A DNA stretch of 64,000 bases from positions 806,001 to 870,000 of the forward strand of contig NC_020520.1 of assembly GCF_000348785.1 (NCBI RefSeq), given 5' to 3'. Position numbers and translations under genes: made by a program. This DNA is from Ilumatobacter coccineus YM16-304 (lineage in GTDB: Bacteria > Actinomycetota > Acidimicrobiia > Acidimicrobiales > Ilumatobacteraceae). Of this stretch, positions 1-64,000 are shown one piece after another (position 1 is the stretch's first letter; each line of letters opens with the position of its first letter). The notes under the pieces were generated by a model. The model was not told where the DNA came from and made no database searches. It saw nothing but the letters and a program-made list of their open reading frames with translations.

Positions 1-190
1 GCATCGAGAGGAGCGTGTCGTCGGGAGCTGCCACGACGTCGACTTGAAACGCCCGGAAGCCGAGCTCGGCGGCGCGACGGTATGCGGTCATCGACCCAGA
101 CGACGCTCCCGACGCCGTGTCGCCCGCGTGACTGACGAGCATGAGCGGCTCGGCGCACTCGAAGAACGGGTGCGCGTCATCCACTGTCAC
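1..190 (-). CDS. Glycerophosphodiester phosphodiesterase-like protein, N-terminal fragment
   Basis: Only the first ~63 codons lie in the window; the gene runs off the left edge. The reverse-strand frame reads LMLVSHAGD, then AYRRAAELGF, then FQVDVV. This order fits the start of the GDPD TIM barrel, where a first-strand A-H-R-G motif is followed by an A-x-x-A-x-x-x-G helix and an E-x-D-V strand. The family hydrolyses glycerophosphodiesters to glycerol-3-phosphate and an alcohol. Here the usual HRG is HAG and the usual ExDV is QVDV, so catalysis cannot be assumed. Start is either GTG at 190 (or GTG at 184) or ATG at 142. Divergent from the regulator starting at 217, with almost no space between them. 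A fragment, so moderate confidence. Confidence 0.5.
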   Translation of the reverse strand, partial: MTVDDAHPFFECAEPLMLVSHAGDTASGASSGSMTAYRRAAELGFRAFQVDVVAAPDDTLLSM

Positions 191-216
191 GCCTTCTGAC
201 TACTCTCGTTCTTCGG

Positions 217-3200
217 ATGGCGCAAGTAGCGGGGGTGAGCGAGAGCGATCTCGATGGCAACCGTCTCGTCGTCGATGTCTTCGGGCCGACGGTCGTGCGA
301 GTCGATGGTCGGCCCGTCGAGCTCGGTCGCAAGCAGGTTCGTCAGCTGGTCGCCGCGTTCGCTGTTCGGCGTGACTGGGTCTCGGCTGATGCGCTGATCG
401 ATCATCTCTGGGCCGACGCTCTGCCGGCCCACCCGCGCAAGGCGCTGAACGTCGCGCTCTCTCGTCTTCGGTCTGCACTGGGCGGTCTCGGCGAACGTCT
501 CGAAGTGGCGGGCAACGACTATCGACTCCGCACGGATTCGGTCGACGTCGAGCGGTTCACCGAACTCATCGAATCGGCGCGAGGGCTCGATCGACGGGCA
601 GCGGTCGAGGCGTACGAGGAGGCACTCGCACTCTGGACGGCCCCGCCGTTCTCCGACGAGTTCGAGTCTCCGGCGGTGGTCGCTCGACGGCTCAGCCTCG
701 AAGAACTCCGCTGGTTCGCGACCGTTCGTCTCGCTGAGCTGTGTAACGAGCTCGGCGAACCCGAGCGGGCCGTCGAAGTCTCCGCCCGCCTCGTCGACGA
801 CAGCACGGTCCGCGAGCGAGCGGTCATCGCGCATGCGACGGGGCTCGCGATGCTCGGCCGGAAATCGGAGGCGCTCTCGATGGTCGCCGCTGCGGTCAGC
901 GGGCTCCGTGACCAGCTGGGCCTCGAACCGTCGCCAGGGTTGCTCGCCACCGAGCAGGCGCTGCTCGCCGAGAGCTTCGAACTCGAGGCAGGCTCGGTGA
1001 AGCGGGTCAGGCCCGACACCGGTGTGTTCGTGGGGAGAGCCGGTGAGCTCGAGACGTTGAAGGCGGTCGAGCCTGGGCGAAGCATCTCGGTGATCGCCGA
1101 GGCGGGCACCGGAAAGACGGCGCTCCTCGACCGTTTCGGTGAGCTGGTGGTGGACGCTGGTGGCGTGGTGGCTCGGGTCGACGTCGTGGCGACTCCGGAG
1201 CGCCCGCTCGACACGATCGCCCACCTGTGCCTCGCTCTGTGCGAGTTGCCGCCGCCATCGGGCGAGCTCGACACCACGGGTGAGTTCGCTGCGGCACTCG
1301 CGAGGATCTGCCCCGAACTCGGGATCCCACGGTCGGGTTCGCTGACTCGCGACGCACTCTTCGACGACCTCACCCGATTCGTCGAACGGCGCGGCCGTCA
1401 AGCCGTGATCATCGTCGATGACGCGCATTGGATCGACAGCGGATCGGCCGAGGTGCTGTCTCGGCTCATCCATCGAGGTCGGCTCGCCATCGTGGTCGGC
1501 TTGCGTCCGGTTGACGACCACCGCTTCGACTTCCTGCAGGTCGCCGACGAGTCGCCGGTGGAGCGCGCTGACGACGCACCGGCCGGTCGTTGCGAACCGC
1601 TGCATCTGCAGCCCGTGGAGCGGAGCGATGTGGTGGCGCTCGTGGCCAGCCGCTCCACGCGAGCGGTCGACGACGCGTTCATCGATGATCTCATTCGTGC
1701 GTCGGGCGGCAACACGCTGTTTCTGCGGTTGCTGATCGACCGCTGGGTCGAAGGACGGGCGTCCGACGACGAGTTGCCGTCGTCGATCCTGGTCACCGTC
1801 AGCGAACGCCTCGATCTGTTGGCGAAGTCGGTCGTCGACACGCTGCAGGTCGCTGCCGCACTCGGCTCGACCTTCGAACTGCACACGATCCGCCAACTCC
1901 GGCCGAACGTCGACGCCGACCTCCCGGCCGCAGTGGCTGCCGGCATCATCCGCGTCGACGCGGCGTCCGAATCGGCATCGTTCGTCCACGCGGTGGTCGC
2001 CGACGCGTGCTACCAATTGCTCGGCGAAGGCCGACGGATCGCGATCCACGAGGACATCGCCTTCGTGCTCGAGGGCGACCGAGCCGCCCAGGCAGAGATC
2101 GCTCGCCACCATGTCGCTGCGGCGCCGCTCGATCCCGAACGGGCTGTGTGGACGAGCATCCGAGCAGCGTCGGAGTTCATCGTCGGTTTCGACTGGGAAA
2201 CTGCCGCCCAGCATCTCGACACTGCGGCGTCATTGGTCGACGAACTCGACCTCGACGACGTGTCACTCCGTGCTCACGTGCTCGTTCGGCGCGGCGCGGT
2301 GGGTCGCGCACTGTCGTCGACCGACTATCTCCACGACCTCTTCCACGGCGCCGAGTTGGCGCGAGAGGCCGGCGACGACGAACTGTTCGTCGTGGCGGTC
2401 ACCGAGATGTGTGGCCACGGCCAGACCACCCGCGCCGGCGATCTCGACCCGCGAGTGGCCGGTCTGCTCGATGAAGCGCTCAGCCTCTCGATCGCCCCGG
2501 CGCTTCGAGCCGAGCTGTGCGCGGCGAGCGTTCCGCTGTTCTCCACGTCGAATCAGGCCGATCGCGGACGAGCGCTGTATCACGAAGCCTGGCGCATCGC
2601 TCGCGACCTCGGGGACACGTTCGTCGAGTCGGCAGTCATCGGCCACGCCCATCTCGGCTTCGCCCATCCCGACGACTTCGAGTTGCTGGCGGGAGCGGCC
2701 CAACGGATGACCGACATCGCGGGGAACGACGCGGACCTGATCTGGGAAGCGGCGTTCGTGCGTTTCGAGTGTTCGGTCATCAGAGGTGATGCGGCGGCGG
2801 CGCAGCAGGCGATCGACGAGATGCGTCTGTACACCGGAAAGGTCGGTCGTCGACCGCGCGACTTCGGTATGGCGTTCAGTGAGAGCGCACACTCGCGACT
2901 GCGCGGTGAACTGGAAGCGGCCGAGCGGCACGCAGAGTCCGCGCTGTCGATCGGGCTCGAGCGCTTCGACGCGACCTGGGCGCTCACGGTGTACGGGCTG
3001 CTCCTGCTCGGTATTCGTCGAGAGCAAGGGAGAGCCGGCGAACTCGAGGCGGCGATCGCCGAGATGCTCGCCGGACAGCCGGACTATCTGCCCTTCCACT
3101 CCGTCGCATCGGTGGTGGCGGTGGAGAGTGGTGAGCTCGATGTGGCGCGCGCTCACATCGACGTGCTCGCCCGCGACCGATTCGGTGGGATCGTGCGCGA

Positions 3201-3489
3201 CGTGCACTACACATCGGTGATTCTCCTCGCGGCGCCAGCGGTCGCATCGGTCGGCGAACAAGGCGAGATCGAGGCGCTGGAGGCGTTGCTGCGTCCCTTC
3301 TCGGGGCGAATGAGCTGGAACGGTGCTGCCAGCGATGGAGCGATCGACGGCGCCCTCGCGCTGCTGGCCTCCGCACGTGGCGACGCCTCGGCGGCGGAGC
3401 GCTACCGGCTCGCCGCAGCGTCGCTCGAGTCTCGATTCAGACAATTGCGTTCGGAGATCTCGACGTCGGCCCAGACGCACGCGAGTTGA
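217..3489 (+). CDS. SARP-type transcriptional regulator with AAA ATPase domain
   Basis: A 1090-residue regulator. Residues 17-105 are an OmpR-type winged helix of the SARP class (FGPTVVRVDGRPVEL, then KALNVALSRLR). Residues 110-255 are the helical bacterial transcriptional activator (BTAD) domain. FVGRAGELE near 271 opens an AAA/NACHT-like ATPase with Walker A EAGTGKT (295-301) and Walker B IIVDDAHW (about 399-406). The rest is alpha-helical, TPR-like sequence, as in large signal-integrating regulators that couple ATP binding to DNA binding. No ligand or target can be named. ATG at 217 has no clear Shine-Dalgarno; GTG at 235 is an alternative that keeps the DNA-binding domain intact. Its last 88 bp overlap the 3' end of the convergent lipase gene. 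Confidence 0.85.
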   Translation: MAQVAGVSESDLDGNRLVVDVFGPTVVRVDGRPVELGRKQVRQLVAAFAVRRDWVSADALIDHLWADALPAHPRKALNVALSRLRSALGGLGERLEVAGNDYRLRTDSVDVERFTELIESARGLDRRAAVEAYEEALALWTAPPFSDEFESPAVVARRLSLEELRWFATVRLAELCNELGEPERAVEVSARLVDDSTVRERAVIAHATGLAMLGRKSEALSMVAAAVSGLRDQLGLEPSPGLLATEQALLAESFELEAGSVKRVRPDTGVFVGRAGELETLKAVEPGRSISVIAEAGTGKTALLDRFGELVVDAGGVVARVDVVATPERPLDTIAHLCLALCELPPPSGELDTTGEFAAALARICPELGIPRSGSLTRDALFDDLTRFVERRGRQAVIIVDDAHWIDSGSAEVLSRLIHRGRLAIVVGLRPVDDHRFDFLQVADESPVERADDAPAGRCEPLHLQPVERSDVVALVASRSTRAVDDAFIDDLIRASGGNTLFLRLLIDRWVEGRASDDELPSSILVTVSERLDLLAKSVVDTLQVAAALGSTFELHTIRQLRPNVDADLPAAVAAGIIRVDAASESASFVHAVVADACYQLLGEGRRIAIHEDIAFVLEGDRAAQAEIARHHVAAAPLDPERAVWTSIRAASEFIVGFDWETAAQHLDTAASLVDELDLDDVSLRAHVLVRRGAVGRALSSTDYLHDLFHGAELAREAGDDELFVVAVTEMCGHGQTTRAGDLDPRVAGLLDEALSLSIAPALRAELCAASVPLFSTSNQADRGRALYHEAWRIARDLGDTFVESAVIGHAHLGFAHPDDFELLAGAAQRMTDIAGNDADLIWEAAFVRFECSVIRGDAAAAQQAIDEMRLYTGKVGRRPRDFGMAFSESAHSRLRGELEAAERHAESALSIGLERFDATWALTVYGLLLLGIRREQGRAGELEAAIAEMLAGQPDYLPFHSVASVVAVESGELDVARAHIDVLARDRFGGIVRDVHYTSVILLAAPAVASVGEQGEIEALEALLRPFSGRMSWNGAASDGAIDGALALLASARGDASAAERYRLAAASLESRFRQLRSEISTSAQTHAS

Positions 3490-4754
3490 CCACCGGTTCC
3501 GAAGGTCTCGTCGAGCCACTCGAGCCCTGCCGCGATCTCCGCAGGGTCGAGCGTTCGCCTGACTTCGAGCGTCGAGATGAACCCGACCACGATCGCGAGG
3601 TCGGCCACGGCGTAGTTCATCGAGGTGAGGCTCATCGAGCGGACTCGGGACTGCAGTTCGGCGAGTTTGCGTCGCTCCAACGAGTCGTCGACGACGGGTT
3701 GTTTCGCGGCGCTCGATCCGTCGCGGAAGGTGCGTGACGGGTCGGGCGCGGCCGGCGGCAGCACGTTCGGCGACCAGAGCCGCGCGTACTGCCCCGGGCC
3801 CAGATCGACGAGGTCGTTCACGTAGGTCGCTTCGAGGCTGACCTTCAGCCAGCGCCCGAGCAGCGAGAGCATGCTCACCGACTGGAGCGACTGTGCGATC
3901 CTCGAGTTGCTCGTCATGTGTCGTACCGCGTCGACGGCGAACCATTCGCCGCCGCTGCGCCAGGTGTCTTCCGGTCGTCGGCGAATCGTGGTCGACACCT
4001 GCTCGCCGAAACTGCCCGACACGCCGCCGTCGACGAGCACCTCGCGGCGCAGTGCACGCGGCGCCCGAACGTGCCCGGTTCCCGGCAGCGCCGTCGATGC
4101 CTTCGCCGCGTCGGCGAGGCTGTAGCCCGAACCGAGGGCAGTGCCGTAGACCGGCTCGAACGGCTCCCCGCCAGCCGTGAAGTAATAGGGGAGCCCAGAG
4201 GCGAGACCCGAGGCACAGATCGTGTGACGTCGGGTGGACGCAACGCTGTCGAGCGGTGTCGTCCGACCCTGCGTGACGACGTCGACGACATCGCGCTGGT
4301 AGGCGCCGGCGAGCCGGCGCACGAGATTGAGTCCGAGTGGGAAGATCGAGATGCCGATCACGACGGACCACGGCGACTGCGACATCGCTTGCGGCCCGAC
4401 CACGCCGAGAGCGGCGAGGAGCAGCCAGCCGAGCGCCGCGAGTGTGACGACGCCGAGCAGCGCGATGATGCATCGCTTGGTCGTGCGATGCGGAAGCAGT
4501 CGGTCGTGTCCGATCCGGTTGCGGACCTCGGCGAGTCGGGCGGCGGCCTCGGCGGGTGTGTCGGTCGCTCCGGCGAGCGCGGCGTTGAGGATCGAGCCGC
4601 CGCTGACCGACACGATCTCGTCGATGTCGTCCCACTTGTCTGGTCGCCGTCCGACGCCGTGCTCAGGGAGTCCGTCCGACCACAGGAAGTAGCTGATCGC
4701 CCCGATCGATCCGAGCGTCGCTCGATGGCTGCCTCCCGAGAGCAGCAGCCTCAT
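3402..4754 (-). CDS. Patatin-like phospholipase with two internal membrane segments
   Basis: A 450-residue protein. The patatin features are a glycine-rich oxyanion strand at the extreme N-terminus (LLLSGGSHRATLG), a nucleophile elbow SVSGG with Ser51 (first Gly of GxSxG replaced by Ser) and a DGG dyad motif with Asp242. The family are Ser-Asp dyad lipid acyl hydrolases. Between Ser and Asp lie two hydrophobic segments, about 96-117 and 128-147, with a basic stretch before the first, so the enzyme is probably membrane anchored. I chose ATG 4754 because the oxyanion motif starts there; upstream in-frame codons add a low-complexity basic tail. It faces the CHAT/sigma gene across 128 bp and overlaps the SARP gene tail-to-tail by 88 bp. 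Substrate unknown. Confidence 0.8.
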   Translation of the reverse strand: MRLLLSGGSHRATLGSIGAISYFLWSDGLPEHGVGRRPDKWDDIDEIVSVSGGSILNAALAGATDTPAEAAARLAEVRNRIGHDRLLPHRTTKRCIIALLGVVTLAALGWLLLAALGVVGPQAMSQSPWSVVIGISIFPLGLNLVRRLAGAYQRDVVDVVTQGRTTPLDSVASTRRHTICASGLASGLPYYFTAGGEPFEPVYGTALGSGYSLADAAKASTALPGTGHVRAPRALRREVLVDGGVSGSFGEQVSTTIRRRPEDTWRSGGEWFAVDAVRHMTSNSRIAQSLQSVSMLSLLGRWLKVSLEATYVNDLVDLGPGQYARLWSPNVLPPAAPDPSRTFRDGSSAAKQPVVDDSLERRKLAELQSRVRSMSLTSMNYAVADLAIVVGFISTLEVRRTLDPAEIAAGLEWLDETFGTGGQLACVWADVEISERNCLNRDSSDAAASR

Positions 4755-4882
4755 CGCACACCTGAGTGGTTGCCCATCAGGGGATTGTTGCTCATCGACG
4801 CGTGTCAACCGAACCGGTCGTCGCCACGTCAGTGTGGGCCGATGAACCCGAACGTACCGCCGATCTTCTACCTTCTTGCAGA

Positions 4883-6019
4883 ATGACCGACACAACCGCA
4901 CACCCAGGTGTCGCTCCGCCGGACCCTGCGCCGGTGTTGCTCGCCGGCTCGTCGCCGGTCGACAAGGTCGAGTTGGCGATCGATGCCGAGTTCGACCTGA
5001 TCGAGAACTCGGTCCAGCTCGGAAGCCACCGACAGCACCTCCGGATCGTGCTGAGTCGAGACACCGAAGCTGGCGAACTCGTCGCCAAGATGCTCGGCGA
5101 GAAGCCGTCGGTCGTGCACTTCTCGGGTCACGGCAATCAGCAGTCTGAGCTGTTCTTCGAGAACGAGCATGGCCAGTCGGTGGCGGTCGGGGTCGATCAG
5201 CTCTCGAAGATGTTCGCCGGGTTCAGCGGAGTCGTCCGGTGTGTCGTCTTGAACGCGTGCTATTCGGTGCCGCAGGCCGAGGCGATCGCGCACCACGCCG
5301 ACTGCGTCGTCGGCATGTCGGACCGCGTGTCGGATGCAGCGGCGCACACGTTCGCGACGAACTTCTACAAGGCGATGGCGAGCGGACGCGACGTGGCGAC
5401 CTCGTTCGACCTCGCCGTTGTGAACATCGATCTCGCCGGCATTCCGGAGGCGAAGACGCCGGCGTTGTTCGGTCGGGAGCGGGCCGCGATGCTCGTGTTC
5501 GACGGACAGCAGGTCGACGACAAGGAGGTCACGACCTCGGTCGTCGCCGGGATCGAAGCGATCGCGCGGCAGCTGTACGAGTCGGAGTACCTGTCGTTGG
5601 TGCGGCTCGCGAGCACGATCATCGACAGCGTGTCGGTCTGCGAGGGGATCGTGCAGGAGGCGTTCGTCGAGATCCTCACGACCGAGATGAGCCCGATCGT
5701 GACGGGCGTGGACGGTGTGCTCGCCGTGCTCCGGAAGCTGGTGCTCGACATCGCACAGGATCGTCGAGACGTCGCTCAGCAGTTGTTCCCGGCCCAGCTT
5801 CCTCCGACCGCGACCTCGGCGTCCGACGAGGTGACCAAGGTGCTGCGGGCGATCCAGTCGCTCGCACAGGACGAGGCTCAAGCGCTGGTGCTGTCGCAGT
5901 TGTCGAAGCTCGACCCGGCGACGATCTCGTCGACACTCGGCATGGAGCAGGGCCATCTCGACGAGACGATCAGAATGGCACTCGACAACGTCGGCTCGCT
6001 GCTCGAGGCACTCGGATGA
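4883..6019 (+). CDS. CHAT-domain protease fused to an ECF sigma-factor-like C-terminus
   Basis: A 378-residue protein in two halves. Residues ~15-210 read as a CHAT (caspase-like) peptidase: SVVHFSGHG with His83, then VVLNACYS with Cys126, the expected His/Cys dyad after two beta strands. Residues ~228-295 resemble sigma-70 region 2 of ECF factors (ARQLYESEYLSLVRLA, GIVQEAFVEIL). Residues ~317-376 resemble region 4 (LRAIQSLAQDEAQALVLSQL, a helix-turn-helix around ISSTLGMEQGHLDETI, then LDNVGSLLEAL). The sigma assignment is my alignment from memory of family consensus. Start ATG 4883 is used because translation upstream is low-complexity and would run across the divergent promoter. The stop overlaps the next ATG (ATGA), indicating coupling to the membrane protein. 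It could instead be a CHAT protein with an unrelated helical tail. Confidence 0.72.
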   Translation: MTDTTAHPGVAPPDPAPVLLAGSSPVDKVELAIDAEFDLIENSVQLGSHRQHLRIVLSRDTEAGELVAKMLGEKPSVVHFSGHGNQQSELFFENEHGQSVAVGVDQLSKMFAGFSGVVRCVVLNACYSVPQAEAIAHHADCVVGMSDRVSDAAAHTFATNFYKAMASGRDVATSFDLAVVNIDLAGIPEAKTPALFGRERAAMLVFDGQQVDDKEVTTSVVAGIEAIARQLYESEYLSLVRLASTIIDSVSVCEGIVQEAFVEILTTEMSPIVTGVDGVLAVLRKLVLDIAQDRRDVAQQLFPAQLPPTATSASDEVTKVLRAIQSLAQDEAQALVLSQLSKLDPATISSTLGMEQGHLDETIRMALDNVGSLLEALG

Positions 6020-7245
6020 GAAGCGACGAAGAGCTCCGACCGGTGATGGCCCGCATTCGTGCGGCCGTCGACGAGCGCACCGCTGGCGTCGTCGTGTCAC
6101 CGCCACCGTTCGAGACGATCCTCGCACGCGCCCAGGGCCAACCGCCCACGCCGCCCACCGCCGCACCGCTGCCGCTTCCCGCCGTCGCAAGCGGGCCCGG
6201 TGGTACCGCTGCAGGGACCGGCGCTGGAGGGACCGGTGCCGCAGGGGCGGCGGTGGGCGCGAGCACGCTGCCGGCCGCCTCGTTCGTTCCGGTCCCCTCG
6301 CTCGGGGGCGCCCGCGTCGTCAGGAATCGCATCGACGCCCCGGCGCCAGAGACCTCGGCTTCGGTGCCGAGCGGCACCGGGGGCCGTCGCCGCGGATCGC
6401 TCGCGGTGAAACTGCTCGTCCCGGTCGTGGCGGTCGCCGCAGCCGCAGTGTTCTTCCTGGTCCGGGGCGGGCAAGAAGACAGCACCGACGCACAGCCGGC
6501 GACGGACGGCGTTCGAGACGCAGTGCAGCCCGACGTCGACACGACGGCCGAAGCGCCCGACGACGGCGATCCTGCGGAACAGGACGACGAGGCCGAAGCA
6601 CCAGACGACGGCGGTCCGGCGGAACAGGATGACGAGGCTGGTGCCGACGCCGATCGAGATGCGCTGGGAGATCCCGGTGATGAACCCGCGGGTGACGACG
6701 TCGTTGCCGCGTCCGACGATGCCGCGAACGACGTCCAGCCGGGCGTCGAGTCGGCGGACGATCCGGTCGTCGTCGACGCCGAGCCGGCCGTGGAGCCGGT
6801 CGTGGAAGAACCATCCTCGAGCGAACCGTCCGCCGAGGAGCCGGTCGGCGAAGACGCCCCGGCGCCGACGGCCGAAGAGCAACCGGCGCCGAACACCGAG
6901 GCTGCGTTGGACGAACGACTGCAGCGCCGAGCCGAGATGTTCATCACCTCGCTGGTCGATGTCGATGCTGCGGCGTACGAGACGTTCTTCGGCCCGCAAT
7001 GCGATCGGGAACAGGCCGGCCGCATCGTGGATGACTTCGATCGCTACGCCGAGATGTGGGCAGGCTTCCGTCCGCGGATCACGTCGTTCATCTCGGGGCC
7101 AGACAGCGGAACGACCAGCCTCGTGTATTTCATCGAGGAGGCGGGAGGGGACTTGGGAGCGTCCCTGCCGTGGGAGTTCATCGACGATGAGTGGTATCCC
7201 GATACCTGCGACGTCAACGCCACGGTGTTCGGCCGGGGAGGCTGA
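6016..7245 (+). CDS. Single-pass membrane protein, possible anti-sigma partner of the CHAT/sigma protein
   Basis: A 409-residue protein starting in an ATGA overlap with the CHAT/sigma gene. Residues 1-45 are a short, charged, probably cytoplasmic segment (ELRPVMARIRAAVDE, then PPPFETILARA) like the leading part of actinobacterial proteins encoded after ECF sigma genes. A Pro/Ala/Gly linker follows, then a basic stop (RRRGS) and one transmembrane helix at about 129-149. Outside lies a long acidic, disordered-looking region (about 152-300) with a repeated APDDGxPAEQDDEA unit, and a compact C-terminal domain (about 303-409) with two Cys. No zinc-binding HxxxCxxC motif of the ZAS class is present. 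The topology and gene order fit a membrane anti-sigma or sensor; the role is inference. Confidence 0.6.
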   Translation: MRSDEELRPVMARIRAAVDERTAGVVVSPPPFETILARAQGQPPTPPTAAPLPLPAVASGPGGTAAGTGAGGTGAAGAAVGASTLPAASFVPVPSLGGARVVRNRIDAPAPETSASVPSGTGGRRRGSLAVKLLVPVVAVAAAAVFFLVRGGQEDSTDAQPATDGVRDAVQPDVDTTAEAPDDGDPAEQDDEAEAPDDGGPAEQDDEAGADADRDALGDPGDEPAGDDVVAASDDAANDVQPGVESADDPVVVDAEPAVEPVVEEPSSSEPSAEEPVGEDAPAPTAEEQPAPNTEAALDERLQRRAEMFITSLVDVDAAAYETFFGPQCDREQAGRIVDDFDRYAEMWAGFRPRITSFISGPDSGTTSLVYFIEEAGGDLGASLPWEFIDDEWYPDTCDVNATVFGRGG

Positions 7246-7444
7246 GCTTGCAGGCTGTGCGGCCTGACTCGAAACCCATCTCATGCAGCCGACACCGACC
7301 GGCGATTCGCGTCGGCGAGCGACGGGTCGACGGTGCGTCGTACCGCTTTCACGTGATTCGCGTCAACCGATCGACGAGGTGCGGCGTCTGTGTTGCTGAT
7401 TCGGAGCCGATGGGGCTCCGTTCGACTGAAGGGCACAGATCATC

Positions 7445-8548
7445 ATGACGAAGAACAGCGCGAGCGCCAGTCGGCTGCGAAGCCGATGGGCAGCGATCGG
7501 GGCAGCAGTGGCCGTCACCATCGGGGCTGGTGGACTCGGCCTCGTCAACGCTCAGAGTGCAACGAGCGACGGCCTCACCTACGTCCCGCTCACACCATGT
7601 CGCCTCGCCGACTCTCGGCCCGGAACCGACAACGTCGGGCCGTACGACGAGCGGATCGGAGCGACCACGCAGAAATTCAGCTTCGACGGCCGCGGCACCA
7701 GCGGCGACTGCGCGCTGCCGGCGAACGCCGAGGCACTCACCATGAACGTGACCGGGATCCAGCCCGACGCGAACAGCTTCTACACGCTGTATCCGGAGGA
7801 TCTGGCATCGCCACCGCTCGCCGCGCACCTCGTGCTCGGCGCGCTGACGGTGACCGAGAACGAAGTGACGGTCACGCTCGACGACGACGGGGAGTTCACC
7901 CTCTTCAACAACGCCGGGACCAGTCACGTGGTCATCGACGTGCTCGGAGCCTTCGTCGGAGCCGAGCGCACATCGTGCGACACGACGGCGATCGTGCGAG
8001 GCACCGCCGGGTTCTACATCGGCGACGCGGGTGTGTTCGTCACGTTCGATGATCCGTTGCCGACGGCCACCTACACGCTCTTGATCCAGACGAACAACAC
8101 CGGTGGCTATTCGACGACGACCGAGGCGACGTACTTCAACCCGTTGAAGAAGACGGCGACCGGTTTCCAGATTCAGCACAAGACCACCGACGACGACACG
8201 CCGCTCGCGGTCGACCAGAGCGTCGGACTCGATTGGGTGGTCATGTACGACGGTGACGAGTGTGCGACTTCGGACTCGTCCACGATCGTGCGCGGCACGA
8301 CCGGCTTCGGCATCGGTGATGCCGGTGTCGTGGTCACGTTCGCCGATCCACTGCCCGATGCCGACTACAGCCTGTTCATCCAGCCGAACAACAACGGCGG
8401 GTACTCGACGACGACCGAGGCGACGTACTTCAACCCGTTGAAGAAGACGGCGACCGGCTTCCAGATTCAGCACAAGACCACCGACGACGACACGCCGCTG
8501 GCCGTCGACCAGAACGTCGGCATCGACTGGATGGTCGTCTACGACTGA
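7445..8548 (+). CDS. Secreted protein: one surface module plus two H-type-lectin-like repeats
   Basis: A 367-residue exported protein with a twin-basic n-region (SRLRSRW), a hydrophobic core (IGAAVAVTIGAGGLGLV) and probable signal peptidase cleavage after NAQSA. Residues ~45-172 form one copy of the surface module described for the proteins at 18242, 32594 and 59644: LTPCRLADSR, FDGRGTSGDC, MNVTGIQP, FNNAGTSHVVIDVLGAF. Residues ~177-270 and 275-367 are two copies of a ~98-residue unit (IVRGTxGFxIGDAG, then STTTEATYFNPLKK) with an H-type-lectin or phage-receptor-binding beta-sandwich flavour; that fold call is weak. The signal peptide and module are paralogous to the next gene. A 60-bp hairpin element lies 36 bp past the stop. 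Function unknown, probably a surface or secreted binding protein. Confidence 0.7.
   Translation: MTKNSASASRLRSRWAAIGAAVAVTIGAGGLGLVNAQSATSDGLTYVPLTPCRLADSRPGTDNVGPYDERIGATTQKFSFDGRGTSGDCALPANAEALTMNVTGIQPDANSFYTLYPEDLASPPLAAHLVLGALTVTENEVTVTLDDDGEFTLFNNAGTSHVVIDVLGAFVGAERTSCDTTAIVRGTAGFYIGDAGVFVTFDDPLPTATYTLLIQTNNTGGYSTTTEATYFNPLKKTATGFQIQHKTTDDDTPLAVDQSVGLDWVVMYDGDECATSDSSTIVRGTTGFGIGDAGVVVTFADPLPDADYSLFIQPNNNGGYSTTTEATYFNPLKKTATGFQIQHKTTDDDTPLAVDQNVGIDWMVVYD
7972..8545. repeat. Internal 294-bp tandem duplication
   Basis: Two copies of a 98-codon unit offset by exactly 294 bp (for example CGGTTTCCAGATT at 8161 and CGGCTTCCAGATT at 8455). Stretches around 8110-8215 and 8404-8509 are nearly identical in DNA, while the first third of each unit has diverged. 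Confidence 0.85.
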
Positions 8549-8584
8549 TCCAACGGCGTCCTGACGTCGTTCAGGCCACCCCGT

Positions 8585-8644
8585 GAAATGTGAGCTCACC
8601 GCGCCGAGATCGGCGCGGAGGGCTCACATTTCCGCGTTCGGCCT
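8585..8644. repeat. 60-bp hairpin element, copy 1
   Basis: Contains nested inverted repeats: AAATGTGAGC pairs with GCTCACATTT, and inside it CCGCGCCGA pairs with TCGGCGCGG around a 2-nt loop. It lies 36 bp after the stop of the secreted protein at 7445-8548. A second copy is at 9982-10041. Likely a transcription terminator or a REP-like mobile hairpin. Confidence 0.75.
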
Positions 8645-8735
8645 GGTGCGCCGTGTCAACCAGTTCGACGCGGTCGGCGTCTGGAGAGGTGACGGGGCGA
8701 TCAGCGCCTCGCACGACGAACCGGGAGACACGATC

Positions 8736-9965
8736 ATGCTTGCAACGAGAACGACGAGGGCGAGGTGGGCTGCACTCGGCGCAGCCGTCGCGATCACCGC
8801 CGGTGCGGGAGGGCTGACGTTCGTCAGCGCAGCCGACGGCGACGGCGGCAGCACCTTCGTGCCGATCACGCCGTGCCGCATCGGAGACAGCCGGTCGGCG
8901 CCGAACAACGTCGGTCCGTACGAAGGTCCGATCGGGCCGGCGGCGGAGTACACGTACGACGGACGTGGGACGTCGGGTGAGTGCGAACTCCCCGACGACG
9001 CCACGGCGCTGTCGGTCAACCTCACATCGGCAGCGGCGTCGGCGCGGAGCTTCTACACGGCGTACCCCACCGGTGAGACGCGGCCGCTCGCGGCACATCT
9101 GGTCCCTGGCGCAGGAACACCGGTGACCGAGAACGGCGTCCAGGTCGCGCTCTCCGACGACGGGAAGTTCACGGTCTACAACAACGCCGGCACGAGCCAC
9201 GTCATCATCGACGTGCTCGGTGTGTTCGTGCCGAGCTCCGGCGGCGGGGTCGCTGGCCCAGCCGGTCCCGCTGGACCCGCTGGACCGGCCGGACCCGAGA
9301 AGGAACTGTTCTCGCCCGACGGCGACGGCGACGGTTTCGGTGGCATCTACGTCAACGCCGGGCAGATCCAGCTCGCCGTGACGGCGCCGAGCGGGTTCGG
9401 GCCGATCGGCGACTGCGACGACTTCGACCCGGCGATCAACCCGGACGGCACCGAAGTACTCGACACGTACCAGGACGAGGACTGTGACGGCTTCCAGCTG
9501 CAGACGCTCTACACCGACGGCGATGGTGACTACTGGGGCGTGGGCGCGGGCACCCCGACCGAGGTCGACACCAACACCGGACCGCCGGCCGGGCTGACCT
9601 CCAACTTCGGTGACTGCGATGACGCCGATCCGTCGATCAACCCGAACGCGTTCGACGTTCCCGGCGACGGGATCGACCAGAACTGCGACTCGTACAACGA
9701 GCCGCTCAGCGACGGGGACGGCGACCTCGAGAACCTCGGCCTCGACCACTACTTCGGGAGCCAGTGCAACGACGGTGTCGACAACGACGGCGACGGCAAC
9801 GTCGACTACGACTTCGGCTTCGGCGGTGGAGACGGCGAATGCGACAGTGAGTTCGATGCGTTCGAAGGCGATTGCGACGATGGCGATCCGACCGTGAACT
9901 CGGCGGCGACCGAGACCGCTGGGGACTTCGTCGATCAGAACTGCAACGGCGACGACGACACCTGA
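8736..9965 (+). CDS. Secreted protein with surface module, collagen-like linker and MopE-type metal-binding motifs
   Basis: A 409-residue exported protein; signal peptide MLATRTTRARW plus an AAVAITAGAGG core, cleavage near FVSAADG. Residues ~40-165 are a surface module paralogous to that of the upstream gene (ITPCRIGDSR, YDGRGTSGEC, YNNAGTSHVIIDVLGVF). A short collagen-like stretch of AGP triplets (about 174-187) leads to a C-terminal half with three GDCDDxDPxxN motifs, each followed by a D/GxxxDQNC or DxDCDG segment. These match the putative metal-binding motif of MopE-like and thrombospondin-type-3-like proteins, with Cys pairs and dense Asp for Ca or Cu binding. ATG 8736 is chosen because the signal peptide starts there. 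It lies between the two copies of the 60-bp hairpin element. Confidence 0.75.
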   Translation: MLATRTTRARWAALGAAVAITAGAGGLTFVSAADGDGGSTFVPITPCRIGDSRSAPNNVGPYEGPIGPAAEYTYDGRGTSGECELPDDATALSVNLTSAAASARSFYTAYPTGETRPLAAHLVPGAGTPVTENGVQVALSDDGKFTVYNNAGTSHVIIDVLGVFVPSSGGGVAGPAGPAGPAGPAGPEKELFSPDGDGDGFGGIYVNAGQIQLAVTAPSGFGPIGDCDDFDPAINPDGTEVLDTYQDEDCDGFQLQTLYTDGDGDYWGVGAGTPTEVDTNTGPPAGLTSNFGDCDDADPSINPNAFDVPGDGIDQNCDSYNEPLSDGDGDLENLGLDHYFGSQCNDGVDNDGDGNVDYDFGFGGGDGECDSEFDAFEGDCDDGDPTVNSAATETAGDFVDQNCNGDDDT

Positions 9966-9981
9966 GTCACCGAGCCGTCGG

Positions 9982-10041
9982 GAAGTGTGAGCTCACCGCG
10001 CCGAGATCGGCGCAGAGGGCTCACACTTTCGCGTTCGGCCT
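9982..10041. repeat. 60-bp hairpin element, copy 2
   Basis: Same length and order as the copy at 8585-8644, 16 bp after the stop of the MopE-motif protein. The outer stem is AAGTGTGAGC with GCTCACACTT: one A-T pair of copy 1 has become G-C through changes in both arms, so pairing is preserved. One inner pair is lost (GCGCAG for GCGCGG). Confidence 0.75.
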
Positions 10042-10066
10042 CACACTCAGCACCGGCGGCGGACGC

Positions 10067-10249
10067 TCAGCCGTTCGTGTCGGCGGTGGCGTCGCTGGAG
10101 GCGTCGGCCGGCTCGTCGTCGCCGTGCAGTGCGTTCTTGAGTTCCTTCTGCGCCAGGCCGAGGTTGCGGGCCAGCTTCGGGATCTGCGAGCCGCCGAACA
10201 GCAGCAGGATCACAACCACCAGGACCATTCCTTCGGATCCGCCAAGCAT
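10067..10249 (-). CDS. tatA: Sec-independent protein translocase TatA/E family protein
   Basis: A 60-residue protein. A short N-terminal hydrophobic helix (GMVLVVVILLLFGGSQIPKL) ends in the FGxxxxP hinge, followed by an amphipathic helix (ARNLGLAQKELKNAL) and a short acidic tail. This is the TatA/E pattern: many copies form the pore that exports folded twin-arginine substrates with TatC. A strong Shine-Dalgarno (AAGGAG) precedes ATG 10249. No tatC or tatB is nearby. A second paralogue lies at 39789-39971. Very short but clear. Confidence 0.9.
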   Translation of the reverse strand: MLGGSEGMVLVVVILLLFGGSQIPKLARNLGLAQKELKNALHGDDEPADASSDATADTNG

Positions 10250-10435
10250 CGTGTATCTCCTTCGTCGCGGGCACGACGTCTGGCGGCTGTCGGAGTCGCC
10301 CGGTGTCGCCCCGGTCGGGTGTCTGAATCGTCGGCGAGAGGGGAGCAGGCTCGTGACCAGGTCGAACTCGTCGCCAACGATCTTGCGCCTCCGTCCCCGC
10401 CGAGGTCAATGTGACAGACGTCCGAAAACGACGAC

Positions 10436-10480
10436 GCCCCGCCGGACGGTTTGTCTCAGAGACAAACCGTCCGGCGGGGC
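10436..10480 (-). terminator. Perfect 22-bp-stem palindrome downstream of hppA
   Basis: GCCCCGCCGG...GTTTGTCTC, a single A, then the exact reverse complement: 22 + 1 + 22 bases with no mismatch. It lies 36 bp past the hppA stop, and on the minus strand it is followed by a T-rich run (GTCGTTTTC). This fits a strong intrinsic terminator for hppA, placed between it and the downstream tatA. Confidence 0.75.
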
Positions 10481-10516
10481 AGACGTGCGGATCAGGTGTG
10501 GATCAGACCAAGGTCA

Positions 10517-12613
<2,097 letters not shown>

Positions 12614-12873
12614 GGGGTGGTGCCTCCTGGGCGTGATCGGTCGTCGCGTGGTTCGCAACGATTGTCATCGTTCGCGGGCTTCCCCCCGTCGAACCGGACC
12701 ATGATGGCCGGTCGATGAGGTTACGATGAAATCAGAGCGACCGGTCACACGATCGGTTGACCCCGCGCGAGTCACATCGTCGAGCTCGCGATTCGGGAAG
12801 GCCGCGGTTCACGATCACTGCGATGCATGCGGTTCGCGATCGGACGACACGTCGCTGCTCATGACGGTCGCCG

Positions 12874-14355
12874 TCAGAGACCGCTAGCCAAGGTGACGGT
12901 GTCGGCGGGAACGCTGATCTGGACGACCGATCCTGCGGCGTCGGCGGGATCGATCTCGAAACAGGCGGCGAACGTCTTCGGTTCGTCGGGGAACGCCATC
13001 AGGTGGTCGTCGCCGAAGTTCCAATCGACGCCTCCCTCGGGAGCCGGGGCGGCGGCGAACACGTCGAACACGCCGGGGCAGTACGACGTCCAGTCGTAGA
13101 GCTCGGTGCCGTCGCCCGACACGAGAGTCCAGTCGGCGCCCCACGTCGGCGCGATCGGGCCGAACTCCTGCGGATCGAGGTTGGTGACCTCGACGTCGAC
13201 CATCACGTACGAGCGAGTGTCGGACGGCGGGCGAACCGTGTCGCCGAGCCGCTCGGCCAGAAGCTCGACGTCGTCGACCGATGCGCCGACCACCTTGAGA
13301 TCGAACACGAGGTCGGTCCCGACGAGTTGCTCCGTGCTGCCGGAGTCGGCGGCCTGCGCCGTGTTCGCCGTCGGCCCGTTGTCGGGGAGACGCATCGTGA
13401 CCGGGGCGTCGTCGCCGAGGAACACCGAGACGACGGCGAGCGCTTCGGCGGCATCCTCCTCCTCGACGATCACGCACGTGTTGAAGACGACCTGATCGCC
13501 CTGCTGCTGTTCCGTCGTGAGGCCGTGGATCGACAGATACGAGTCGGGAACGTGGGCGCCGCAATCGTCGTCGTCGTGGTCGTAGACGACGAGGTCGTAG
13601 CCACCGATCGCTCCGATCTGGATGTCGCTGGCCCGGCCGGGTGCGTCAGCGATCCGTGTGGCGGTCACCTCGGTCAGGATCGCTCGGCGACTACCGCCGA
13701 CCCGGTTCCTCGACGAGTACGCCTCCAGGAAGTCGGCAGCGTCTCGGTCGACTCCCGTGATCTCGATGCGCCAGCCGTCGAGTTCGACCGGGCCGGGAGG
13801 GACAGCGGCCTCGGTGGCCGCGGCGACCCGTGCGATGCGTTCGCGTTCGAGCCGTTTCGCCTCGGCGATCTCCGCGAGACGAGTTTCGCGGGCCTCGAAC
13901 GAGACCGATCGGCCACCCGGGTCGAGTCGCACCTCGCCGTCGTCGCGGAAGCTGAAGTCGCCCGAACACGACACCAGGTAGCCATTGGTGCGGTCCCACG
14001 TGCCGTCGCCATCGGCTTGTTTCCAGTCGGCAGCGCAGGTGAGTTCGCCTGCATCGCCCTGGTTGAACGCGGCGACCTCGAACTCGGTGCTGCCGTCCTC
14101 CAGCACCGACACCGTGGTCGTCCACGGCAGATCGACGACCATCGACTCACCGCGGTATTCGTACGGGTCGTCGAGTTCGAGGTCGGGGGTGAACGGCGCC
14201 CGCCGGCCGTCCGGATACACCAGCGCCTGGTCGACGCCATCCCCCGAGATGGTCACCTCGATCGTGACGCCCGGCGCCGACCCGGACGAGCAGGCGGCAC
14301 CGAGCGCAGCGAGGCAGCACACGATCGCGGAGGCGGTGACACGGCGAAGGTCCAT
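12874..14355 (-). CDS. Lipoprotein with two DUF4352-like beta-sandwich domains
   Basis: A 493-residue protein. The N-terminus MDLRRVTASAIV...LAALGAAC is a lipoprotein signal with lipobox LGAAC. An N-terminal beta-rich part (Cys pair around CAADW/VSCSG) is followed by a charged helix (about residues 155-185, RLAEIAEAKRLERERIARV) and two domains of about 120 residues with the same order of motifs. The second has SYVMVDVEVTNLDPQEFGP, typical of the DUF4352/TRF2-like immunoglobulin fold of secreted actinobacterial proteins. I chose ATG 14355 because the signal peptide starts there. No partner gene; 164 bp separate it from the divergent sdhC. Function unknown. Confidence 0.65.
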   Translation of the reverse strand: MDLRRVTASAIVCCLAALGAACSSGSAPGVTIEVTISGDGVDQALVYPDGRRAPFTPDLELDDPYEYRGESMVVDLPWTTTVSVLEDGSTEFEVAAFNQGDAGELTCAADWKQADGDGTWDRTNGYLVSCSGDFSFRDDGEVRLDPGGRSVSFEARETRLAEIAEAKRLERERIARVAAATEAAVPPGPVELDGWRIEITGVDRDAADFLEAYSSRNRVGGSRRAILTEVTATRIADAPGRASDIQIGAIGGYDLVVYDHDDDDCGAHVPDSYLSIHGLTTEQQQGDQVVFNTCVIVEEEDAAEALAVVSVFLGDDAPVTMRLPDNGPTANTAQAADSGSTEQLVGTDLVFDLKVVGASVDDVELLAERLGDTVRPPSDTRSYVMVDVEVTNLDPQEFGPIAPTWGADWTLVSGDGTELYDWTSYCPGVFDVFAAAPAPEGGVDWNFGDDHLMAFPDEPKTFAACFEIDPADAAGSVVQISVPADTVTLASGL

Positions 14356-14520
14356 GCGGCAACGTTCCGACACTGCCGTGAACGAAGCGTGAACCGGTCG
14401 TCGCTCGCAGGCGCCGACCGTCCGCAGGCCGGCGGCGCGGCGTCGCGTGACGAACGCCATGAAGGATCGACGGCGGCGGATTCGGTGCGGTCCGGACGCG
14501 GGCGAGTAGGTTCAGGTCCT

Positions 14521-15335
14521 ATGGCACAGACGTTGAGCCGAGGACCTGTGACGGGCACCGCCGTCAAGGAACCGGCGAAGAAGAAACCGTTCGTTCTCGA
14601 CCTGTACGCAACTGCGGTCGGCAAGAAGTACGTCATGGCGGTGACCGGCCTGATCGGCATCGGCTTCGTCATCACGCACATGATCGGCAACCTCAAGATG
14701 TACCTCGGTGTCATCGACGAGGGCAACGGTGAGCGTGCCTACGACATCGACATCTACGGAGAGTTCCTGCGTGAGCTCGCCGTGCCGCTGCTCCCGCGCA
14801 CGTACGTGCTCTGGGGTCTGCGCATCGTGCTGATCGCTGCGGTCGCGCTGCACATCCACGCCGCCGCCGGACTCACGAAGATGAACCACGAAGCTCGCTC
14901 GGTCAAGTACCAGTCGGCCCGTGACTACCAGGTCGCCAACTTCGCGAGCCGTTCGATGCGCTGGACCGGCTCGATCGTGTCGATCTTCATCGTCTGGCAC
15001 CTCGCCGACCTCACGTGGGGGTTCGTGCACCCCGACCACGTCGTCGGCGCCGCCTACTACAACATCAGTGAATCGCTCAGCCGTATCCCGGTGGCGATCC
15101 TCTACATCGTCGGCAACGTCGCCCTGGGTATCCACCTGTTCCACGGCGTCTGGTCGCTGTTCCAGTCGCTCGGCTGGAACAACCCGAAGTTCAACGCGTG
15201 GCGTCGCAACATCGCGATCGGCACCGCAGCACTCATCGTGGCCGGAAACGTCTCGTTCCCGGTCGCAGTCATGGCGGGAGTGGTCGAGTACGACCCGGCT
15301 GCCGTCACACACCCCGTCGGAGAAGAGGCCGGAGA

Positions 15336-15339
<4 letters not shown>
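14521..15339 (+). CDS. sdhC: Succinate dehydrogenase cytochrome b subunit
   Basis: A 272-residue membrane subunit of the single-polypeptide cytochrome b558 type (di-haem class, no separate SdhD). It anchors SdhAB and passes electrons to the quinone. Five hydrophobic segments are visible, with candidate haem-ligand His in [30 protein letters not shown] and GIHLFHGVW. The N-terminus [23 protein letters not shown] is typical of the family. ATG 14521 follows a short untranslated region; its stop overlaps the sdhA start (ATGA), giving the order sdhC-sdhA-sdhB. Confidence 0.93.
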
Positions 15340-17258
<1,919 letters not shown>

Positions 17259-17315
17259 CGCCCAGGCGAATCCAGCAGAGCATCGAACGCAGAGTCTGAG
17301 AAGAGAAGCAGAGCA

Positions 17316-18089
17316 GTGACCACACTCACCAACATCACCCTCAAGGTCTGGCGCCAGGACGGACCCGGTCAGCAAGGCCGTTTCGAAACCCACCAGATCC
17401 CCGAGATCAGCGACGAAGCGTCGTTCCTCGAGATGCTCGACATCTTGAACGAACGCCTCATCGAGGAGAACAAGGAAGCGATCGTCTTCGACCACGATTG
17501 CCGCGAGGGCATCTGTGGCACCTGCTCGTTGATGATCGACGGTCAGGCGCACGGCCCCGAGAAGGCCACCGCCACGTGTCAGCTGCACATGCGTACGTTC
17601 GAGTCGGGTGCCGAGATCGTGATCGAACCGTTCCGTGCGACGGCGTTCCCGATCATCAAGGACCTCATGGTCGACCGGGCTCCGTTCGACCGGATCATCG
17701 AGTCGGGTGGCTTCATCACCGCGCCGACCGGTGGGGCCCCCGACGCGAACCTCATCCCGATCCCGAAGCCGGTCGCCGACTCGGCGATGGACAACGCCGA
17801 GTGCATCGGTTGCGGCGCCTGCGTGGCAGCGTGCCCGAACGGTGCAGCGAGCCTCTTCACCTCAGCCAAGATCGCACACCTCAACCTGCTCCCGCAGGGC
17901 CAGGCCGAGCGCTTCAAGCGCACCGAGGCCATGGTCGAGACGATGGAGGAGTACTTCGGTTCGTGCACGAACCACGGTGAGTGCAGCTCGGCGTGTCCGA
18001 AGGAGATCTCGATCGACTCGATCGCCCTGATGAACGCCGACTACCTCAAGTCGAAGATCAAGAACCGCAAAGCCCTCTCCCGCCGCTGA
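17316..18089 (+). CDS. sdhB: Succinate dehydrogenase iron-sulfur subunit
   Basis: A 257-residue electron-transfer subunit between SdhA and SdhC. All three clusters can be seen: [2Fe-2S] with Cys62, Cys67, Cys70 and Cys88 (DCREGICGTC, TCQL); [4Fe-4S] with Cys163, 166, 169 (CIGCGACVAACP); and the [3Fe-4S] set around SCTNHGECSSACP. The start is GTG 17316 with only a weak Shine-Dalgarno (AGAAGCAG). Last gene of the sdhCAB operon; a weak GTGAGG/CCTCAC hairpin lies shortly after the stop. Confidence 0.96.
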   Translation: MTTLTNITLKVWRQDGPGQQGRFETHQIPEISDEASFLEMLDILNERLIEENKEAIVFDHDCREGICGTCSLMIDGQAHGPEKATATCQLHMRTFESGAEIVIEPFRATAFPIIKDLMVDRAPFDRIIESGGFITAPTGGAPDANLIPIPKPVADSAMDNAECIGCGACVAACPNGAASLFTSAKIAHLNLLPQGQAERFKRTEAMVETMEEYFGSCTNHGECSSACPKEISIDSIALMNADYLKSKIKNRKALSRR

Positions 18090-18241
18090 TCTCACCTCCG
18101 CGGCGCCCGATGCTCGCTGAGTGAGGAGTGCGTCGAAGGCCTCACGTTGCTCGAGTTCACGTTCGGGCCGCGCTGCTGTGGCATGCTGGCTCCGTCGAAA
18201 ATTTGACGGGCGGCGGTGACGCCGTGGAGAGGGATGAGCAG

Positions 18242-21200
18242 ATGACCACACCAGCAGGTAACCGCGCACGCAAGGCGAGCCGCGTCGGGGGAGCGATCAC
18301 CGTCATTGGCGGCATGCTCGTCGTCGGAGACGGCGGGCCTGTCGGCGCCGCGACGCTGACCGTCGACACCGCATCCGACGACCCGGCCGATGGGCTGACG
18401 CTCCGAGAAGCGATCGACACTGCCGCAGACGGCGACACGATCGTGTTCGATCCGTCGCTTGCCGGGGCGACGATCGAATTCGACGGCCTGACGAATGGCC
18501 AACTCAGGATCGTTACCGATCTCACGATCACGGGTCTGGGGCGCGACGCCCTCACCCTCACGTCGAACGACGGCGACGTGTTGTACATCTACAACCACTC
18601 GGTCACGGTGACCGACCTGTCGATCGAGGCGGCCCCCGACGACGGCATCGAGGTATCGGACAACGGGGGCGGCCCGACTCTCACCCTGACCCGTGTCGAC
18701 ATCTCGGGGAGTTCCTCCGACGGCGTGAATTTCGAGAGCGTCACGGGGTCGGTGTCGATCAGCGACTCGACGCTGACGGAAAACGGCAGTCGTGGCGTGG
18801 CGATGAACCAGGTCCACGACCTGACCGTGATGGATTCGACGCTCACGGGCAACGACTCGAGCGCCATCTACGCAGATGACGTCTACGGCGATGTGATGAT
18901 CTCCGGATCGACGTTCGACGACAACGGTCGCGCGGGTGTCGGTCTCGAAGAAGTTCGGGGCAACCTCAGCGTCACCAACTCCACGTTCACCGGCAACGAC
19001 AACGACGCGATCTATGTCGACGACTTCGTCGAGGGCGACGTGACACTGACCGATCTCGAACTCGTCGACAACGGTGACGCCTGGAGCTTGCAAGACGTCG
19101 CAGGGGCAGCCGTCACGATCACCGATGTCACGGCGAGTGCAACGGGCGTCGACACCGACAACGACATGCAGTTGTACGCCGACACCGGGGTTGCCACGAG
19201 CCCCACGCTGACGGTGTCGAACGTGACGGGCGCCGGAGATGACACCTCCTTCCGCCTGTACGGCTTCGGAGACACCACCATCTCCAATGTCGAGCTCACC
19301 GGCACCAACGGGGCGTACCTTCGCGCCCGGCGCATGCACGGTGACGTGTCGATCACCGATTCTCGAGTGGTCGGCGAGCGGTATGCCAGCTTGTACCTGT
19401 ATCGGGCGTACGATGCCGACATCAGCATCGATGAGGTCGAGGTCAACGGTGAGGTCGGAATGCGACGCATCTACGACGGCGCCATCAACATTTCGAACGC
19501 CACGGTGGGGTCCGAGCGCGACGGCGGCATCGAGATTCGTTACGCGTCCGACGTGTCGATCTCGGATGTCTCCGTCAGCAGCCCCGACGACACGGGCATC
19601 GAACTCAACTACATCGAGAGTTCGGTCGGTGCATCGCTCCCAGGTGACATCACCATCGAACGGGCCACCGTGAGTGGGGCCGGTGATGAGGGAATTCGTG
19701 TTCGCCGGGCCGAAGACGGAGTGGTCACCATCACCGATACCGAGATCGCCGATGCCGGGGAGGTGGGTCTGTACCTCAGGTACGTGGGGGACATGACCCT
19801 GAACCGTGTCACGATCACCGGCTCCGAGGAAGAGGCGGTCTCCGCTGATCGAGGTCTCGGGACTCTTTCGATCGCCAGTTCCACGCTGATCGACAACGGC
19901 GGGGCGGGGGACCATGCCCTCAACCTGTACGACGGCACCGTTGACATCGCTCACTCCACCATCGCCGGCAACGGCGCAGGTGCGAGCAGCGGTGGCATCG
20001 AGGTGTACGCCGCCGACGTCACCATCGATCACACGATCCTCACGGAGAACGGAGGCACTGCGGTATTCGTCGACGGTCCGGGCAGCGTCACGGCAACGAA
20101 CTCGTTGGTGCCCGTCGGCTCCGGCCTCGGAGCGTCGAACGTCGAATCCGACACGGCCGATCTGTCCCCGGTCGGCGATTTCGGCGGTGAGACTCGAGTC
20201 GCTCCGCCGCTCAGCGGGTCCGCGGCCGTCGACGCCGGCGATCCAGCCATCGCTGGTGAACCTGCGACCGACCAGCGTGGTGGCCCGCGCAAGATCGGCA
20301 CGATCGACATCGGCGCCGTCGAGGTCGACCCGGTGAGTTCGGTCGCTGTGGCCGACGCGACCGTCGACGAGAACGCAGGTGTGGTGTCGGTGGAGGTGGA
20401 GCGCACCGGCTCGGTCGACCTCCCCATCAGCGTCGACCTCGCTACGGTTGACGGTTCGGCAACTGCGGGCGACGACTACACCGCAACGACCGGCACCGTG
20501 TCGTGGGCCGCTGGCGAAACCGGTGTGAAGACCGTCGACGTCCCGATCACGGACGACACGATCGCGGAGCCGTCGGAGACGTTCGCGGTGAACCTCTCCA
20601 ACCCAGTTGACACGACGATCTCCGATGCCGAGGCGACCGTGACGATTCTGGACGTGCCGCCCCCGCTCGCCGCGCTGTCGCCGGCACGTCTCGCCGACAC
20701 TCGCGCTGGCAAATCGACGGTCGACGACGACTTCAACGGCGACGGGAAACTCGGCGCGGGCGACGAGTACAAGGTCCAGATCGCAGGACGAGGCGGTGTG
20801 CCCGCCGACGCAAAGGCCGCGACGATCAACGTGACGGCTATCGGCGCCGACAGCAACGGGTTCGTCACCGTTCACCCGTGCCTCCCGACGCCGCCGAACG
20901 CGTCATCGCTCAACTACACCGCTGGAGTCAACCTGGGCAACGAGGTCACGGTGCCGCTCGACGCGAACGGCGCGGCGTGTTTCTACACCTCGAGTTCCGT
21001 ACATCTCACGGTCGACGTCGTCGCGTTCATGCCCGGCGAGGGTCGGGGGATGCCGTTGACGCCTGCCCGTTTGCTCGACACTCGAATCGGAGCAACGACC
21101 GTCGACGGCCGCGCCGCCGGCCGTGGTCGGGTTCCTGCGGGCGCGTTCGAACAGTTGAGCGTGGCTGGTCGAGGTGGTGTCCCCGCCGACGCCGCCGCCG

Positions 21201-21799
21201 TCATCGTGAACGTCACATCGATCGGCGCCTCGGGCAACGGGTACGTCACGGCGCACCCGTGCCTCCCCACCGCGCCGAACGCGTCGTCGCTCAACGTCGT
21301 CGCTGGCGTCAACCGGGGCAACGAACTGATCGCGCAGGTCGATGCGAACGGCGACATCTGTCTGTTCGTGTCGACCGAAATGAACCTCACGGTCGACGTG
21401 ACCGGCTACATCCCGAACGGCACGGCGCTGAACTCGGTGTCTCCCGCTCGCATCCTCGACACCAGAGCGAACGGCGAGACCGTCGACGACATGTCGGAGA
21501 AGGAGGGCAAGCGCTCCGCGGGTTCGGAGTACACGCTGCAGGTGGGCGGTCGCGGCGGCGTGCCGGGCGATGCGAAGGCGGCGATCTTGAACGTCACGGC
21601 GATCAATCCGGAGAGCGTGGGGTTCCTGACGGTGCACCCGTGTGTGTCGCCACGACCCGAGGTCGCTGCGCTGAACTACGTCCCTGGAGTGAACGGCGGC
21701 AACGAGATCGTCGCCTCGCTCGACGCGAGCGGTCAGGCGTGCATCTACACCTCAGCCGCTGCCGACATCACGGTCGACGTGGTCGGCTACCTCGCCTGA
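18242..21799 (+). CDS. Large secreted beta-helix protein with Calx-beta domain and three C-terminal surface modules
   Basis: An 1185-residue exported protein. After an N-terminal signal (basic RARKASRVGG, then a hydrophobic ITVIGGMLVVG) comes a CSLREAI-type entry motif (LTLREAIDTAADGDTIVFD). A long right-handed parallel beta-helix of short strands follows (VTISGSTFDDNG, SVTNSTFTGND and variants) to about residue 690. A Calx-beta domain (SSVAVADATVDENAG to ATVTILD, ~697-802) and three copies of the ~130-residue surface module follow: LSPARLADTR, LTPARLLDTR and VSPARILDTR, each ending in VDVVAF/VDVTGY/VDVVGY. ATG 18242 is chosen because it starts the signal and follows GAGAGGGATGAG. Probably an adhesin or polysaccharide-binding surface protein; substrate unknown. 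Confidence 0.8.
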   Translation: MTTPAGNRARKASRVGGAITVIGGMLVVGDGGPVGAATLTVDTASDDPADGLTLREAIDTAADGDTIVFDPSLAGATIEFDGLTNGQLRIVTDLTITGLGRDALTLTSNDGDVLYIYNHSVTVTDLSIEAAPDDGIEVSDNGGGPTLTLTRVDISGSSSDGVNFESVTGSVSISDSTLTENGSRGVAMNQVHDLTVMDSTLTGNDSSAIYADDVYGDVMISGSTFDDNGRAGVGLEEVRGNLSVTNSTFTGNDNDAIYVDDFVEGDVTLTDLELVDNGDAWSLQDVAGAAVTITDVTASATGVDTDNDMQLYADTGVATSPTLTVSNVTGAGDDTSFRLYGFGDTTISNVELTGTNGAYLRARRMHGDVSITDSRVVGERYASLYLYRAYDADISIDEVEVNGEVGMRRIYDGAINISNATVGSERDGGIEIRYASDVSISDVSVSSPDDTGIELNYIESSVGASLPGDITIERATVSGAGDEGIRVRRAEDGVVTITDTEIADAGEVGLYLRYVGDMTLNRVTITGSEEEAVSADRGLGTLSIASSTLIDNGGAGDHALNLYDGTVDIAHSTIAGNGAGASSGGIEVYAADVTIDHTILTENGGTAVFVDGPGSVTATNSLVPVGSGLGASNVESDTADLSPVGDFGGETRVAPPLSGSAAVDAGDPAIAGEPATDQRGGPRKIGTIDIGAVEVDPVSSVAVADATVDENAGVVSVEVERTGSVDLPISVDLATVDGSATAGDDYTATTGTVSWAAGETGVKTVDVPITDDTIAEPSETFAVNLSNPVDTTISDAEATVTILDVPPPLAALSPARLADTRAGKSTVDDDFNGDGKLGAGDEYKVQIAGRGGVPADAKAATINVTAIGADSNGFVTVHPCLPTPPNASSLNYTAGVNLGNEVTVPLDANGAACFYTSSSVHLTVDVVAFMPGEGRGMPLTPARLLDTRIGATTVDGRAAGRGRVPAGAFEQLSVAGRGGVPADAAAVIVNVTSIGASGNGYVTAHPCLPTAPNASSLNVVAGVNRGNELIAQVDANGDICLFVSTEMNLTVDVTGYIPNGTALNSVSPARILDTRANGETVDDMSEKEGKRSAGSEYTLQVGGRGGVPGDAKAAILNVTAINPESVGFLTVHPCVSPRPEVAALNYVPGVNGGNEIVASLDASGQACIYTSAAADITVDVVGYLA

Positions 21800-21823
21800 T
21801 CCCGACAACTCGTCGGAACCGCG

Positions 21824-21856
21824 TGCGTCATCTGGTGTCTGACACCGGATGACGCA
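21824..21856. terminator. Bidirectional terminator-like hairpin
   Basis: TGCGTCATC-T-GGTGTC, one base, GACACC-G-GATGACGCA: a 15-bp interrupted stem between the convergent genes ending at 21799 (+) and 21862 (-). There is no long T run, so the call rests on the stem and its position. Confidence 0.6.
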
Positions 21857-21861
21857 GTCGG

Positions 21862-23985
21862 TCATTCGGGCGGGATGGTGACGGCGGTGGTGTAACGGTT
21901 GTGGGCCAGCGCGCCGGTCGGGTCGCTCGCGACGATCTCGATCGCGAGTTCGCCGAGCGTGTCGGGCACGACCATGTCGAGGGTGCCGACCTTGGCGACC
22001 TCGTCGGGCTGCACCGGACCACCGAACCGGAACGTGGTGCTTCCGCCCGCCCACGACACCACCGCCGAGACCGACGCGTCGTCGATGGCGACGCGTCGAT
22101 CGTTGACGAGGTGCACGTCGACGCTCAACGCATCGCCGGGATTGATCCAGTCGGGGAGCTGATCAGCGACGACGATGACCGGAGCGCACGCGAGCCGCAC
22201 CGTCTCGTAGGCGTCTTTCGGAATGCGCTCGTGGTCGAGCACGCTCGACGAAATGGCCGGCATCGCGTCGGCCAGGTGCGAGAAACAGAAGCCGCCGGTG
22301 GGTCGGTACTTCAGCCGTCGCAGCGTCTCGATCTGCACCTTGAGCACGTGCGACTGGTACAGCTGCGTGGTGTGTCGCCACTCGTCGAACGACGGGAACG
22401 TGTCGGGCGGCAGGAGCTCGTCGAAGATGGCGCGCTGGTAGCCGTGGTCGGCTTCGAGCGCGTCCCAGTCGACGTCGGGCCATGACCCCTTCGCTGCTTC
22501 GTCGATGAACGGCGTGCTCTCGGGCACGGAGTCGGAGCCGAACTCGCTGACGAACCGCACCGTGCTCGGGAGCAGCTTCGCCTGCTTGGCGAGCCCGCTC
22601 GCATCGCCGTGCCGCCACCCGAACCAGAGGTGGCTGTCGGTGCCGTCGAGCTGCGGCAGGTGGGGGAGGACGCCAGAGTGGGCGACGGTGGTCCGGCTGT
22701 CGTCGGCACGCTCGAACGAACGCTTCACCCATCGGTCGAGCACCGACTTGTTCCACGACGGGAGCTGTTGCGCGGCCACTCGGCGGAGCCGTCCACGCCA
22801 GCCCGCGTTGGCGCTGCGGTCGGCGTTGGTCGGTTCGTTGTGAGCCGTCCACGACGCGATCGATGGATGGTGACCGAGCGAGTCGACCGTCGCAGTTGCC
22901 TGGTCGACGGCGCGGCTGCGAACCGACCGAGCGTGCGTGCGCTCGAGCGGGAAGTCCTGCAAGATCAACAGACCCAACTCGTCGGCGCGGTCGTAGAGAC
23001 ACCGTCGGCTGATGTGTCCGCGCACCCGGATCGTGTTGAGACCGAGTGCCAGGACGTGGTCGAGATCGCGTTCGATCAACTCGTCGGTGGTGTCGGCGAG
23101 CCCGACCGTGATCGGAGTGAGGTTGGTGCCACGGAGGAAGAGGCGTTCGCCGTTGACCGAGCAGATCCAGTTGTTCCACTCGATCTGGCGCAGCCCGATC
23201 CGGCGCATCCGCTCGTCGCTGCGTTCGCCGTCGACCTCGATCTCGACCGTGAGCACGGTGAGTGGCTGATCGCCGAGTTCACGCGGCCACCAGAGATCGG
23301 GGTCGCGGATGTCGATCGTCCACTCGAGTTCGTTCCGGCCGGTGGCGACCGCTGAGGTGTGTTCGTCGACGACCTGTCCGTCGCGTCGGGTCCGGACGAC
23401 GATCTCGTGTGGGGCGAGGCTGTCGAGTTGCGCCGTGATGCGAACGTGGGCGCGACGCACGTCGGCGTCGCGACACAGCACACGCAGCCGATCGATGCGA
23501 ACCGGGCCGGTGTCGTACATCCGGACCGAACGCCACAGACCGCCAGGATTCCATCCGGTGGGCACGACGTCGGACGACTGGAGGACGCCCGTGATGTTCG
23601 ACCGAGCGCCGTGTTGCGGCGAACACGCGACCTCGACGGCCAGAACGTGCTCCTCGCCGATCCTGGCGAGTTGCGTGACATCGAAGCTGTGCGGGAAGAA
23701 GTAGCCCTCCGGGTCGCCGAGGTAGGCGCCGTCGAGCCACGCATCGGCCTGGTAGAAGACGCCGTCGAAGGTGATCCAGCGCCGGCGACCCTCGGCCGGG
23801 GGAGCCGATTCGAAGCGGTGCCGATACATGAGCGGGCCGTCGCTGTTCGCGAACTCCGGAGTCTGCTGCCAGTGGCCGGGCACCTCGACCTCCAACCACG
23901 ACGAGTCGTCGCTGTCGAGACCGATGCCGAAGCGACGCACGTCGTCGTTCGCTTCGGTTGCGACCCACCGGCCTCCCAACTCCAT
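21862..23985 (-). CDS. Glycoside hydrolase family 2 protein
   Basis: A 707-residue enzyme with the GH2 order: N-terminal galactose-binding-like sandwich (RWVATEANDD to QHGARSNITG), an immunoglobulin-like middle domain, then a TIM barrel. Acid/base Glu is in WTAHNEPTN (about Glu383), and the candidate nucleophile Glu is in FVSEFGSDS (about Glu481), matching the H-N-E-P and S-E-(F/Y)-G patterns of beta-glucuronidase, galactosidase and mannosidase members. The LRGTNLTPI segment near the barrel start is also typical. No signal peptide, so probably cytoplasmic. ATG 23985 is chosen because the upstream extension runs into the minisatellite. Substrate not predictable. Monocistronic, convergent with the beta-helix gene. 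Confidence 0.88.
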   Translation of the reverse strand: MELGGRWVATEANDDVRRFGIGLDSDDSSWLEVEVPGHWQQTPEFANSDGPLMYRHRFESAPPAEGRRRWITFDGVFYQADAWLDGAYLGDPEGYFFPHSFDVTQLARIGEEHVLAVEVACSPQHGARSNITGVLQSSDVVPTGWNPGGLWRSVRMYDTGPVRIDRLRVLCRDADVRRAHVRITAQLDSLAPHEIVVRTRRDGQVVDEHTSAVATGRNELEWTIDIRDPDLWWPRELGDQPLTVLTVEIEVDGERSDERMRRIGLRQIEWNNWICSVNGERLFLRGTNLTPITVGLADTTDELIERDLDHVLALGLNTIRVRGHISRRCLYDRADELGLLILQDFPLERTHARSVRSRAVDQATATVDSLGHHPSIASWTAHNEPTNADRSANAGWRGRLRRVAAQQLPSWNKSVLDRWVKRSFERADDSRTTVAHSGVLPHLPQLDGTDSHLWFGWRHGDASGLAKQAKLLPSTVRFVSEFGSDSVPESTPFIDEAAKGSWPDVDWDALEADHGYQRAIFDELLPPDTFPSFDEWRHTTQLYQSHVLKVQIETLRRLKYRPTGGFCFSHLADAMPAISSSVLDHERIPKDAYETVRLACAPVIVVADQLPDWINPGDALSVDVHLVNDRRVAIDDASVSAVVSWAGGSTTFRFGGPVQPDEVAKVGTLDMVVPDTLGELAIEIVASDPTGALAHNRYTTAVTIPPE

Positions 23986-24034
23986 CAGCCCGATCGTACG
24001 CCGCAATGCCCCACCCCCGCAGATGCCACCCGAG

Positions 24035-24229
24035 AGGATGATTTCTGCCCAGGCCAATTGTCGTCGCGTGAGGGTGATTCTTGCCCAGGCTCAAAGTGGT
24101 CGCGTGGGGGTGATTTCTGCCCAGGCCAATTGTCGTCGCGTGGGGGTGATTTTTGCCCAGGCTCGATGTGGTCGCGTGGGGGTGATTTTTGCCCAGGCTC
24201 GATGTGGTCGGGCTCGATGTGGTCGCGTG
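24035..24229. repeat. 36-bp minisatellite, five units
   Basis: Head-to-tail units starting at 24035, 24071, 24107, 24143 and 24179 with the core GGGTGATTTxTGCCCAGGC and a variable 11-12 base segment: CAATTGTCGTC in units 1 and 3, CAAAGTGGTC in unit 2, CGATGTGGTC in units 4 and 5. Unit 5 has an extra 15-bp internal duplication. It fills most of the 287-bp space between the GH2 gene and the divergent MoxR-like ATPase. No spacers and no cas genes, so not a CRISPR array. Confidence 0.9.
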
Positions 24230-24272
24230 GCTCCGATGTGAGGGTTCGGTGATCGTGAACTAGGTTCGACAC

Positions 24273-25703
24273 ATGGCAGACGAGAACTCTGATCGGCCGT
24301 CCACGCTGGGCGAACTCCGCGCATCCGGATGGGTGTCACGACCCATCAAGCAGGAGATCCGCGAACACGCGATCGCCAAGGTCGTTGCAGGTGAGCCCCT
24401 GTTCAGCGGCGTCGAAGGCTACGAAGACACGGTCATGCCGCAGCTCGAGAACGCGCTGCTCGCCGGACACGACGTGATCTTCCTCGGTGAACGCGGTCAG
24501 GCGAAGACCCGCATGATCCGGTCGCTCACCGGTCTGCTCGACGAGTGGATGCCGATCATCGCCGGCAGCGAGATCAACGACGACCCGTACAACCCAGTGT
24601 CGAAGCACGCGATCGACCTCGTCGCCGAACACGGCGACGACGCCCCGATCTCGTGGGTGCACCGCGACACCCGCTACGGCGAGAAGCTGGCCACCCCCGA
24701 CACGTCGATCGCCGACCTCATCGGCGAAGTCGACCCCATCAAGGTCGCCGAAGGCCGCTACCTCTCCGACGAACTGACGCTGCACTACGGCCTCGTGCCG
24801 CGAACCAACCGCGGCATCTTCGCCATGAACGAGCTTCCCGACCTCGCCGAGCGCATCCAGGTCGGCCTGCTCAACGTGCTCGAAGAGCGCGACGTTCAGA
24901 TCCGCGGCTACAAGATCCGCCTCCCGCTCGACGTCATCCTGATGGCGTCGGCCAACCCGGAGGACTACACCAACCGCGGCCGCATGATCACCCCGCTCAA
25001 GGACCGCTTCGGCTCGCAGATTCGCACGCACTACCCGCTCGAGGTCGCCACCGAGGTCGCGATCATGAAGCAGGAGGCCGTGCCGCTCGATGTGGAGACG
25101 CCCGATGGTCCGATCACCGTCCGCGTGCCCGACTTCCTGACCGACGTGGTCGCCACGTTCAGCCATCTGGCTCGTTCGAGCAACCAGGTCAATCAGCGCA
25201 GCGGTGTGTCGGTGCGTCTGAGCGTCAGCAACTACGAGGCGTTGTCGGCCAATGCGCTGCGCCGAGGACTGCGATCGGGTGAGACCGACATCGTCGCCCG
25301 CGTCGACGACCTCGACGCGCTGCCCGCCAGCTCGCAGGGCAAGATCGAGATCGAGTCGCTCGAGGAAGGGCGTGAAGGGATGATTCTCGACACGCTCATC
25401 AAGGGCGCCGTGCTCACCGTGTTCAAGGAAGCGATCGACCCCGGTCAGACCCGCGACGTCGTCGACGCCTTCGAGGAGGGAGCGATCGCCCACACCGGCG
25501 AAGACGTCACCAGCGCCGATCTCGCCAAGCTCGTCACCGATGTCGCTGCGCTCCGCGAGCCGGTCATGGCGCTCACGGGTGGCGACGAGTCGGAAGCCGC
25601 TGTTGCCTCCGCCGTCGAGTTCGTGCTCGAAGGACTGCACCTGAGCAAACGGCTCAACAAGGATTCGTCCGGCGCATCAGCCACCTATCGCGGAAGGGTC
25701 TGA
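24273..25703 (+). CDS. MoxR/magnesium-chelatase-type AAA ATPase
   Basis: A 476-residue ATPase of the BchI/MoxR group. It has Walker A GERGQAKT (72-79), the Walker B-like GIFAMNELPDL, and sensor-1 ASANPEDYTNRGR, the same motif order as BchI. Such ATPases act with a VWA-domain protein as a chaperone or metal-insertion pair. The matching VWA protein is present at 36990-39020 but is not adjacent. In mycobacteria the equivalent genes are, as I recall, neighbours (Rv0958/Rv0959). No other chlorophyll or cobalamin genes are nearby, so chelatase activity is not implied. The stop lies two bases before the start of the selenoprotein gene, suggesting co-transcription. The upstream region is the minisatellite. 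Confidence 0.85.
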   Translation: MADENSDRPSTLGELRASGWVSRPIKQEIREHAIAKVVAGEPLFSGVEGYEDTVMPQLENALLAGHDVIFLGERGQAKTRMIRSLTGLLDEWMPIIAGSEINDDPYNPVSKHAIDLVAEHGDDAPISWVHRDTRYGEKLATPDTSIADLIGEVDPIKVAEGRYLSDELTLHYGLVPRTNRGIFAMNELPDLAERIQVGLLNVLEERDVQIRGYKIRLPLDVILMASANPEDYTNRGRMITPLKDRFGSQIRTHYPLEVATEVAIMKQEAVPLDVETPDGPITVRVPDFLTDVVATFSHLARSSNQVNQRSGVSVRLSVSNYEALSANALRRGLRSGETDIVARVDDLDALPASSQGKIEIESLEEGREGMILDTLIKGAVLTVFKEAIDPGQTRDVVDAFEEGAIAHTGEDVTSADLAKLVTDVAALREPVMALTGGDESEAAVASAVEFVLEGLHLSKRLNKDSSGASATYRGRV

Positions 25704-25705
25704 TC

Positions 25706-26824
25706 ATGCTGACCACCACACTCGAACTGACCGCCGACCAGTTCGCAGCCGGTACCGGCTGGGAGATCAAGCCCGAAGGCGCCTGCAAAGGCGAGGTCTG
25801 CGTGCCCCTCGGCGGCGGCGACTTCGACCTCGCTGCCACGGCCGAACGCCTCGGCATGGCGATCGTGCACGACGACACGTCCGGCCGTTGGGCCATCGGT
25901 CCCGAGTCGCTCGGCGACCGTGCACTCGCGACTGCCGAAGCGCCCGAACTCGTCCTCGACGACATCGACGGCAACGAGTTCCGGTTGTCGTCGCTGCGTG
26001 GCAAGAAGGTCGTCATCGTCTCGTGGGCGCCCTATTGAGGTTGTTCGTTCGATCTGCCCGGGTGGCAGGCACTCCGTGACGAACTCCACGCCGACGGCTT
26101 CGAGGTCGTCACCGTCTCGCTCGAACTGAGTGGCCCCGACGCCTCTCGGTCGCTGATCGAAGCCGCATCGCCCGAGCACCCGTCGCTGCTCGACCCGACG
26201 CACAAGATGGACGCGCTGTTCGGCGTCGTCAACATTCCCAACGTCGTCTGGATCGACGAGAACGGCATCATCGTGCGTCCACCCGAACCGGGTTGGCCCG
26301 AAGGACGACTCTCGATGCCCGACGACATGCTCGAGGGCTGGCCCGAACTCTCGTCGGCCCCCAACGCACCGGCAGCTCCCGAGGGCGGCGCCGGTCAGTG
26401 GGACATCCTCGGCTCCGGCCAGGACCGGGCGGCCTACGGTGACGCGATCCGCGACTGGGTCGCCAACGGCGCCGACAGCCAGTACGTCATGACGCCGTCG
26501 CAGGTGATCGCGGCGTCGCAGCCGCGCAGCACCGGTCAGTCGGAGGGAGCGGCACACTTCGAGTTGGCCAATCAACTGTGGCAGGAGGGCGAGCGCGACG
26601 CGGCGATCGCTCACTTCAACGCCTGCCATCGGCTGCAGCCCGACAACTGGACGTACAAGCGTCAGGCGTGGTCGCTGCTTGGTCGCGAACGCGTCGGCGG
26701 CAAGTACGGACAGTTCGTCCAGATGCCGGTGAAGGGCGAAGAGGCCGACTGGCCGTTCGACTCCGATTTCACCTCCGATGTGCTCACCACCGACGTGGGC
26801 GCCTACTACCCGAAGACCCTCTGA
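25706..26824 (+). CDS. Thioredoxin-like (ResA/TlpA-type) redox protein, probable selenoprotein (TGA = Sec111)
   Basis: A 372-residue reading frame interrupted by one in-frame TGA at 26036-26038. The sequence reads VVIVSWAPY-TGA-GCSFDLPGW, and the same frame continues uninterrupted to 26824. The TGA therefore replaces the first Cys of the redox motif of a TlpA/ResA-like thioredoxin fold, giving Sec-Gly-Cys with Cys113. The fold is supported by the preceding DIDGNEFRLSSLRGK strand-turn and the later VVNIPNVVWIDENG (cis-Pro region). A SECIS-like hairpin follows the TGA at the right distance. An N-terminal CKGEVCVP pair is a possible second thiol site; a C-terminal TPR-like segment (FELANQLWQEG, DAAIAHFNACHRLQPDN) ends the protein. 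Shine-Dalgarno GGAAGG precedes ATG 25706. The alternative, a disabled gene, is less likely because both sides are conserved in frame. Confidence 0.82.
26047..26084 (+). other. Bacterial SECIS-like element
   Basis: Upper stem TCTGCC (26053-26058) with GGCAGG (26064-26069), one G-U pair, around a CGGGT loop (26059-26063). The loop begins about 20 nt after the TGA, close to the position of the GG-containing apical loop in E. coli fdhF. A lower stem GTTCG (26047-26051) with CGAAC (26080-26084) can extend it. The element lies inside the coding frame, as bacterial SECIS elements do. Confidence 0.65.
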
Positions 26825-26875
26825 CCGGACGACTCCCCGACGCGGTGGTCGGGCCGCCGCGGCCGGTCGGTCGGT

Positions 26876-27787
26876 TCAGTCGCCGGGGGCGATGAGGAAG
26901 GCGTCGGCCGCGGGCAGCGCCGTGCGGTCGGAGCCGACGAGGGCCGAGGGAGCGTCGGGTCCGGCGATCGCTGGTTCGACCAGGCACGTCGTGACGTCGA
27001 TGCCATCGCCGATCGCTGCGTCGATCGCCCCGACGAGGCGTTCCATCATCCGGCCGCTCACGTCGGGATCGATGTGAGCGGGGGTGAACGAACTGATCAT
27101 GATCGGCTCGTCGGGCGCGGCGGCGGCAGCGTCGTTGAGCGTCTGTTCCCAGTGTTCGGCGGCCAGTCGGAGATCGTCGTCGGTCACGGCGAGGTCATCG
27201 GCCAGATGCGTCGGAAGCGCCACGCCGAGCACGTCGAATTCGCCGTTGCGACGCCCGGCGAAGCTGTATCCGTCGGCGGCGGCGAGCGAGGCCACGACCG
27301 GCGGTTCGCCGGCACCGAGCACGCGCCACGTGTCGATCCACACCTGATCGGGGAGCGAGTCCGGCAGCACCGCGAACGGGATCCAGCCGTCGACGTGAGC
27401 GCCGAAGGTGTCGGCGACACGCTCGATCCACCGAGGCCACCAGCGGGTGAGCGCCTCGTCGTCGTCGATGCCGCCTTCGTTGGCGAACCACTTCGGCACG
27501 CCACTGTCGTACATGGCACCCCACACCGAGATGCCGATGGCATCGGCCGCGGCGAACAGGTTCTCGTACCGCTCGACCCAGTCGCCGGCGAACTCACCAG
27601 GCTTGGGCTGGAGCCGAGCCCAGTCGAACGTCAACCGGAGATCGGCGACGCCGAGATCGGCGAGCAGTGCGAGGTCGTCGGGCCAGCGTTTGTAGAACCC
27701 GTTGCCCGCGGTGGGGCCGAGATCGGACGACTCGGCGAAACCGAGCGTCGTCGAGACGGGGAGTGCGGCACCGCGGCGGAACGACAT
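26876..27787 (-). CDS. GH1-like TIM-barrel protein lacking the canonical catalytic motifs
   Basis: A 303-residue protein with the opening of a family 1 beta-glucosidase: LGFAESSDLGP, then FYKRWPDDLALLADLGV, LRLTFDWARLQPKPGEF and WVERYENLFAAADAIGI. At the position where GH1 enzymes have T-(L/F)-N-E-P, this protein has GWIPFAVLPDS. Where the second Glu motif (E-N-G) is expected, TCLVEPAIAG is the nearest match. It is also shorter than typical GH1 (about 440-480). It may be a non-hydrolytic or atypical enzyme. ATG 27787 lies 25 bp after the cyclase stop on the same strand, so the two are probably co-transcribed. No signal peptide. Confidence 0.6.
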   Translation of the reverse strand: MSFRRGAALPVSTTLGFAESSDLGPTAGNGFYKRWPDDLALLADLGVADLRLTFDWARLQPKPGEFAGDWVERYENLFAAADAIGISVWGAMYDSGVPKWFANEGGIDDDEALTRWWPRWIERVADTFGAHVDGWIPFAVLPDSLPDQVWIDTWRVLGAGEPPVVASLAAADGYSFAGRRNGEFDVLGVALPTHLADDLAVTDDDLRLAAEHWEQTLNDAAAAAPDEPIMISSFTPAHIDPDVSGRMMERLVGAIDAAIGDGIDVTTCLVEPAIAGPDAPSALVGSDRTALPAADAFLIAPGD

Positions 27788-27812
27788 GAGAACTACGAGA
27801 CTGGACGGGCGT

Positions 27813-28364
27813 TCAGATGAACGGCGTGCGGGTCCACAGGTCGCTTGCGTCGGAATCGACGGGCTGCGGGACGCCGGTGAGCTCGACCACGTTGATCGGC
27901 CCCGGGAATCCACGCAACTCGACTTCGCCGTACGGCTCAGCGCTCACGCCTTCGGGCAGGCGTTCGATGTGCATGGTCGGCATCAGGACTTCGACGCCCT
28001 TGGCGTGGTCGCAGAGACGAGCGGCCATGTTGACGGCGGAGCCGATGTAGTCGTCGCCTTCGAAGAGCAGCGCGTGACCGGTGGCAAGACCGGCACGGAC
28101 GGTGAGTGGGCTGCACACGTCGGCGGCCCGCTGTTCGAGGTCGAGCACGAACTCGAGTGCGTCGCGCTGGTTGACGGCGACGCACATGCAGCCGTCACCC
28201 AGCCACTTGGCGATACGGACGCCGCGTTCGGATGCAACCGACCGGACGATCGTGCGAAACGCGCTCAACACCCGCCCGGCCGCGTCGTCGCCGAAGGCAG
28301 CCGTGTAATTCGTGAATCCGGAAAGGTCCACGAAGATGAAGGTGCGAGGAACACGCATGGTCAC
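27813..28364 (-). CDS. Class III adenylate/guanylate cyclase domain protein
   Basis: A 183-residue stand-alone cyclase homology domain. Metal-binding Asp13 (FIFVDLSGFT) and Asp57 (KWLGDGCM), the purine-contacting Lys53 and Asp105, and the transition-state Asn112/Arg116 (GSAVNMAARLC) are all present. That set fits an active adenylate cyclase that would work as a homodimer, making cAMP from ATP. There is no sensory or membrane domain, so input must come from elsewhere. The start is GTG 28364 or ATG 28358. It is followed, 25 bp on, by the GH1-like gene and faces the ABC transporter operon across about 150 bp. Confidence 0.85.
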   Translation of the reverse strand: MTMRVPRTFIFVDLSGFTNYTAAFGDDAAGRVLSAFRTIVRSVASERGVRIAKWLGDGCMCVAVNQRDALEFVLDLEQRAADVCSPLTVRAGLATGHALLFEGDDYIGSAVNMAARLCDHAKGVEVLMPTMHIERLPEGVSAEPYGEVELRGFPGPINVVELTGVPQPVDSDASDLWTRTPFI

Positions 28365-28511
28365 TCATGTTATTCGGTCGATCGAGGCGATGTCTTGAAC
28401 AGCTCGTGAAAACCTGCGATGACGTGACGATCGAACGACCGCCGAGAGTGAGCTCGCCGACGGGTGCGAGAGCTACAGTCGGCGTGATCGCGAGCACGAG
28501 GGGGAGCACGG

Positions 28512-29372
28512 TTGCCAGTTCACGGGACACCGGACGCGCATCCGGTTTCGGCGGGTGCCGTGGGGGCTTCGAGGCTGCGGACGGCGTCGCTCGTCGTCGT
28601 CGCCGTGGCGTTGGCCCTGCCAGCTGTCGTGTTGTTCGTCGGATCGCTCCGGCCACCTGATTCGCCGCCGTTGCGCCGACCCGAACTGCTGCCGTCCGAT
28701 GCCGGATTCGACAGCTATCGCGAGGCGTTTCACCTCGTCGATCTCGCTCGTCAGTTGACCAATTCGGTCGTGGTCGCCCTGATCGCCACGCCGTTGGCGG
28801 TCGGGTGTGCGTCGTTGGCCGGGTTCGTCATCGCTCGGGCACCGCGCTCGATCGCACGGTTCCTTATCGGTCTCGCCGTCATCGGCATGGTCGTTCCGAC
28901 GACCGCACTGTTGATCGGGCGTTTCGGCGTCTACCGTGAACTCGGCGTGCTCGACACGATGGTGCCGTTGATCGCTCCCGCGTTGTTCGGGGTGAACGCC
29001 CTGTCGGTGCTGCTCTTCGCCTGGAGCTTCTCGATGCTGCCTCGGAGCGTGTTCGACGTCGCCGAACTCGAGAGCGTGTCCCCGTGGCGCGCCTGGTTCG
29101 GCATCGCTCTGCCGATGGCTCGCCCGATGACGATCGCCGTCGGCACCTTGGCGTTCGCGGCGACGTGGAGCGACTTCTTGAATCCGCTGGTGTTCGTCAC
29201 GTCGAACGAGAAGTTCACCGTGCCGCTCGGCTTGCGCTCGCTGCAACTCGTCGGCGGAGAAGACGTCTCGGTGGTGCTCGCCGGATGCGTGGTCGCCACG
29301 GCGCCGGTGGTGATCGTGTTCGCCATCGCCCAGCGGTGGTTGTTCGCGTCGTTGCGTGGAGCGGAATCATGA
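28512..29372 (+). CDS. Carbohydrate ABC transporter permease (MalG-like)
   Basis: A 286-residue permease of the CUT1 sugar uptake class, with about six hydrophobic segments. The cytoplasmic EAA-type loop reads AELESVSPWRAWFGIALP. The family imports oligosaccharides or glycerol phosphodiesters across the cytoplasmic membrane with an MalF partner, an ATPase and a lipoprotein receptor, all encoded next to it. The start is uncertain: TTG 28512 gives the longest frame, and GTG codons at 28548 or 28557 also precede the first transmembrane segment. First gene of a four-gene overlapping operon (ATGA to the next gene). Substrate cannot be read from sequence. Confidence 0.85.
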   Translation: MPVHGTPDAHPVSAGAVGASRLRTASLVVVAVALALPAVVLFVGSLRPPDSPPLRRPELLPSDAGFDSYREAFHLVDLARQLTNSVVVALIATPLAVGCASLAGFVIARAPRSIARFLIGLAVIGMVVPTTALLIGRFGVYRELGVLDTMVPLIAPALFGVNALSVLLFAWSFSMLPRSVFDVAELESVSPWRAWFGIALPMARPMTIAVGTLAFAATWSDFLNPLVFVTSNEKFTVPLGLRSLQLVGGEDVSVVLAGCVVATAPVVIVFAIAQRWLFASLRGAES

Positions 29373-30658
29373 CCACTCGTCGCCCACGGCTGGTCGGCCT
29401 GCTGGTCGCCGTCGCCGTGTTCGTCGCAGCGTGTGGTGGCGGAGGTGGCGACGGGGAGGTGAGCTTCCTGGTGTTCGGTGAGCCGGAGGAGGCTGCTGCC
29501 TACCGCGAGTTGGTCGACGCATTCGAGGCGACGAACGACGACGTCGAGGTCGACCTGGTCGTTGCGGCGAGTCGTTCTGATCTCCTCACCCGCATCTCGA
29601 CGGCGATTGCGGCCGGGTCGCCACCCGAGCTCTTCCTCGTCAACTACCGCTTCTTCGGGCAGTTCGCGTCGAAGGGAGCGCTGCAGCCGCTCGGACCGTT
29701 CGCCGACGTATCGCCGACCTTCGACCTCGACGGTCTGTACGAGGTCGCACGAGACGCCTTCGTGTGGGACGGCGAACAGATGTGCATTCCGCAGAACGTG
29801 TCGAGCCTGGCCGTGTACTACAACGCCGACGCGTTCGCCGCCGCGGGCCTCGACGTGCCGGCCGCCGACTGGACGTGGGCCGAGATGGTCGAGGTCGCCG
29901 CGGCGATGACGCTCGACGACGACGGTGATGGAACGGTCGAGCAGTACGGGCTGGGGGTGGAGCCGGGCATCGTGCGGCTCGCGCCGTTCGTCTGGTCGGA
30001 AGGCGGCGAACTGTTCGACGACGACGCACAGCCGACCGGGTACACCCTCGACAACGCTCCCGCCGTGCGAGCACTCCAGAAGTTCATCGATCTCCGCGGC
30101 GGGCGGGGCGTGATACCGACCGATGAGGAGATGGAGTCGGAGCGTCTCGAATCACGGTTCTTGAACGGGCGCTTGGCGATGTTCATGTCGTCACGGCGGT
30201 CGGTGCCGCAGTTCCGTTCGATCGACGACTTCGCCTGGGACGTCGCCCCGATCCCTTCGAACGGCCAGCCGGCGAACGTGTTGCACTCCGACGCCTTCTG
30301 CCTCACGACAGCGTCGTCGAACCACGACGCTGCGTGGGAGTTCGTCGAGTACGCGCTTGGCGAGGTCGGTGCCGAGATACTTGCGCGCACCGGCCGGACG
30401 GTGCCGTCACGCATCACGGTGGCCGAGTCGTCGGCGTTCCTCGACCCCGACCTGCCGCCCTCGCGGTCGCAGGTCTTCCTCGACGCGATCCCGTCGATCC
30501 GGCCGCTGCCGAGTCTGTCGACCTGGCCCGAGATCGAAGACCTGTCGGACGTCTTGATCGAAGAGGCGGTGTTCGACGTCGTCGGCGGCGAGGCGACCGA
30601 GCTGATCTCCTCGCTCAGAACCGAGACGCGCGACGCGTTCGACCGGGGGCAACCGTGA
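29369..30658 (+). CDS. Extracellular solute-binding lipoprotein (carbohydrate type)
   Basis: A 429-residue SBP family 1 (MalE-like) receptor. N-terminus TTRRPRLVGLLVAVAVFVAAC with lipobox VAAC, then a glycine-rich spacer. The mature part has the class features AAYRELVDAFEATNDDVEVDLV, a hinge region with AVYYNADAFAAAGLDVPA, and the ligand-cleft Trp/Phe cluster around WTWAEMVEVAAAM. It captures the substrate outside the membrane and delivers it to the flanking permeases. The start overlaps the upstream permease stop (ATGA), and its own stop overlaps the ATPase start (GTGA). Confidence 0.9.
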   Translation: MTTRRPRLVGLLVAVAVFVAACGGGGGDGEVSFLVFGEPEEAAAYRELVDAFEATNDDVEVDLVVAASRSDLLTRISTAIAAGSPPELFLVNYRFFGQFASKGALQPLGPFADVSPTFDLDGLYEVARDAFVWDGEQMCIPQNVSSLAVYYNADAFAAAGLDVPAADWTWAEMVEVAAAMTLDDDGDGTVEQYGLGVEPGIVRLAPFVWSEGGELFDDDAQPTGYTLDNAPAVRALQKFIDLRGGRGVIPTDEEMESERLESRFLNGRLAMFMSSRRSVPQFRSIDDFAWDVAPIPSNGQPANVLHSDAFCLTTASSNHDAAWEFVEYALGEVGAEILARTGRTVPSRITVAESSAFLDPDLPPSRSQVFLDAIPSIRPLPSLSTWPEIEDLSDVLIEEAVFDVVGGEATELISSLRTETRDAFDRGQP

Positions 30659-31704
30659 CCAACGACGTCTCGGTACGCGGCGTCAGCAAGCGGTGGGGAG
30701 TTCGCCCGGTGCTCGCTGGCCTCGACCTCGACGTCCGGGCCGGTGAGATCGTCGCGGTCCTCGGGCGCTCCGGCACGGGCAAGAGCACGCTGTTGCGGAT
30801 CATCGCCGGGCTCGAGGTCCCCGACGCCGGCGAGGTCAGGATCGGTGGCGTCGACCTCACGGCAACGCGTCCCGGGGAGCGCGGGGTGGGCATGGTGTTC
30901 CAGCACAGCCCGCTCCTGCCGCATCTGAGCGTCGGCGAGAACATCGGCTTCGGGATCAGTCGTCGTCGGCGCCTGACCGGCGAGGCGGTACAGCGCGTCG
31001 AGCGTGCGGCGTCACTGGTCGGATGCCTCGACCTGGTCGATCGTCGCCCCGGCGGTCTGTCGGGTGGAGAACGGCAGCGCGTCGCGCTCGCTCGCGCCCT
31101 CGTCAGAACGCCGGACGTGGTCTTGCTCGACGAGCCGCTGAGCAGCCTCGACGTGCACGATCGCGCCGACGTCCGAGGTGTGCTGCGTGACGCGTTGGTC
31201 GGCAGTGGTTCGACGGCGATCCACGTCACGCACGATCAGGCCGAGGCGTTCGCCGTCGCCGACCGAGTCGCCGTCGTCGATGGTGGCGTCGTGCAGCAGG
31301 TCGGCACCGCCGACGATCTGTACGAGCGCCCGGCGAACGTCACGGTCGCCCGACTCGTCGGCACGCCTCGCATCAACCTCTTCGTGGCGAGCGGAGGGTC
31401 GGTCGGACCGTTCGTGGTGTCCGGCGAGGTGGCGGATGGCGACGTCGTCGGCATCCGCCCCGCCGCGTTCACGATCGTGTCACCCCGAACGGATGGTGCG
31501 GTCGACGCTCGCGTGCGTTCGGTCGAGATCGCCGACGACATGGCGGTGGTGCGAGCGGAGATCGGCACCGGCACCGGCACCGAGGTGATGGAGGTCTCCG
31601 TCACCACCGGCCGCAACGAGCGCCCGACGCCGGGCGAGGAGATCGGACTCGCGCGAGAGGTCGCTCGCCACGTCGTGCTCGAGTCGGCGGCGGAGTCGTC
31701 GTGA
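30655..31704 (+). CDS. ABC transporter ATP-binding protein (UgpC/MalK-like)
   Basis: A 349-residue ATPase. Walker A GRSGTGKST, Q-loop VFQHSPLLPHL, signature LSGGERQR, Walker B VVLLDEP, and His-loop HVTHDQAEA are all intact. A C-terminal TOBE/OB-like region of ~110 residues (GIRPAAFTIV) is as in MalK-type subunits, which also accept regulatory inputs. The GTG start at 30655 overlaps the receptor stop. Powers the transporter encoded at 28512-32579. Confidence 0.93.
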   Translation: MTNDVSVRGVSKRWGVRPVLAGLDLDVRAGEIVAVLGRSGTGKSTLLRIIAGLEVPDAGEVRIGGVDLTATRPGERGVGMVFQHSPLLPHLSVGENIGFGISRRRRLTGEAVQRVERAASLVGCLDLVDRRPGGLSGGERQRVALARALVRTPDVVLLDEPLSSLDVHDRADVRGVLRDALVGSGSTAIHVTHDQAEAFAVADRVAVVDGGVVQQVGTADDLYERPANVTVARLVGTPRINLFVASGGSVGPFVVSGEVADGDVVGIRPAAFTIVSPRTDGAVDARVRSVEIADDMAVVRAEIGTGTGTEVMEVSVTTGRNERPTPGEEIGLAREVARHVVLESAAESS

Positions 31705-32579
31705 CGCGCCGTCGCATCGACGCCTCGATGGTCGTGATGGCGGCCCCGTTCGTGCTCGGCATCGTCGCCCTCGTCGTCGTACCGGCGATGTGGACGGTGG
31801 CGCTCTCGCTCTACGAATGGGACCTCGTGAGCGATCCGACGTGGCGCGGCCTCGACACGTTCCGAGAGTTGTTCGCCGACGACGTGTTCCGCATCTCGCT
31901 GCGTAACTCGATCGCATTCGTCGTCGTGTCCGTACCGCTCCGAATGCTGGGCGTCGTCGCGTTCGCGATGCTGCTGCATCGTCGTCAGCGCGGTGATGGC
32001 CCAGCGCGGACCGCCGTGCTGTTGCCGACCTTCATCCCCGACATCGCCTATGGCCTGGTGTGGTTGTGGATCGCCAACCCGTTGTACGGCCCGCTCAACG
32101 TCGTTCTCGACAGCGTCGGCGCTCCCACGCCGTCGTGGTTCACCGACCCCGGCTCGGCGAAGGCGCTGGTGGTGTTGATGAGTCTGTTCACCATCGGCGA
32201 AGGCATCATCATCGCCATCGCCGTGCGAAATCAGATCCGGCCGGAGTTCTACGAACTCGCCGCCGTCGAAGGCGTCGGTTCGGTGTCGACGTTCCGGCGG
32301 GTGACGCTCCCGCTGATGGCACCGGCGTTGCTGGTGCTCGCGATGCGCGACGCAGCGTTCGCGTTCCAGGCGTCGTTCGTTCCGGCGCTCGTCGTCACCG
32401 AGGGTGGACCACCACCGTTCAGCACCACGTACCTGCCGCTGTTCGCGTACCGCAACAGCTTCGAGTATCTCCGCTACGGCTACGGCGCAGCGGTCACCGT
32501 CGTGATGCTCGGGGTGACCGTGCTCGTGCTGTTGGTGCAGCGTGGCTTCGTGCGCCAGATGGCGGCCGACCGGGTCTGA
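31701..32579 (+). CDS. Carbohydrate ABC transporter permease (MalF-like)
   Basis: A 292-residue permease with six predicted membrane segments and the EAA loop ELAAVEGVGSVSTFRRVTLPL. The N-terminal part (VVMAAPFVLGIVALVVVPAMWTV) is like MalF/UgpA without the extra periplasmic domain. GTG start at 31701 overlaps the ATPase stop (GTGA). Final gene of the operon. The order permease-receptor-ATPase-permease is less common than receptor-permease-permease(-ATPase). It is convergent, with a 14-bp gap, to the BNR-repeat gene. Confidence 0.88.
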   Translation: MTRRRIDASMVVMAAPFVLGIVALVVVPAMWTVALSLYEWDLVSDPTWRGLDTFRELFADDVFRISLRNSIAFVVVSVPLRMLGVVAFAMLLHRRQRGDGPARTAVLLPTFIPDIAYGLVWLWIANPLYGPLNVVLDSVGAPTPSWFTDPGSAKALVVLMSLFTIGEGIIIAIAVRNQIRPEFYELAAVEGVGSVSTFRRVTLPLMAPALLVLAMRDAAFAFQASFVPALVVTEGGPPPFSTTYLPLFAYRNSFEYLRYGYGAAVTVVMLGVTVLVLLVQRGFVRQMAADRV

Positions 32580-32593
32580 CCGGTGACACGCGG

Positions 32594-35500
32594 TCAGCCG
32601 CTGACGTAGCCGGTGACGTCGACGACGAGGTCCATGGCGCTGCTGGTGTAGATGCAGACCTTGCCGGTGGTGGTGCCGAGTTTGATGATGGCGCCGTTGG
32701 CGATGACTTGGCCGGCGGCGTAGTTGAGGCTGGCGGTGAGGGGTTGGGTGGTGCCGCAGGGGAACGAGGTGATGAATCCGCCGGTGGTCGGGCGGATGGC
32801 GGTGATGTTGAGGACGGCGGCGTTGGCGTCGTTGGGGACCCCGGCGCGTCCGGCGACGTCGACTTCGACGATCTCTCCTGCCGTCGTGCGGCCCAGAGCG
32901 GTCTGCTGCCCGTCGACGGTCACGTTCGGCGCCGAACGAGTCTCGTAGATGCGGCCCGGGCTCAGCGCACCGAACCCGGTGGTCACCGGGATGTAGCCGG
33001 TGACGTCGACGACGAGGTCCATGGCGCTGCTGGTGTAGATGCAGACCTTGCCGGTGTTGGTGCCGGTGGTGCCGAGTTTGATGATGGCGCCGTTGGCGAT
33101 GACTTGGCCGGCGGCGTAGTTGAGGCTGGCGGTGAGGGGTTGGGTGGTGCCGCAGGGGAACGAGGTGATGAATCCACCGGTGGTCGGGCGAATCGCGGTG
33201 ATGTTGATGATCGCCGAGTCAGCACCGTTCGGCACGCCGGCGCGACCGGCGATCTCGACCTCCACCACGCCACCGGCGGCGGTGCGACCGACGGCGGTCT
33301 GCTGCCCGTCGACCGTGACGTTCGGAGCCGACCGCGTCTCGTACACACGACCCGGCGCGAGTGCTCCCAGCACCGATCCGTCGGGCACGTAGCCGGTGAC
33401 GTCGACGACGAGGTCCATGGCGCTGCTGGTGTAGATGCAGACCTTGCCGGTGTTGGTGCCGGTGGTGCCGAGTTTGATGATGGCGCCGTTGGCGATGACT
33501 TGGCCGGCGGCGTAGTTGAGGCTGGCGGTGAGGGGTTGGGTGGTGCCGCAGGGGAACGAGGTGATGAATCCGCCGGTGGTCGGGCGGATGGCGGTGATGT
33601 TGAGGACGGCGGCGTCGGCGTCGTTGGGGACCCCGGCGCGTCCGGCGACCTCGACTTCGACGACCTCTCCTGCCGTCGTGCGGCCGACGGCGGTCTGCTG
33701 CCCGTCGACGGTCACGTTCGGCGCCGAACGAGTCTCGTACACACGACCGGGCGCGAGCGCCACGATCACCTCGGTGCCGGGTGTTCCGGTCACGGTCGCG
33801 GCGTTGCTCGTGCCGTTGGCGTTGGACGCGGTGATCGAGAACGTGTACTCGGTGCCGTTCGTCAGCCCGTCGATGGTGCACGAGGTGTCTCCGGCGGTGC
33901 CGCACGAGCCGGTGCCGGGGCTGGCCGAGACGCCGTAGGCGATGACCGGGGAGCCGTTGGCGCTCGCGGCGTCCCACGACACGGTGACCTCACCGTTACC
34001 CGGTGTCGTCGTGGCGTTGAGCGGTGCCGATGGCGACACGGTCGCGTCGAGATTGACGGTGACCGATCCAGTGTCGAACGTGTCGTAGCCGTCGACGGCG
34101 ATGCGGTACGTGGTGCCCTCGGTGACGGGGAGCTCCACCTGACTCTGTAACTCGGAGCCGGTGTCGTCGTTGTGCGCGAGTTGCGTCAGCGAGCCGATCG
34201 AGTCGCCGCTGTACACGGAGAGCAGGGTGTCGGCCGCACTTCCGAACGTGTCGATCTCGACCGTCCCGTTGCCGGGCGAGGTCCAGTTCCACCAGAGCGA
34301 GTTGCTTGGCAGCGGGTCGCCGGAATCGGGGTTGTGTCGCGGTTCGCCGAACTCGGTCGACGCGCACGTGTTGTCGCCGACGTCGCTGTCGCTGTGGCCC
34401 GTCAGCGTGGTCGCGTTGGCGAACAGGTCGTTGGTCGGCACGCTGCAGCCGATCGGCACGGTCCACATACCTCGTCCGGAGGTGCCGGCGGTGAGGGTGT
34501 TCTGCGCACTGTTGACGACGACGTCGAGCGTCGTGATCTGTGGCAACCCGGTGCCGTAGCGGGCCCAGTTGGCACCGCCATCGTCGGATGCGAACACCCC
34601 GACGTCGGTGCCGACGAAGACGTTCGCGGGTGACGTACGGAAGTCGGCGTCGATCGCGTTGACCGGCGCGTCGGGGAGGTCACCTGACACGTCGAACCAG
34701 AAGCCACCGCGATCGTAGGTCTCGTAGACGTGTCCGGATCCGAACCCCGAGAACGCCACCCACGCATGATCGGCGTCGCGCGGGTCGACGAGGATGTCGG
34801 TGATCCACCGTGCCGGGAGTGACGACGAGACGACGGGCCACGTGTTGGTGATACCGGCGTCGCTGGTGACCCGGAGCTCCCCGCCGATGTCCCCCGCGTA
34901 GATGACGTTCTCGTCGCTCGCTGCCGGAGCGATGGCGCTGATCGGGTTGCTGAACGCGGCGCTGATCGGGAATGGTGCCGTCTCGCCGGCGTCGGTGGTT
35001 CGGTACACCCTGTCGGTCGCGGTCAGGAGCGTGTCGGGTCGCGCCGGATCCATCTCGAACGGTGCGTAGAACAGGCATGCCGAGGTGCCTTCGCCCATGC
35101 AGTCGGGCTCGTTGAGGGGGAAGCTGTTCGCGCCACCGTCGAACGACTTGAACGCCTGACCGTAGATGTACGTGCCGTACACCACCTGGGGATCTCGCGG
35201 ATCTACCGCGCCCGCACCACCGTCGCCCGAGAGCCACATCGTCCAGCCCGGCCCGGTCGTGTAGCGGGTGGAGCCGAGGTCTTGCGTGCCGCCGAACAGC
35301 GTGCCGTCGGGCGTGGTCGAGACGCCGTGCTGGAACTGCTGGAGGTTGAGGTCGGCGTTGACGTTGGTGAACGTCGTGCCGTTGCTCGTGCGCTGGATGC
35401 CGCCGTCGGTGCCGACCCAGAGCCGGCCGCTCGCGTCGAACGAGAGCTTCTGGATGTCGACGTGCAGTTGCTTCGAGCCGAACTCTTCGTTCGGATCGTT

Positions 35501-36889
35501 GCCGGAGTAGCTGAAGGTGACGCCGCCGTCGGTGCTGCGGCCGAGGAAGATGCCGGCGAGGTACACGATGTCGTCGCCGGCGGGCGATGTGTCGACGGCG
35601 ATGTCGAAGTCGTAGTTGCACTGCGCCGTGAGTGGGTCGCCGGGAAGCTGTGGATAGTTGCAGATGTCGGCGGGTGCCGACAGCAAGCTGTAGTTGATGC
35701 CACCGTCGGTCGACTTGTAGATGCCGAGCAGCGAGAAATCGGATGCCTTCTCGATCGCCGCGTACACCACGTCGCCATCGCCGGCGGCGACCTTCGCCTG
35801 CCCGCGATCCGACCCGGGGAGACCGCCTGTCGTACTCCAGTCGTCGCCCGAATTGATCGAGTACAGAGCGCCGAACTGTCGGTCGCCGGCGTAAATGCGG
35901 GTGGGGTCATCGGCGTCGACCGCGAGGTCGGTGGCCCCGTCGGTGACGGTGTGTGACCAGTTCATCCCACCGTCGGGCGAGGTCCAGAGCCCGGTCGCGG
36001 CGAACGTGCCAGAGGTCTGGCACGACGACGCCGGTCCGCCGAACGTCGCGGACGACACGGTGACGATCACTCGGTCGTTGCCGGGCAACGCGACGACGTC
36101 GGAGACGTGGCAGTAGTCGAGTGCGGTTCCTGGCGAGCCGATGGAGAGCTTCGTCCACGTCGCGCCGCCGTTCGTCGACTTGAACACGCCCTGGCCGTAG
36201 TAGCGGCCACCGGAGCCCTCACCGGTGCCGACGTAGAGGGTGTCGGGAGCGTCGGGGTCGATGGCGATCGCACTGATCGAGAGCGTGGTCTGGGAATCGA
36301 ACAGCGGCGTCCACGATGTGCCGCCGTTGGTCGTCTTGAACAACCCGCCGCTCGGCGAGCCGATGTAGGCGGTGTTGGGATCGATCGGGTGGTTCGCGAT
36401 CGCCACGATGCGCCCCGACAGCGGCACCGTGCCGTTGTAGAAGTCGTCGAAGGGGTTCGTGTAGCCGGTGATGCCACGGGTGCCGACCTGGCTCCACGTC
36501 GCACTTGCCGGCAGCCCGAACGCGTCGGGTCCGCTCAGCGAGTCGGGCGACAACGGGTCGGTGGCGACGACCTCGTCGGCGGTGGGAAGCGATCGGGTCT
36601 CCGCAACCACCGGGAGCAGCGCTGCCTCGGCCCACGCGTCTTCGAGTGCGCCGGGCGGCACCTCGTCGTTCGGGTAGGCACGCTGGCGGTAGAACTCGTC
36701 GTCACGGATCAGGCGATCGCCGAGTTCGTTCTCGACCTGCCCGCCGCGCGGTGTCGGCCGGTTCGGGTCGACCGACTCGGCCGTGGGCCCGAACTGCCCG
36801 CCGCCGGCCCATTGATACACACCGAGCAGCGCGAATGCGGCCCCGATGGCGGTGGCCCGCCGTACTGCTGTTCCGTTGACTGATCGCAT
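32594..36889 (-). CDS. Very large secreted BNR/sortilin-like beta-propeller protein with fn3 and three surface modules
   Basis: A 1431-residue exported protein. The N-terminus has a signal-anchor (RRATAIGAAFALLGVYQW). Then comes a propeller region with many BNR/sialidase-type turns (GGLFKTTNGGTSW, GVFKSTNGGATW, GLWTSPDGGMNW, VFASDDGGANWA) up to about residue 810, as in GH74-like and VPS10-like proteins. A PPC-like beta-sandwich (NSLWWNWTSPGNGTVEI) and a fibronectin type III domain (SAPLNATTTPGNGEVTVSWD) follow. The C-terminus is three ~130-residue surface modules (LAPGRVYETR twice, LSPGRIYETR) nearly identical in DNA. GGGGGGA precedes ATG 36889. No catalytic motif of a sialidase (FRIP box) was noticed. 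Likely a surface or secreted carbohydrate-interacting protein. Confidence 0.8.
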   Translation of the reverse strand: MRSVNGTAVRRATAIGAAFALLGVYQWAGGGQFGPTAESVDPNRPTPRGGQVENELGDRLIRDDEFYRQRAYPNDEVPPGALEDAWAEAALLPVVAETRSLPTADEVVATDPLSPDSLSGPDAFGLPASATWSQVGTRGITGYTNPFDDFYNGTVPLSGRIVAIANHPIDPNTAYIGSPSGGLFKTTNGGTSWTPLFDSQTTLSISAIAIDPDAPDTLYVGTGEGSGGRYYGQGVFKSTNGGATWTKLSIGSPGTALDYCHVSDVVALPGNDRVIVTVSSATFGGPASSCQTSGTFAATGLWTSPDGGMNWSHTVTDGATDLAVDADDPTRIYAGDRQFGALYSINSGDDWSTTGGLPGSDRGQAKVAAGDGDVVYAAIEKASDFSLLGIYKSTDGGINYSLLSAPADICNYPQLPGDPLTAQCNYDFDIAVDTSPAGDDIVYLAGIFLGRSTDGGVTFSYSGNDPNEEFGSKQLHVDIQKLSFDASGRLWVGTDGGIQRTSNGTTFTNVNADLNLQQFQHGVSTTPDGTLFGGTQDLGSTRYTTGPGWTMWLSGDGGAGAVDPRDPQVVYGTYIYGQAFKSFDGGANSFPLNEPDCMGEGTSACLFYAPFEMDPARPDTLLTATDRVYRTTDAGETAPFPISAAFSNPISAIAPAASDENVIYAGDIGGELRVTSDAGITNTWPVVSSSLPARWITDILVDPRDADHAWVAFSGFGSGHVYETYDRGGFWFDVSGDLPDAPVNAIDADFRTSPANVFVGTDVGVFASDDGGANWARYGTGLPQITTLDVVVNSAQNTLTAGTSGRGMWTVPIGCSVPTNDLFANATTLTGHSDSDVGDNTCASTEFGEPRHNPDSGDPLPSNSLWWNWTSPGNGTVEIDTFGSAADTLLSVYSGDSIGSLTQLAHNDDTGSELQSQVELPVTEGTTYRIAVDGYDTFDTGSVTVNLDATVSPSAPLNATTTPGNGEVTVSWDAASANGSPVIAYGVSASPGTGSCGTAGDTSCTIDGLTNGTEYTFSITASNANGTSNAATVTGTPGTEVIVALAPGRVYETRSAPNVTVDGQQTAVGRTTAGEVVEVEVAGRAGVPNDADAAVLNITAIRPTTGGFITSFPCGTTQPLTASLNYAAGQVIANGAIIKLGTTGTNTGKVCIYTSSAMDLVVDVTGYVPDGSVLGALAPGRVYETRSAPNVTVDGQQTAVGRTAAGGVVEVEIAGRAGVPNGADSAIINITAIRPTTGGFITSFPCGTTQPLTASLNYAAGQVIANGAIIKLGTTGTNTGKVCIYTSSAMDLVVDVTGYIPVTTGFGALSPGRIYETRSAPNVTVDGQQTALGRTTAGEIVEVDVAGRAGVPNDANAAVLNITAIRPTTGGFITSFPCGTTQPLTASLNYAAGQVIANGAIIKLGTTTGKVCIYTSSAMDLVVDVTGYVSG
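32597..33766. repeat. Three near-identical tandem module repeats (387-396 bp)
   Basis: The block GTAGCCGGTGACGTC recurs at 32606, 32993 and 33389, each followed by long stretches of identical DNA. The first spacing (387 bp) is shorter by nine bases because three codons (GTN) are missing from the last module. Synonymous changes concentrate in one part of each unit, as after recent duplication or gene conversion. Confidence 0.9.
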
Positions 36890-36989
36890 GATCCCCCCGT
36901 GTTCGTCCGTTGCAGAACGTACCAGGGTGCTCACCGCCGCTCGGACGTCGCCCGTGCGCCGGCGACACGTGCGCCGAGCGACCCGCCGG

Positions 36990-39020
36990 TCAGCCGGCGC
37001 GGCGACCGGCGCGTGCCATCTGGCGCTTGCCGTCGAGGAAGTCGACGAGCACGTAATCGCCGAGGTTCTCAGGCGTGGTGAAGAACGCCCGACCCTGGTT
37101 GATCTGTGTCATGCGTTCGATGAATGCTCGCAGCGAGCCGTCGGCGCCGAGCCCGAATGTGTTGATGCGGATCTGTGACTTCGTGGCCCGGACGACCTCG
37201 CGCAACGTGGCCTCGATGGTCTCGCGAACCGGCGGGTAGTTGAAGAAGGGCAGCCCGTCGGGGGTGATGTGCGCGGTCGGTTCACCGTCGGTGATCATGA
37301 TGATCTGCTTGTTGCCCGATTCGCGTGCCAGGAGTTGGCGGGCCAGCGTGAAGCCGTGGTGCATGTTGGTGCCGTACACGAAGTCCCACGACACCTCGGG
37401 CAGTTGCTCGGCGGTGAGGATTCGAGCGGTCTCGGAGAAGCCGACGATGCCGAGGTAGTCGCGTGGGAACTGCGTCGAGATGAGGTGATGCAGCGCCATG
37501 GCGACCTTCTTGGCCGGGAGGAAGTTGTCACGCATCGGCATCGACAGCGACAGGTCGAGCATCAGCACGGTCGCCGAACGGGTGAGGTGTTCGGTGCGCT
37601 CGATCTCGAAGTCGTCGGGGGAGAGGCGGACCGGGGTGCCGGTCTCGCCGTCGCCCGCCGAGCGGCGCAGCGCGTTGCGGATCGTGCGGTTGAGGTCGAG
37701 TTGGAACGGGTCGCCGTACTCGTACGCCTTGGTGTCGTAGGTGCGTTCGTGGCCGACGCCGTGCTGGCTCATCTCGTGCTGGCCGGCCATGTCTTTCGAC
37801 ATCTTCGAGAACAGCTCGCGCAACGCGTTCGACCCGATCTTGCGCAGGCCCTTCGGCGTGAGTTCGAGCTTGCCCTCCTTGTTCTCGATGAGCCCGGCCT
37901 GTTCGAGTTGCTTGGTGAGTTCGGCGAGCCGCTCGAGTGACTTGGCGGCGTCGTCACCCATCAGGTTGCGCACCTTGTCCATGTCGGCTTCGGCGAGGGC
38001 GCTCGGGCTCGACGCGTTGCGGAGCAGGTTCTCGAGTTGGTCGATGTCGCCCAGCTCCTGCATGGCCTGCATCGCCTGCTGGAACCCCATCGGGTCCTGG
38101 CCTTCGAAGTCGTAGCTCTGGTTCCACTGCATCTGCGGGAACATCTGCTGGAGGTTGCCCGAGAGCTGCTGCATCTGCCACTGCAGGTCCATGTCGCCCA
38201 TGAGCTGGTCGCTGAGCTCTTGCAGCTGCGCCCGCTGCTCGGGCGTCATCGAGTTCATCATCGCCTGCATGGCTGCCATGCGTTGGGCCATCTGCTCGAG
38301 GAGTTGTTCGACGTTCTCGGGGTTCTCGGGGAAGAAGTCGCCGAACTCGTCCATGAAGTCGCTGAACTGCTCGGAGGTGTCTTCGCCGCGCTGGTGCGCT
38401 TCGAGGAGTTCGTTGAGCGACGCCATCATGTCTTTCATGCGGGCCATGTCGTCGGGGGTCATGTTCTGGATGGCCCCCGACATCTGGTCGACCATCTGTT
38501 GCATGAGTTGTTCTTTGAGCTGCTCCATGAGCTGCTCGAAGCGCTGCTTCGCTTCGGCCGACTCGAAGTTGTACGAGTCGAGCTCGCGAACCTTGCCGGC
38601 GAGGTCGTCGGGCATGAGGTCGAGGCGCATGTTGCGCTCCATGGCCGCTGACTCGGCGTTCTCGGCGCGACGCTGATCGCCGGAGTTCTGCGCCTCGCGC
38701 AGCGCGTTCTCGATGGCGTGGCGTTCTTCGTCGAGGATGTCGTCGAGCGCGTCGTTGATCTCGTCGTACACGCCGCCGAGGTCGCTGTTGGCGAGGCGTT
38801 CCTGTCGTTCCTGGCGGAGCTGTTCGAGGAGTTCGCGCAGGCCGGAGAGCTGGTTGCCGTCGCGGTCCTGCATGCCTTCCTGCATCATCCGGCGGAGGGC
38901 GGCGTTGACGTCACCGTGGTAGAGCAGTTCGTCGGTGAGTTCGTCGAAGGCGGCGTCGGCGTCGAACTCGAACCCGGTCTGCGACCCGTCCCAGCGTGAG
39001 TAGGTGAAGCGAGACGGCAT
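36990..39020 (-). CDS. VWA-domain protein, partner of the MoxR-like ATPase
   Basis: A 676-residue protein. The N-terminus MPSRFTYSRWDGSQ and the long, charged helical middle region (RERQERLAN, EQLMEQLKEQLMQQM, ELLEQMAQRMAAMQAMM) are typical of the large VWA proteins coupled to MoxR/BchI-type ATPases. The C-terminal VWA domain has an intact MIDAS motif MLDLSLSMP (Asp489-Ser493) and the later TDGEPTAH. Such proteins bind a metal-dependent client and are remodelled by the ATPase. ATG 39020 begins the conserved N-terminus. The cognate ATPase gene lies at 24273, about 11 kb away. Downstream 100 bp separate it from the BNR gene. Confidence 0.85.
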   Translation of the reverse strand: MPSRFTYSRWDGSQTGFEFDADAAFDELTDELLYHGDVNAALRRMMQEGMQDRDGNQLSGLRELLEQLRQERQERLANSDLGGVYDEINDALDDILDEERHAIENALREAQNSGDQRRAENAESAAMERNMRLDLMPDDLAGKVRELDSYNFESAEAKQRFEQLMEQLKEQLMQQMVDQMSGAIQNMTPDDMARMKDMMASLNELLEAHQRGEDTSEQFSDFMDEFGDFFPENPENVEQLLEQMAQRMAAMQAMMNSMTPEQRAQLQELSDQLMGDMDLQWQMQQLSGNLQQMFPQMQWNQSYDFEGQDPMGFQQAMQAMQELGDIDQLENLLRNASSPSALAEADMDKVRNLMGDDAAKSLERLAELTKQLEQAGLIENKEGKLELTPKGLRKIGSNALRELFSKMSKDMAGQHEMSQHGVGHERTYDTKAYEYGDPFQLDLNRTIRNALRRSAGDGETGTPVRLSPDDFEIERTEHLTRSATVLMLDLSLSMPMRDNFLPAKKVAMALHHLISTQFPRDYLGIVGFSETARILTAEQLPEVSWDFVYGTNMHHGFTLARQLLARESGNKQIIMITDGEPTAHITPDGLPFFNYPPVRETIEATLREVVRATKSQIRINTFGLGADGSLRAFIERMTQINQGRAFFTTPENLGDYVLVDFLDGKRQMARAGRRAG

Positions 39021-39385
39021 GGACGCGAACCTACTCCAGCATCGCGGCCGACCCCGATCGGAGCCGGATGGAGGCTCGACGCCGGAGAGATGAAGGCGGG
39101 ATGGAGGCGAGTCAGCGGCCGGATCGAGGCGGGACGGTGCCGTGGTCGTCTCGCGCGGTCCGCGCGATTGCGAACCGCCGATTCGCGCGGATCGCGCGAT
39201 TATTGCGATCGCGCCCTTGCGAAACACAGGCATCGTCTGGCAGAATGACAACACTGTAGTTACAAGGTTGTCGCAACGACGTCAAGCACCGCTTGTGAAC
39301 GAGGGATTCACAGCGGTGATCGGCCGAACGAGACAACCCACACATTCGCACCGAACGGACCGCTCATCCCGGCAGGAGGTCCACC
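39021..39385. promoter_or_regulatory. Intergenic region upstream of whiB with a GC inverted repeat
   Basis: 365 bp without a gene, between two divergent genes. It contains an inverted repeat with arms CGCGCGGTCCGCGCGA (39152-39167) and TCGCGCGGATCGCGCG (39183-39198), one G-T pair and a 15-nt loop, followed by ATTATTGCGATCGCG. An AT-richer stretch (GTAGTTACAAGGTTGT, near 39257) may hold the whiB promoter, but I cannot assign -35/-10 boxes with confidence. A strong ribosome-binding site GCAGGAGGT sits seven bases before the whiB ATG. Confidence 0.5.
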
Positions 39386-39685
39386 ATGCAATTCATCACC
39401 ACATCGAGCATCACGATCAGCGCGACACCCGTCGAGCCGGACCCTGATTGGCACGACCGCGCCAACTGTCTCGGCGTCGACCCCGACCTGTTCTTCCCCG
39501 AGCGGGGAGCGTCCACGCGTGAAGCCAAAGAGGTGTGCCGTGGTTGCGAAGTCCGCCACGACTGTCTCGAGTTCGCCTTGCAGAACGGTGAGAAGTTCGG
39601 CATCTGGGGTGGCCTCTCCGAGCGTGAACGCCGCCGGATCCGTCGCCAGCGCGCGCAGGTCGCACGCAGCACGATCGGCGCCTGA
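39386..39685 (+). CDS. WhiB-family iron-sulfur transcriptional regulator
   Basis: A 99-residue WhiB-like protein. The four cluster-binding Cys are in DRANCLG, then EVCRGCEVRHDC (C-x2-C-x5-C). The family turn GIWGGLSERERRRIRRQR ends with the basic DNA-contact tail. WhiB proteins carry a [4Fe-4S] cluster, sense redox or NO, and act with sigma factors, mainly in Actinobacteria. The closest group by eye is WhiB2/WhmD (cell division and sporulation), but this is not certain. Strong AGGAGGT at the right distance. Confidence 0.9.
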   Translation: MQFITTSSITISATPVEPDPDWHDRANCLGVDPDLFFPERGASTREAKEVCRGCEVRHDCLEFALQNGEKFGIWGGLSERERRRIRRQRAQVARSTIGA

Positions 39686-39788
39686 GGCCGTTCGGCGCGT
39701 CCGAACTCGACCCAGTGCGGTCGTCGACGCGATCACGACTTCCCCGAACCGCCGACGTTCGATCCACACCGTGAGGTAGCCTGAACAC

Positions 39789-39971
39789 ATGATCGGATTT
39801 CTCGGTGGTAACGAAGCGTTGATCGTCCTGGTGGTGGTCCTGTTGCTGTTCGGGAGCTCGCAGGTCCCCAAGCTCGCGAAGAACCTGGGCAAGGCACAGA
39901 AAGAGTTCAAGGACGGACTCGACGAAGCCAAGAACGGTTCCGACGACGAGAAGACCGCCGCCGACTCCTGA
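39789..39971 (+). CDS. tatA: Sec-independent protein translocase TatA/E family protein
   Basis: A 60-residue TatA: short N-terminal helix (ALIVLVVVLLLFGSSQVPKL) with the FG hinge, then an amphipathic helix (AKNLGKAQKEFKDGLDEAK) and a charged tail. Same length and organisation as the protein at 10067-10249, with which it is about half identical by eye. ATG 39789 with GAGGTAG further upstream. No tatC nearby. It is preceded by whiB and followed by the amidohydrolase on the same strand, but the spacing (103 and 120 bp) suggests separate transcripts. Confidence 0.9.
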   Translation: MIGFLGGNEALIVLVVVLLLFGSSQVPKLAKNLGKAQKEFKDGLDEAKNGSDDEKTAADS

Positions 39972-40091
39972 GTCGTTGAGCATCGGCGTTGCCGATCACC
40001 AATTCGATCGACACCCCGGCCGCCAGGTCGGGGTGTTTCGCGTTCTGGCCCACCTTCCGATGAGCAGGGTGGCCCCGACTACCGTTCGCTC

Positions 40092-41096
40092 ATGGAACCC
40101 GGAACGCAAGCGTGGCTCGATCAGGTCGTCGAACCGATCATCGACCCCGAGCGCGAGATCGTCGACCCGCACCACCACCTCTGGCCGAGCGGCAAGGGGC
40201 TCCGCTACTTCAACGACGAGTTGGCCTCCGACACGACCGCCGGACACAACGTCGTGGCCACCGTGTTCGTCGAGTGCCACGCCGCGTATCGCAAGGAGGG
40301 CCCCGAACATCTGCGCCCGGTCGGTGAGACCCAGTTCGTCGCCGAGTCGGCCGACGCCCTCGCGATCTCGCATCCCGATGCGCCTCCGATCTCGGGCATC
40401 GTCGCCCACGCCGACCTGACCCTCGGCGACCGTCTGGGCGATGTGCTCGACGCCCATTCCGAGGCGGCCGGCGGTCGCTTCAGAGGCATCCGTGACGCAC
40501 TGGCTCGATCGCGCGAGCCCGAGGCGCATCGGATACCGGCCGCGTATGCCGAACGCAAGGCGTACGACCCGGCGTTCCGGGCCGGGGTGGCGGCGCTGGG
40601 CCAGCGCGGACTCACCTACGACTGCTGGCACTTCCACTACCAGAACCGTGAGTTCCTCGACCTCGCGCGAGCGGTGCCCGACACGACGATGGTGCTCGAT
40701 CACTTCGGTACGCCGGTCGGCGTCGGTTCGTTCGCCGGCCGCCACGACGACTACTTCGAGGAGTGGAAGCGCGACATCGCCGACATCGCGTCGTGCCCGA
40801 ACGTCGTGGCGAAGTTGGGCGGGCTCGCCATGCCCGACAACGGGTTCGGTTTCGATCGGGCACCGGCACCGCCGACCGCGGACGAGTTCTTGGCCGTGCA
40901 GCGTCGGTGGTACGAGCACGCGATCGAGTGCTTCGGTCCGGAACGGTGCATGTTCGAGAGCAATTTCCCCGTCGACCGCATGGCGATCTCGTACACCGTG
41001 CTCTGGAACGCGCTCAAGCGCTTGGCGAGTCAGTACAGCGAGTCGGAACAGCAAGCACTGTTCAGCGGCACGGCGACGCGCGTCTACCGACTCTGA
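40092..41096 (+). CDS. Amidohydrolase family 2 (metal-dependent hydrolase, TIM barrel)
   Basis: A 334-residue protein of the amidohydrolase-2 group. Metal ligands: IVDPHHHLW at the first strand, YDCWHFHYQ and LDHFGTP further on, and the final Asp in FESNFPVDR. The group includes lactonases, decarboxylases and hydrolases acting on cyclic or aromatic carboxylates; this member resembles uncharacterised lactone-hydrolase-like proteins. Substrate not inferable. Starts at ATG 40092; convergent with the second whiB at 41148, with a 51-bp gap. Confidence 0.85.
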   Translation: MEPGTQAWLDQVVEPIIDPEREIVDPHHHLWPSGKGLRYFNDELASDTTAGHNVVATVFVECHAAYRKEGPEHLRPVGETQFVAESADALAISHPDAPPISGIVAHADLTLGDRLGDVLDAHSEAAGGRFRGIRDALARSREPEAHRIPAAYAERKAYDPAFRAGVAALGQRGLTYDCWHFHYQNREFLDLARAVPDTTMVLDHFGTPVGVGSFAGRHDDYFEEWKRDIADIASCPNVVAKLGGLAMPDNGFGFDRAPAPPTADEFLAVQRRWYEHAIECFGPERCMFESNFPVDRMAISYTVLWNALKRLASQYSESEQQALFSGTATRVYRL

Positions 41097-41147
41097 CCTC
41101 GACGCCATCGGGGACGCGGGCGCCGGCGCTGCGTCCGGCGTGGAGAC

Positions 41148-41525
41148 TCAGGCGGTCTCGGCGGTGGCGACGAGCGATTCGTCGCGGCGGCGCTTGAGGA
41201 TGCGGCGGCGTTCACGCTCGCTGCAACCGCCCCACACGCCGTGGTCGATGCGCTCCTCGAGCGCGTAGTCGAGGCATCGCGACATCACCGGGCAGTCACG
41301 GCAGATCTTGCGTGCCTTGTCGACACCGACGCCGTCGCTCGGGAAGAACGTGGCAGGCGGGTGGAGGCGACAGTTGCCCTCGGCCATCCAGGCGGTCTCG
41401 CTGTCGGGATCGGGGGCCGCGGTGGCGAGTTCGGTGGGGCGACCGTTGAGTTCGGCGATGGCGGCATCGCTCAGACCCTTGGCGGCGGGCTGCTTGTTCT
41501 GATTGCGCTTGTTTCGCTTGATCAT
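41148..41525 (-). CDS. WhiB-family iron-sulfur transcriptional regulator
   Basis: A 125-residue WhiB protein with Cys in EGNCRLHP and RKICRDCPVMSRCLDY (four cluster ligands), followed by GVWGGCSERERRRILKRRR. The N-terminal extension (KRNKRNQNK, then about 40 disordered residues) is longer than in the other WhiB of this window. A Cys sits inside the turn motif (GGCSE), which is unusual for the family and could affect cluster chemistry. The start ATG 41525 is preceded by GAAGGA. It lies 322 bp from the divergent gene beside ppk. Confidence 0.9.
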   Translation of the reverse strand: MIKRNKRNQNKQPAAKGLSDAAIAELNGRPTELATAAPDPDSETAWMAEGNCRLHPPATFFPSDGVGVDKARKICRDCPVMSRCLDYALEERIDHGVWGGCSERERRRILKRRRDESLVATAETA

Positions 41526-41847
41526 GGCGGATCCTTCGTGTGGGGGGAACCCGCCGCTGCGTTCGTGGAGAAGCAACACAGCGGCTGCATGTGGGTCTGT
41601 CTCCAATACTGACGTTCTCAAACGCCGTCTGGTTCCCAATTTCTCATTCGTTTCTCAGACGTTGCCCGATCTTTCGACCGCGTTGTCGACGCCCTGTTGT
41701 TGCGCAACTGTAACACATCCGTAATCTGAACGCCAGGCCTGTCATTTCGAACCACGGCCGGAATGGGCGGCGCCGGCGGGTGACGTCGAGATGAACGCTG
41801 GTGCGACCACCTGACGTCTGCGTGGCGAAGTCGATAGAGTGCCGACA
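41526..41847. promoter_or_regulatory. AT-richer divergent promoter region between whiB and the ppk operon
   Basis: 322 bp without a gene. The part from 41600 to 41735 is clearly less GC-rich than its surroundings and contains GTTGCGCAAC (a perfect 10-bp palindrome, 41699-41708) followed by TGTAACACATCC. It should hold the promoters of both divergent transcripts, but no confident -10/-35 pair or PHO-box repeat was found. Confidence 0.45.
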
Positions 41848-42246
41848 ATGTCTGATGTTGTGGAATCCACTGAGCCCAAGGCGCACGCGCGAATCGTCTA
41901 CCTCGGTCCGGTGTCTCCGCACTGGGAGGTCTACGGCGACTGGGGTGACCGCCAGACGCTCGACGAGTTCCGTGCTCGCGTGCTGGCCCGCCTCGTGCTG
42001 CTTCCGCGCGAAGACCCGCAGTTCCGCCGCAACCGCGAGCGCATCGTTCGCGACGCCGAGCGCGAGAACATCACCATCGAATGGGATCTCGGGCTGCCGA
42101 CGTCGGCCCCGGCCGCCGAGCCTGCTGCCGAGGTCGAACCGGCCGCCGAGTCCGGCGACGTCGCCGAGCCGGTCTCCGACGACGTTGCCGAGTCCGCCGA
42201 CGCTGCGCCCGCGGCCGAGGCCGACGCCGGCGACGACACTGCCTGA
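41848..42246 (+). CDS. Small acidic protein of unknown function, co-transcribed with ppk
   Basis: A 132-residue protein. The first ~80 residues are ordered-looking (HARIVYLGPVSPHWEVYGDWG, FRARVLARLVLLP, FRRNRERIVRDAERENI). The last ~50 are Ala/Glu/Asp-rich and probably disordered. I do not recognise the family. The ppk GTG lies 11 bp past the stop, with the ribosome-binding site overlapping the stop, so both are likely expressed together. A role in polyphosphate metabolism is only suggested by position. ATG 41848 is preferred over GTG 41839 because both give almost the same protein. Confidence 0.6.
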   Translation: MSDVVESTEPKAHARIVYLGPVSPHWEVYGDWGDRQTLDEFRARVLARLVLLPREDPQFRRNRERIVRDAERENITIEWDLGLPTSAPAAEPAAEVEPAAESGDVAEPVSDDVAESADAAPAAEADAGDDTA

Positions 42247-42257
42247 GGAACCGGCCT

Positions 42258-44531
42258 GTGGACGGAGATCGGGTGTCGTGGCCGGCTCCCGACGACGCTG
42301 ACGACGAACTCGTCGAAGTGTTGCCGCATCAGCACGAACTGCTCGCCGACGCTCCGCCCGAACCGGTGATCGACGACCCTCCGTCTCCCGACCTGCCGCT
42401 GCCGCGGCCGATCGACGGCACCGACGACGGCATCGATCAGCGGTTCTTGAACCGCGAGCTGTCGTGGTTGCAGTTCAACGATCGCGTGCTCTCGCTCGCG
42501 TCCGAGCCCGGAATCCCGCTCCTCGAACGTGCGAAGTTCGTCGCCATCGCATCGACGAACCTCGACGAGTTCTTCCAGGTGCGCGTCGCCGCACTCAAAG
42601 ACACGATCGCCGCTGGTCTCGACCGGCCGACCCCCGACGGGCGCACACCGGCGAAACAGTTGGCCGACATCGGTGCCTCGATGCCGGAGTTCATCGAGCG
42701 TCTCGACACGGCGTTCGTCGATCATCTCGTCCCCGAACTCGCGGAGGCCGGCGTCGAACTCGTCGACTACGACGACCTGACGCCCGACGAGATCACCGCG
42801 CTCGACTCGTGGTTCGACGAGCGCGTCTTCCCCGTGCTCACCCCGCTCGCCGTCGACCCCGGCCATCCGTTCCCGTACATCTCCGACCTCGCACTCTCGC
42901 TGGCGGTCAACGTCGCCGACCCCGAGACCGGTGATCGGCGCTTCGCCCGGCTCAAGGTGCCCAACGTCTTCCCGCGACTGGTCGAGGTCGCCGTCGGCCG
43001 GTTCCTGCCCGTCGAGCAACTCATCGCCGCCAAACTCGACCTGCTGTTCGTCGGGATGATCGTCGAAGAGTGGGCGCCGTTCCGGGTGAGCCGCAACGCC
43101 GACCTCACCGTCGAGGACGAAGAAGCCGAAGACCTGCTCGAAGCCGTCGAGATGGAGCTGCGCCGTCGCCGCTTCAACCGGGCGGTGCGCCTCGAGGTCA
43201 GCCACGACATCGGCGCCGAGATCCTCGAGCTACTGGTTCGCGAACTCGATCTCACCCACGACGATGTCACCTATCACCGCTCGCCGCTCGACCTGAGCTG
43301 CCTGTGGGAACTGATGTCGATCGACCGGCCCGATCTCAAAGACGATCTCTGGGCGCCGATCACCGCGGGTCGACTCGCCGCAGCCGAAGAATCCGACAAG
43401 CCGATCGTCGACGTGATCCGCCATCGCTCGATGCTCGTCCACCATCCGTACGAGAGCTTCTCGAGCAGCGTCGAGGAGTTCATCTCGCAGGCGGCCAAGG
43501 ACCCCAAGGTGCAGTCGATCAAGATGACGCTGTACCGGGCCGGCGGCGACAGCGCCGTCATCCGCAGCCTCATCCGTGCCGCCGAGACCGGCAAGCAGGT
43601 GGCGGTGCTCGTCGAACTCAAGGCGCGCTTCGACGAGGCGACCAACGTCCAGTGGGCCAAGCAACTCGAACGTGCCGGCGTGCACGTCGTGTACGGCATG
43701 GTCGGCCTCAAGACGCACTCCAAGGTCGTGCTGGTGGTCCGCGACGACGGTGACCGTCTTCGCCGCTACTGCCACATCGGCACCGGCAACTACAACGCCA
43801 AGACCGCCAAGATCTACGAGGATCTCGGCCTGTTCACGTGCGACGACGACGTCGGCGCCGACGCGCTCCAGCTGTTCAACCACCTCACCGGGTACAGCCG
43901 TGCCATCGAATACCGCACGCTGCTGGTCGCACCGCGCGACCTACGACGCCAACTGACCGATCTCATCGAGCACGAGTCGTCGTTCGGCACCGATGGCCAC
44001 ATCACGATCAAGTGCAACTCGATCGCCGATCCCGAAATGGTCGAAGCGCTGTACAAGGCGAGTCAGGCGGGGGTCACGATCGATCTGATCGTGCGCGGCA
44101 TCTGCTGTCTGCGGCCCGGCGTTCCCGGCATGTCGGAGAACATCCGAGTCCGCAGCGTGCTCGGTCGCTACCTCGAACACAGCCGAATCTTCCGCTTCGC
44201 ACACGGCAACCGTGTCGGACCCGACTCGTCGGAACGGATCGACGACGCCACGTCCGATGCGCTGTACCTCATCGGGTCGGCCGACCTCATGCCGCGCAAC
44301 CTCAACCGTCGCGTCGAAGTCCTCGTGCCGATCGAGCATCCTCGCCATGTCGCCTGGCTCGACCAGGCCATCGAGTTCGCGCTCGCCGACGACGTGGTCG
44401 CCTGGGAGCAGCAACCCGACGACACGTGGCTGCGCCTCGGGCCGGTCGACGAGTTCGACCCGCACCCGCAGCGCCGGATGTACGAGTGGGCGGTCGAACA
44501 GCAGACCGCCGGCCGTCGCGCCAGCGAATAG
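42258..44531 (+). CDS. ppk: Polyphosphate kinase 1
   Basis: A 757-residue PPK1, which makes polyphosphate from ATP reversibly. The N-terminal domain motif FLNRELSWLQFNDRVLSLA, the YRAGGDSAVIRSL and VLVELKARFDEATNVQWAKQLE stretches, and the autophosphorylated His region (GLKTHSKVVLVV, then the second HxK-type segment SRIFRFAHGN) are intact. About 60 acidic residues precede the conserved core. GTG 42258 is chosen because GAGGA lies nine bases upstream. Second gene of the phosphate island. Regulation by the phosphate system is inferred from position; I saw no PHO-box repeat before this transcript. Confidence 0.96.
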   Translation: MDGDRVSWPAPDDADDELVEVLPHQHELLADAPPEPVIDDPPSPDLPLPRPIDGTDDGIDQRFLNRELSWLQFNDRVLSLASEPGIPLLERAKFVAIASTNLDEFFQVRVAALKDTIAAGLDRPTPDGRTPAKQLADIGASMPEFIERLDTAFVDHLVPELAEAGVELVDYDDLTPDEITALDSWFDERVFPVLTPLAVDPGHPFPYISDLALSLAVNVADPETGDRRFARLKVPNVFPRLVEVAVGRFLPVEQLIAAKLDLLFVGMIVEEWAPFRVSRNADLTVEDEEAEDLLEAVEMELRRRRFNRAVRLEVSHDIGAEILELLVRELDLTHDDVTYHRSPLDLSCLWELMSIDRPDLKDDLWAPITAGRLAAAEESDKPIVDVIRHRSMLVHHPYESFSSSVEEFISQAAKDPKVQSIKMTLYRAGGDSAVIRSLIRAAETGKQVAVLVELKARFDEATNVQWAKQLERAGVHVVYGMVGLKTHSKVVLVVRDDGDRLRRYCHIGTGNYNAKTAKIYEDLGLFTCDDDVGADALQLFNHLTGYSRAIEYRTLLVAPRDLRRQLTDLIEHESSFGTDGHITIKCNSIADPEMVEALYKASQAGVTIDLIVRGICCLRPGVPGMSENIRVRSVLGRYLEHSRIFRFAHGNRVGPDSSERIDDATSDALYLIGSADLMPRNLNRRVEVLVPIEHPRHVAWLDQAIEFALADDVVAWEQQPDDTWLRLGPVDEFDPHPQRRMYEWAVEQQTAGRRASE

Positions 44532-44610
44532 ACGCAGTTCGTCCGTCGTCGGCCGCCGATCGGCCGGCCAACAGCGCCGCACGCCCTTGTTGGTTCGCGC
44601 GTTGGGCGTT

Positions 44611-44649
44611 GTTCACCTTCCGTTCACCCGACGGAGGGTTCGGTTCACC
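44611..44649 (+). promoter_or_regulatory. PHO-box-type direct repeats upstream of pstS
   Basis: GTTCACC occurs at 44611, 44622 and 44643: an exact 11-bp spacing, then 21 bp (near two helical turns). Direct repeats of GTTCA(C/T)(C/T) at 11 bp are the actinobacterial PHO box bound by PhoP/RegX3 under phosphate starvation. The pst genes downstream and the sensor/regulator pair in the same cluster support this. Confidence 0.7.
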
Positions 44650-44742
44650 TTGGCTTCCTAGCTTCGCTCTCAACGTCGACGGGCCGCTGGCTGGTCGATG
44701 CCACGTGAACCATTTCCCCCAACGAACGAGGAGTTCGACAGC

Positions 44743-46770
44743 GTGATCAACAAACGCCGTATTTTTGCGGGTGCGCTTGCACTCGGATTGACCGCGGCCG
44801 CCTGTGGCGGCAGCGACGAGCCCGAGGCGGAATCCCCCGCCGAGAGCAGTGAAGAGACCCCCGCCGAGAGCGGCGAGGAGAGCCCTGCCGAGGAGGCTGC
44901 CGGCGAACTCTCGGGTGACATCAACATCTCGGGTTCCTCGACGGTCGAGCCGGTGTCGGTTCGTGTGCAGGAACTGTTCAACGACATCGAGCCGAACGTG
45001 AACATCACGGTCGACGGTCCGGGTACCGGTGACGGTTTCCAGTTGTTCTGTGAAGGCGAGACCGACATCTCGGACGCCTCACGTGCGATCAAGGACGAAG
45101 AAGCTGCGGCCTGCGCCGAAGCCGGCATCGAGTTCACCGAGATCCAGGTCGGTATCGATGGTCTGTCGGTGTTGACGTCGGCGAACAACACCGCCGTCGA
45201 GTGCCTCAGCTACGAGCAGATCTACGGCCTCGTCGGTCCCGAGTCGTCGGGCTTCGGCAACTGGAGCGACGCCAACGCGCTCATCACCGAACTGGGTGGC
45301 GAGGGCAACCTCCCCGATGCCGAGCTCGAGATCTACGGTCCGGGTGAAGAGTCGGGCACGTTCGACAGCTTCATCGAGATCGTCCTCGAAGATCTCGCCG
45401 ACGAGCGTGGCCAGGAAGCGATCACCCGTCCCGACTACAACCCGTCGGCTGACGACAACGTCATCCTGTCGGGTGTCGAAAGTTCCGACACGAGCTTCGG
45501 CTGGGTCGGCTACGCCTTCGCCGAGAACGCCGAGAACGTCACGCTGCTCGACGTCGACGGTGGCGACGGTTGCGTGACCCCGACGGCCGAGACGATTGCG
45601 TCGGGTGAGTACCCGATCAGCCGTCCGCTGTTCATCTACGTGAACAACGCCAAGGCTGCCGAGTCGCCCGCACTGCAGGCGTTCGTCGACTTCTACGTCG
45701 CCGACGGTCTCGACACCGCGGTCGCCGAAGTCGGCTACGTCGAACTCGCCGACGACGCCAAGGCTGCGGTTCGCGCCGCCTGGAGCGGTGACGCTCCGGC
45801 CGCCACGGAAGAAGAGCCCATGGAAGAAGACGCCATGGAAGAAGAGCCCATGGAAGAAGAGGCCGCAGCCGACCTGAGCGGCCTGTCGGGCGAGATCACG
45901 ATCTCGGGTTCCTCGACGGTCGAGCCGGTGTCGGTTCGTGTGCAGGAACTGTTCAATGACCAGGCTCCCGACGTGAACATCACGGTCGATGGTCCGGGTA
46001 CCGGTGACGGTTTCCAGTTGTTCTGTGAAGGTGAGACCGACATCTCGGACGCCTCGCGTGCCATCAAGGACGAGGAAGCTGCGGCCTGCGCCGAAGCCGG
46101 CATCGAGTTCACCGAGATCCAGGTCGGTATCGATGGTCTGTCGGTGTTGACCTCGGCGAACAACACCGCCGTCGAGTGCCTGAGCTACGAGCAGATCTAC
46201 GGCCTCGTCGGCCCGGAATCGACCGGCTTCGGCAACTGGAGCGACGCGAACGCGCTGGTGACCGAGCTGGGTGGCGAGGGCAACCTCCCCGATGCCGAGC
46301 TCGAGATCTACGGTCCGGGTGAAGAGTCGGGCACGTTCGACAGCTTCATCGAGATCGTCCTCGAAGACCTCGCCGACGAGCGTGGCCAGGAAGCGATCAC
46401 TCGTCCCGACTACAACCCGTCGGCTGACGACAACGTCATCCTGTCGGGTGTCGAAGGTTCCGACACGAGCTTCGGCTGGGTCGGTTTCGCCTTCGCCGAG
46501 AACGCCGAGAACGTCACGTTGCTCGACGTCGACGGTGGCGACGGTTGCGTGACCCCGACGGCCGAGACGATTGCGTCGGGTGAGTACCCGATCAGCCGTC
46601 CGCTGTTCATCTACGTGAACAACGCCAAGGCTGCCGAGTCCGAAGCCCTGCAGGCGTTCGTCGACTTCTACCTCGCCGACGGTCTCGACCAGGCCGTGGC
46701 CGAAGTCGGATACGTCGAACTGAGCGACTCGGCCAAGGCCGAAGTCCGCAGCGGTGCGGAAGCCATCTGA
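44743..46770 (+). CDS. pstS: Phosphate ABC transporter substrate-binding lipoprotein with two tandem PstS domains
   Basis: A 675-residue lipoprotein (lipobox TAAAC after RRIFAGALALGLT). A spacer of Glu/Ser/Pro/Ala repeats precedes PstS domain 1 (residues ~60-345). A very acidic Glu/Met linker (EEEPMEEDAMEEEP, ~350-380) joins a second PstS domain (~385-672). Both domains carry the phosphate-binding landmarks GSSTVEPVS, the GPGTGDGF turn, ISDASRAIKDEE and GPGEESGTFDSF. The usual protein has one domain (~320-370 residues), so this is a fusion. The two halves are almost identical in protein and DNA. GTG 44743 is chosen for its AGGAG and because the signal peptide begins there. It feeds PstCAB. 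Confidence 0.9.
   Translation: MINKRRIFAGALALGLTAAACGGSDEPEAESPAESSEETPAESGEESPAEEAAGELSGDINISGSSTVEPVSVRVQELFNDIEPNVNITVDGPGTGDGFQLFCEGETDISDASRAIKDEEAAACAEAGIEFTEIQVGIDGLSVLTSANNTAVECLSYEQIYGLVGPESSGFGNWSDANALITELGGEGNLPDAELEIYGPGEESGTFDSFIEIVLEDLADERGQEAITRPDYNPSADDNVILSGVESSDTSFGWVGYAFAENAENVTLLDVDGGDGCVTPTAETIASGEYPISRPLFIYVNNAKAAESPALQAFVDFYVADGLDTAVAEVGYVELADDAKAAVRAAWSGDAPAATEEEPMEEDAMEEEPMEEEAAADLSGLSGEITISGSSTVEPVSVRVQELFNDQAPDVNITVDGPGTGDGFQLFCEGETDISDASRAIKDEEAAACAEAGIEFTEIQVGIDGLSVLTSANNTAVECLSYEQIYGLVGPESTGFGNWSDANALVTELGGEGNLPDAELEIYGPGEESGTFDSFIEIVLEDLADERGQEAITRPDYNPSADDNVILSGVEGSDTSFGWVGFAFAENAENVTLLDVDGGDGCVTPTAETIASGEYPISRPLFIYVNNAKAAESEALQAFVDFYLADGLDQAVAEVGYVELSDSAKAEVRSGAEAI
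44926..46767. repeat. 975-bp internal duplication within pstS
   Basis: ATCTCGGGTTCCTCGACGGTC at 44926 recurs at 45901, an exact 975-bp (325-codon) period. Identity extends almost to the gene end, with scattered synonymous changes and a few replacements (for example DIEPN/DQAPD, SSGFG/STGFG). The segment between, encoding the acidic linker, is not duplicated. Confidence 0.9.
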
Positions 46771-46809
46771 ATCAACCCCACCACGAGTCTCGACTCGTGA
46801 ACAACCGAG

Positions 46810-46846
46810 GGGTGGCGCCCGCCCGAACTTTCGGGCGGGGCCACCC
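46810..46846 (+). terminator. Hairpin between pstS and pstC
   Basis: GGGTGGC-GCCCGCCCGA, short loop, TCGGGCGGG-GCCACCC: about 16 pairs with one mismatch, 40 bp past the pstS stop. A T-containing tail (TTCGTTCGTCCCC) follows. It probably attenuates transcription so that more binding protein than permease is made, a known pattern in ABC operons. Confidence 0.7.
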
Positions 46847-46896
46847 TTCGTTCGTCCCCTTTGTCATACCCTGATGGCCGATTCGGAGGTCACCAC

Positions 46897-47826
46897 GTGA
46901 GTTCGCCAGTACCCATCACCATCGAGCAGCTCGAAACCCCAGGGCGTCGCCACGCTCGCGAGATCATCATCAAGGGCGCCGCGTTCCTCGCCGCGCTCGT
47001 GTCGGTGCTCATCTCGGTGCTGATCGTCTTCTCCCTGTTCCGCGAAGCATGGACGTTCATGTCGCAGATCGAGTGGGCGAAGACGTGGGGCGAGATCGGC
47101 TGGTTCCCTCGGCGTGGCATCTACGACGTCCCGACGCTGCTCGTCTCGTCGCTGATCGTCACCGCTGTCGCCATGATCGTCGCCATGCCGATCGGCCTCG
47201 GTGCTGCCATCTACCTCTCCGAGTACGCCAAGCCGAAGGTGCGCAAGATCCTCAAGCCGACGCTCGAGATCCTCGCCGGCATCCCGTCGGTCGTCCTCGG
47301 CTTCTTCGCACTCACGTTCCTCGCCCCCAACGTCGTCGCCCGCATCGGCGGTGACGCCGGCGGTTCGCTGATGGCGGCAGGCATGGGCGTGGGCATCCTC
47401 TCGATCCCACTGGTCGCATCGATCTCCGAAGACGCCATGCGGTCGGTGCCACGAGAGCTTCGGGAAGCCTCCGCGGGGCTCGGTGCCCGCAAGGTCACCA
47501 CCACGACACGAGTCGTGCTGCCCGCTGCCGTCTCCGGCCTCGTCGCCGCCTTCATCGTGGCGGTGAGCCGAGCGATCGGCGAGACGATGGTCGTCTTCCT
47601 CGCCGGCGGCGCGACCGATGCCGCCATCTTCAACTCCAGCCCCTTCGACGGCGGCCTCACCATGACCGCCGCGATGGCGTCGCTCGCCAGCGGCACCGAC
47701 AGCGTCGTCGGTGAAGGCCTCACCTTCCAGAGTCTCTACTTCGTCGGACTCATGCTGTTCCTGATCACCCTCGTCCTCAACATCATCGGCAACAGCTTCG
47801 TTGCCCGTGTGCGAGAGAAGTACTGA
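46897..47826 (+). CDS. pstC: Phosphate ABC transporter permease PstC
   Basis: A 309-residue integral membrane subunit with about six transmembrane segments and the permease-loop DAMRSVPRELREASAGLGARK (EAA-type). The downstream stretch VSRAIGETMVVFLAGG is a PstC hallmark. The start GTG 46897 has GGAGG eight bases upstream; an in-frame TTG at 46861 would add 12 residues of unlikely sequence. Order pstS-pstC-pstA-pstB is the standard phosphate transporter operon. Confidence 0.93.
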   Translation: MSSPVPITIEQLETPGRRHAREIIIKGAAFLAALVSVLISVLIVFSLFREAWTFMSQIEWAKTWGEIGWFPRRGIYDVPTLLVSSLIVTAVAMIVAMPIGLGAAIYLSEYAKPKVRKILKPTLEILAGIPSVVLGFFALTFLAPNVVARIGGDAGGSLMAAGMGVGILSIPLVASISEDAMRSVPRELREASAGLGARKVTTTTRVVLPAAVSGLVAAFIVAVSRAIGETMVVFLAGGATDAAIFNSSPFDGGLTMTAAMASLASGTDSVVGEGLTFQSLYFVGLMLFLITLVLNIIGNSFVARVREKY

Positions 47827-47829
47827 GCC

Positions 47830-48798
47830 ATGGCTTTCACGCAACCACTCGTCAGCGCCAACGACCGCCAGCGGATCGAGGCGAACGTCACCGGATCGCG
47901 GGTCGACGTCGCCGGCGCCGCCTTCAAGGGCCTCCTGATGCTGGCGCTCGCCTTCTCGCTCGCAGTGATCGGCCTGCTGATCGCCACCGTCGTCGTCGAC
48001 GGCTGGGACCAGATCGGCACCCGCCTCGGCGGCTTCCTGAACGGCACGCTGCGTTCGCTCTCCGATTCCGATCGACTCGGTGTGCACCAGGGCTTGTATG
48101 GCTCGCTGTGGATCGGCGTGTTCGTCGCTGTCCTGGCGTTTCCGATCGGCATCTCCGCAGCCATCTACCTGGAGGAGTACGCGAAGCAGACCCGCTTCAA
48201 CAGCTTCCTCCAGCTCATCATCCGCAACCTCGCCGGCGTTCCGTCGGTGGTGTACGGCCTGCTGGGTCTGTACCTGTTCGTCAACGACGGCTGGATCAAA
48301 GACAACATCACCAACGGCCGATCGGTCATCTCCGCCGGGCTGACCCTCGCGATTCTCGTGTTGCCGATCGTGATCATCACCGCCCAGGAGGCGTTCCGTT
48401 CGGTGCCCTCCGGTCTCAAGGAAGGTGCCTACGGTGTGGGCGCCACGCAGTGGGACATGATCCGCACGCAGATGCTGCCCTACGCCGCTCCCGGCATCCT
48501 GACCGGCACGCTGCTCTCGATGTCGCGCGCGATCGGCGAGGCCGCACCGCTCATCCTGATCGGCGCCATCTCCGGTGGGCTCACCGCAAACCCCGGCTTC
48601 ACCGACCTGGGGGCCCTCGACGAGCGATTCACGGCCATGCCGATCCTCATCACGACCTGGACGCAGAACTCCGGCCGTGACGCCGGCTTCTCGACCGCAG
48701 CGGCTGCGGCCATCGTCGTGCTGCTCGTGTTCGTGTTGCTGCTGAACCTCGTTGCGATCATCCTCCGCAACCGCTTCGAGAACCGCAGAAGCTCATGA
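47830..48798 (+). CDS. pstA: Phosphate ABC transporter permease PstA
   Basis: A 322-residue permease starting three bases after the pstC stop. Membrane segments include [20 protein letters not shown] and [17 protein letters not shown]; the family motif [37 protein letters not shown] and the EAA loop [24 protein letters not shown] are clear. Together with PstC it forms the inner-membrane channel. Its stop overlaps the pstB start (ATGA). Confidence 0.93.
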
Positions 48799-49742
48799 CC
48801 GATGCCGACCACAGTAAGTTCGCCACCAATGACCCAGGTAGGACCATGGAGACCAGGATTCACAACATGACCGAAGCTGACCCGACCGAACTGGCCGATT
48901 CGGGGGCCGTCGCAACGAAACAAGGACCCTCGACCGCCGACGAGGCAGCCGCTCCGGCGACCGTCTTCGAAGCGCGTGGTCTCAACGTCTACTACGGCGA
49001 CTTCCTCGCCGTGCGCGACGTCGACATCGACATCGTCGAGCACCAGATCACCTCGTTCATCGGCCCGTCGGGCTGTGGCAAGACCACCATCCTGCGGTGC
49101 TTCAACCGCATGAACGACCTGATCGACTCCGCACGCGTCGAAGGATCGCTCACCTATCACGGCGTCGACCTCTACGCCTCGCGAGTCGACGCAGTGGAGG
49201 TGCGCCGACGGATCGGCATGGTCTTCCAGAAGCCCAACCCGTTCCCCAAGAGCATCTACGACAACATCGCCTACGGTCCGCGCGTGGCCGGCAAGGTGAA
49301 GGGCAAGTCCGCCACCGACGACCTGGTCGAGCGCTCGCTGCGCCGTGCCGCACTGTGGGACGAGGTCAAGGATCGCCTCAGCGCCTCGGCGTTGGGCATG
49401 TCGGGTGGCCAGCAGCAGCGTCTCTGCATCGCCCGTGCCATCGCCGTCGAGCCCGACGTCTTGCTGATGGACGAGCCGTGCTCCGCGCTCGACCCGATCG
49501 CCACCGCCCGCATCGAAGACCTGATGCAGGAACTGAAAGACGAATACACGATCGTGATCGTGACGCACAACATGCAGCAGGCAGCGCGAACGAGCGACCG
49601 CACGGCGTTCTTCTCCGTCGAGGTCAACCCCGACTCCGATCAGCGCACCGGCCTGATGGTCGAGGTCAACCCGACCGAGAAGATCTTCTCGTCTCCCGAC
49701 GACAAGCGGACCGAGCAGTACGTCACGGGGCGGTTCGGCTGA
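48795..49742 (+). CDS. pstB: Phosphate ABC transporter ATP-binding protein PstB
   Basis: A 315-residue ATPase. Walker [10 protein letters not shown], the PstB-specific [10 protein letters not shown] and [19 protein letters not shown], signature MSGGQQQR, Walker [14 protein letters not shown] and [12 protein letters not shown] are all present. The start is uncertain: ATG 48795 overlaps the pstA stop, but ATG 48846, with GGTAGG just upstream, or ATG 48870 would give a product nearer the typical length, without the ~55-residue Ala/Thr-rich leader. It powers phosphate import. Confidence 0.95.
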
Positions 49743-50476
49743 TGACACAAGACCTTCGCACCGTCTTCCACGAACAACTGTCGGAGATCCGCACCGGCAT
49801 CGCACGTCTGTCGGCCGGCGTCACCGAACTGGTGCCGCGCGCCACCGAGATCCTCCTCGACGGCGACCTCGAAGGTGCCGAGTACATGATCCTCGGCGAC
49901 GACGAGTACGACGCCAAGTCGCTCGAGATGGAAGAGCGTTGCTTCAGCATCATCGCGCTGCAGGCGCCGGTCGCCAGCGACCTGCGCGAGCTGGTCTCGG
50001 CGATCAAGATCATCGCCGACGTCGAACGCTCCGCCGACCTCTGCGTCAACATCTGCAAAGCCGCACGTCGCATCTACAGCCACGACCTCGACGCGAGCCT
50101 GCGCGGCATCATCCAGAAGTGCGGGTCGCAGGCGGCACTGCTGTTCAAGGAGTGCACCGAGTCGTATCTCGCGTCAGACGGCGCCCGCGCCGCGGCGCTG
50201 CACGACATGGACGCGTACCTCGACGACCTGCACAAGCAGTTCATCCAGCTGATCTTCGAGAGCCACGCCGCAGGGCACATCGACCTGCAGGTGGCGGTGC
50301 AGTTGGCCGTGGTGGCGCGCTTCTACGAGCGAATCGGTGACCACGCCGTGAACATCGCCGAGCGCACCCGCTACATCGTCGACGGGTGGCTTCCCGACCA
50401 TTCGCACTCCGAGAGCGGGTTCGGTGTCGCCGACGCCGACGCGCTGACGGATGAGGTCGAGCTGGACGAGACCTGA
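49742..50476 (+). CDS. phoU: Phosphate signalling protein PhoU
   Basis: A 244-residue all-helical protein with the two PhoU repeats (RFYERIGDHAVNIAERTRYI and the first-repeat IIADVERSADLCVNICKAAR) that carry the metal-binding E/DxxxD motifs. PhoU links PstSCAB to the sensor kinase and represses the Pho response in phosphate excess. TGATG overlap with pstB. The next gene, the sensor kinase, starts five bases after the stop, so pstB-phoU-kinase-regulator are one transcription unit. Confidence 0.93.
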   Translation: MTQDLRTVFHEQLSEIRTGIARLSAGVTELVPRATEILLDGDLEGAEYMILGDDEYDAKSLEMEERCFSIIALQAPVASDLRELVSAIKIIADVERSADLCVNICKAARRIYSHDLDASLRGIIQKCGSQAALLFKECTESYLASDGARAAALHDMDAYLDDLHKQFIQLIFESHAAGHIDLQVAVQLAVVARFYERIGDHAVNIAERTRYIVDGWLPDHSHSESGFGVADADALTDEVELDET

Positions 50477-50481
50477 GCGAC

Positions 50482-51681
50482 ATGTTCGTCGTTGCGATCG
50501 TCGGGCTTCTCGCTGGCGTGTGCATCGGCATCGTCAGCCAACGACTCGCCGATGCTCGACGACGTCTCCCGCCCACACCCACACCGGATCCGGCCGACGA
50601 CGAGCTCCCCGACGACCACCGACGAATGGTCGCTGCGGCGATCGAGGCAGCCGATCGACTCGACCTCGCCCTCGTGCTGCACCACCCGACCAGTGACACC
50701 ACACTCCGAAATCGGGCCGCGACCGCCATGCTCGGCACGCACGTCGGCGTGATCGTCGACGAGCACGTCGACCGTGCCATCGCCGCCGCCTCGGCCGGCC
50801 AGTCGACCGACAAGCGGCTCGATCTGCACGGCCCACCTCGAGCGTCGCTCGAGCTCGTCGCCGAGCCGCTCGCCGATGGCTGGGTGCTGGTGACCGTCGA
50901 CGACGTGTCGGATCGCACGCGGATCGACGCGATGCGCACCGACTTCGTGGCCAACATCTCGCACGAGCTGAAGACCCCGGTCGGCGCGATCGCGGTACTC
51001 GCCGAGATGCTCGAAGACGAGACCGATCCCGAGGTGGTCGCCCGGGTGGCGAGTCGCGTCGTCGCAGAGTCGCACCGAGCCGTCACCACGATCGACGACC
51101 TGCTCGAACTCTCGCGTATCGAGTCGACTCGCTTGGCTGACGACATCGTCGACCTGAGCGACATCGTCGACGGAGCGGTCGCACGCGGCCGCGGCGCCGA
51201 CGGCGGCGAACGCGTCGAAGTGACCGCCTTCGGCGCGAAGGGCGACATCGTGCTGCGTGCAGATCGGCGCCAGCTCACCTCGGCGATCGGCAACCTCGTC
51301 GAGAACGCGGTGAAGTACAGCGACGACGACGGCGTCGTGCAGGTGCGTACCCGCGCCGACGATCGATGGGTCGAGGTGATGGTGAGCGACCAAGGCGTCG
51401 GCATCCCCACCCGCGACCTCGACCGGGTGTTCGAGCGTTTCTACCGCGTCGACCGGGCGCGCAGCCGAGAGACCGGCGGGACCGGACTCGGACTGTCGAT
51501 CGTCCGGCACGTGGCATCCAACCATGGCGGAGAGTGCGTCGTGTCGTCGCAGGAAGGCGAAGGCTCGACGTTCGTGCTCCGCCTCCCGGCGTCACTCGTG
51601 GTCGATGCCGCCGACCTGACCGACACGAACGAGTCGACGGAGTCCACGTCGACCACACACCAGGAGATGACCGATGAGTGA
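50482..51681 (+). CDS. senX3: SenX3-like sensor histidine kinase of the phosphate system
   Basis: A 399-residue kinase. One N-terminal transmembrane helix (1-20), then a variable PAS-like region (about 45-145). The DHp box FVANISHELKTPVGA has phospho-acceptor His161. The ATPase domain has the N-box NLVENAVKYS, G1 SDQGVGIP and G2 GGTGLGLSI. By order of genes and the lack of a large periplasmic domain it matches mycobacterial SenX3 and the PhoR group. It phosphorylates the adjacent response regulator when phosphate is low. The symbol follows the mycobacterial name by analogy. Confidence 0.88.
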   Translation: MFVVAIVGLLAGVCIGIVSQRLADARRRLPPTPTPDPADDELPDDHRRMVAAAIEAADRLDLALVLHHPTSDTTLRNRAATAMLGTHVGVIVDEHVDRAIAAASAGQSTDKRLDLHGPPRASLELVAEPLADGWVLVTVDDVSDRTRIDAMRTDFVANISHELKTPVGAIAVLAEMLEDETDPEVVARVASRVVAESHRAVTTIDDLLELSRIESTRLADDIVDLSDIVDGAVARGRGADGGERVEVTAFGAKGDIVLRADRRQLTSAIGNLVENAVKYSDDDGVVQVRTRADDRWVEVMVSDQGVGIPTRDLDRVFERFYRVDRARSRETGGTGLGLSIVRHVASNHGGECVVSSQEGEGSTFVLRLPASLVVDAADLTDTNESTESTSTTHQEMTDE

Positions 51682-52369
51682 AGCGACCATTCTTGTCGTC
51701 GAAGACGAGCCCGGGTTCGTCGAGGCGCTACAGATCGGGCTGTCACGCGAGGGCTTCGACGTCGCGGTCGCCGTCGACGGAGCCGAAGCGTTGTCGATGT
51801 TCGACGAGGTCGACCCCGACCTCGTGCTCCTCGACGTGATGCTGCCCAAACTGAGCGGCATCGAGGTCTGCCGTCAACTCCGCAAGAAGACGCAGGTGCC
51901 GATCATCATGGTCACGGCCAAGAGCGCCGAGATCGACACGGTGGTCGGGCTCGAGGTGGGTGCCGACGACTACGTCACGAAGCCGTATCGGATGCGCGAG
52001 CTCACCGCCCGGATCCGCGCGGTGTTGCGGCGTGCACCGTCGGGCGACGGCGTGGCGTTGATGACGCCCGACTCGCTCGCGGTCGACGGCGTGCAGCTCG
52101 ACCCGAGCCAGCACCTGGTGGAGGTCGACGGCACCGAGATCACGTTGCCGCTCAAGGAGTTCGAGCTGCTCCACATCCTCCTGGCCAACGCCGGCCGGGT
52201 GCTCCCGCGTGACACGCTGATCGATCGCGTGTGGGGTCACGACTATGTCGGCGACACCAAGACGCTCGACGTCCACATCAAACGGTTGCGCGGCAAGATC
52301 GAGAACGACCCGGCCAACCCGGTTCGCATCGTCACGATCCGCGGCCTCGGCTACAAGTACGCACGCTGA
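51674..52369 (+). CDS. regX3: RegX3/PhoB-like OmpR-family response regulator
   Basis: A 231-residue regulator: receiver domain with acidic cluster (VVEDEP), phosphorylated Asp54 (VLLDVMLP), and Lys103 (YVTKPYRM). The DNA-binding winged helix has LKEFELLHILLANAGRVLPRDTLI, the recognition segment TLDVHIKRLRGKI and GLGYKYAR. The start overlaps the kinase stop by eight bases. It is expected to bind the GTTCACC repeats before pstS. Convergent, with a 36-bp gap, to the PhoU-like gene. Confidence 0.93.
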   Translation: MSEATILVVEDEPGFVEALQIGLSREGFDVAVAVDGAEALSMFDEVDPDLVLLDVMLPKLSGIEVCRQLRKKTQVPIIMVTAKSAEIDTVVGLEVGADDYVTKPYRMRELTARIRAVLRRAPSGDGVALMTPDSLAVDGVQLDPSQHLVEVDGTEITLPLKEFELLHILLANAGRVLPRDTLIDRVWGHDYVGDTKTLDVHIKRLRGKIENDPANPVRIVTIRGLGYKYAR

Positions 52370-52405
52370 CCCCGGTCACCCGTTGCCGGTAGCGGCCGAC
52401 TCGAC

Positions 52406-53077
52406 TCAGTCGTCGGTGTCGGTCTCGCCGTCGTCGAGGTAGTCGACGGTGGGGAGCGGCTCGTTCGCCGTGCGGACGATGCCGAGGAGGTTGGCGACGA
52501 TGCGCTTCAAGAATCGGTAGTAGATCGCCCGCGGCACCACCTCCCTGCCGGGTCGGTCGGAGTGGAGGTACTCCTCGATCTTGGCTTGATGCTTGTCGAG
52601 CAGCGCACCGCCGCGGCGCGAGATGTCGTCGAGGCGTGCATCGTCGGGGTCGGCGAGCAGTTCGGCCGCTTCGCCGAACAGCGTCGAGATGATGCCGCGC
52701 TCCGCGAGCATCTCGGCGGTGTCGGGCTCGTGGGCGAGATCCACCCCGCTCTGGGCGAGGTCGAGCACGTTCTTGGCCTGATCGCCGATCCGCTCGATCT
52801 TCTTGATCAGCAGGATCATGCCGAGCACCGATCCGATGTCGGTCGACCCCTGCACGGTCACATGGACGACGAGTTCGGAGCGGAGCTCCTGCTCGGTGTG
52901 GTTGATGCGCTGATCGGTCTCACGGATGTCGGCATCGACGGCGGCGACGTCGGTGTCGGTGAGCAGCGCGAGCGTCGCCAGGTCGAACGAGTGGCGTGCG
53001 TCGCCCAGCATGCCGACCGCCTTGGACACGACGTGCTCGAGGCCGCCGGAGCTCTTGGTGAAGAATGACAAGACCAT
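52406..53077 (-). CDS. PhoU-domain protein (second PhoU)
   Basis: A 223-residue helical protein with a PhoU-like repeat: GMILLIKKIERIGDQAKNVLDLA contains the E-R-I-G-D metal-site motif. It is less similar to PhoU at 49742 than typical duplicates. PhoU-domain proteins are often linked to Na/Pi cotransporters, and the gene lies 21 bp downstream of one on the same strand, so it probably regulates that transporter. The C-terminus is acidic. Confidence 0.82.
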   Translation of the reverse strand: MVLSFFTKSSGGLEHVVSKAVGMLGDARHSFDLATLALLTDTDVAAVDADIRETDQRINHTEQELRSELVVHVTVQGSTDIGSVLGMILLIKKIERIGDQAKNVLDLAQSGVDLAHEPDTAEMLAERGIISTLFGEAAELLADPDDARLDDISRRGGALLDKHQAKIEEYLHSDRPGREVVPRAIYYRFLKRIVANLLGIVRTANEPLPTVDYLDDGETDTDD

Positions 53078-53098
53078 GGTGTTCTGCTTTCTGTGGAC

Positions 53099-54271
53099 CT
53101 AGCGGAGTACCGCGACGCCGATGAGCGGAAGAACGATGAACGCTCCCATGACATATCCAACCGCCAGAGCTCGCCGCTTGACAGCGATCTCGGCCAAGCC
53201 TTCGGCGAGCCGGATCGGCACGTCTCGCCACCACGGTGGAACGTACAGCACCGCGATGCCGATGATGTTGAAGGTGGTGTGAACGAGTCCGACGGTGAGC
53301 GCCTCGGGCCGGGAGGTGGCCAGCGCAGCCAAGAGCGCGGTGATCGTGGTGCCGACGTTCGCTCCGAGGGTGACCGGATACGCGTTGCGCAACGACAGCA
53401 CACCGGCCGCCGAGAGCGGAATCAGAATCGACGTGGTGATGCTCGACGACTGCACCGCGATGGTGATGACGAGCCCGAGCAGCATCGCGACCGATCCACT
53501 GCCCTTGCCGAGCACCGAGTTGACCGACCGTTCGACGCGGTCGGCGACGAGTTGTCGCATGTTCTTCGTGATGAAGGTGAGCGCCGCGAGCACCACGACG
53601 AGGCCGGTGATGACCACGATCGTGCCGAGGGCGTTGCCCGACATGCCGGTCGCCTCCCAGGCATCGACGATCCATCCAACCGGTTCCTTCACCCACGCCT
53701 TGATCGGGCTCTTCCACTCGCTGCCGGCCGAGCCGACGAGTCGTTCGCTGATCCAGATGGCGATGTCGGAGATGAACCCGGTGATCATCTCGAACGGCAG
53801 CAGGATGCCCACGGCGAGCACGTTGAAGAAGTCGTGCACGGTCGCCGCGGCGAACGCACGCTTGAACTCACCGGAGTGTCGCACGTGACCGAGCGACACC
53901 AGGGTGTTGGTGACCGTCGTACCGATGTTGGCGCCCATGATCATCGGGACGGCGTCGTCGACCGAGATGTTGCCGGTGGCGACAAGACCCACGATCACCG
54001 ACGTCGACGCCGACGACGACTGCACGAGCACCGTGCCGAGAATGCCGATGCACAAGGCGGCGATCGGGTTGCTGACACTGGAGAACAGACGCTCCTGGGT
54101 GTCTTCGCCCATGATCTTGATGCCGGTCTCGAGCGACGACACGCCGACGAGGAAGGTGTAGATCAGCCCGAGGACCAGCAGTGACCTGATGGGTGTCGGG
54201 ATGGAGAACGTCGCAGGGGTCTCGGAGGAGTCGCCGGGCACGGGGCACGAATGTACCCGCCCGAGCGACAC
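53099..54271 (-). CDS. Na+/phosphate cotransporter (NptA/PNaS family)
   Basis: A 390-residue membrane protein with two inverted family repeats. The signature [15 protein letters not shown]...GANIGTT appears in the first half and [13 protein letters not shown]...GANVGTT in the second. This pair defines type II Na/Pi cotransporters, which bring in phosphate with sodium and do not need ATP. GTG 54271 is the longest frame; GTG 54241 gives a start closer to the first helix. Expected to be co-transcribed with the PhoU-like gene. A low-affinity alternative to the Pst system in the same island. Confidence 0.9.
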
Positions 54272-54275
54272 TCGG

Positions 54276-54322
54276 CGTTCAGACGGGCGATGCTCTCCGT
54301 TCAGACAGGCGATGCTCTGCGT

Positions 54323-54328
<6 letters not shown>
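54276..54328. repeat. 22-bp tandem repeats with phased GTTCA motifs
   Basis: CGTTCAGACGGGCGATGCTCTC (22 bp; one base varies) at 54276 is repeated at 54298, with the beginning of a third unit (CGTTCACCC) at 54320. GTTCA thus recurs at 22-bp spacing, twice the 11-bp PHO-box period. It lies directly upstream of the Na/Pi cotransporter start and overlaps the aminotransferase stop. Confidence 0.8.
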
Positions 54329-55429
<1,101 letters not shown>

Positions 55430-55538
55430 GCCGTCACCCTACGGCCCGCGTCGGCTGCCAGACCATCCGATCGACACGACCCAGGCGACGGTGTCGGGGC
55501 GGCGCGGTGTGGCGCAGTGCGGTGCGTAGAATTCGACC

Positions 55539-56846
55539 GTGAACACGACACGGGGGGCACCGTCGCAACCGCCGATGTCACCGTTCACCCGCCTCGCGGT
55601 CACCCACGCGTTGATGATGGCGGGCGATGCGGCGATGGTGGTCGCGCTCGCCGATTCGTTCTTCTTCAGCGTCGAACTCGATGCCGCTCGCACCCAGGTG
55701 CTGATGTTCCTCGCGATCAGTTTCGCGCCGTTCCTGTTCGTCGCGCCGCTGATCGGCCCGCTCATCGACCGGATCGCCGGTGGCCGCCGACTCGTGATCC
55801 AGACGGTGGCGATCGCCCGGCTCGTACTCCTGATCCTGATGGCGCAGTACATCGACGGCATCGTGCTGTTCCCGCTCGTGTTCGGATCGCTGGTGCTGCA
55901 GAAGACGTACGTGGTGTCGAAGTCGGCGCTCGTGCCGTCGACCGTTCGGTCCGAGACCGAACTGGTGGAGGCCAACTCCAAGCTGGGTCTGCTCTCCGGT
56001 ATCACCGGCGCCGTGGCCGTGATCCCGGCCGGCATCCTGCTCAAGACGGTCGGGCCCGGCGGCGCGCTCGTCTACGGCGCCATCCTGTTCGGCCTGTCGT
56101 TCGCGTCCGCGACGAAACTGCCGAAGGAGGTCGTCGCCGACCACGCTGCCGGCGAGGAGGAGTCCGCTCAGTTGCACTCGAGCGGCCTGCAGGTCGCCTC
56201 GCTGGCGATGACGGTGTTGCGAGCCAACGTCGGCTTCACGTTCTTCCACCTCGCGTTCTGGCTGCGCTCGCAAGACAAGGGCACGCTGCTCTTCGGTGCG
56301 GCGGTCGGCGTGTCGGCGGTGGCCACGATGATCGGCAACGCGATCGCCCCACGGCTGCGGGCTCGGATGCAGGAGGAGACCATGCTGTCGGCGGCGCTCG
56401 TCGTGAGCGCGGCCGGAGGTATCGGTCTCGCTGCGCTCGGCGGCCCGGTCGCCGGTGTACTCGTGGCGGCGGTCGTCAACTTCGTCGCATCGATCGGTCG
56501 CCTCAGCTTCGAGAGCATCGTGCAACGCGACGCCCCCGGCGCCAACCAGGGTCGAGCATTCGCGTCGTTCGAGACTCGGTTCCAGTTCGCCTGGGCGGCT
56601 GCGGCGTTCGTGGCGGTGGCGATCAGGGTCCCCGGCGAGATCGGATTCCTCATCGTCGGTGTGGTCGCAGCCGCAACCCTCGTCAACCTGCGTGTCGGCA
56701 CCAGCCGGTCACGTTCGGGTCCGAAGCGTCGGCGTCGGCGTCGCCCGTCGCAGGGTCGCGGTCGGTCACGGCGCGCTCGTCGCCCTCCGCCGCGTGCTCG
56801 AGGTCAGCGTCCTCCGGCCGACCGGCGGCCGCGGCCGAACTCCTGA
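55539..56846 (+). CDS. MFS-type transporter
   Basis: A 435-residue membrane protein with about 12 hydrophobic segments in two bundles. The first-loop motif FVAPLIGPLIDRIAGGRR matches the MFS G-x-x-x-D-R-x-G-R-R pattern. The last ~45 residues are an extremely Arg/Pro-rich tail (KRRRRRRPSQGRGRSRR), unusual for a transporter and probably cytoplasmic. GTG start at 55539. It is convergent with the zincin-like gene, separated by eight bp. Substrate not known. Confidence 0.75.
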   Translation: MNTTRGAPSQPPMSPFTRLAVTHALMMAGDAAMVVALADSFFFSVELDAARTQVLMFLAISFAPFLFVAPLIGPLIDRIAGGRRLVIQTVAIARLVLLILMAQYIDGIVLFPLVFGSLVLQKTYVVSKSALVPSTVRSETELVEANSKLGLLSGITGAVAVIPAGILLKTVGPGGALVYGAILFGLSFASATKLPKEVVADHAAGEEESAQLHSSGLQVASLAMTVLRANVGFTFFHLAFWLRSQDKGTLLFGAAVGVSAVATMIGNAIAPRLRARMQEETMLSAALVVSAAGGIGLAALGGPVAGVLVAAVVNFVASIGRLSFESIVQRDAPGANQGRAFASFETRFQFAWAAAAFVAVAIRVPGEIGFLIVGVVAAATLVNLRVGTSRSRSGPKRRRRRRPSQGRGRSRRARRPPPRARGQRPPADRRPRPNS

Positions 56847-56854
56847 GCCGTCGG

Positions 56855-58072
56855 CTATTCGGGGCTGACGCGAGCGAGCCAGAGGCCGGGAGCTTCGATC
56901 TCGCTCGGCGTCGGCATGGCTTCGGGGTCGGCGAAGAGCGGGGCCAGGCCGGTCTCGCCGGCGCGGTCGACCACGCCCTGCACGAACGCCTTGCCGCGAG
57001 CGGTCTGCTCGGCGCCGAGCCGGATACCCAGCAGGCGTTCGACGAACTTGTCGTCGGGTGACGACTCGGAGCGTCGACGGCGAACCGCTTCGGCGATCTG
57101 GAGCGCGTTGCCGCCGATGATGCGAACGGCCACGGCGTCGACCACCCAGTCGATGGCGCCGATGATCGTGGCCACCGCTGCGTCGAGCACGGGTTCCATC
57201 GCGAGCTGCTCGGGCGAACGCACCGCACCGAGCAACACCTCGGGATCGCCGAACGCCGACTGCATCGCGGCCATCGGGTCGGACTGGTCGATGTCGAGCG
57301 ACGTGAGCTTGTCGGTGACGGCGGACGCATCGGGACGGAACGCGCCGACGTGCTCTCGAACGAGCGCTTGCAGGTGTTCGGCGATGTGCGGCACGGCGAA
57401 CAACGCGAGCCCGGCGAGCTCGTGCGCCAGCACCCACAGCCGCATCTCGTCTTCGGAGATCTCCCACTCAGCGGCGAACGCGTCGATCGTCGGCGGAACC
57501 AGCACCAGCGCCGGGGTGGCCCGCGGGATCGGCAGGTCGTAGACGCCGAACGCTCGGCGAGCGAGGTTGCCGACCATCGAACCGACGGCCATGCCGAGCA
57601 TCGCCGGCGCCATCATCTTCGACAGCCCGGCCATCATCTGGGCCATCGGGTCGGACGCCGCCTCGTCGGGCAGGTCGTCGCTCGGGCCGAGCGAGGTCGC
57701 CATGTCGGTGAACAGCGGACGATACGCCTCGAGCGTCTCGACGGCCCACTGCTCGGGGGTGGCGACCGAGGGCTCGACGTCGGGCACCTCGATGCCCATC
57801 ACGTCGGCGACGTGGAGGCGAGCGATGTTGGCCAGTTCGGCGTACTTGATCCGAACCGTGGGGTCGATGTTGGGCGTGGCGGTCGGTTGTGCTCCGCCGA
57901 AGCCGACGAGTCCGGCAGCGTCGCCGCCCGTGGCCGACATGATGGCGAACTGACGCGCGGCGTCCCAGTTCAGCGGGCCTTGCCCGGCCAGCATCTTCGA
58001 GATGTCGCCGAACATCGGCATGCCCTCGAACGGGTTGAACGGGTTGACGTTCGAATCATCGTCGTCTGCCAT
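56855..58072 (-). CDS. Zincin-like DUF2342-family protein with a broken HExxH motif
   Basis: A 405-residue protein of the zinc-dependent metalloprotease/F420-associated family: the glutamine-free N-terminal part MFGDISKMLAGQGPLNWDAARQ, the YAELANIARLHVADV segment and the VYDLPIPR-like domain boundary. At the catalytic helix, family members have HEVTH, but here VLAHELAGLALF replaces the second His with Gly. The later E-G-H-type segment is also altered (IIGAIDWVVDAVA). It is therefore probably not an active peptidase. ATG 58072, divergent from the small gene at 58161. Confidence 0.7.
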   Translation of the reverse strand: MADDDDSNVNPFNPFEGMPMFGDISKMLAGQGPLNWDAARQFAIMSATGGDAAGLVGFGGAQPTATPNIDPTVRIKYAELANIARLHVADVMGIEVPDVEPSVATPEQWAVETLEAYRPLFTDMATSLGPSDDLPDEAASDPMAQMMAGLSKMMAPAMLGMAVGSMVGNLARRAFGVYDLPIPRATPALVLVPPTIDAFAAEWEISEDEMRLWVLAHELAGLALFAVPHIAEHLQALVREHVGAFRPDASAVTDKLTSLDIDQSDPMAAMQSAFGDPEVLLGAVRSPEQLAMEPVLDAAVATIIGAIDWVVDAVAVRIIGGNALQIAEAVRRRRSESSPDDKFVERLLGIRLGAEQTARGKAFVQGVVDRAGETGLAPLFADPEAMPTPSEIEAPGLWLARVSPE

Positions 58073-58160
58073 GGGCCCACGCTACCGACAGGGTTGCGTT
58101 CGCCAGCCGCGCACTCGACGTCGACCGCGCACCTCGACGTCGGTCGGTACGATCGGCGAG

Positions 58161-58586
58161 GTGACCGCCCGGCTCAATGCGCTGATCCTCTGCGACTTCG
58201 CGCAGATCCGAGAGGGCCTGCTGTTCGTACAGTCGGGTGGGCTGACGCGTCTCGTCGCTCCCACCTTCCCGGCCCAGTTCGCCTGCCACGTGGCGGCGCT
58301 CGTCTACCTGCCGCCGCACGAAGCGAGCGAGGCGCACGGCATGGTGATCAAGGCCAAAGCGGCCGAGACCGCCACGCTCGTCGCCACCGTCAAGGTCTCG
58401 ATGCACGAGACCCCGCCGCCGGCCGGGCTGCAACCTGGCGAGGGTCGGCAGGTTCCGATCGTGGTGCCGCTGTCGGTCATCAGCTTCCCGTCGCCGGGCG
58501 AATACGACCTGCACGTCGAGATCGACGACGAGTTCGCAGGCGAGATCAGCTTCCGGGTCGAACAGCGCCCGACACCGACCGCCTGA
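58161..58586 (+). CDS. Small DUF6941-like protein
   Basis: A 141-residue protein. The opening TARLNALILCDFAQIREGLLFVQSGGLTRL and the strand pattern (VAALVYLPPHEA, VIKAKAAETATLV, PGEYDLHVEIDDEFAGEISFRV) recall the DUF6941 family of small beta-sandwich proteins of unknown function. GTG 58161 follows GGCGAG. No paralogue or obvious partner; it is next to panB on the opposite strand (18-bp gap). Confidence 0.6.
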   Translation: MTARLNALILCDFAQIREGLLFVQSGGLTRLVAPTFPAQFACHVAALVYLPPHEASEAHGMVIKAKAAETATLVATVKVSMHETPPPAGLQPGEGRQVPIVVPLSVISFPSPGEYDLHVEIDDEFAGEISFRVEQRPTPTA

Positions 58587-58604
58587 CCGGGTCGGCGAGG
58601 AGGC

Positions 58605-59459
58605 TCAGGCGCCGTACTCGTGTTCGGGGCCGGGGTAGATCCCGGCTTCGACCTCTTCGCGGTACGAGAGCGCAGCCTGCTTGAGCGTGCCGGCGAGGTC
58701 GGCGTACTGCTTGACGAATCGCGGAATGCGGCCGGAGGTGAATCCGGCCCAGTCGGTCCAGACCATCAGTTGGCCGTCGCACTGCGGGCCGGCGCCGACG
58801 CTGATCGTCGGAATCGTGAGTTCGCGGGTGACTTGGCCGGCGACCTCCGACGGCACCATCTCGAGCACCACGGCGAACGCGCCGGCGTCTTCGACGGCGT
58901 GAGCGTCGGCGAGCAGCTGCTCGGCGCCGTCGTCGCCACGGCCTTGGATGATGTGTCCGCCGAGACCGTGCTCGCTCTGCGGTGTGAACCCGACGTGGCC
59001 CATGACCGGAATGCCGGCGCGGACGATGCGCTTGATCTGCTTCGAGCTGCGCACGCCTCCTTCGCACTTGACCGCATGGCACCCGGTTTCCTTCATGAAC
59101 CGGATCGCGGTGCTCAACGCCTGGTCTGGTCCGTTCTCGTACGAGCCGAACGGCATGTCGGCGATGACGAGCGCCCGGTTGACGGCGCGGACCACGGCCG
59201 CGGTGAGCGGGATCAGCTCGTCGACGGTGACCGGAATGGTCGTGTCGTAGCCGAACACCGTGTTGCCGGCGGAGTCGCCGACGAGGAGGAAGTCGATACC
59301 GGCGTCGTCGAACACGCTCGCCGACAGGCACTCGTAGCTCGTGAGGCCGGTGATCTTGATGCCGTTCTCCTTCGCCTGCTGGAAGTGTCTGGTCCGGACG
59401 CGTTTGAGCGCCGGGTCGGCGTTGGTGTTCGATCCGTATGGGGCAATTTCATCGGCCAC
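58605..59459 (-). CDS. panB: 3-methyl-2-oxobutanoate hydroxymethyltransferase
   Basis: A 284-residue enzyme of pantothenate synthesis, adding a hydroxymethyl group from methylene-THF to ketoisovalerate. Conserved motifs: LTSYECLSASVFDDAGIDFLLVGDS (Mg ligand Asp in VGDS), GYDTTIPVT, ADMPFGSY (second ligand) and VKCEGG, GHVGFTPQS, LEMVPSEVA. All expected residues are present. GTG 59459 is chosen because the preceding GGTGAG is a plausible ribosome-binding site and the N-terminal leader is short; other starts upstream add a His/Pro-rich stretch. Confidence 0.92.
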   Translation of the reverse strand: MADEIAPYGSNTNADPALKRVRTRHFQQAKENGIKITGLTSYECLSASVFDDAGIDFLLVGDSAGNTVFGYDTTIPVTVDELIPLTAAVVRAVNRALVIADMPFGSYENGPDQALSTAIRFMKETGCHAVKCEGGVRSSKQIKRIVRAGIPVMGHVGFTPQSEHGLGGHIIQGRGDDGAEQLLADAHAVEDAGAFAVVLEMVPSEVAGQVTRELTIPTISVGAGPQCDGQLMVWTDWAGFTSGRIPRFVKQYADLAGTLKQAALSYREEVEAGIYPGPEHEYGA

Positions 59460-59643
59460 ACACTCACCGTAGCGACAAGGTGGCGACGGTGGCTCATGCT
59501 GTGCCGCACGCCGGGCCACGCCGGTCGGAGGCGGCCGGTCGTGGCGGCAGAACAGCGCTGTTAGCCAGCTGTTACCGGCCCGTCGTTACCTTGCGCGGAG
59601 GGCGCCGGCAGACGGGTCGCGCGCCGACGGAGGATCTGCACAG

Positions 59644-62600
59644 ATGGCGACGAAGAGCATGCGGTACGGACTTGCGACGCTGACGGGCATGGCCTTGTGC
59701 CTCGCCGCCGCGGTGCCGGTGGCAGCCGACGACGGGCACGGCGAGCCGGTCGAACCGGTCGCGGAGACCAGCGTGCCCGGCGCCGACGACACCGAGCAGC
59801 CCGACGACACCGACTCGCCGACAGACTCGGCAGCAGATCCGGCCGGTGACTCGACGACGGCGAACCCGCTGCTGACGTGGCTCGCCGACGAGGTCGCCTC
59901 GTCCACCGCGGAGGTGTCCGGCGGATCCGTTCTCGACTGGGCTCGCGAACTCGCGAAGGACGACGTGCCGGTCTCGCCCGAACCCGCCTCGGCATCGCCG
60001 TCGTCGCTCGTGGCGTCCGGCGAGATCGTGTCGTTGGATCCGGCGCGTGTGTTGGAGTCGCGTGATGCCGACGATGCGAAGACGGTTGATGGGTTGTTCG
60101 AGGGTGATGGTCGTGTGGAGGCGGGGGAGACGGTTCGCCTGGATGTGGTTGGTCGTGGTGGTGTGCCGGGGTCGGGTGTGTCGGCTGCGGTGATGAATGT
60201 GACGGCGATCGTGCCGTCGGGTCGCGGGTTCGTGACGGTGTTCCCGTGTGGTGAGATGCCGTTGGCGTCGTCGTTGAACTACGACGCGGCGGGTGTCGTG
60301 GTGGGCAACGAGTTGGTGGCGAAGCTGAACGATGCGGGTCAGGTGTGTCTGTTCTCGTCGGCTGAGACGCATTTGACGGTCGACGTCGTCGGCTACGTCC
60401 CCGAGTCGTCGTCACTCGTCTCGCTCGATCCGGCACGTGTGTTCGAGTCGCGCGATGCCGACGACGCGAAGACGGTCGACGGCCTGTTCGAAGGCGACGG
60501 TCGCGTCACCGCCGGCTCGAAGGTCACCCTCGAGATCGCCGGTCGCGGCGGCGTCCCGACCGACGGCGTCGCGGCTGCCGTGATGAACGTGACCGCGATC
60601 GTGCCCTCCGGGCGCGGCTACGTCACCGTCTTCCCCTGCGGCGATCAGCCGTTGGCATCGTCGCTCAACTACGACGCGGCGGGCGTGGTCATCGGCAACG
60701 AGCTCATCGCCAAGCTGAACGCCGACGGCGAGGTGTGCCTCTTCACCTCCGGCGAGACGCATCTGACCGTCGACGTCGTCGGCTACGTGCCGGAGTCGAG
60801 CGAGATCGTGTCGTTGGATCCGGCGCGTGTGTTGGAGTCGCGTGATCAGGCGGATGCGAAGACGGTTGATGGGTTGTTCGAGGGTGATGGTCGTGTCGAG
60901 GCGGGGGAGACGGTTCGCCTGGATGTGGTTGGTCGTGGTGGTGTGCCGGGGTCGGGTGTGTCGGCTGCGGTGATGAATGTGACGGCGATCGTGCCGTCGG
61001 GTCGTGGGTTCGTGACCGTTTTTCCGTGTGGTGAGATGCCGTTGGCGTCGTCGTTGAACTACGACGCGGCGGGTGTCGTGGTGGGTAACGAGTTGGTGGC
61101 GAAGCTGAACGATGCGGGTCAGGTGTGTCTGTTCTCGTCGGCCGAGACGCATCTGACGGTCGACGTCGTCGGCTACGTGCCGACCGGCGTGCCGAACCAA
61201 CTGCAACCGCTGTTCACCGAAGGCTGGCATCTCGAGCCGTCGTCGGTGATGTTCACGGGCGATGACGAGACCGCCTCCGTTCGGCTCGTCCACTACGGGC
61301 CCGATGGCCTTCCGAGCGATCGGCCGGTCCCTGCCGGCGCAAAGATCGAGCAGACCGATCGGATCTTCGACGCGCAGTTGGAGGACGGCGAAGTCACGGT
61401 CAGTGGCTCATCGACCATCGGTGCCGAGGCGATCGCGGTGTCGGTCCCCGGTGTGGCGACCGACCTCTACTTCTGGGTGAGCTCGGTGCGGTTCGAAGCC
61501 GACATTCTCCGACTCGATCCAGACCGTGTGCTCATTCCTCCGCCGGCAGGCGCGGACGTCTCCTCGATCGACCCGTTCACCCTGGCCGAGTTCGAGGCCC
61601 GCACGTTCGAGGGCGACGAGAACGCACCGTCGTACTTTCCGTATGTGCTGACCGGGACCCCGCCAGCGGTCGGAACCACCGTCGCCAGCGAACGTGCCAT
61701 GGGAACGGTCATCGAGCCCAGCGGCGCACCCACCATCGAACGCAACGGCCTCAGCCTGGTGACGCTGGAGTTCACCCCGCTGGGTGACATCTTCACCGAA
61801 GCGAACTTCGACGTCGACTTCGCGGACCTCTCCGATCGCGGGCTGGTCGATCTCGGGCCCGATGTCGTCTGCTACGCGCTCACCGACGATCCCGACGACG
61901 TCTCCGAGGAAAGCTGCGAGTCCGACGTTGCCGGACCGTTCGCCGATTCGATCGGGCCCGGGCACGGAAGCCCGTCTGGCACGACCGCGCCCTCGTCGCT
62001 CGACCGCCCGAGTTCGGCCGACGCCGAGGAGAAGAAGGATCGGCCGTGCGGTGTGACCGGCGGAGTCGGCCTGGGCGGACTCGACCTCGTGTTCGAGAAA
62101 TCGCTGGGTCTCGACGGAAAGCTGCTGTACATCGACACTCCCGATGGCGATCTCGTGGGTCTGCAGGCAACGCTCGGCCTCGCAGGGTCGCTGAAAGCGG
62201 GGGTGAAGGGCAAGCTCGCGTTGTCGGGCTCCATCGGGTTGTCGTGCTCGAAGTCGCTCGGCAAGGCCACCATCGACATTCCACCGCCACTGGGCACCGT
62301 GCTGAACGGCGTCATCGATCCCTCGGTTTCGGTCGAGGGGACGCTGTCGGTGAGTCCGTCGGCGAAAGCTCTCGACGTCGCGCTCGTGTGCGGCGTGTCG
62401 GCGAGTTTCCTCGGGGGCGTTCGGTGGACCAACGGAGGCGGATTCCAACCGATCGATCCCACCCCCAGTGCCGACGCGGACTGCAAGGACTCGAAGTTCG
62501 AACCCGGTCTCGACCTGGGAAGTGTCGAGAACGGTCTGGAGATCAGCGGCTCCTTCACGGCTGGCGTCTACCTCAACGTCGCGGCCGGTGTTCGCATCGG

Positions 62601-64000
62601 TGGCCGAGTTGCGAGTTTCATCGGGTTCCTGCTGTCCCGCGAGGACCTCGGTGAAGTCACGCCGTTCGCGGCGAAGATCGGTCCACAGTTGGTGTTCGCC
62701 TTCGAGAGCGAAGCGAACACGCTCGCTTCGAAGAAGACGGGGACCAGTCTCAAGGCGGAGTTGATCGCCGAACTCGGACTCGACACGTCGCAGTTCGCAA
62801 ACTTCTTCAAACAGTTCGCCGACCTCAAGATCAACCTGCCGCTGCCGAAGATCGCGGTCAAGCTCGGAGAACTGTCGTTGGTGCTCCCACCCGAGGTCGG
62901 TGGCACGCCGACCCTGTCGATCGACGGGGAGGTCGTCGATGCCGACAAGAAAGTCGCGATCGACGAGACGTTGCAGGCGAAATGGACGGCGTCGCCACCG
63001 TTCGTCCTGTTCCCCGGGGAACTCACGTCTGATTTCGACGTGTTTCGAGTCGACGGGTCGAGTCTCGAGCCCGATGTCATCGTCGACGTGGCGAAGTCGG
63101 CGTCTGGCGCCGTCGCCACATTCGACATGACCGAGTCGCGGTGCCTTGACCATGGTGAGAAGGTCATGTACCGAATCCTCGGCTCGTCCGAGGCGTTGGG
63201 CGGAGCGCTCAGTTTCCCGACGTACATCGGTGAGTTCTCGGTGCAGTGCGCTCGCTCGCTCGAATGGGAGGAGAAGGAACCGGTCAAGCTCTCGATCGCC
63301 GAGCCGGAGGCGACGGTGACGCTCAAGCAGTCGGGCCTCGACGAGGAACAGTGGACGCTCGAGGAGACGTTGTCGGGGACCGAAGGGCATGCGTTGACGC
63401 CGTTCCCGACGACGGGTCGGTTCGTGGTCGGAAACTCGCCTGGCCAGACGACCAAGGACGACGTGCCGATCGAGTTCACGCTCGACTGCGAAGGAGCGGA
63501 GTCGAAGAAGGTCGAGCGACAATGGACCGCCTCGGTCGATGACACGAGCAGCGAGCCACTGAAGTTCGAACTCGACTGCACTCGCAAGCTCGAGGTCGTT
63601 CCATCGACGGTGTCGCTCGCGAAGCGCACACCCACGACGTCGTTCACGGTCACACAGGAACACCTCGACGACGCGGCGTGGACGATTGCACTCAAGGAGG
63701 GCGAGGCCGTCCCCGCCGGATACACGGTCTCGATCTCGCCGGCGTCGGGAACGTTCGCTGCGGCCTCGACCACCGCCGAGGCGACAATGACCTGCCCCGA
63801 GCAGTCCGACGGCATTCCGAGCGTCGTCTACGAGGTGGAGACGGCAGTGCCGCTCGAAACGCAGGAGTTCACCGTCGAGTTGAACTGCACCGACGACTTC
63901 ATCGACATCGTGGGTGACTCCTCGCTGGAGGTGCCCGGCGGGGCAACCGTCGCGATCGAGAGTGAGGGTGCCGACGACACCGCGTGGACGCCGACCGGTC
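59644..64000 (+). CDS. Giant secreted protein with three surface modules, C-terminus beyond the window
   Basis: The reading frame is open from ATG 59644 to the right edge (1452 codons) without a stop. Signal peptide KSMRYGLATLTGMALCLAAAVPVAA, then an acidic Thr/Asp-rich linker. Three ~130-residue surface modules follow (LDPARVLESR, LDPARVFESR, LDPARVLESR, each ending VDVVGYV). The remainder is a long beta-rich region with repeated bacterial Ig-like or adhesin-type strands (ATVTLKQSGLDEEQWTL and VSLAKRTPTTSFTVTQEHLDDAAWT), with isolated Cys pairs. GGAGG lies 12 bases before the ATG. Likely a surface or extracellular adhesin-type protein; no enzymatic motif was seen. Confidence 0.75.
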   Translation, partial: MATKSMRYGLATLTGMALCLAAAVPVAADDGHGEPVEPVAETSVPGADDTEQPDDTDSPTDSAADPAGDSTTANPLLTWLADEVASSTAEVSGGSVLDWARELAKDDVPVSPEPASASPSSLVASGEIVSLDPARVLESRDADDAKTVDGLFEGDGRVEAGETVRLDVVGRGGVPGSGVSAAVMNVTAIVPSGRGFVTVFPCGEMPLASSLNYDAAGVVVGNELVAKLNDAGQVCLFSSAETHLTVDVVGYVPESSSLVSLDPARVFESRDADDAKTVDGLFEGDGRVTAGSKVTLEIAGRGGVPTDGVAAAVMNVTAIVPSGRGYVTVFPCGDQPLASSLNYDAAGVVIGNELIAKLNADGEVCLFTSGETHLTVDVVGYVPESSEIVSLDPARVLESRDQADAKTVDGLFEGDGRVEAGETVRLDVVGRGGVPGSGVSAAVMNVTAIVPSGRGFVTVFPCGEMPLASSLNYDAAGVVVGNELVAKLNDAGQVCLFSSAETHLTVDVVGYVPTGVPNQLQPLFTEGWHLEPSSVMFTGDDETASVRLVHYGPDGLPSDRPVPAGAKIEQTDRIFDAQLEDGEVTVSGSSTIGAEAIAVSVPGVATDLYFWVSSVRFEADILRLDPDRVLIPPPAGADVSSIDPFTLAEFEARTFEGDENAPSYFPYVLTGTPPAVGTTVASERAMGTVIEPSGAPTIERNGLSLVTLEFTPLGDIFTEANFDVDFADLSDRGLVDLGPDVVCYALTDDPDDVSEESCESDVAGPFADSIGPGHGSPSGTTAPSSLDRPSSADAEEKKDRPCGVTGGVGLGGLDLVFEKSLGLDGKLLYIDTPDGDLVGLQATLGLAGSLKAGVKGKLALSGSIGLSCSKSLGKATIDIPPPLGTVLNGVIDPSVSVEGTLSVSPSAKALDVALVCGVSASFLGGVRWTNGGGFQPIDPTPSADADCKDSKFEPGLDLGSVENGLEISGSFTAGVYLNVAAGVRIGGRVASFIGFLLSREDLGEVTPFAAKIGPQLVFAFESEANTLASKKTGTSLKAELIAELGLDTSQFANFFKQFADLKINLPLPKIAVKLGELSLVLPPEVGGTPTLSIDGEVVDADKKVAIDETLQAKWTASPPFVLFPGELTSDFDVFRVDGSSLEPDVIVDVAKSASGAVATFDMTESRCLDHGEKVMYRILGSSEALGGALSFPTYIGEFSVQCARSLEWEEKEPVKLSIAEPEATVTLKQSGLDEEQWTLEETLSGTEGHALTPFPTTGRFVVGNSPGQTTKDDVPIEFTLDCEGAESKKVERQWTASVDDTSSEPLKFELDCTRKLEVVPSTVSLAKRTPTTSFTVTQEHLDDAAWTIALKEGEAVPAGYTVSISPASGTFAAASTTAEATMTCPEQSDGIPSVVYEVETAVPLETQEFTVELNCTDDFIDIVGDSSLEVPGGATVAIESEGADDTAWTPTG
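60022..61182. repeat. Three tandem surface modules; 1 and 3 share near-identical DNA, 2 is recoded
   Basis: Module 1 (from 60022) and module 3 (from 60802) repeat at exactly 780 bp with almost no base changes and use TTG, GTG/GTT and GGT/GGG codons. Module 2 (from 60421) encodes almost the same protein with GC-rich synonymous codons (CTC, GTC, GGC). Confidence 0.85.

Follow-up and report, generated by a model that had tools for sequence, protein, structure and literature searches.

The window analysed here, a 64,000-nucleotide stretch of the Ilumatobacter coccineus YM16-304 genome (G000:C1:806001-870000; the source genome is labelled G000), encodes a 378-amino-acid protein (4883..6019, forward strand) in which a CHAT protease is fused to a sigma-derived C-terminal half (pseudo-sigma). 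We tentatively propose, with somewhat less than even confidence, that this protein is a cytosolic CHAT protease in which a degenerate ECF sigma factor serves as the docking domain, with the linker of a membrane partner as its likeliest substrate and a patatin/GDPD pair as its output.

Architecture of the fusion protein

The fusion was defined from its translation, its Pfam and NCBIfam matches, its full-length relatives, and an AlphaFold2 model. Its open frame reaches upstream as far as a GTG at 4766, and the ATG at 4883 was preferred because the alignment of the relative found in genome G064 begins at residue 2. The identity over the whole protein is 58% with the G064 fusion and 34% with a second relative in genome G153, a recurrence of the whole fusion that, judged from these alignments, exceeds chance.

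The CHAT domain (residues 16-210; 4928..5512, forward strand) was delimited by Pfam, an alignment with the SAVED-CHAT structure 8tl0, and the predicted fold. The protein matches Pfam PF12770 (CHAT) with an E value of 9.4e-9 and 35.5 bits, exceeding the cut-off of 24; PF12770 was matched only once in G000 (a single contig of 4,830,181 bases), and the G064 and G153 fusions score 34.2 and 45.8 bits, respectively. The initial annotation had assigned CHAT motifs to His83 (codon 5129-5131, forward strand) and Cys126 (codon 5258-5260, forward strand), and this assignment is borne out, as the two residues fall on the GHG and NAC motifs of 8tl0 in the alignment and are identical in all three fusions. 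The AlphaFold2 model (pLDDT 87.9, pTM 0.60, from an alignment of 19 sequences) shows an alpha/beta CHAT domain followed by a helical C-terminal half, and 8tl0 is the nearest solved structure to the modelled CHAT half (Z 26.1 over 196 residues). On this predicted fold, the N-terminal half is a caspase-like protease with a His-Cys dyad, and its proteolytic activity is putative. The entry 8rw5 (DdvA, described in its title as a transmembrane anti-sigma factor) also matches the CHAT part (Z 14.7, tied with or slightly over the neighbouring gingipain and caspase rows) and was set aside; none of the papers listed in the literature search named DdvA.

The C-terminal half consists of a sigma2-like part (residues 229-301; 5567..5785, forward strand) and a sigma4-like part (residues 314-377; 5822..6013, forward strand). 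TIGR02983 (SigE-family sigma, NCBIfam) is matched with E values of 1.1e-8 by the whole protein and 1.4e-9 by the C-terminal half alone, but the scores of this half against TIGR02983 (38.0 bits), TIGR02937 (23.4 bits), and Pfam Sigma70_r4_2 (18.2 bits) lie below the respective cut-offs of 141.55, 42.9, and 25.7. An ordinary ECF encoded in the same gene cluster, taken as a yardstick, scores 97.6, 61, and 50.8 bits, respectively; the TIGR02983 cut-off is strict, as this ordinary ECF fails it while passing the other two. None of the three fusions reaches the curated cut-off of any sigma model in Pfam or NCBIfam. A sequence match to SigL (E 7.3e-6) is independent of the structure model. In the AlphaFold2 model, whose alignment contained ten ordinary ECFs and is thereby biased towards a sigma fold, this half is predicted to adopt a sigma2 plus sigma4 fold, matching structures of SigW (Z 16.1, 148 residues, rmsd 4.2), CnrH (Z 15.0, 146 residues, rmsd 3.5), RpoE, and SigG1 with Z scores of 14.0-16.1. 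Four of the five sigma rows are entries with a bound anti-sigma factor (SigW-RsiW, 16.1 and 15.9; CnrH-CnrY, 15.0; RpoE-NepR, 14.5). The sigma-like character that had been read from region 2- and region 4-like patterns was thus upheld by the profile similarity and, for the fold itself, by structure prediction.

The coupled membrane partner

The fusion gene shares four bases (ATGA, 6016-6019) with the gene of a 409-amino-acid single-pass membrane protein (6016..7245, forward strand). The same four-base overlap is present in G064 (GTGA) and G153 (ATGA), so that the coupling described from the window, and the linkage of the membrane gene in homologues, recur in 3/3 genomes, broken in G153 by in-frame stops in the partner frame. 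Among 31 ordinary ECFs used for comparison, 30 yielded a downstream frame. A strong hydrophobic segment is present in 27 of these frames, of which 24 overlap the ECF gene, so sigma factors of this type normally have such a partner.

The transmembrane segment of the window partner (6406-6462, forward strand) begins at residue 131. In the three fusion partners it begins at residues 131, 162, and 111, compared with residues 38-71 (median 46) in 25 ordinary partners, i.e. 65 to 116 residues past the ordinary median. The short cytoplasmic N-terminus initially ascribed to this protein is thus not supported. Gly, Ala, and Pro are abundant in the stretches preceding the segment in the G000 and G064 partners. 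The exterior is long in both, as had been claimed, but it is acidic in the window copy and Ser/Thr-rich in G064.

The N-terminus of the window partner (6052-6135, forward strand) scores 12.9 bits against a profile of 25 ordinary ECF partners, a value equalled by none of 999 reported shuffles (1000 made). The match is weak for the G064 partner (11/1000 shuffles equally good) and not significant for the G153 partner (120/974 reported shuffles equally good). The profile was built from 25 of 27 partners after dropping two (L050 and L032) in which an early hydrophobic stretch or a gap did not fit; L010 was omitted from the set as the script had selected the wrong frame, though this locus has a partner. 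By sequence, the window partner resembles the usual ECF partners and looks anti-sigma-like, the resemblance being weak in G064 and not significant in G153. It is plausible that the partner acts as a sensor, an anti-sigma factor, or a cleavage substrate, as the initial annotation had proposed. Its long cytosolic linker is a plausible CHAT substrate.

Gene cluster and its distribution

In G000, the gene order is ordinary ECF, GDPD, AfsR-like, patatin, fusion, and partner; the frames of the neighbouring genes come partly from a crude caller (longest frames, GC by codon position), and their starts are approximate. The cluster flanks the fusion on both sides and passes the left edge of the window, to the left of which lie the ordinary ECF and GDPD genes (longest frames, G000:C1:804825-805547 and 805474-806190); the GDPD product exceeds its Pfam cut-off (E 1.7e-8). 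The AfsR/SARP-type regulator (217..3489, forward strand) combines a DNA-binding domain, a BTAD (E 2e-20), and an AAA_16 ATPase (E 3.1e-15); its Trans_reg_C match (E 0.001) is below the Pfam cut-off, and its match to the AfsR model (E 1.4e-16) is far below cut-off. The patatin-like protein (3402..4754, reverse strand, divergent from the fusion) contains a hydrophobic insert and matches Pfam Patatin just below the cut-off (E 6.9e-6; 26.8 bits against 27.7). No solved relative of this protein was found by sequence, and its structure model (pLDDT 49.5) was too poor and was discarded.

G064 has the same six genes with the ordinary ECF inverted. G153 has the patatin gene, a shortened AfsR-like frame, the fusion, and the interrupted partner frame, and neither GDPD nor a separate ECF was matched within 20 kb around its fusion; since the partner frame has stops and the AfsR-like frame is cut short, the G153 copy may be decaying. 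Two further loci carry patatin-like genes: G224 has ECF, GDPD, AfsR-like, and patatin genes followed by 1,719 N, and G490 has an AfsR-like gene, a frame joining GDPD-like and patatin-like parts, and an ECF unmatched by the G000 ECF; the GDPD-like part of the joined frame was detected by tblastn (E 2e-19) and not by Pfam. AfsR-like relatives are present in all four patatin-bearing loci outside G000. Patatin-like and AfsR-like genes thus adjoin the fusion in 3/3 genomes (two genes being damaged in one), and GDPD and the ordinary ECF join the cluster in two of the three. No transmembrane gene was found directly downstream of the cluster's ordinary ECF in G000 or G064, in a comparison that has no row for L036. 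In G224, the frame next to this ECF on the downstream side has an early hydrophobic stretch, and this ECF may therefore have its own partner. Among the PADLOC defence families, no match was obtained except a partial one of the fusion to SAVED_CHAT, spanning profile positions 347-456 of 498, i.e. the CHAT-holding part, and a weak one of the ordinary ECF to PtuA.

The module is rare. In genome draws that are overlapping samples and in which only some first-look candidates were scored (e.g. 4 of 26 in the own genome), so that misses are possible, the full-length fusion was found in 2 of 150 genomes of the family (G000 and G064; any match in 34), 2 of 397 of the order, a draw excluding G064 (G000 and G153; any match in 109, nearly all to the ECF part), and 1 of 396 of the phylum (the own genome; any match in 9), as well as in 2 of 10 genomes of the genus and 1 of 2 of the family of G153. 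Patatin was found in 4 of 394 genomes of the order, 1 of 296 of the phylum (the own genome), 1 of 19 of the family of G224, and 2 of 10 of the genus, the latter being the same genomes that carry the fusion. The fusion frame is thus retained in three genomes from two families. Several other candidates were rejected as fusions: G079, G007, G750, and G720 encode CHAT with coiled-coil-like or other parts and lack sigma; G621, G857, and G841 match only the CHAT part; G200 encodes a stand-alone CHAT of 234 amino acids; and for a Rickettsiales locus from a genome contig scan, the match is limited to query residues 305-364, which belong to the sigma part. Among plasmids, 66 records match, none with a single place covering 80% of the query.

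This neighbourhood bears on the choice of substrate. With the same membrane docking, the CHAT protease might instead take as its substrate, and thereby activate, the patatin-like phospholipase, which has a hydrophobic insert of its own. The module would then be an effector that damages membranes or turns over lipids, and the AfsR-like ATPase protein would be its sensor or regulator. The constant adjacency of patatin and fusion, their co-occurrence in the same 2/10 genomes of the genus, the GDPD-like genes in the G000, G064, and G224 clusters and the GDPD-like part joined to patatin in G490, and the patchy, rare occurrence of the module in the draws all speak for this explanation; a phospholipase and a GDPD form a sensible pathway. 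We nevertheless regard it as unlikely, considering that patatin and AfsR-like genes occur without a visible CHAT fusion in G490 (and in G224, where there is an N gap), that no known defence family was matched except for the partial SAVED_CHAT and weak PtuA hits, and that the patatin model is of too low quality for use.

Charge and conservation of the sigma-derived half

The net charge of the recognition helix (region 4.2) is -3, -3, and -1 in the three fusions, compared with +2 to +5 (mean 3.1; negative in 0/31) in the 31 ordinary ECFs, and that of region 2.3-2.4 is 0, +1, and +3, compared with +3 to +9 (mean 5.6); this comparison set, which excludes duplicates and hits of <90 profile positions, consists of kin retrieved with the profile or query of the fusion. 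Nearly all of these ECFs come from related genomes, one comes from G000 itself, and they are not independent samples. The difference in region 2.3-2.4 is incomplete, as the +3 of one fusion equals the lowest value of the ordinary ECFs.

Between G000 and G064, the identity is 68% in CHAT (133/195), 76% in region 2.1-2.2 (28/37), 44% in region 2.3-2.4, 58% in region 4.1, and 23% in the recognition helix, the next lowest of the five sigma segments after the sigma2-sigma4 loop (21%). Between G000 and G153, the corresponding values are 39, 35, 33, 32, and 14%. In these alignments, the strong conservation of region 2.1-2.2 is confined to the genus, whereas conservation of the recognition helix is low against G064 and G153 alike. 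The VQEAF sequence of region 2.2 is retained in two fusion copies and is VKRAF in G153. Judged from charge and conservation only, the C-terminal half is a sigma fold without promoter contacts. Because the recognition helix has lost its positive charge and has diverged while region 2.1-2.2 was conserved, the pattern reads as that of a sigma factor retained for protein contacts, like PhyR, with putative docking.

Such contacts could also be made with RNA polymerase, the pseudo-sigma binding the beta' clamp by region 2.2 and either bringing the protease to transcription or competing with sigma factors. Region 2.1-2.2 being the best conserved segment between G000 and G064, with VQEAF retained, is in keeping with this possibility, which we consider improbable given the replacement by VKRAF in G153 and its poorer fit with a coupled membrane partner. 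The initial annotation had suggested that one chain combines proteolysis and promoter choice. The CHAT and sigma-derived domains do share one chain, but promoter choice is unsupported because the positive charge of region 4.2 is lost, region 2.3-2.4 carries little charge, the recognition helix is unconserved, and the sigma cut-offs are not reached, and this part of the suggestion is probably wrong; a working promoter-choosing sigma factor, for which the predicted sigma2/sigma4 fold and the profile similarity argue, is accordingly very improbable in view of the negative helix charge in 3/3 fusions. Just as hard to credit is a gene-fusion relic devoid of a present role, which would explain the fast divergence of regions 2.3-2.4 and 4.2 but not the frame retained in three genomes of two families, nor a region 2.1-2.2 conserved at least as well as CHAT between G000 and G064.

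Promoter-like motif

A shared promoter motif upstream of 4883 had been suggested as something to look for. The promoter-like sequence GTCAACC-N16-CGTC is present on the forward strand at 4804..4830, 7362..7388, and 8655..8681, with CAACC starting 77, 81, and 79 nt upstream of the ATGs at 4883 (the fusion), 7445, and 8736, respectively; these distances depend on the ATG starts, and the open frame extends beyond the ATG in two of the three cases, for the gene at 8736 as far as a GTG at 8583. ECF promoters typically have an AAC at -35 and a CGTC at -10. The two genes following the partner, both possibly co-regulated, encode proteins predicted by eye to be secreted: the product of 7445..8548 (forward strand) has no Pfam family above cut-off, and that of 8736..9965 (forward strand) carries MopE-type metal-binding motifs (Cu-binding_MopE, E 2.2e-21).

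The motif occurs 15 times in the G000 genome, compared with 5 for the reversed pattern. The three sites share a strand and span no more than 3,851 bases, a clustering that random placing of 8 forward sites reproduced in ~8.5e-5 of trials, a figure that is a guide rather than a test as the motif was chosen after the hits had been seen. The remaining twelve sites are mostly inside coding-like frames; one is ambiguous (L067) and another (L069) is at the end of a coding-like frame, 48 nt ahead of another start. A looser pattern, CAACC-N15-17-CGTC, gave 10 matches in the window against 4.6 expected, with as many in 3/100 shuffles. The motif is thus common to the fusion gene and the two secreted-protein genes but was not found upstream of the G064 and G153 fusion genes, and the search gave no promoter motif common to the three fusion genes. 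Upstream of the ordinary ECF and GDPD genes, no match was found at <=2 mismatches; one two-mismatch match on the forward strand (L055, 16257-16283) falls within the beginning of the AfsR-like gene.

Proposed mechanism

From the observed domains, charge loss, linkage, linker length, and motif, together with the predicted fold, we infer docking, cleavage, substrate, signal, and output as follows. In a PhyR-like manner, the pseudo-sigma half would imitate the surface of a sigma factor towards the anti-sigma-like N-terminus of the partner, and this docking would hold the protease at the membrane. A signal arriving through the outer domain of the partner, or activation of CHAT, would then cause the protease to cut a nearby target, most likely the long flexible cytosolic linker of the partner, with patatin as the main alternative. 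Cutting of the linker would set free anything bound by the partner, possibly the module's ordinary ECF, and the patatin/GDPD pair, as probable lipid-cutting enzymes, would form the output.

This mechanism is favoured by the predicted fold, which matches sigma factors solved with anti-sigma factors (4/5 rows), by the negative charge of the recognition helix and its low conservation relative to region 2.1-2.2 between G000 and G064, by the four-base overlap of the partner gene with the fusion gene in 3/3 genomes, by the resemblance of the N-terminus of the G000 partner to those of ordinary partners, by the far later transmembrane segments of the fusion partners, and by the failure to find a transmembrane gene directly downstream of the ordinary ECF in G000 or G064. 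Counted against it are the weak (G064) and non-significant (G153) partner N-termini, the possible own partner of the G224 ordinary ECF, the possible decay of the G153 copy, a region 2.1-2.2 that is conserved no better than CHAT relative to G153 (35 vs 39%), the compatibility of VQEAF in two copies with RNA polymerase binding, and the failure to find either the ordinary ECF and GDPD beside the G153 fusion or the promoter motif before the G064 and G153 fusion genes.

Relation to known systems

A close parallel to the predicted docking domain is PhyR of the alphaproteobacterial general stress response, described in the parts of the sources consulted as an ECF-like sigma2/sigma4 domain with degenerate promoter contacts that mimics sigma towards an anti-sigma factor (PMC4598750, PMC8103513, PMC8999054). 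The sigma half of the fusion is likewise predicted to be sigma-folded with promoter contacts lost; PhyR, however, has a receiver domain and its polymerase contacts are also degenerate, whereas the fusion carries a CHAT protease, has no receiver family among its Pfam and NCBIfam matches, and has its presumed anti-sigma factor in the membrane. In the Csx29 (TPR-CHAT)/Csx30/CASP-sigma system of type III-E CRISPR, a CHAT protease is tied to an ECF sigma factor and its inhibitor; according to the portions covered (PMC10028731), sigma, inhibitor, and protease are separate there, the sigma factor binds DNA, and the CRISPR RNA complex is the trigger, whereas the fusion is one chain, with no TPR family among its Pfam matches. 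Protease-controlled sigma release is also described, in the sections available, for CalpL/CalpT/CalpS (PMC11229360). The closest solved CHAT relative is SAVED-CHAT 8tl0, and the fusion has neither a SAVED nor a Lon match in Pfam, NCBIfam, or PADLOC.

The excerpts covered report CHAT genes in the neighbourhood of ECF54 (PMC8999054) and caspase/EACC2 loci adjoining ECF genes (PMC8195603); both are neighbouring separate genes, and a fusion to a discharged sigma factor is not described in those excerpts. The ECF54 loci, as far as the same excerpt goes, show that CHAT and ECF families meet elsewhere as separate genes. Ordinary SigE-type (TIGR02983) ECFs share with the fusion the best-profile subfamily and an overlapping single-pass partner gene; the fusion differs in the added CHAT, the missing DNA-reading charge, and a partner with a long cytosolic linker. 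No description of a CHAT-sigma fusion was found in the literature searched, which covered few subscription papers.

Sigma systems controlled by proteases are known, as are sigma mimics; fusion of a protease to such a mimic would unite both, with a sigma-shaped surface acting as the address for proteolysis. As the predicted binding surface, the predicted substrate linker, and the predicted output enzymes are encoded side by side, the module is a concrete, testable case. The account taken as a whole, in which a protease guided by a dead sigma docks on a membrane anti-sigma factor, cuts its stretched linker, and switches on a membrane-lipid-degrading module, is one that we hold to be rather doubtful; if true, bacteria would have an equivalent of a death-protease pathway, controlled by a sigma mimic.

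At 7445-9965 the window encodes two proteins that are predicted to be secreted and resemble each other in their N-terminal parts. The second carries MopE-type metal-binding motifs, and each of their genes is preceded by the promoter-like motif (GTCAACC-N16-CGTC) found before the CHAT fusion gene. Elsewhere in the window, a 25-base stretch is present in two identical copies (45438-45462 and 46413-46437) spaced 975 bases apart and with similar flanks, and is probably a coding repeat.

In genome G153, the membrane-partner frame contains in-frame stops (L037, 11180-12100) and the AfsR-like frame is shortened (9014-9895), reflecting either gene decay or an assembly error; the adjoining fusion and patatin genes are intact.

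Standard GDPD members carry HRG, ExD, and HD motifs. The corresponding positions in the GDPD of the I. coccineus module (L055, 15475-16191, minus strand) read SHAGD, QVDV, and MHAV, and its activity may therefore be altered. In genome G490, GDPD-like and patatin-like parts are joined in a single 772-aa frame (L051, 7498-9813, minus strand), neighboured by genes for an AfsR-like regulator and an ECF; this arrangement suggests that the two lipid enzymes act jointly.

A stand-alone CHAT protein (234 aa) closely resembling the CHAT part of the fusion is encoded in genome G200 (L038, 9749-11104), with a GDPD-like gene immediately beyond it on the other strand. In a structure comparison using the predicted model of the fusion (window 4883-6019), the CHAT part (residues 2-197) matched PDB entry 8rw5 (Z 14.7), titled transmembrane anti-sigma factor (DdvA), hinting at a further connection between caspase-like proteins and anti-sigma factors.
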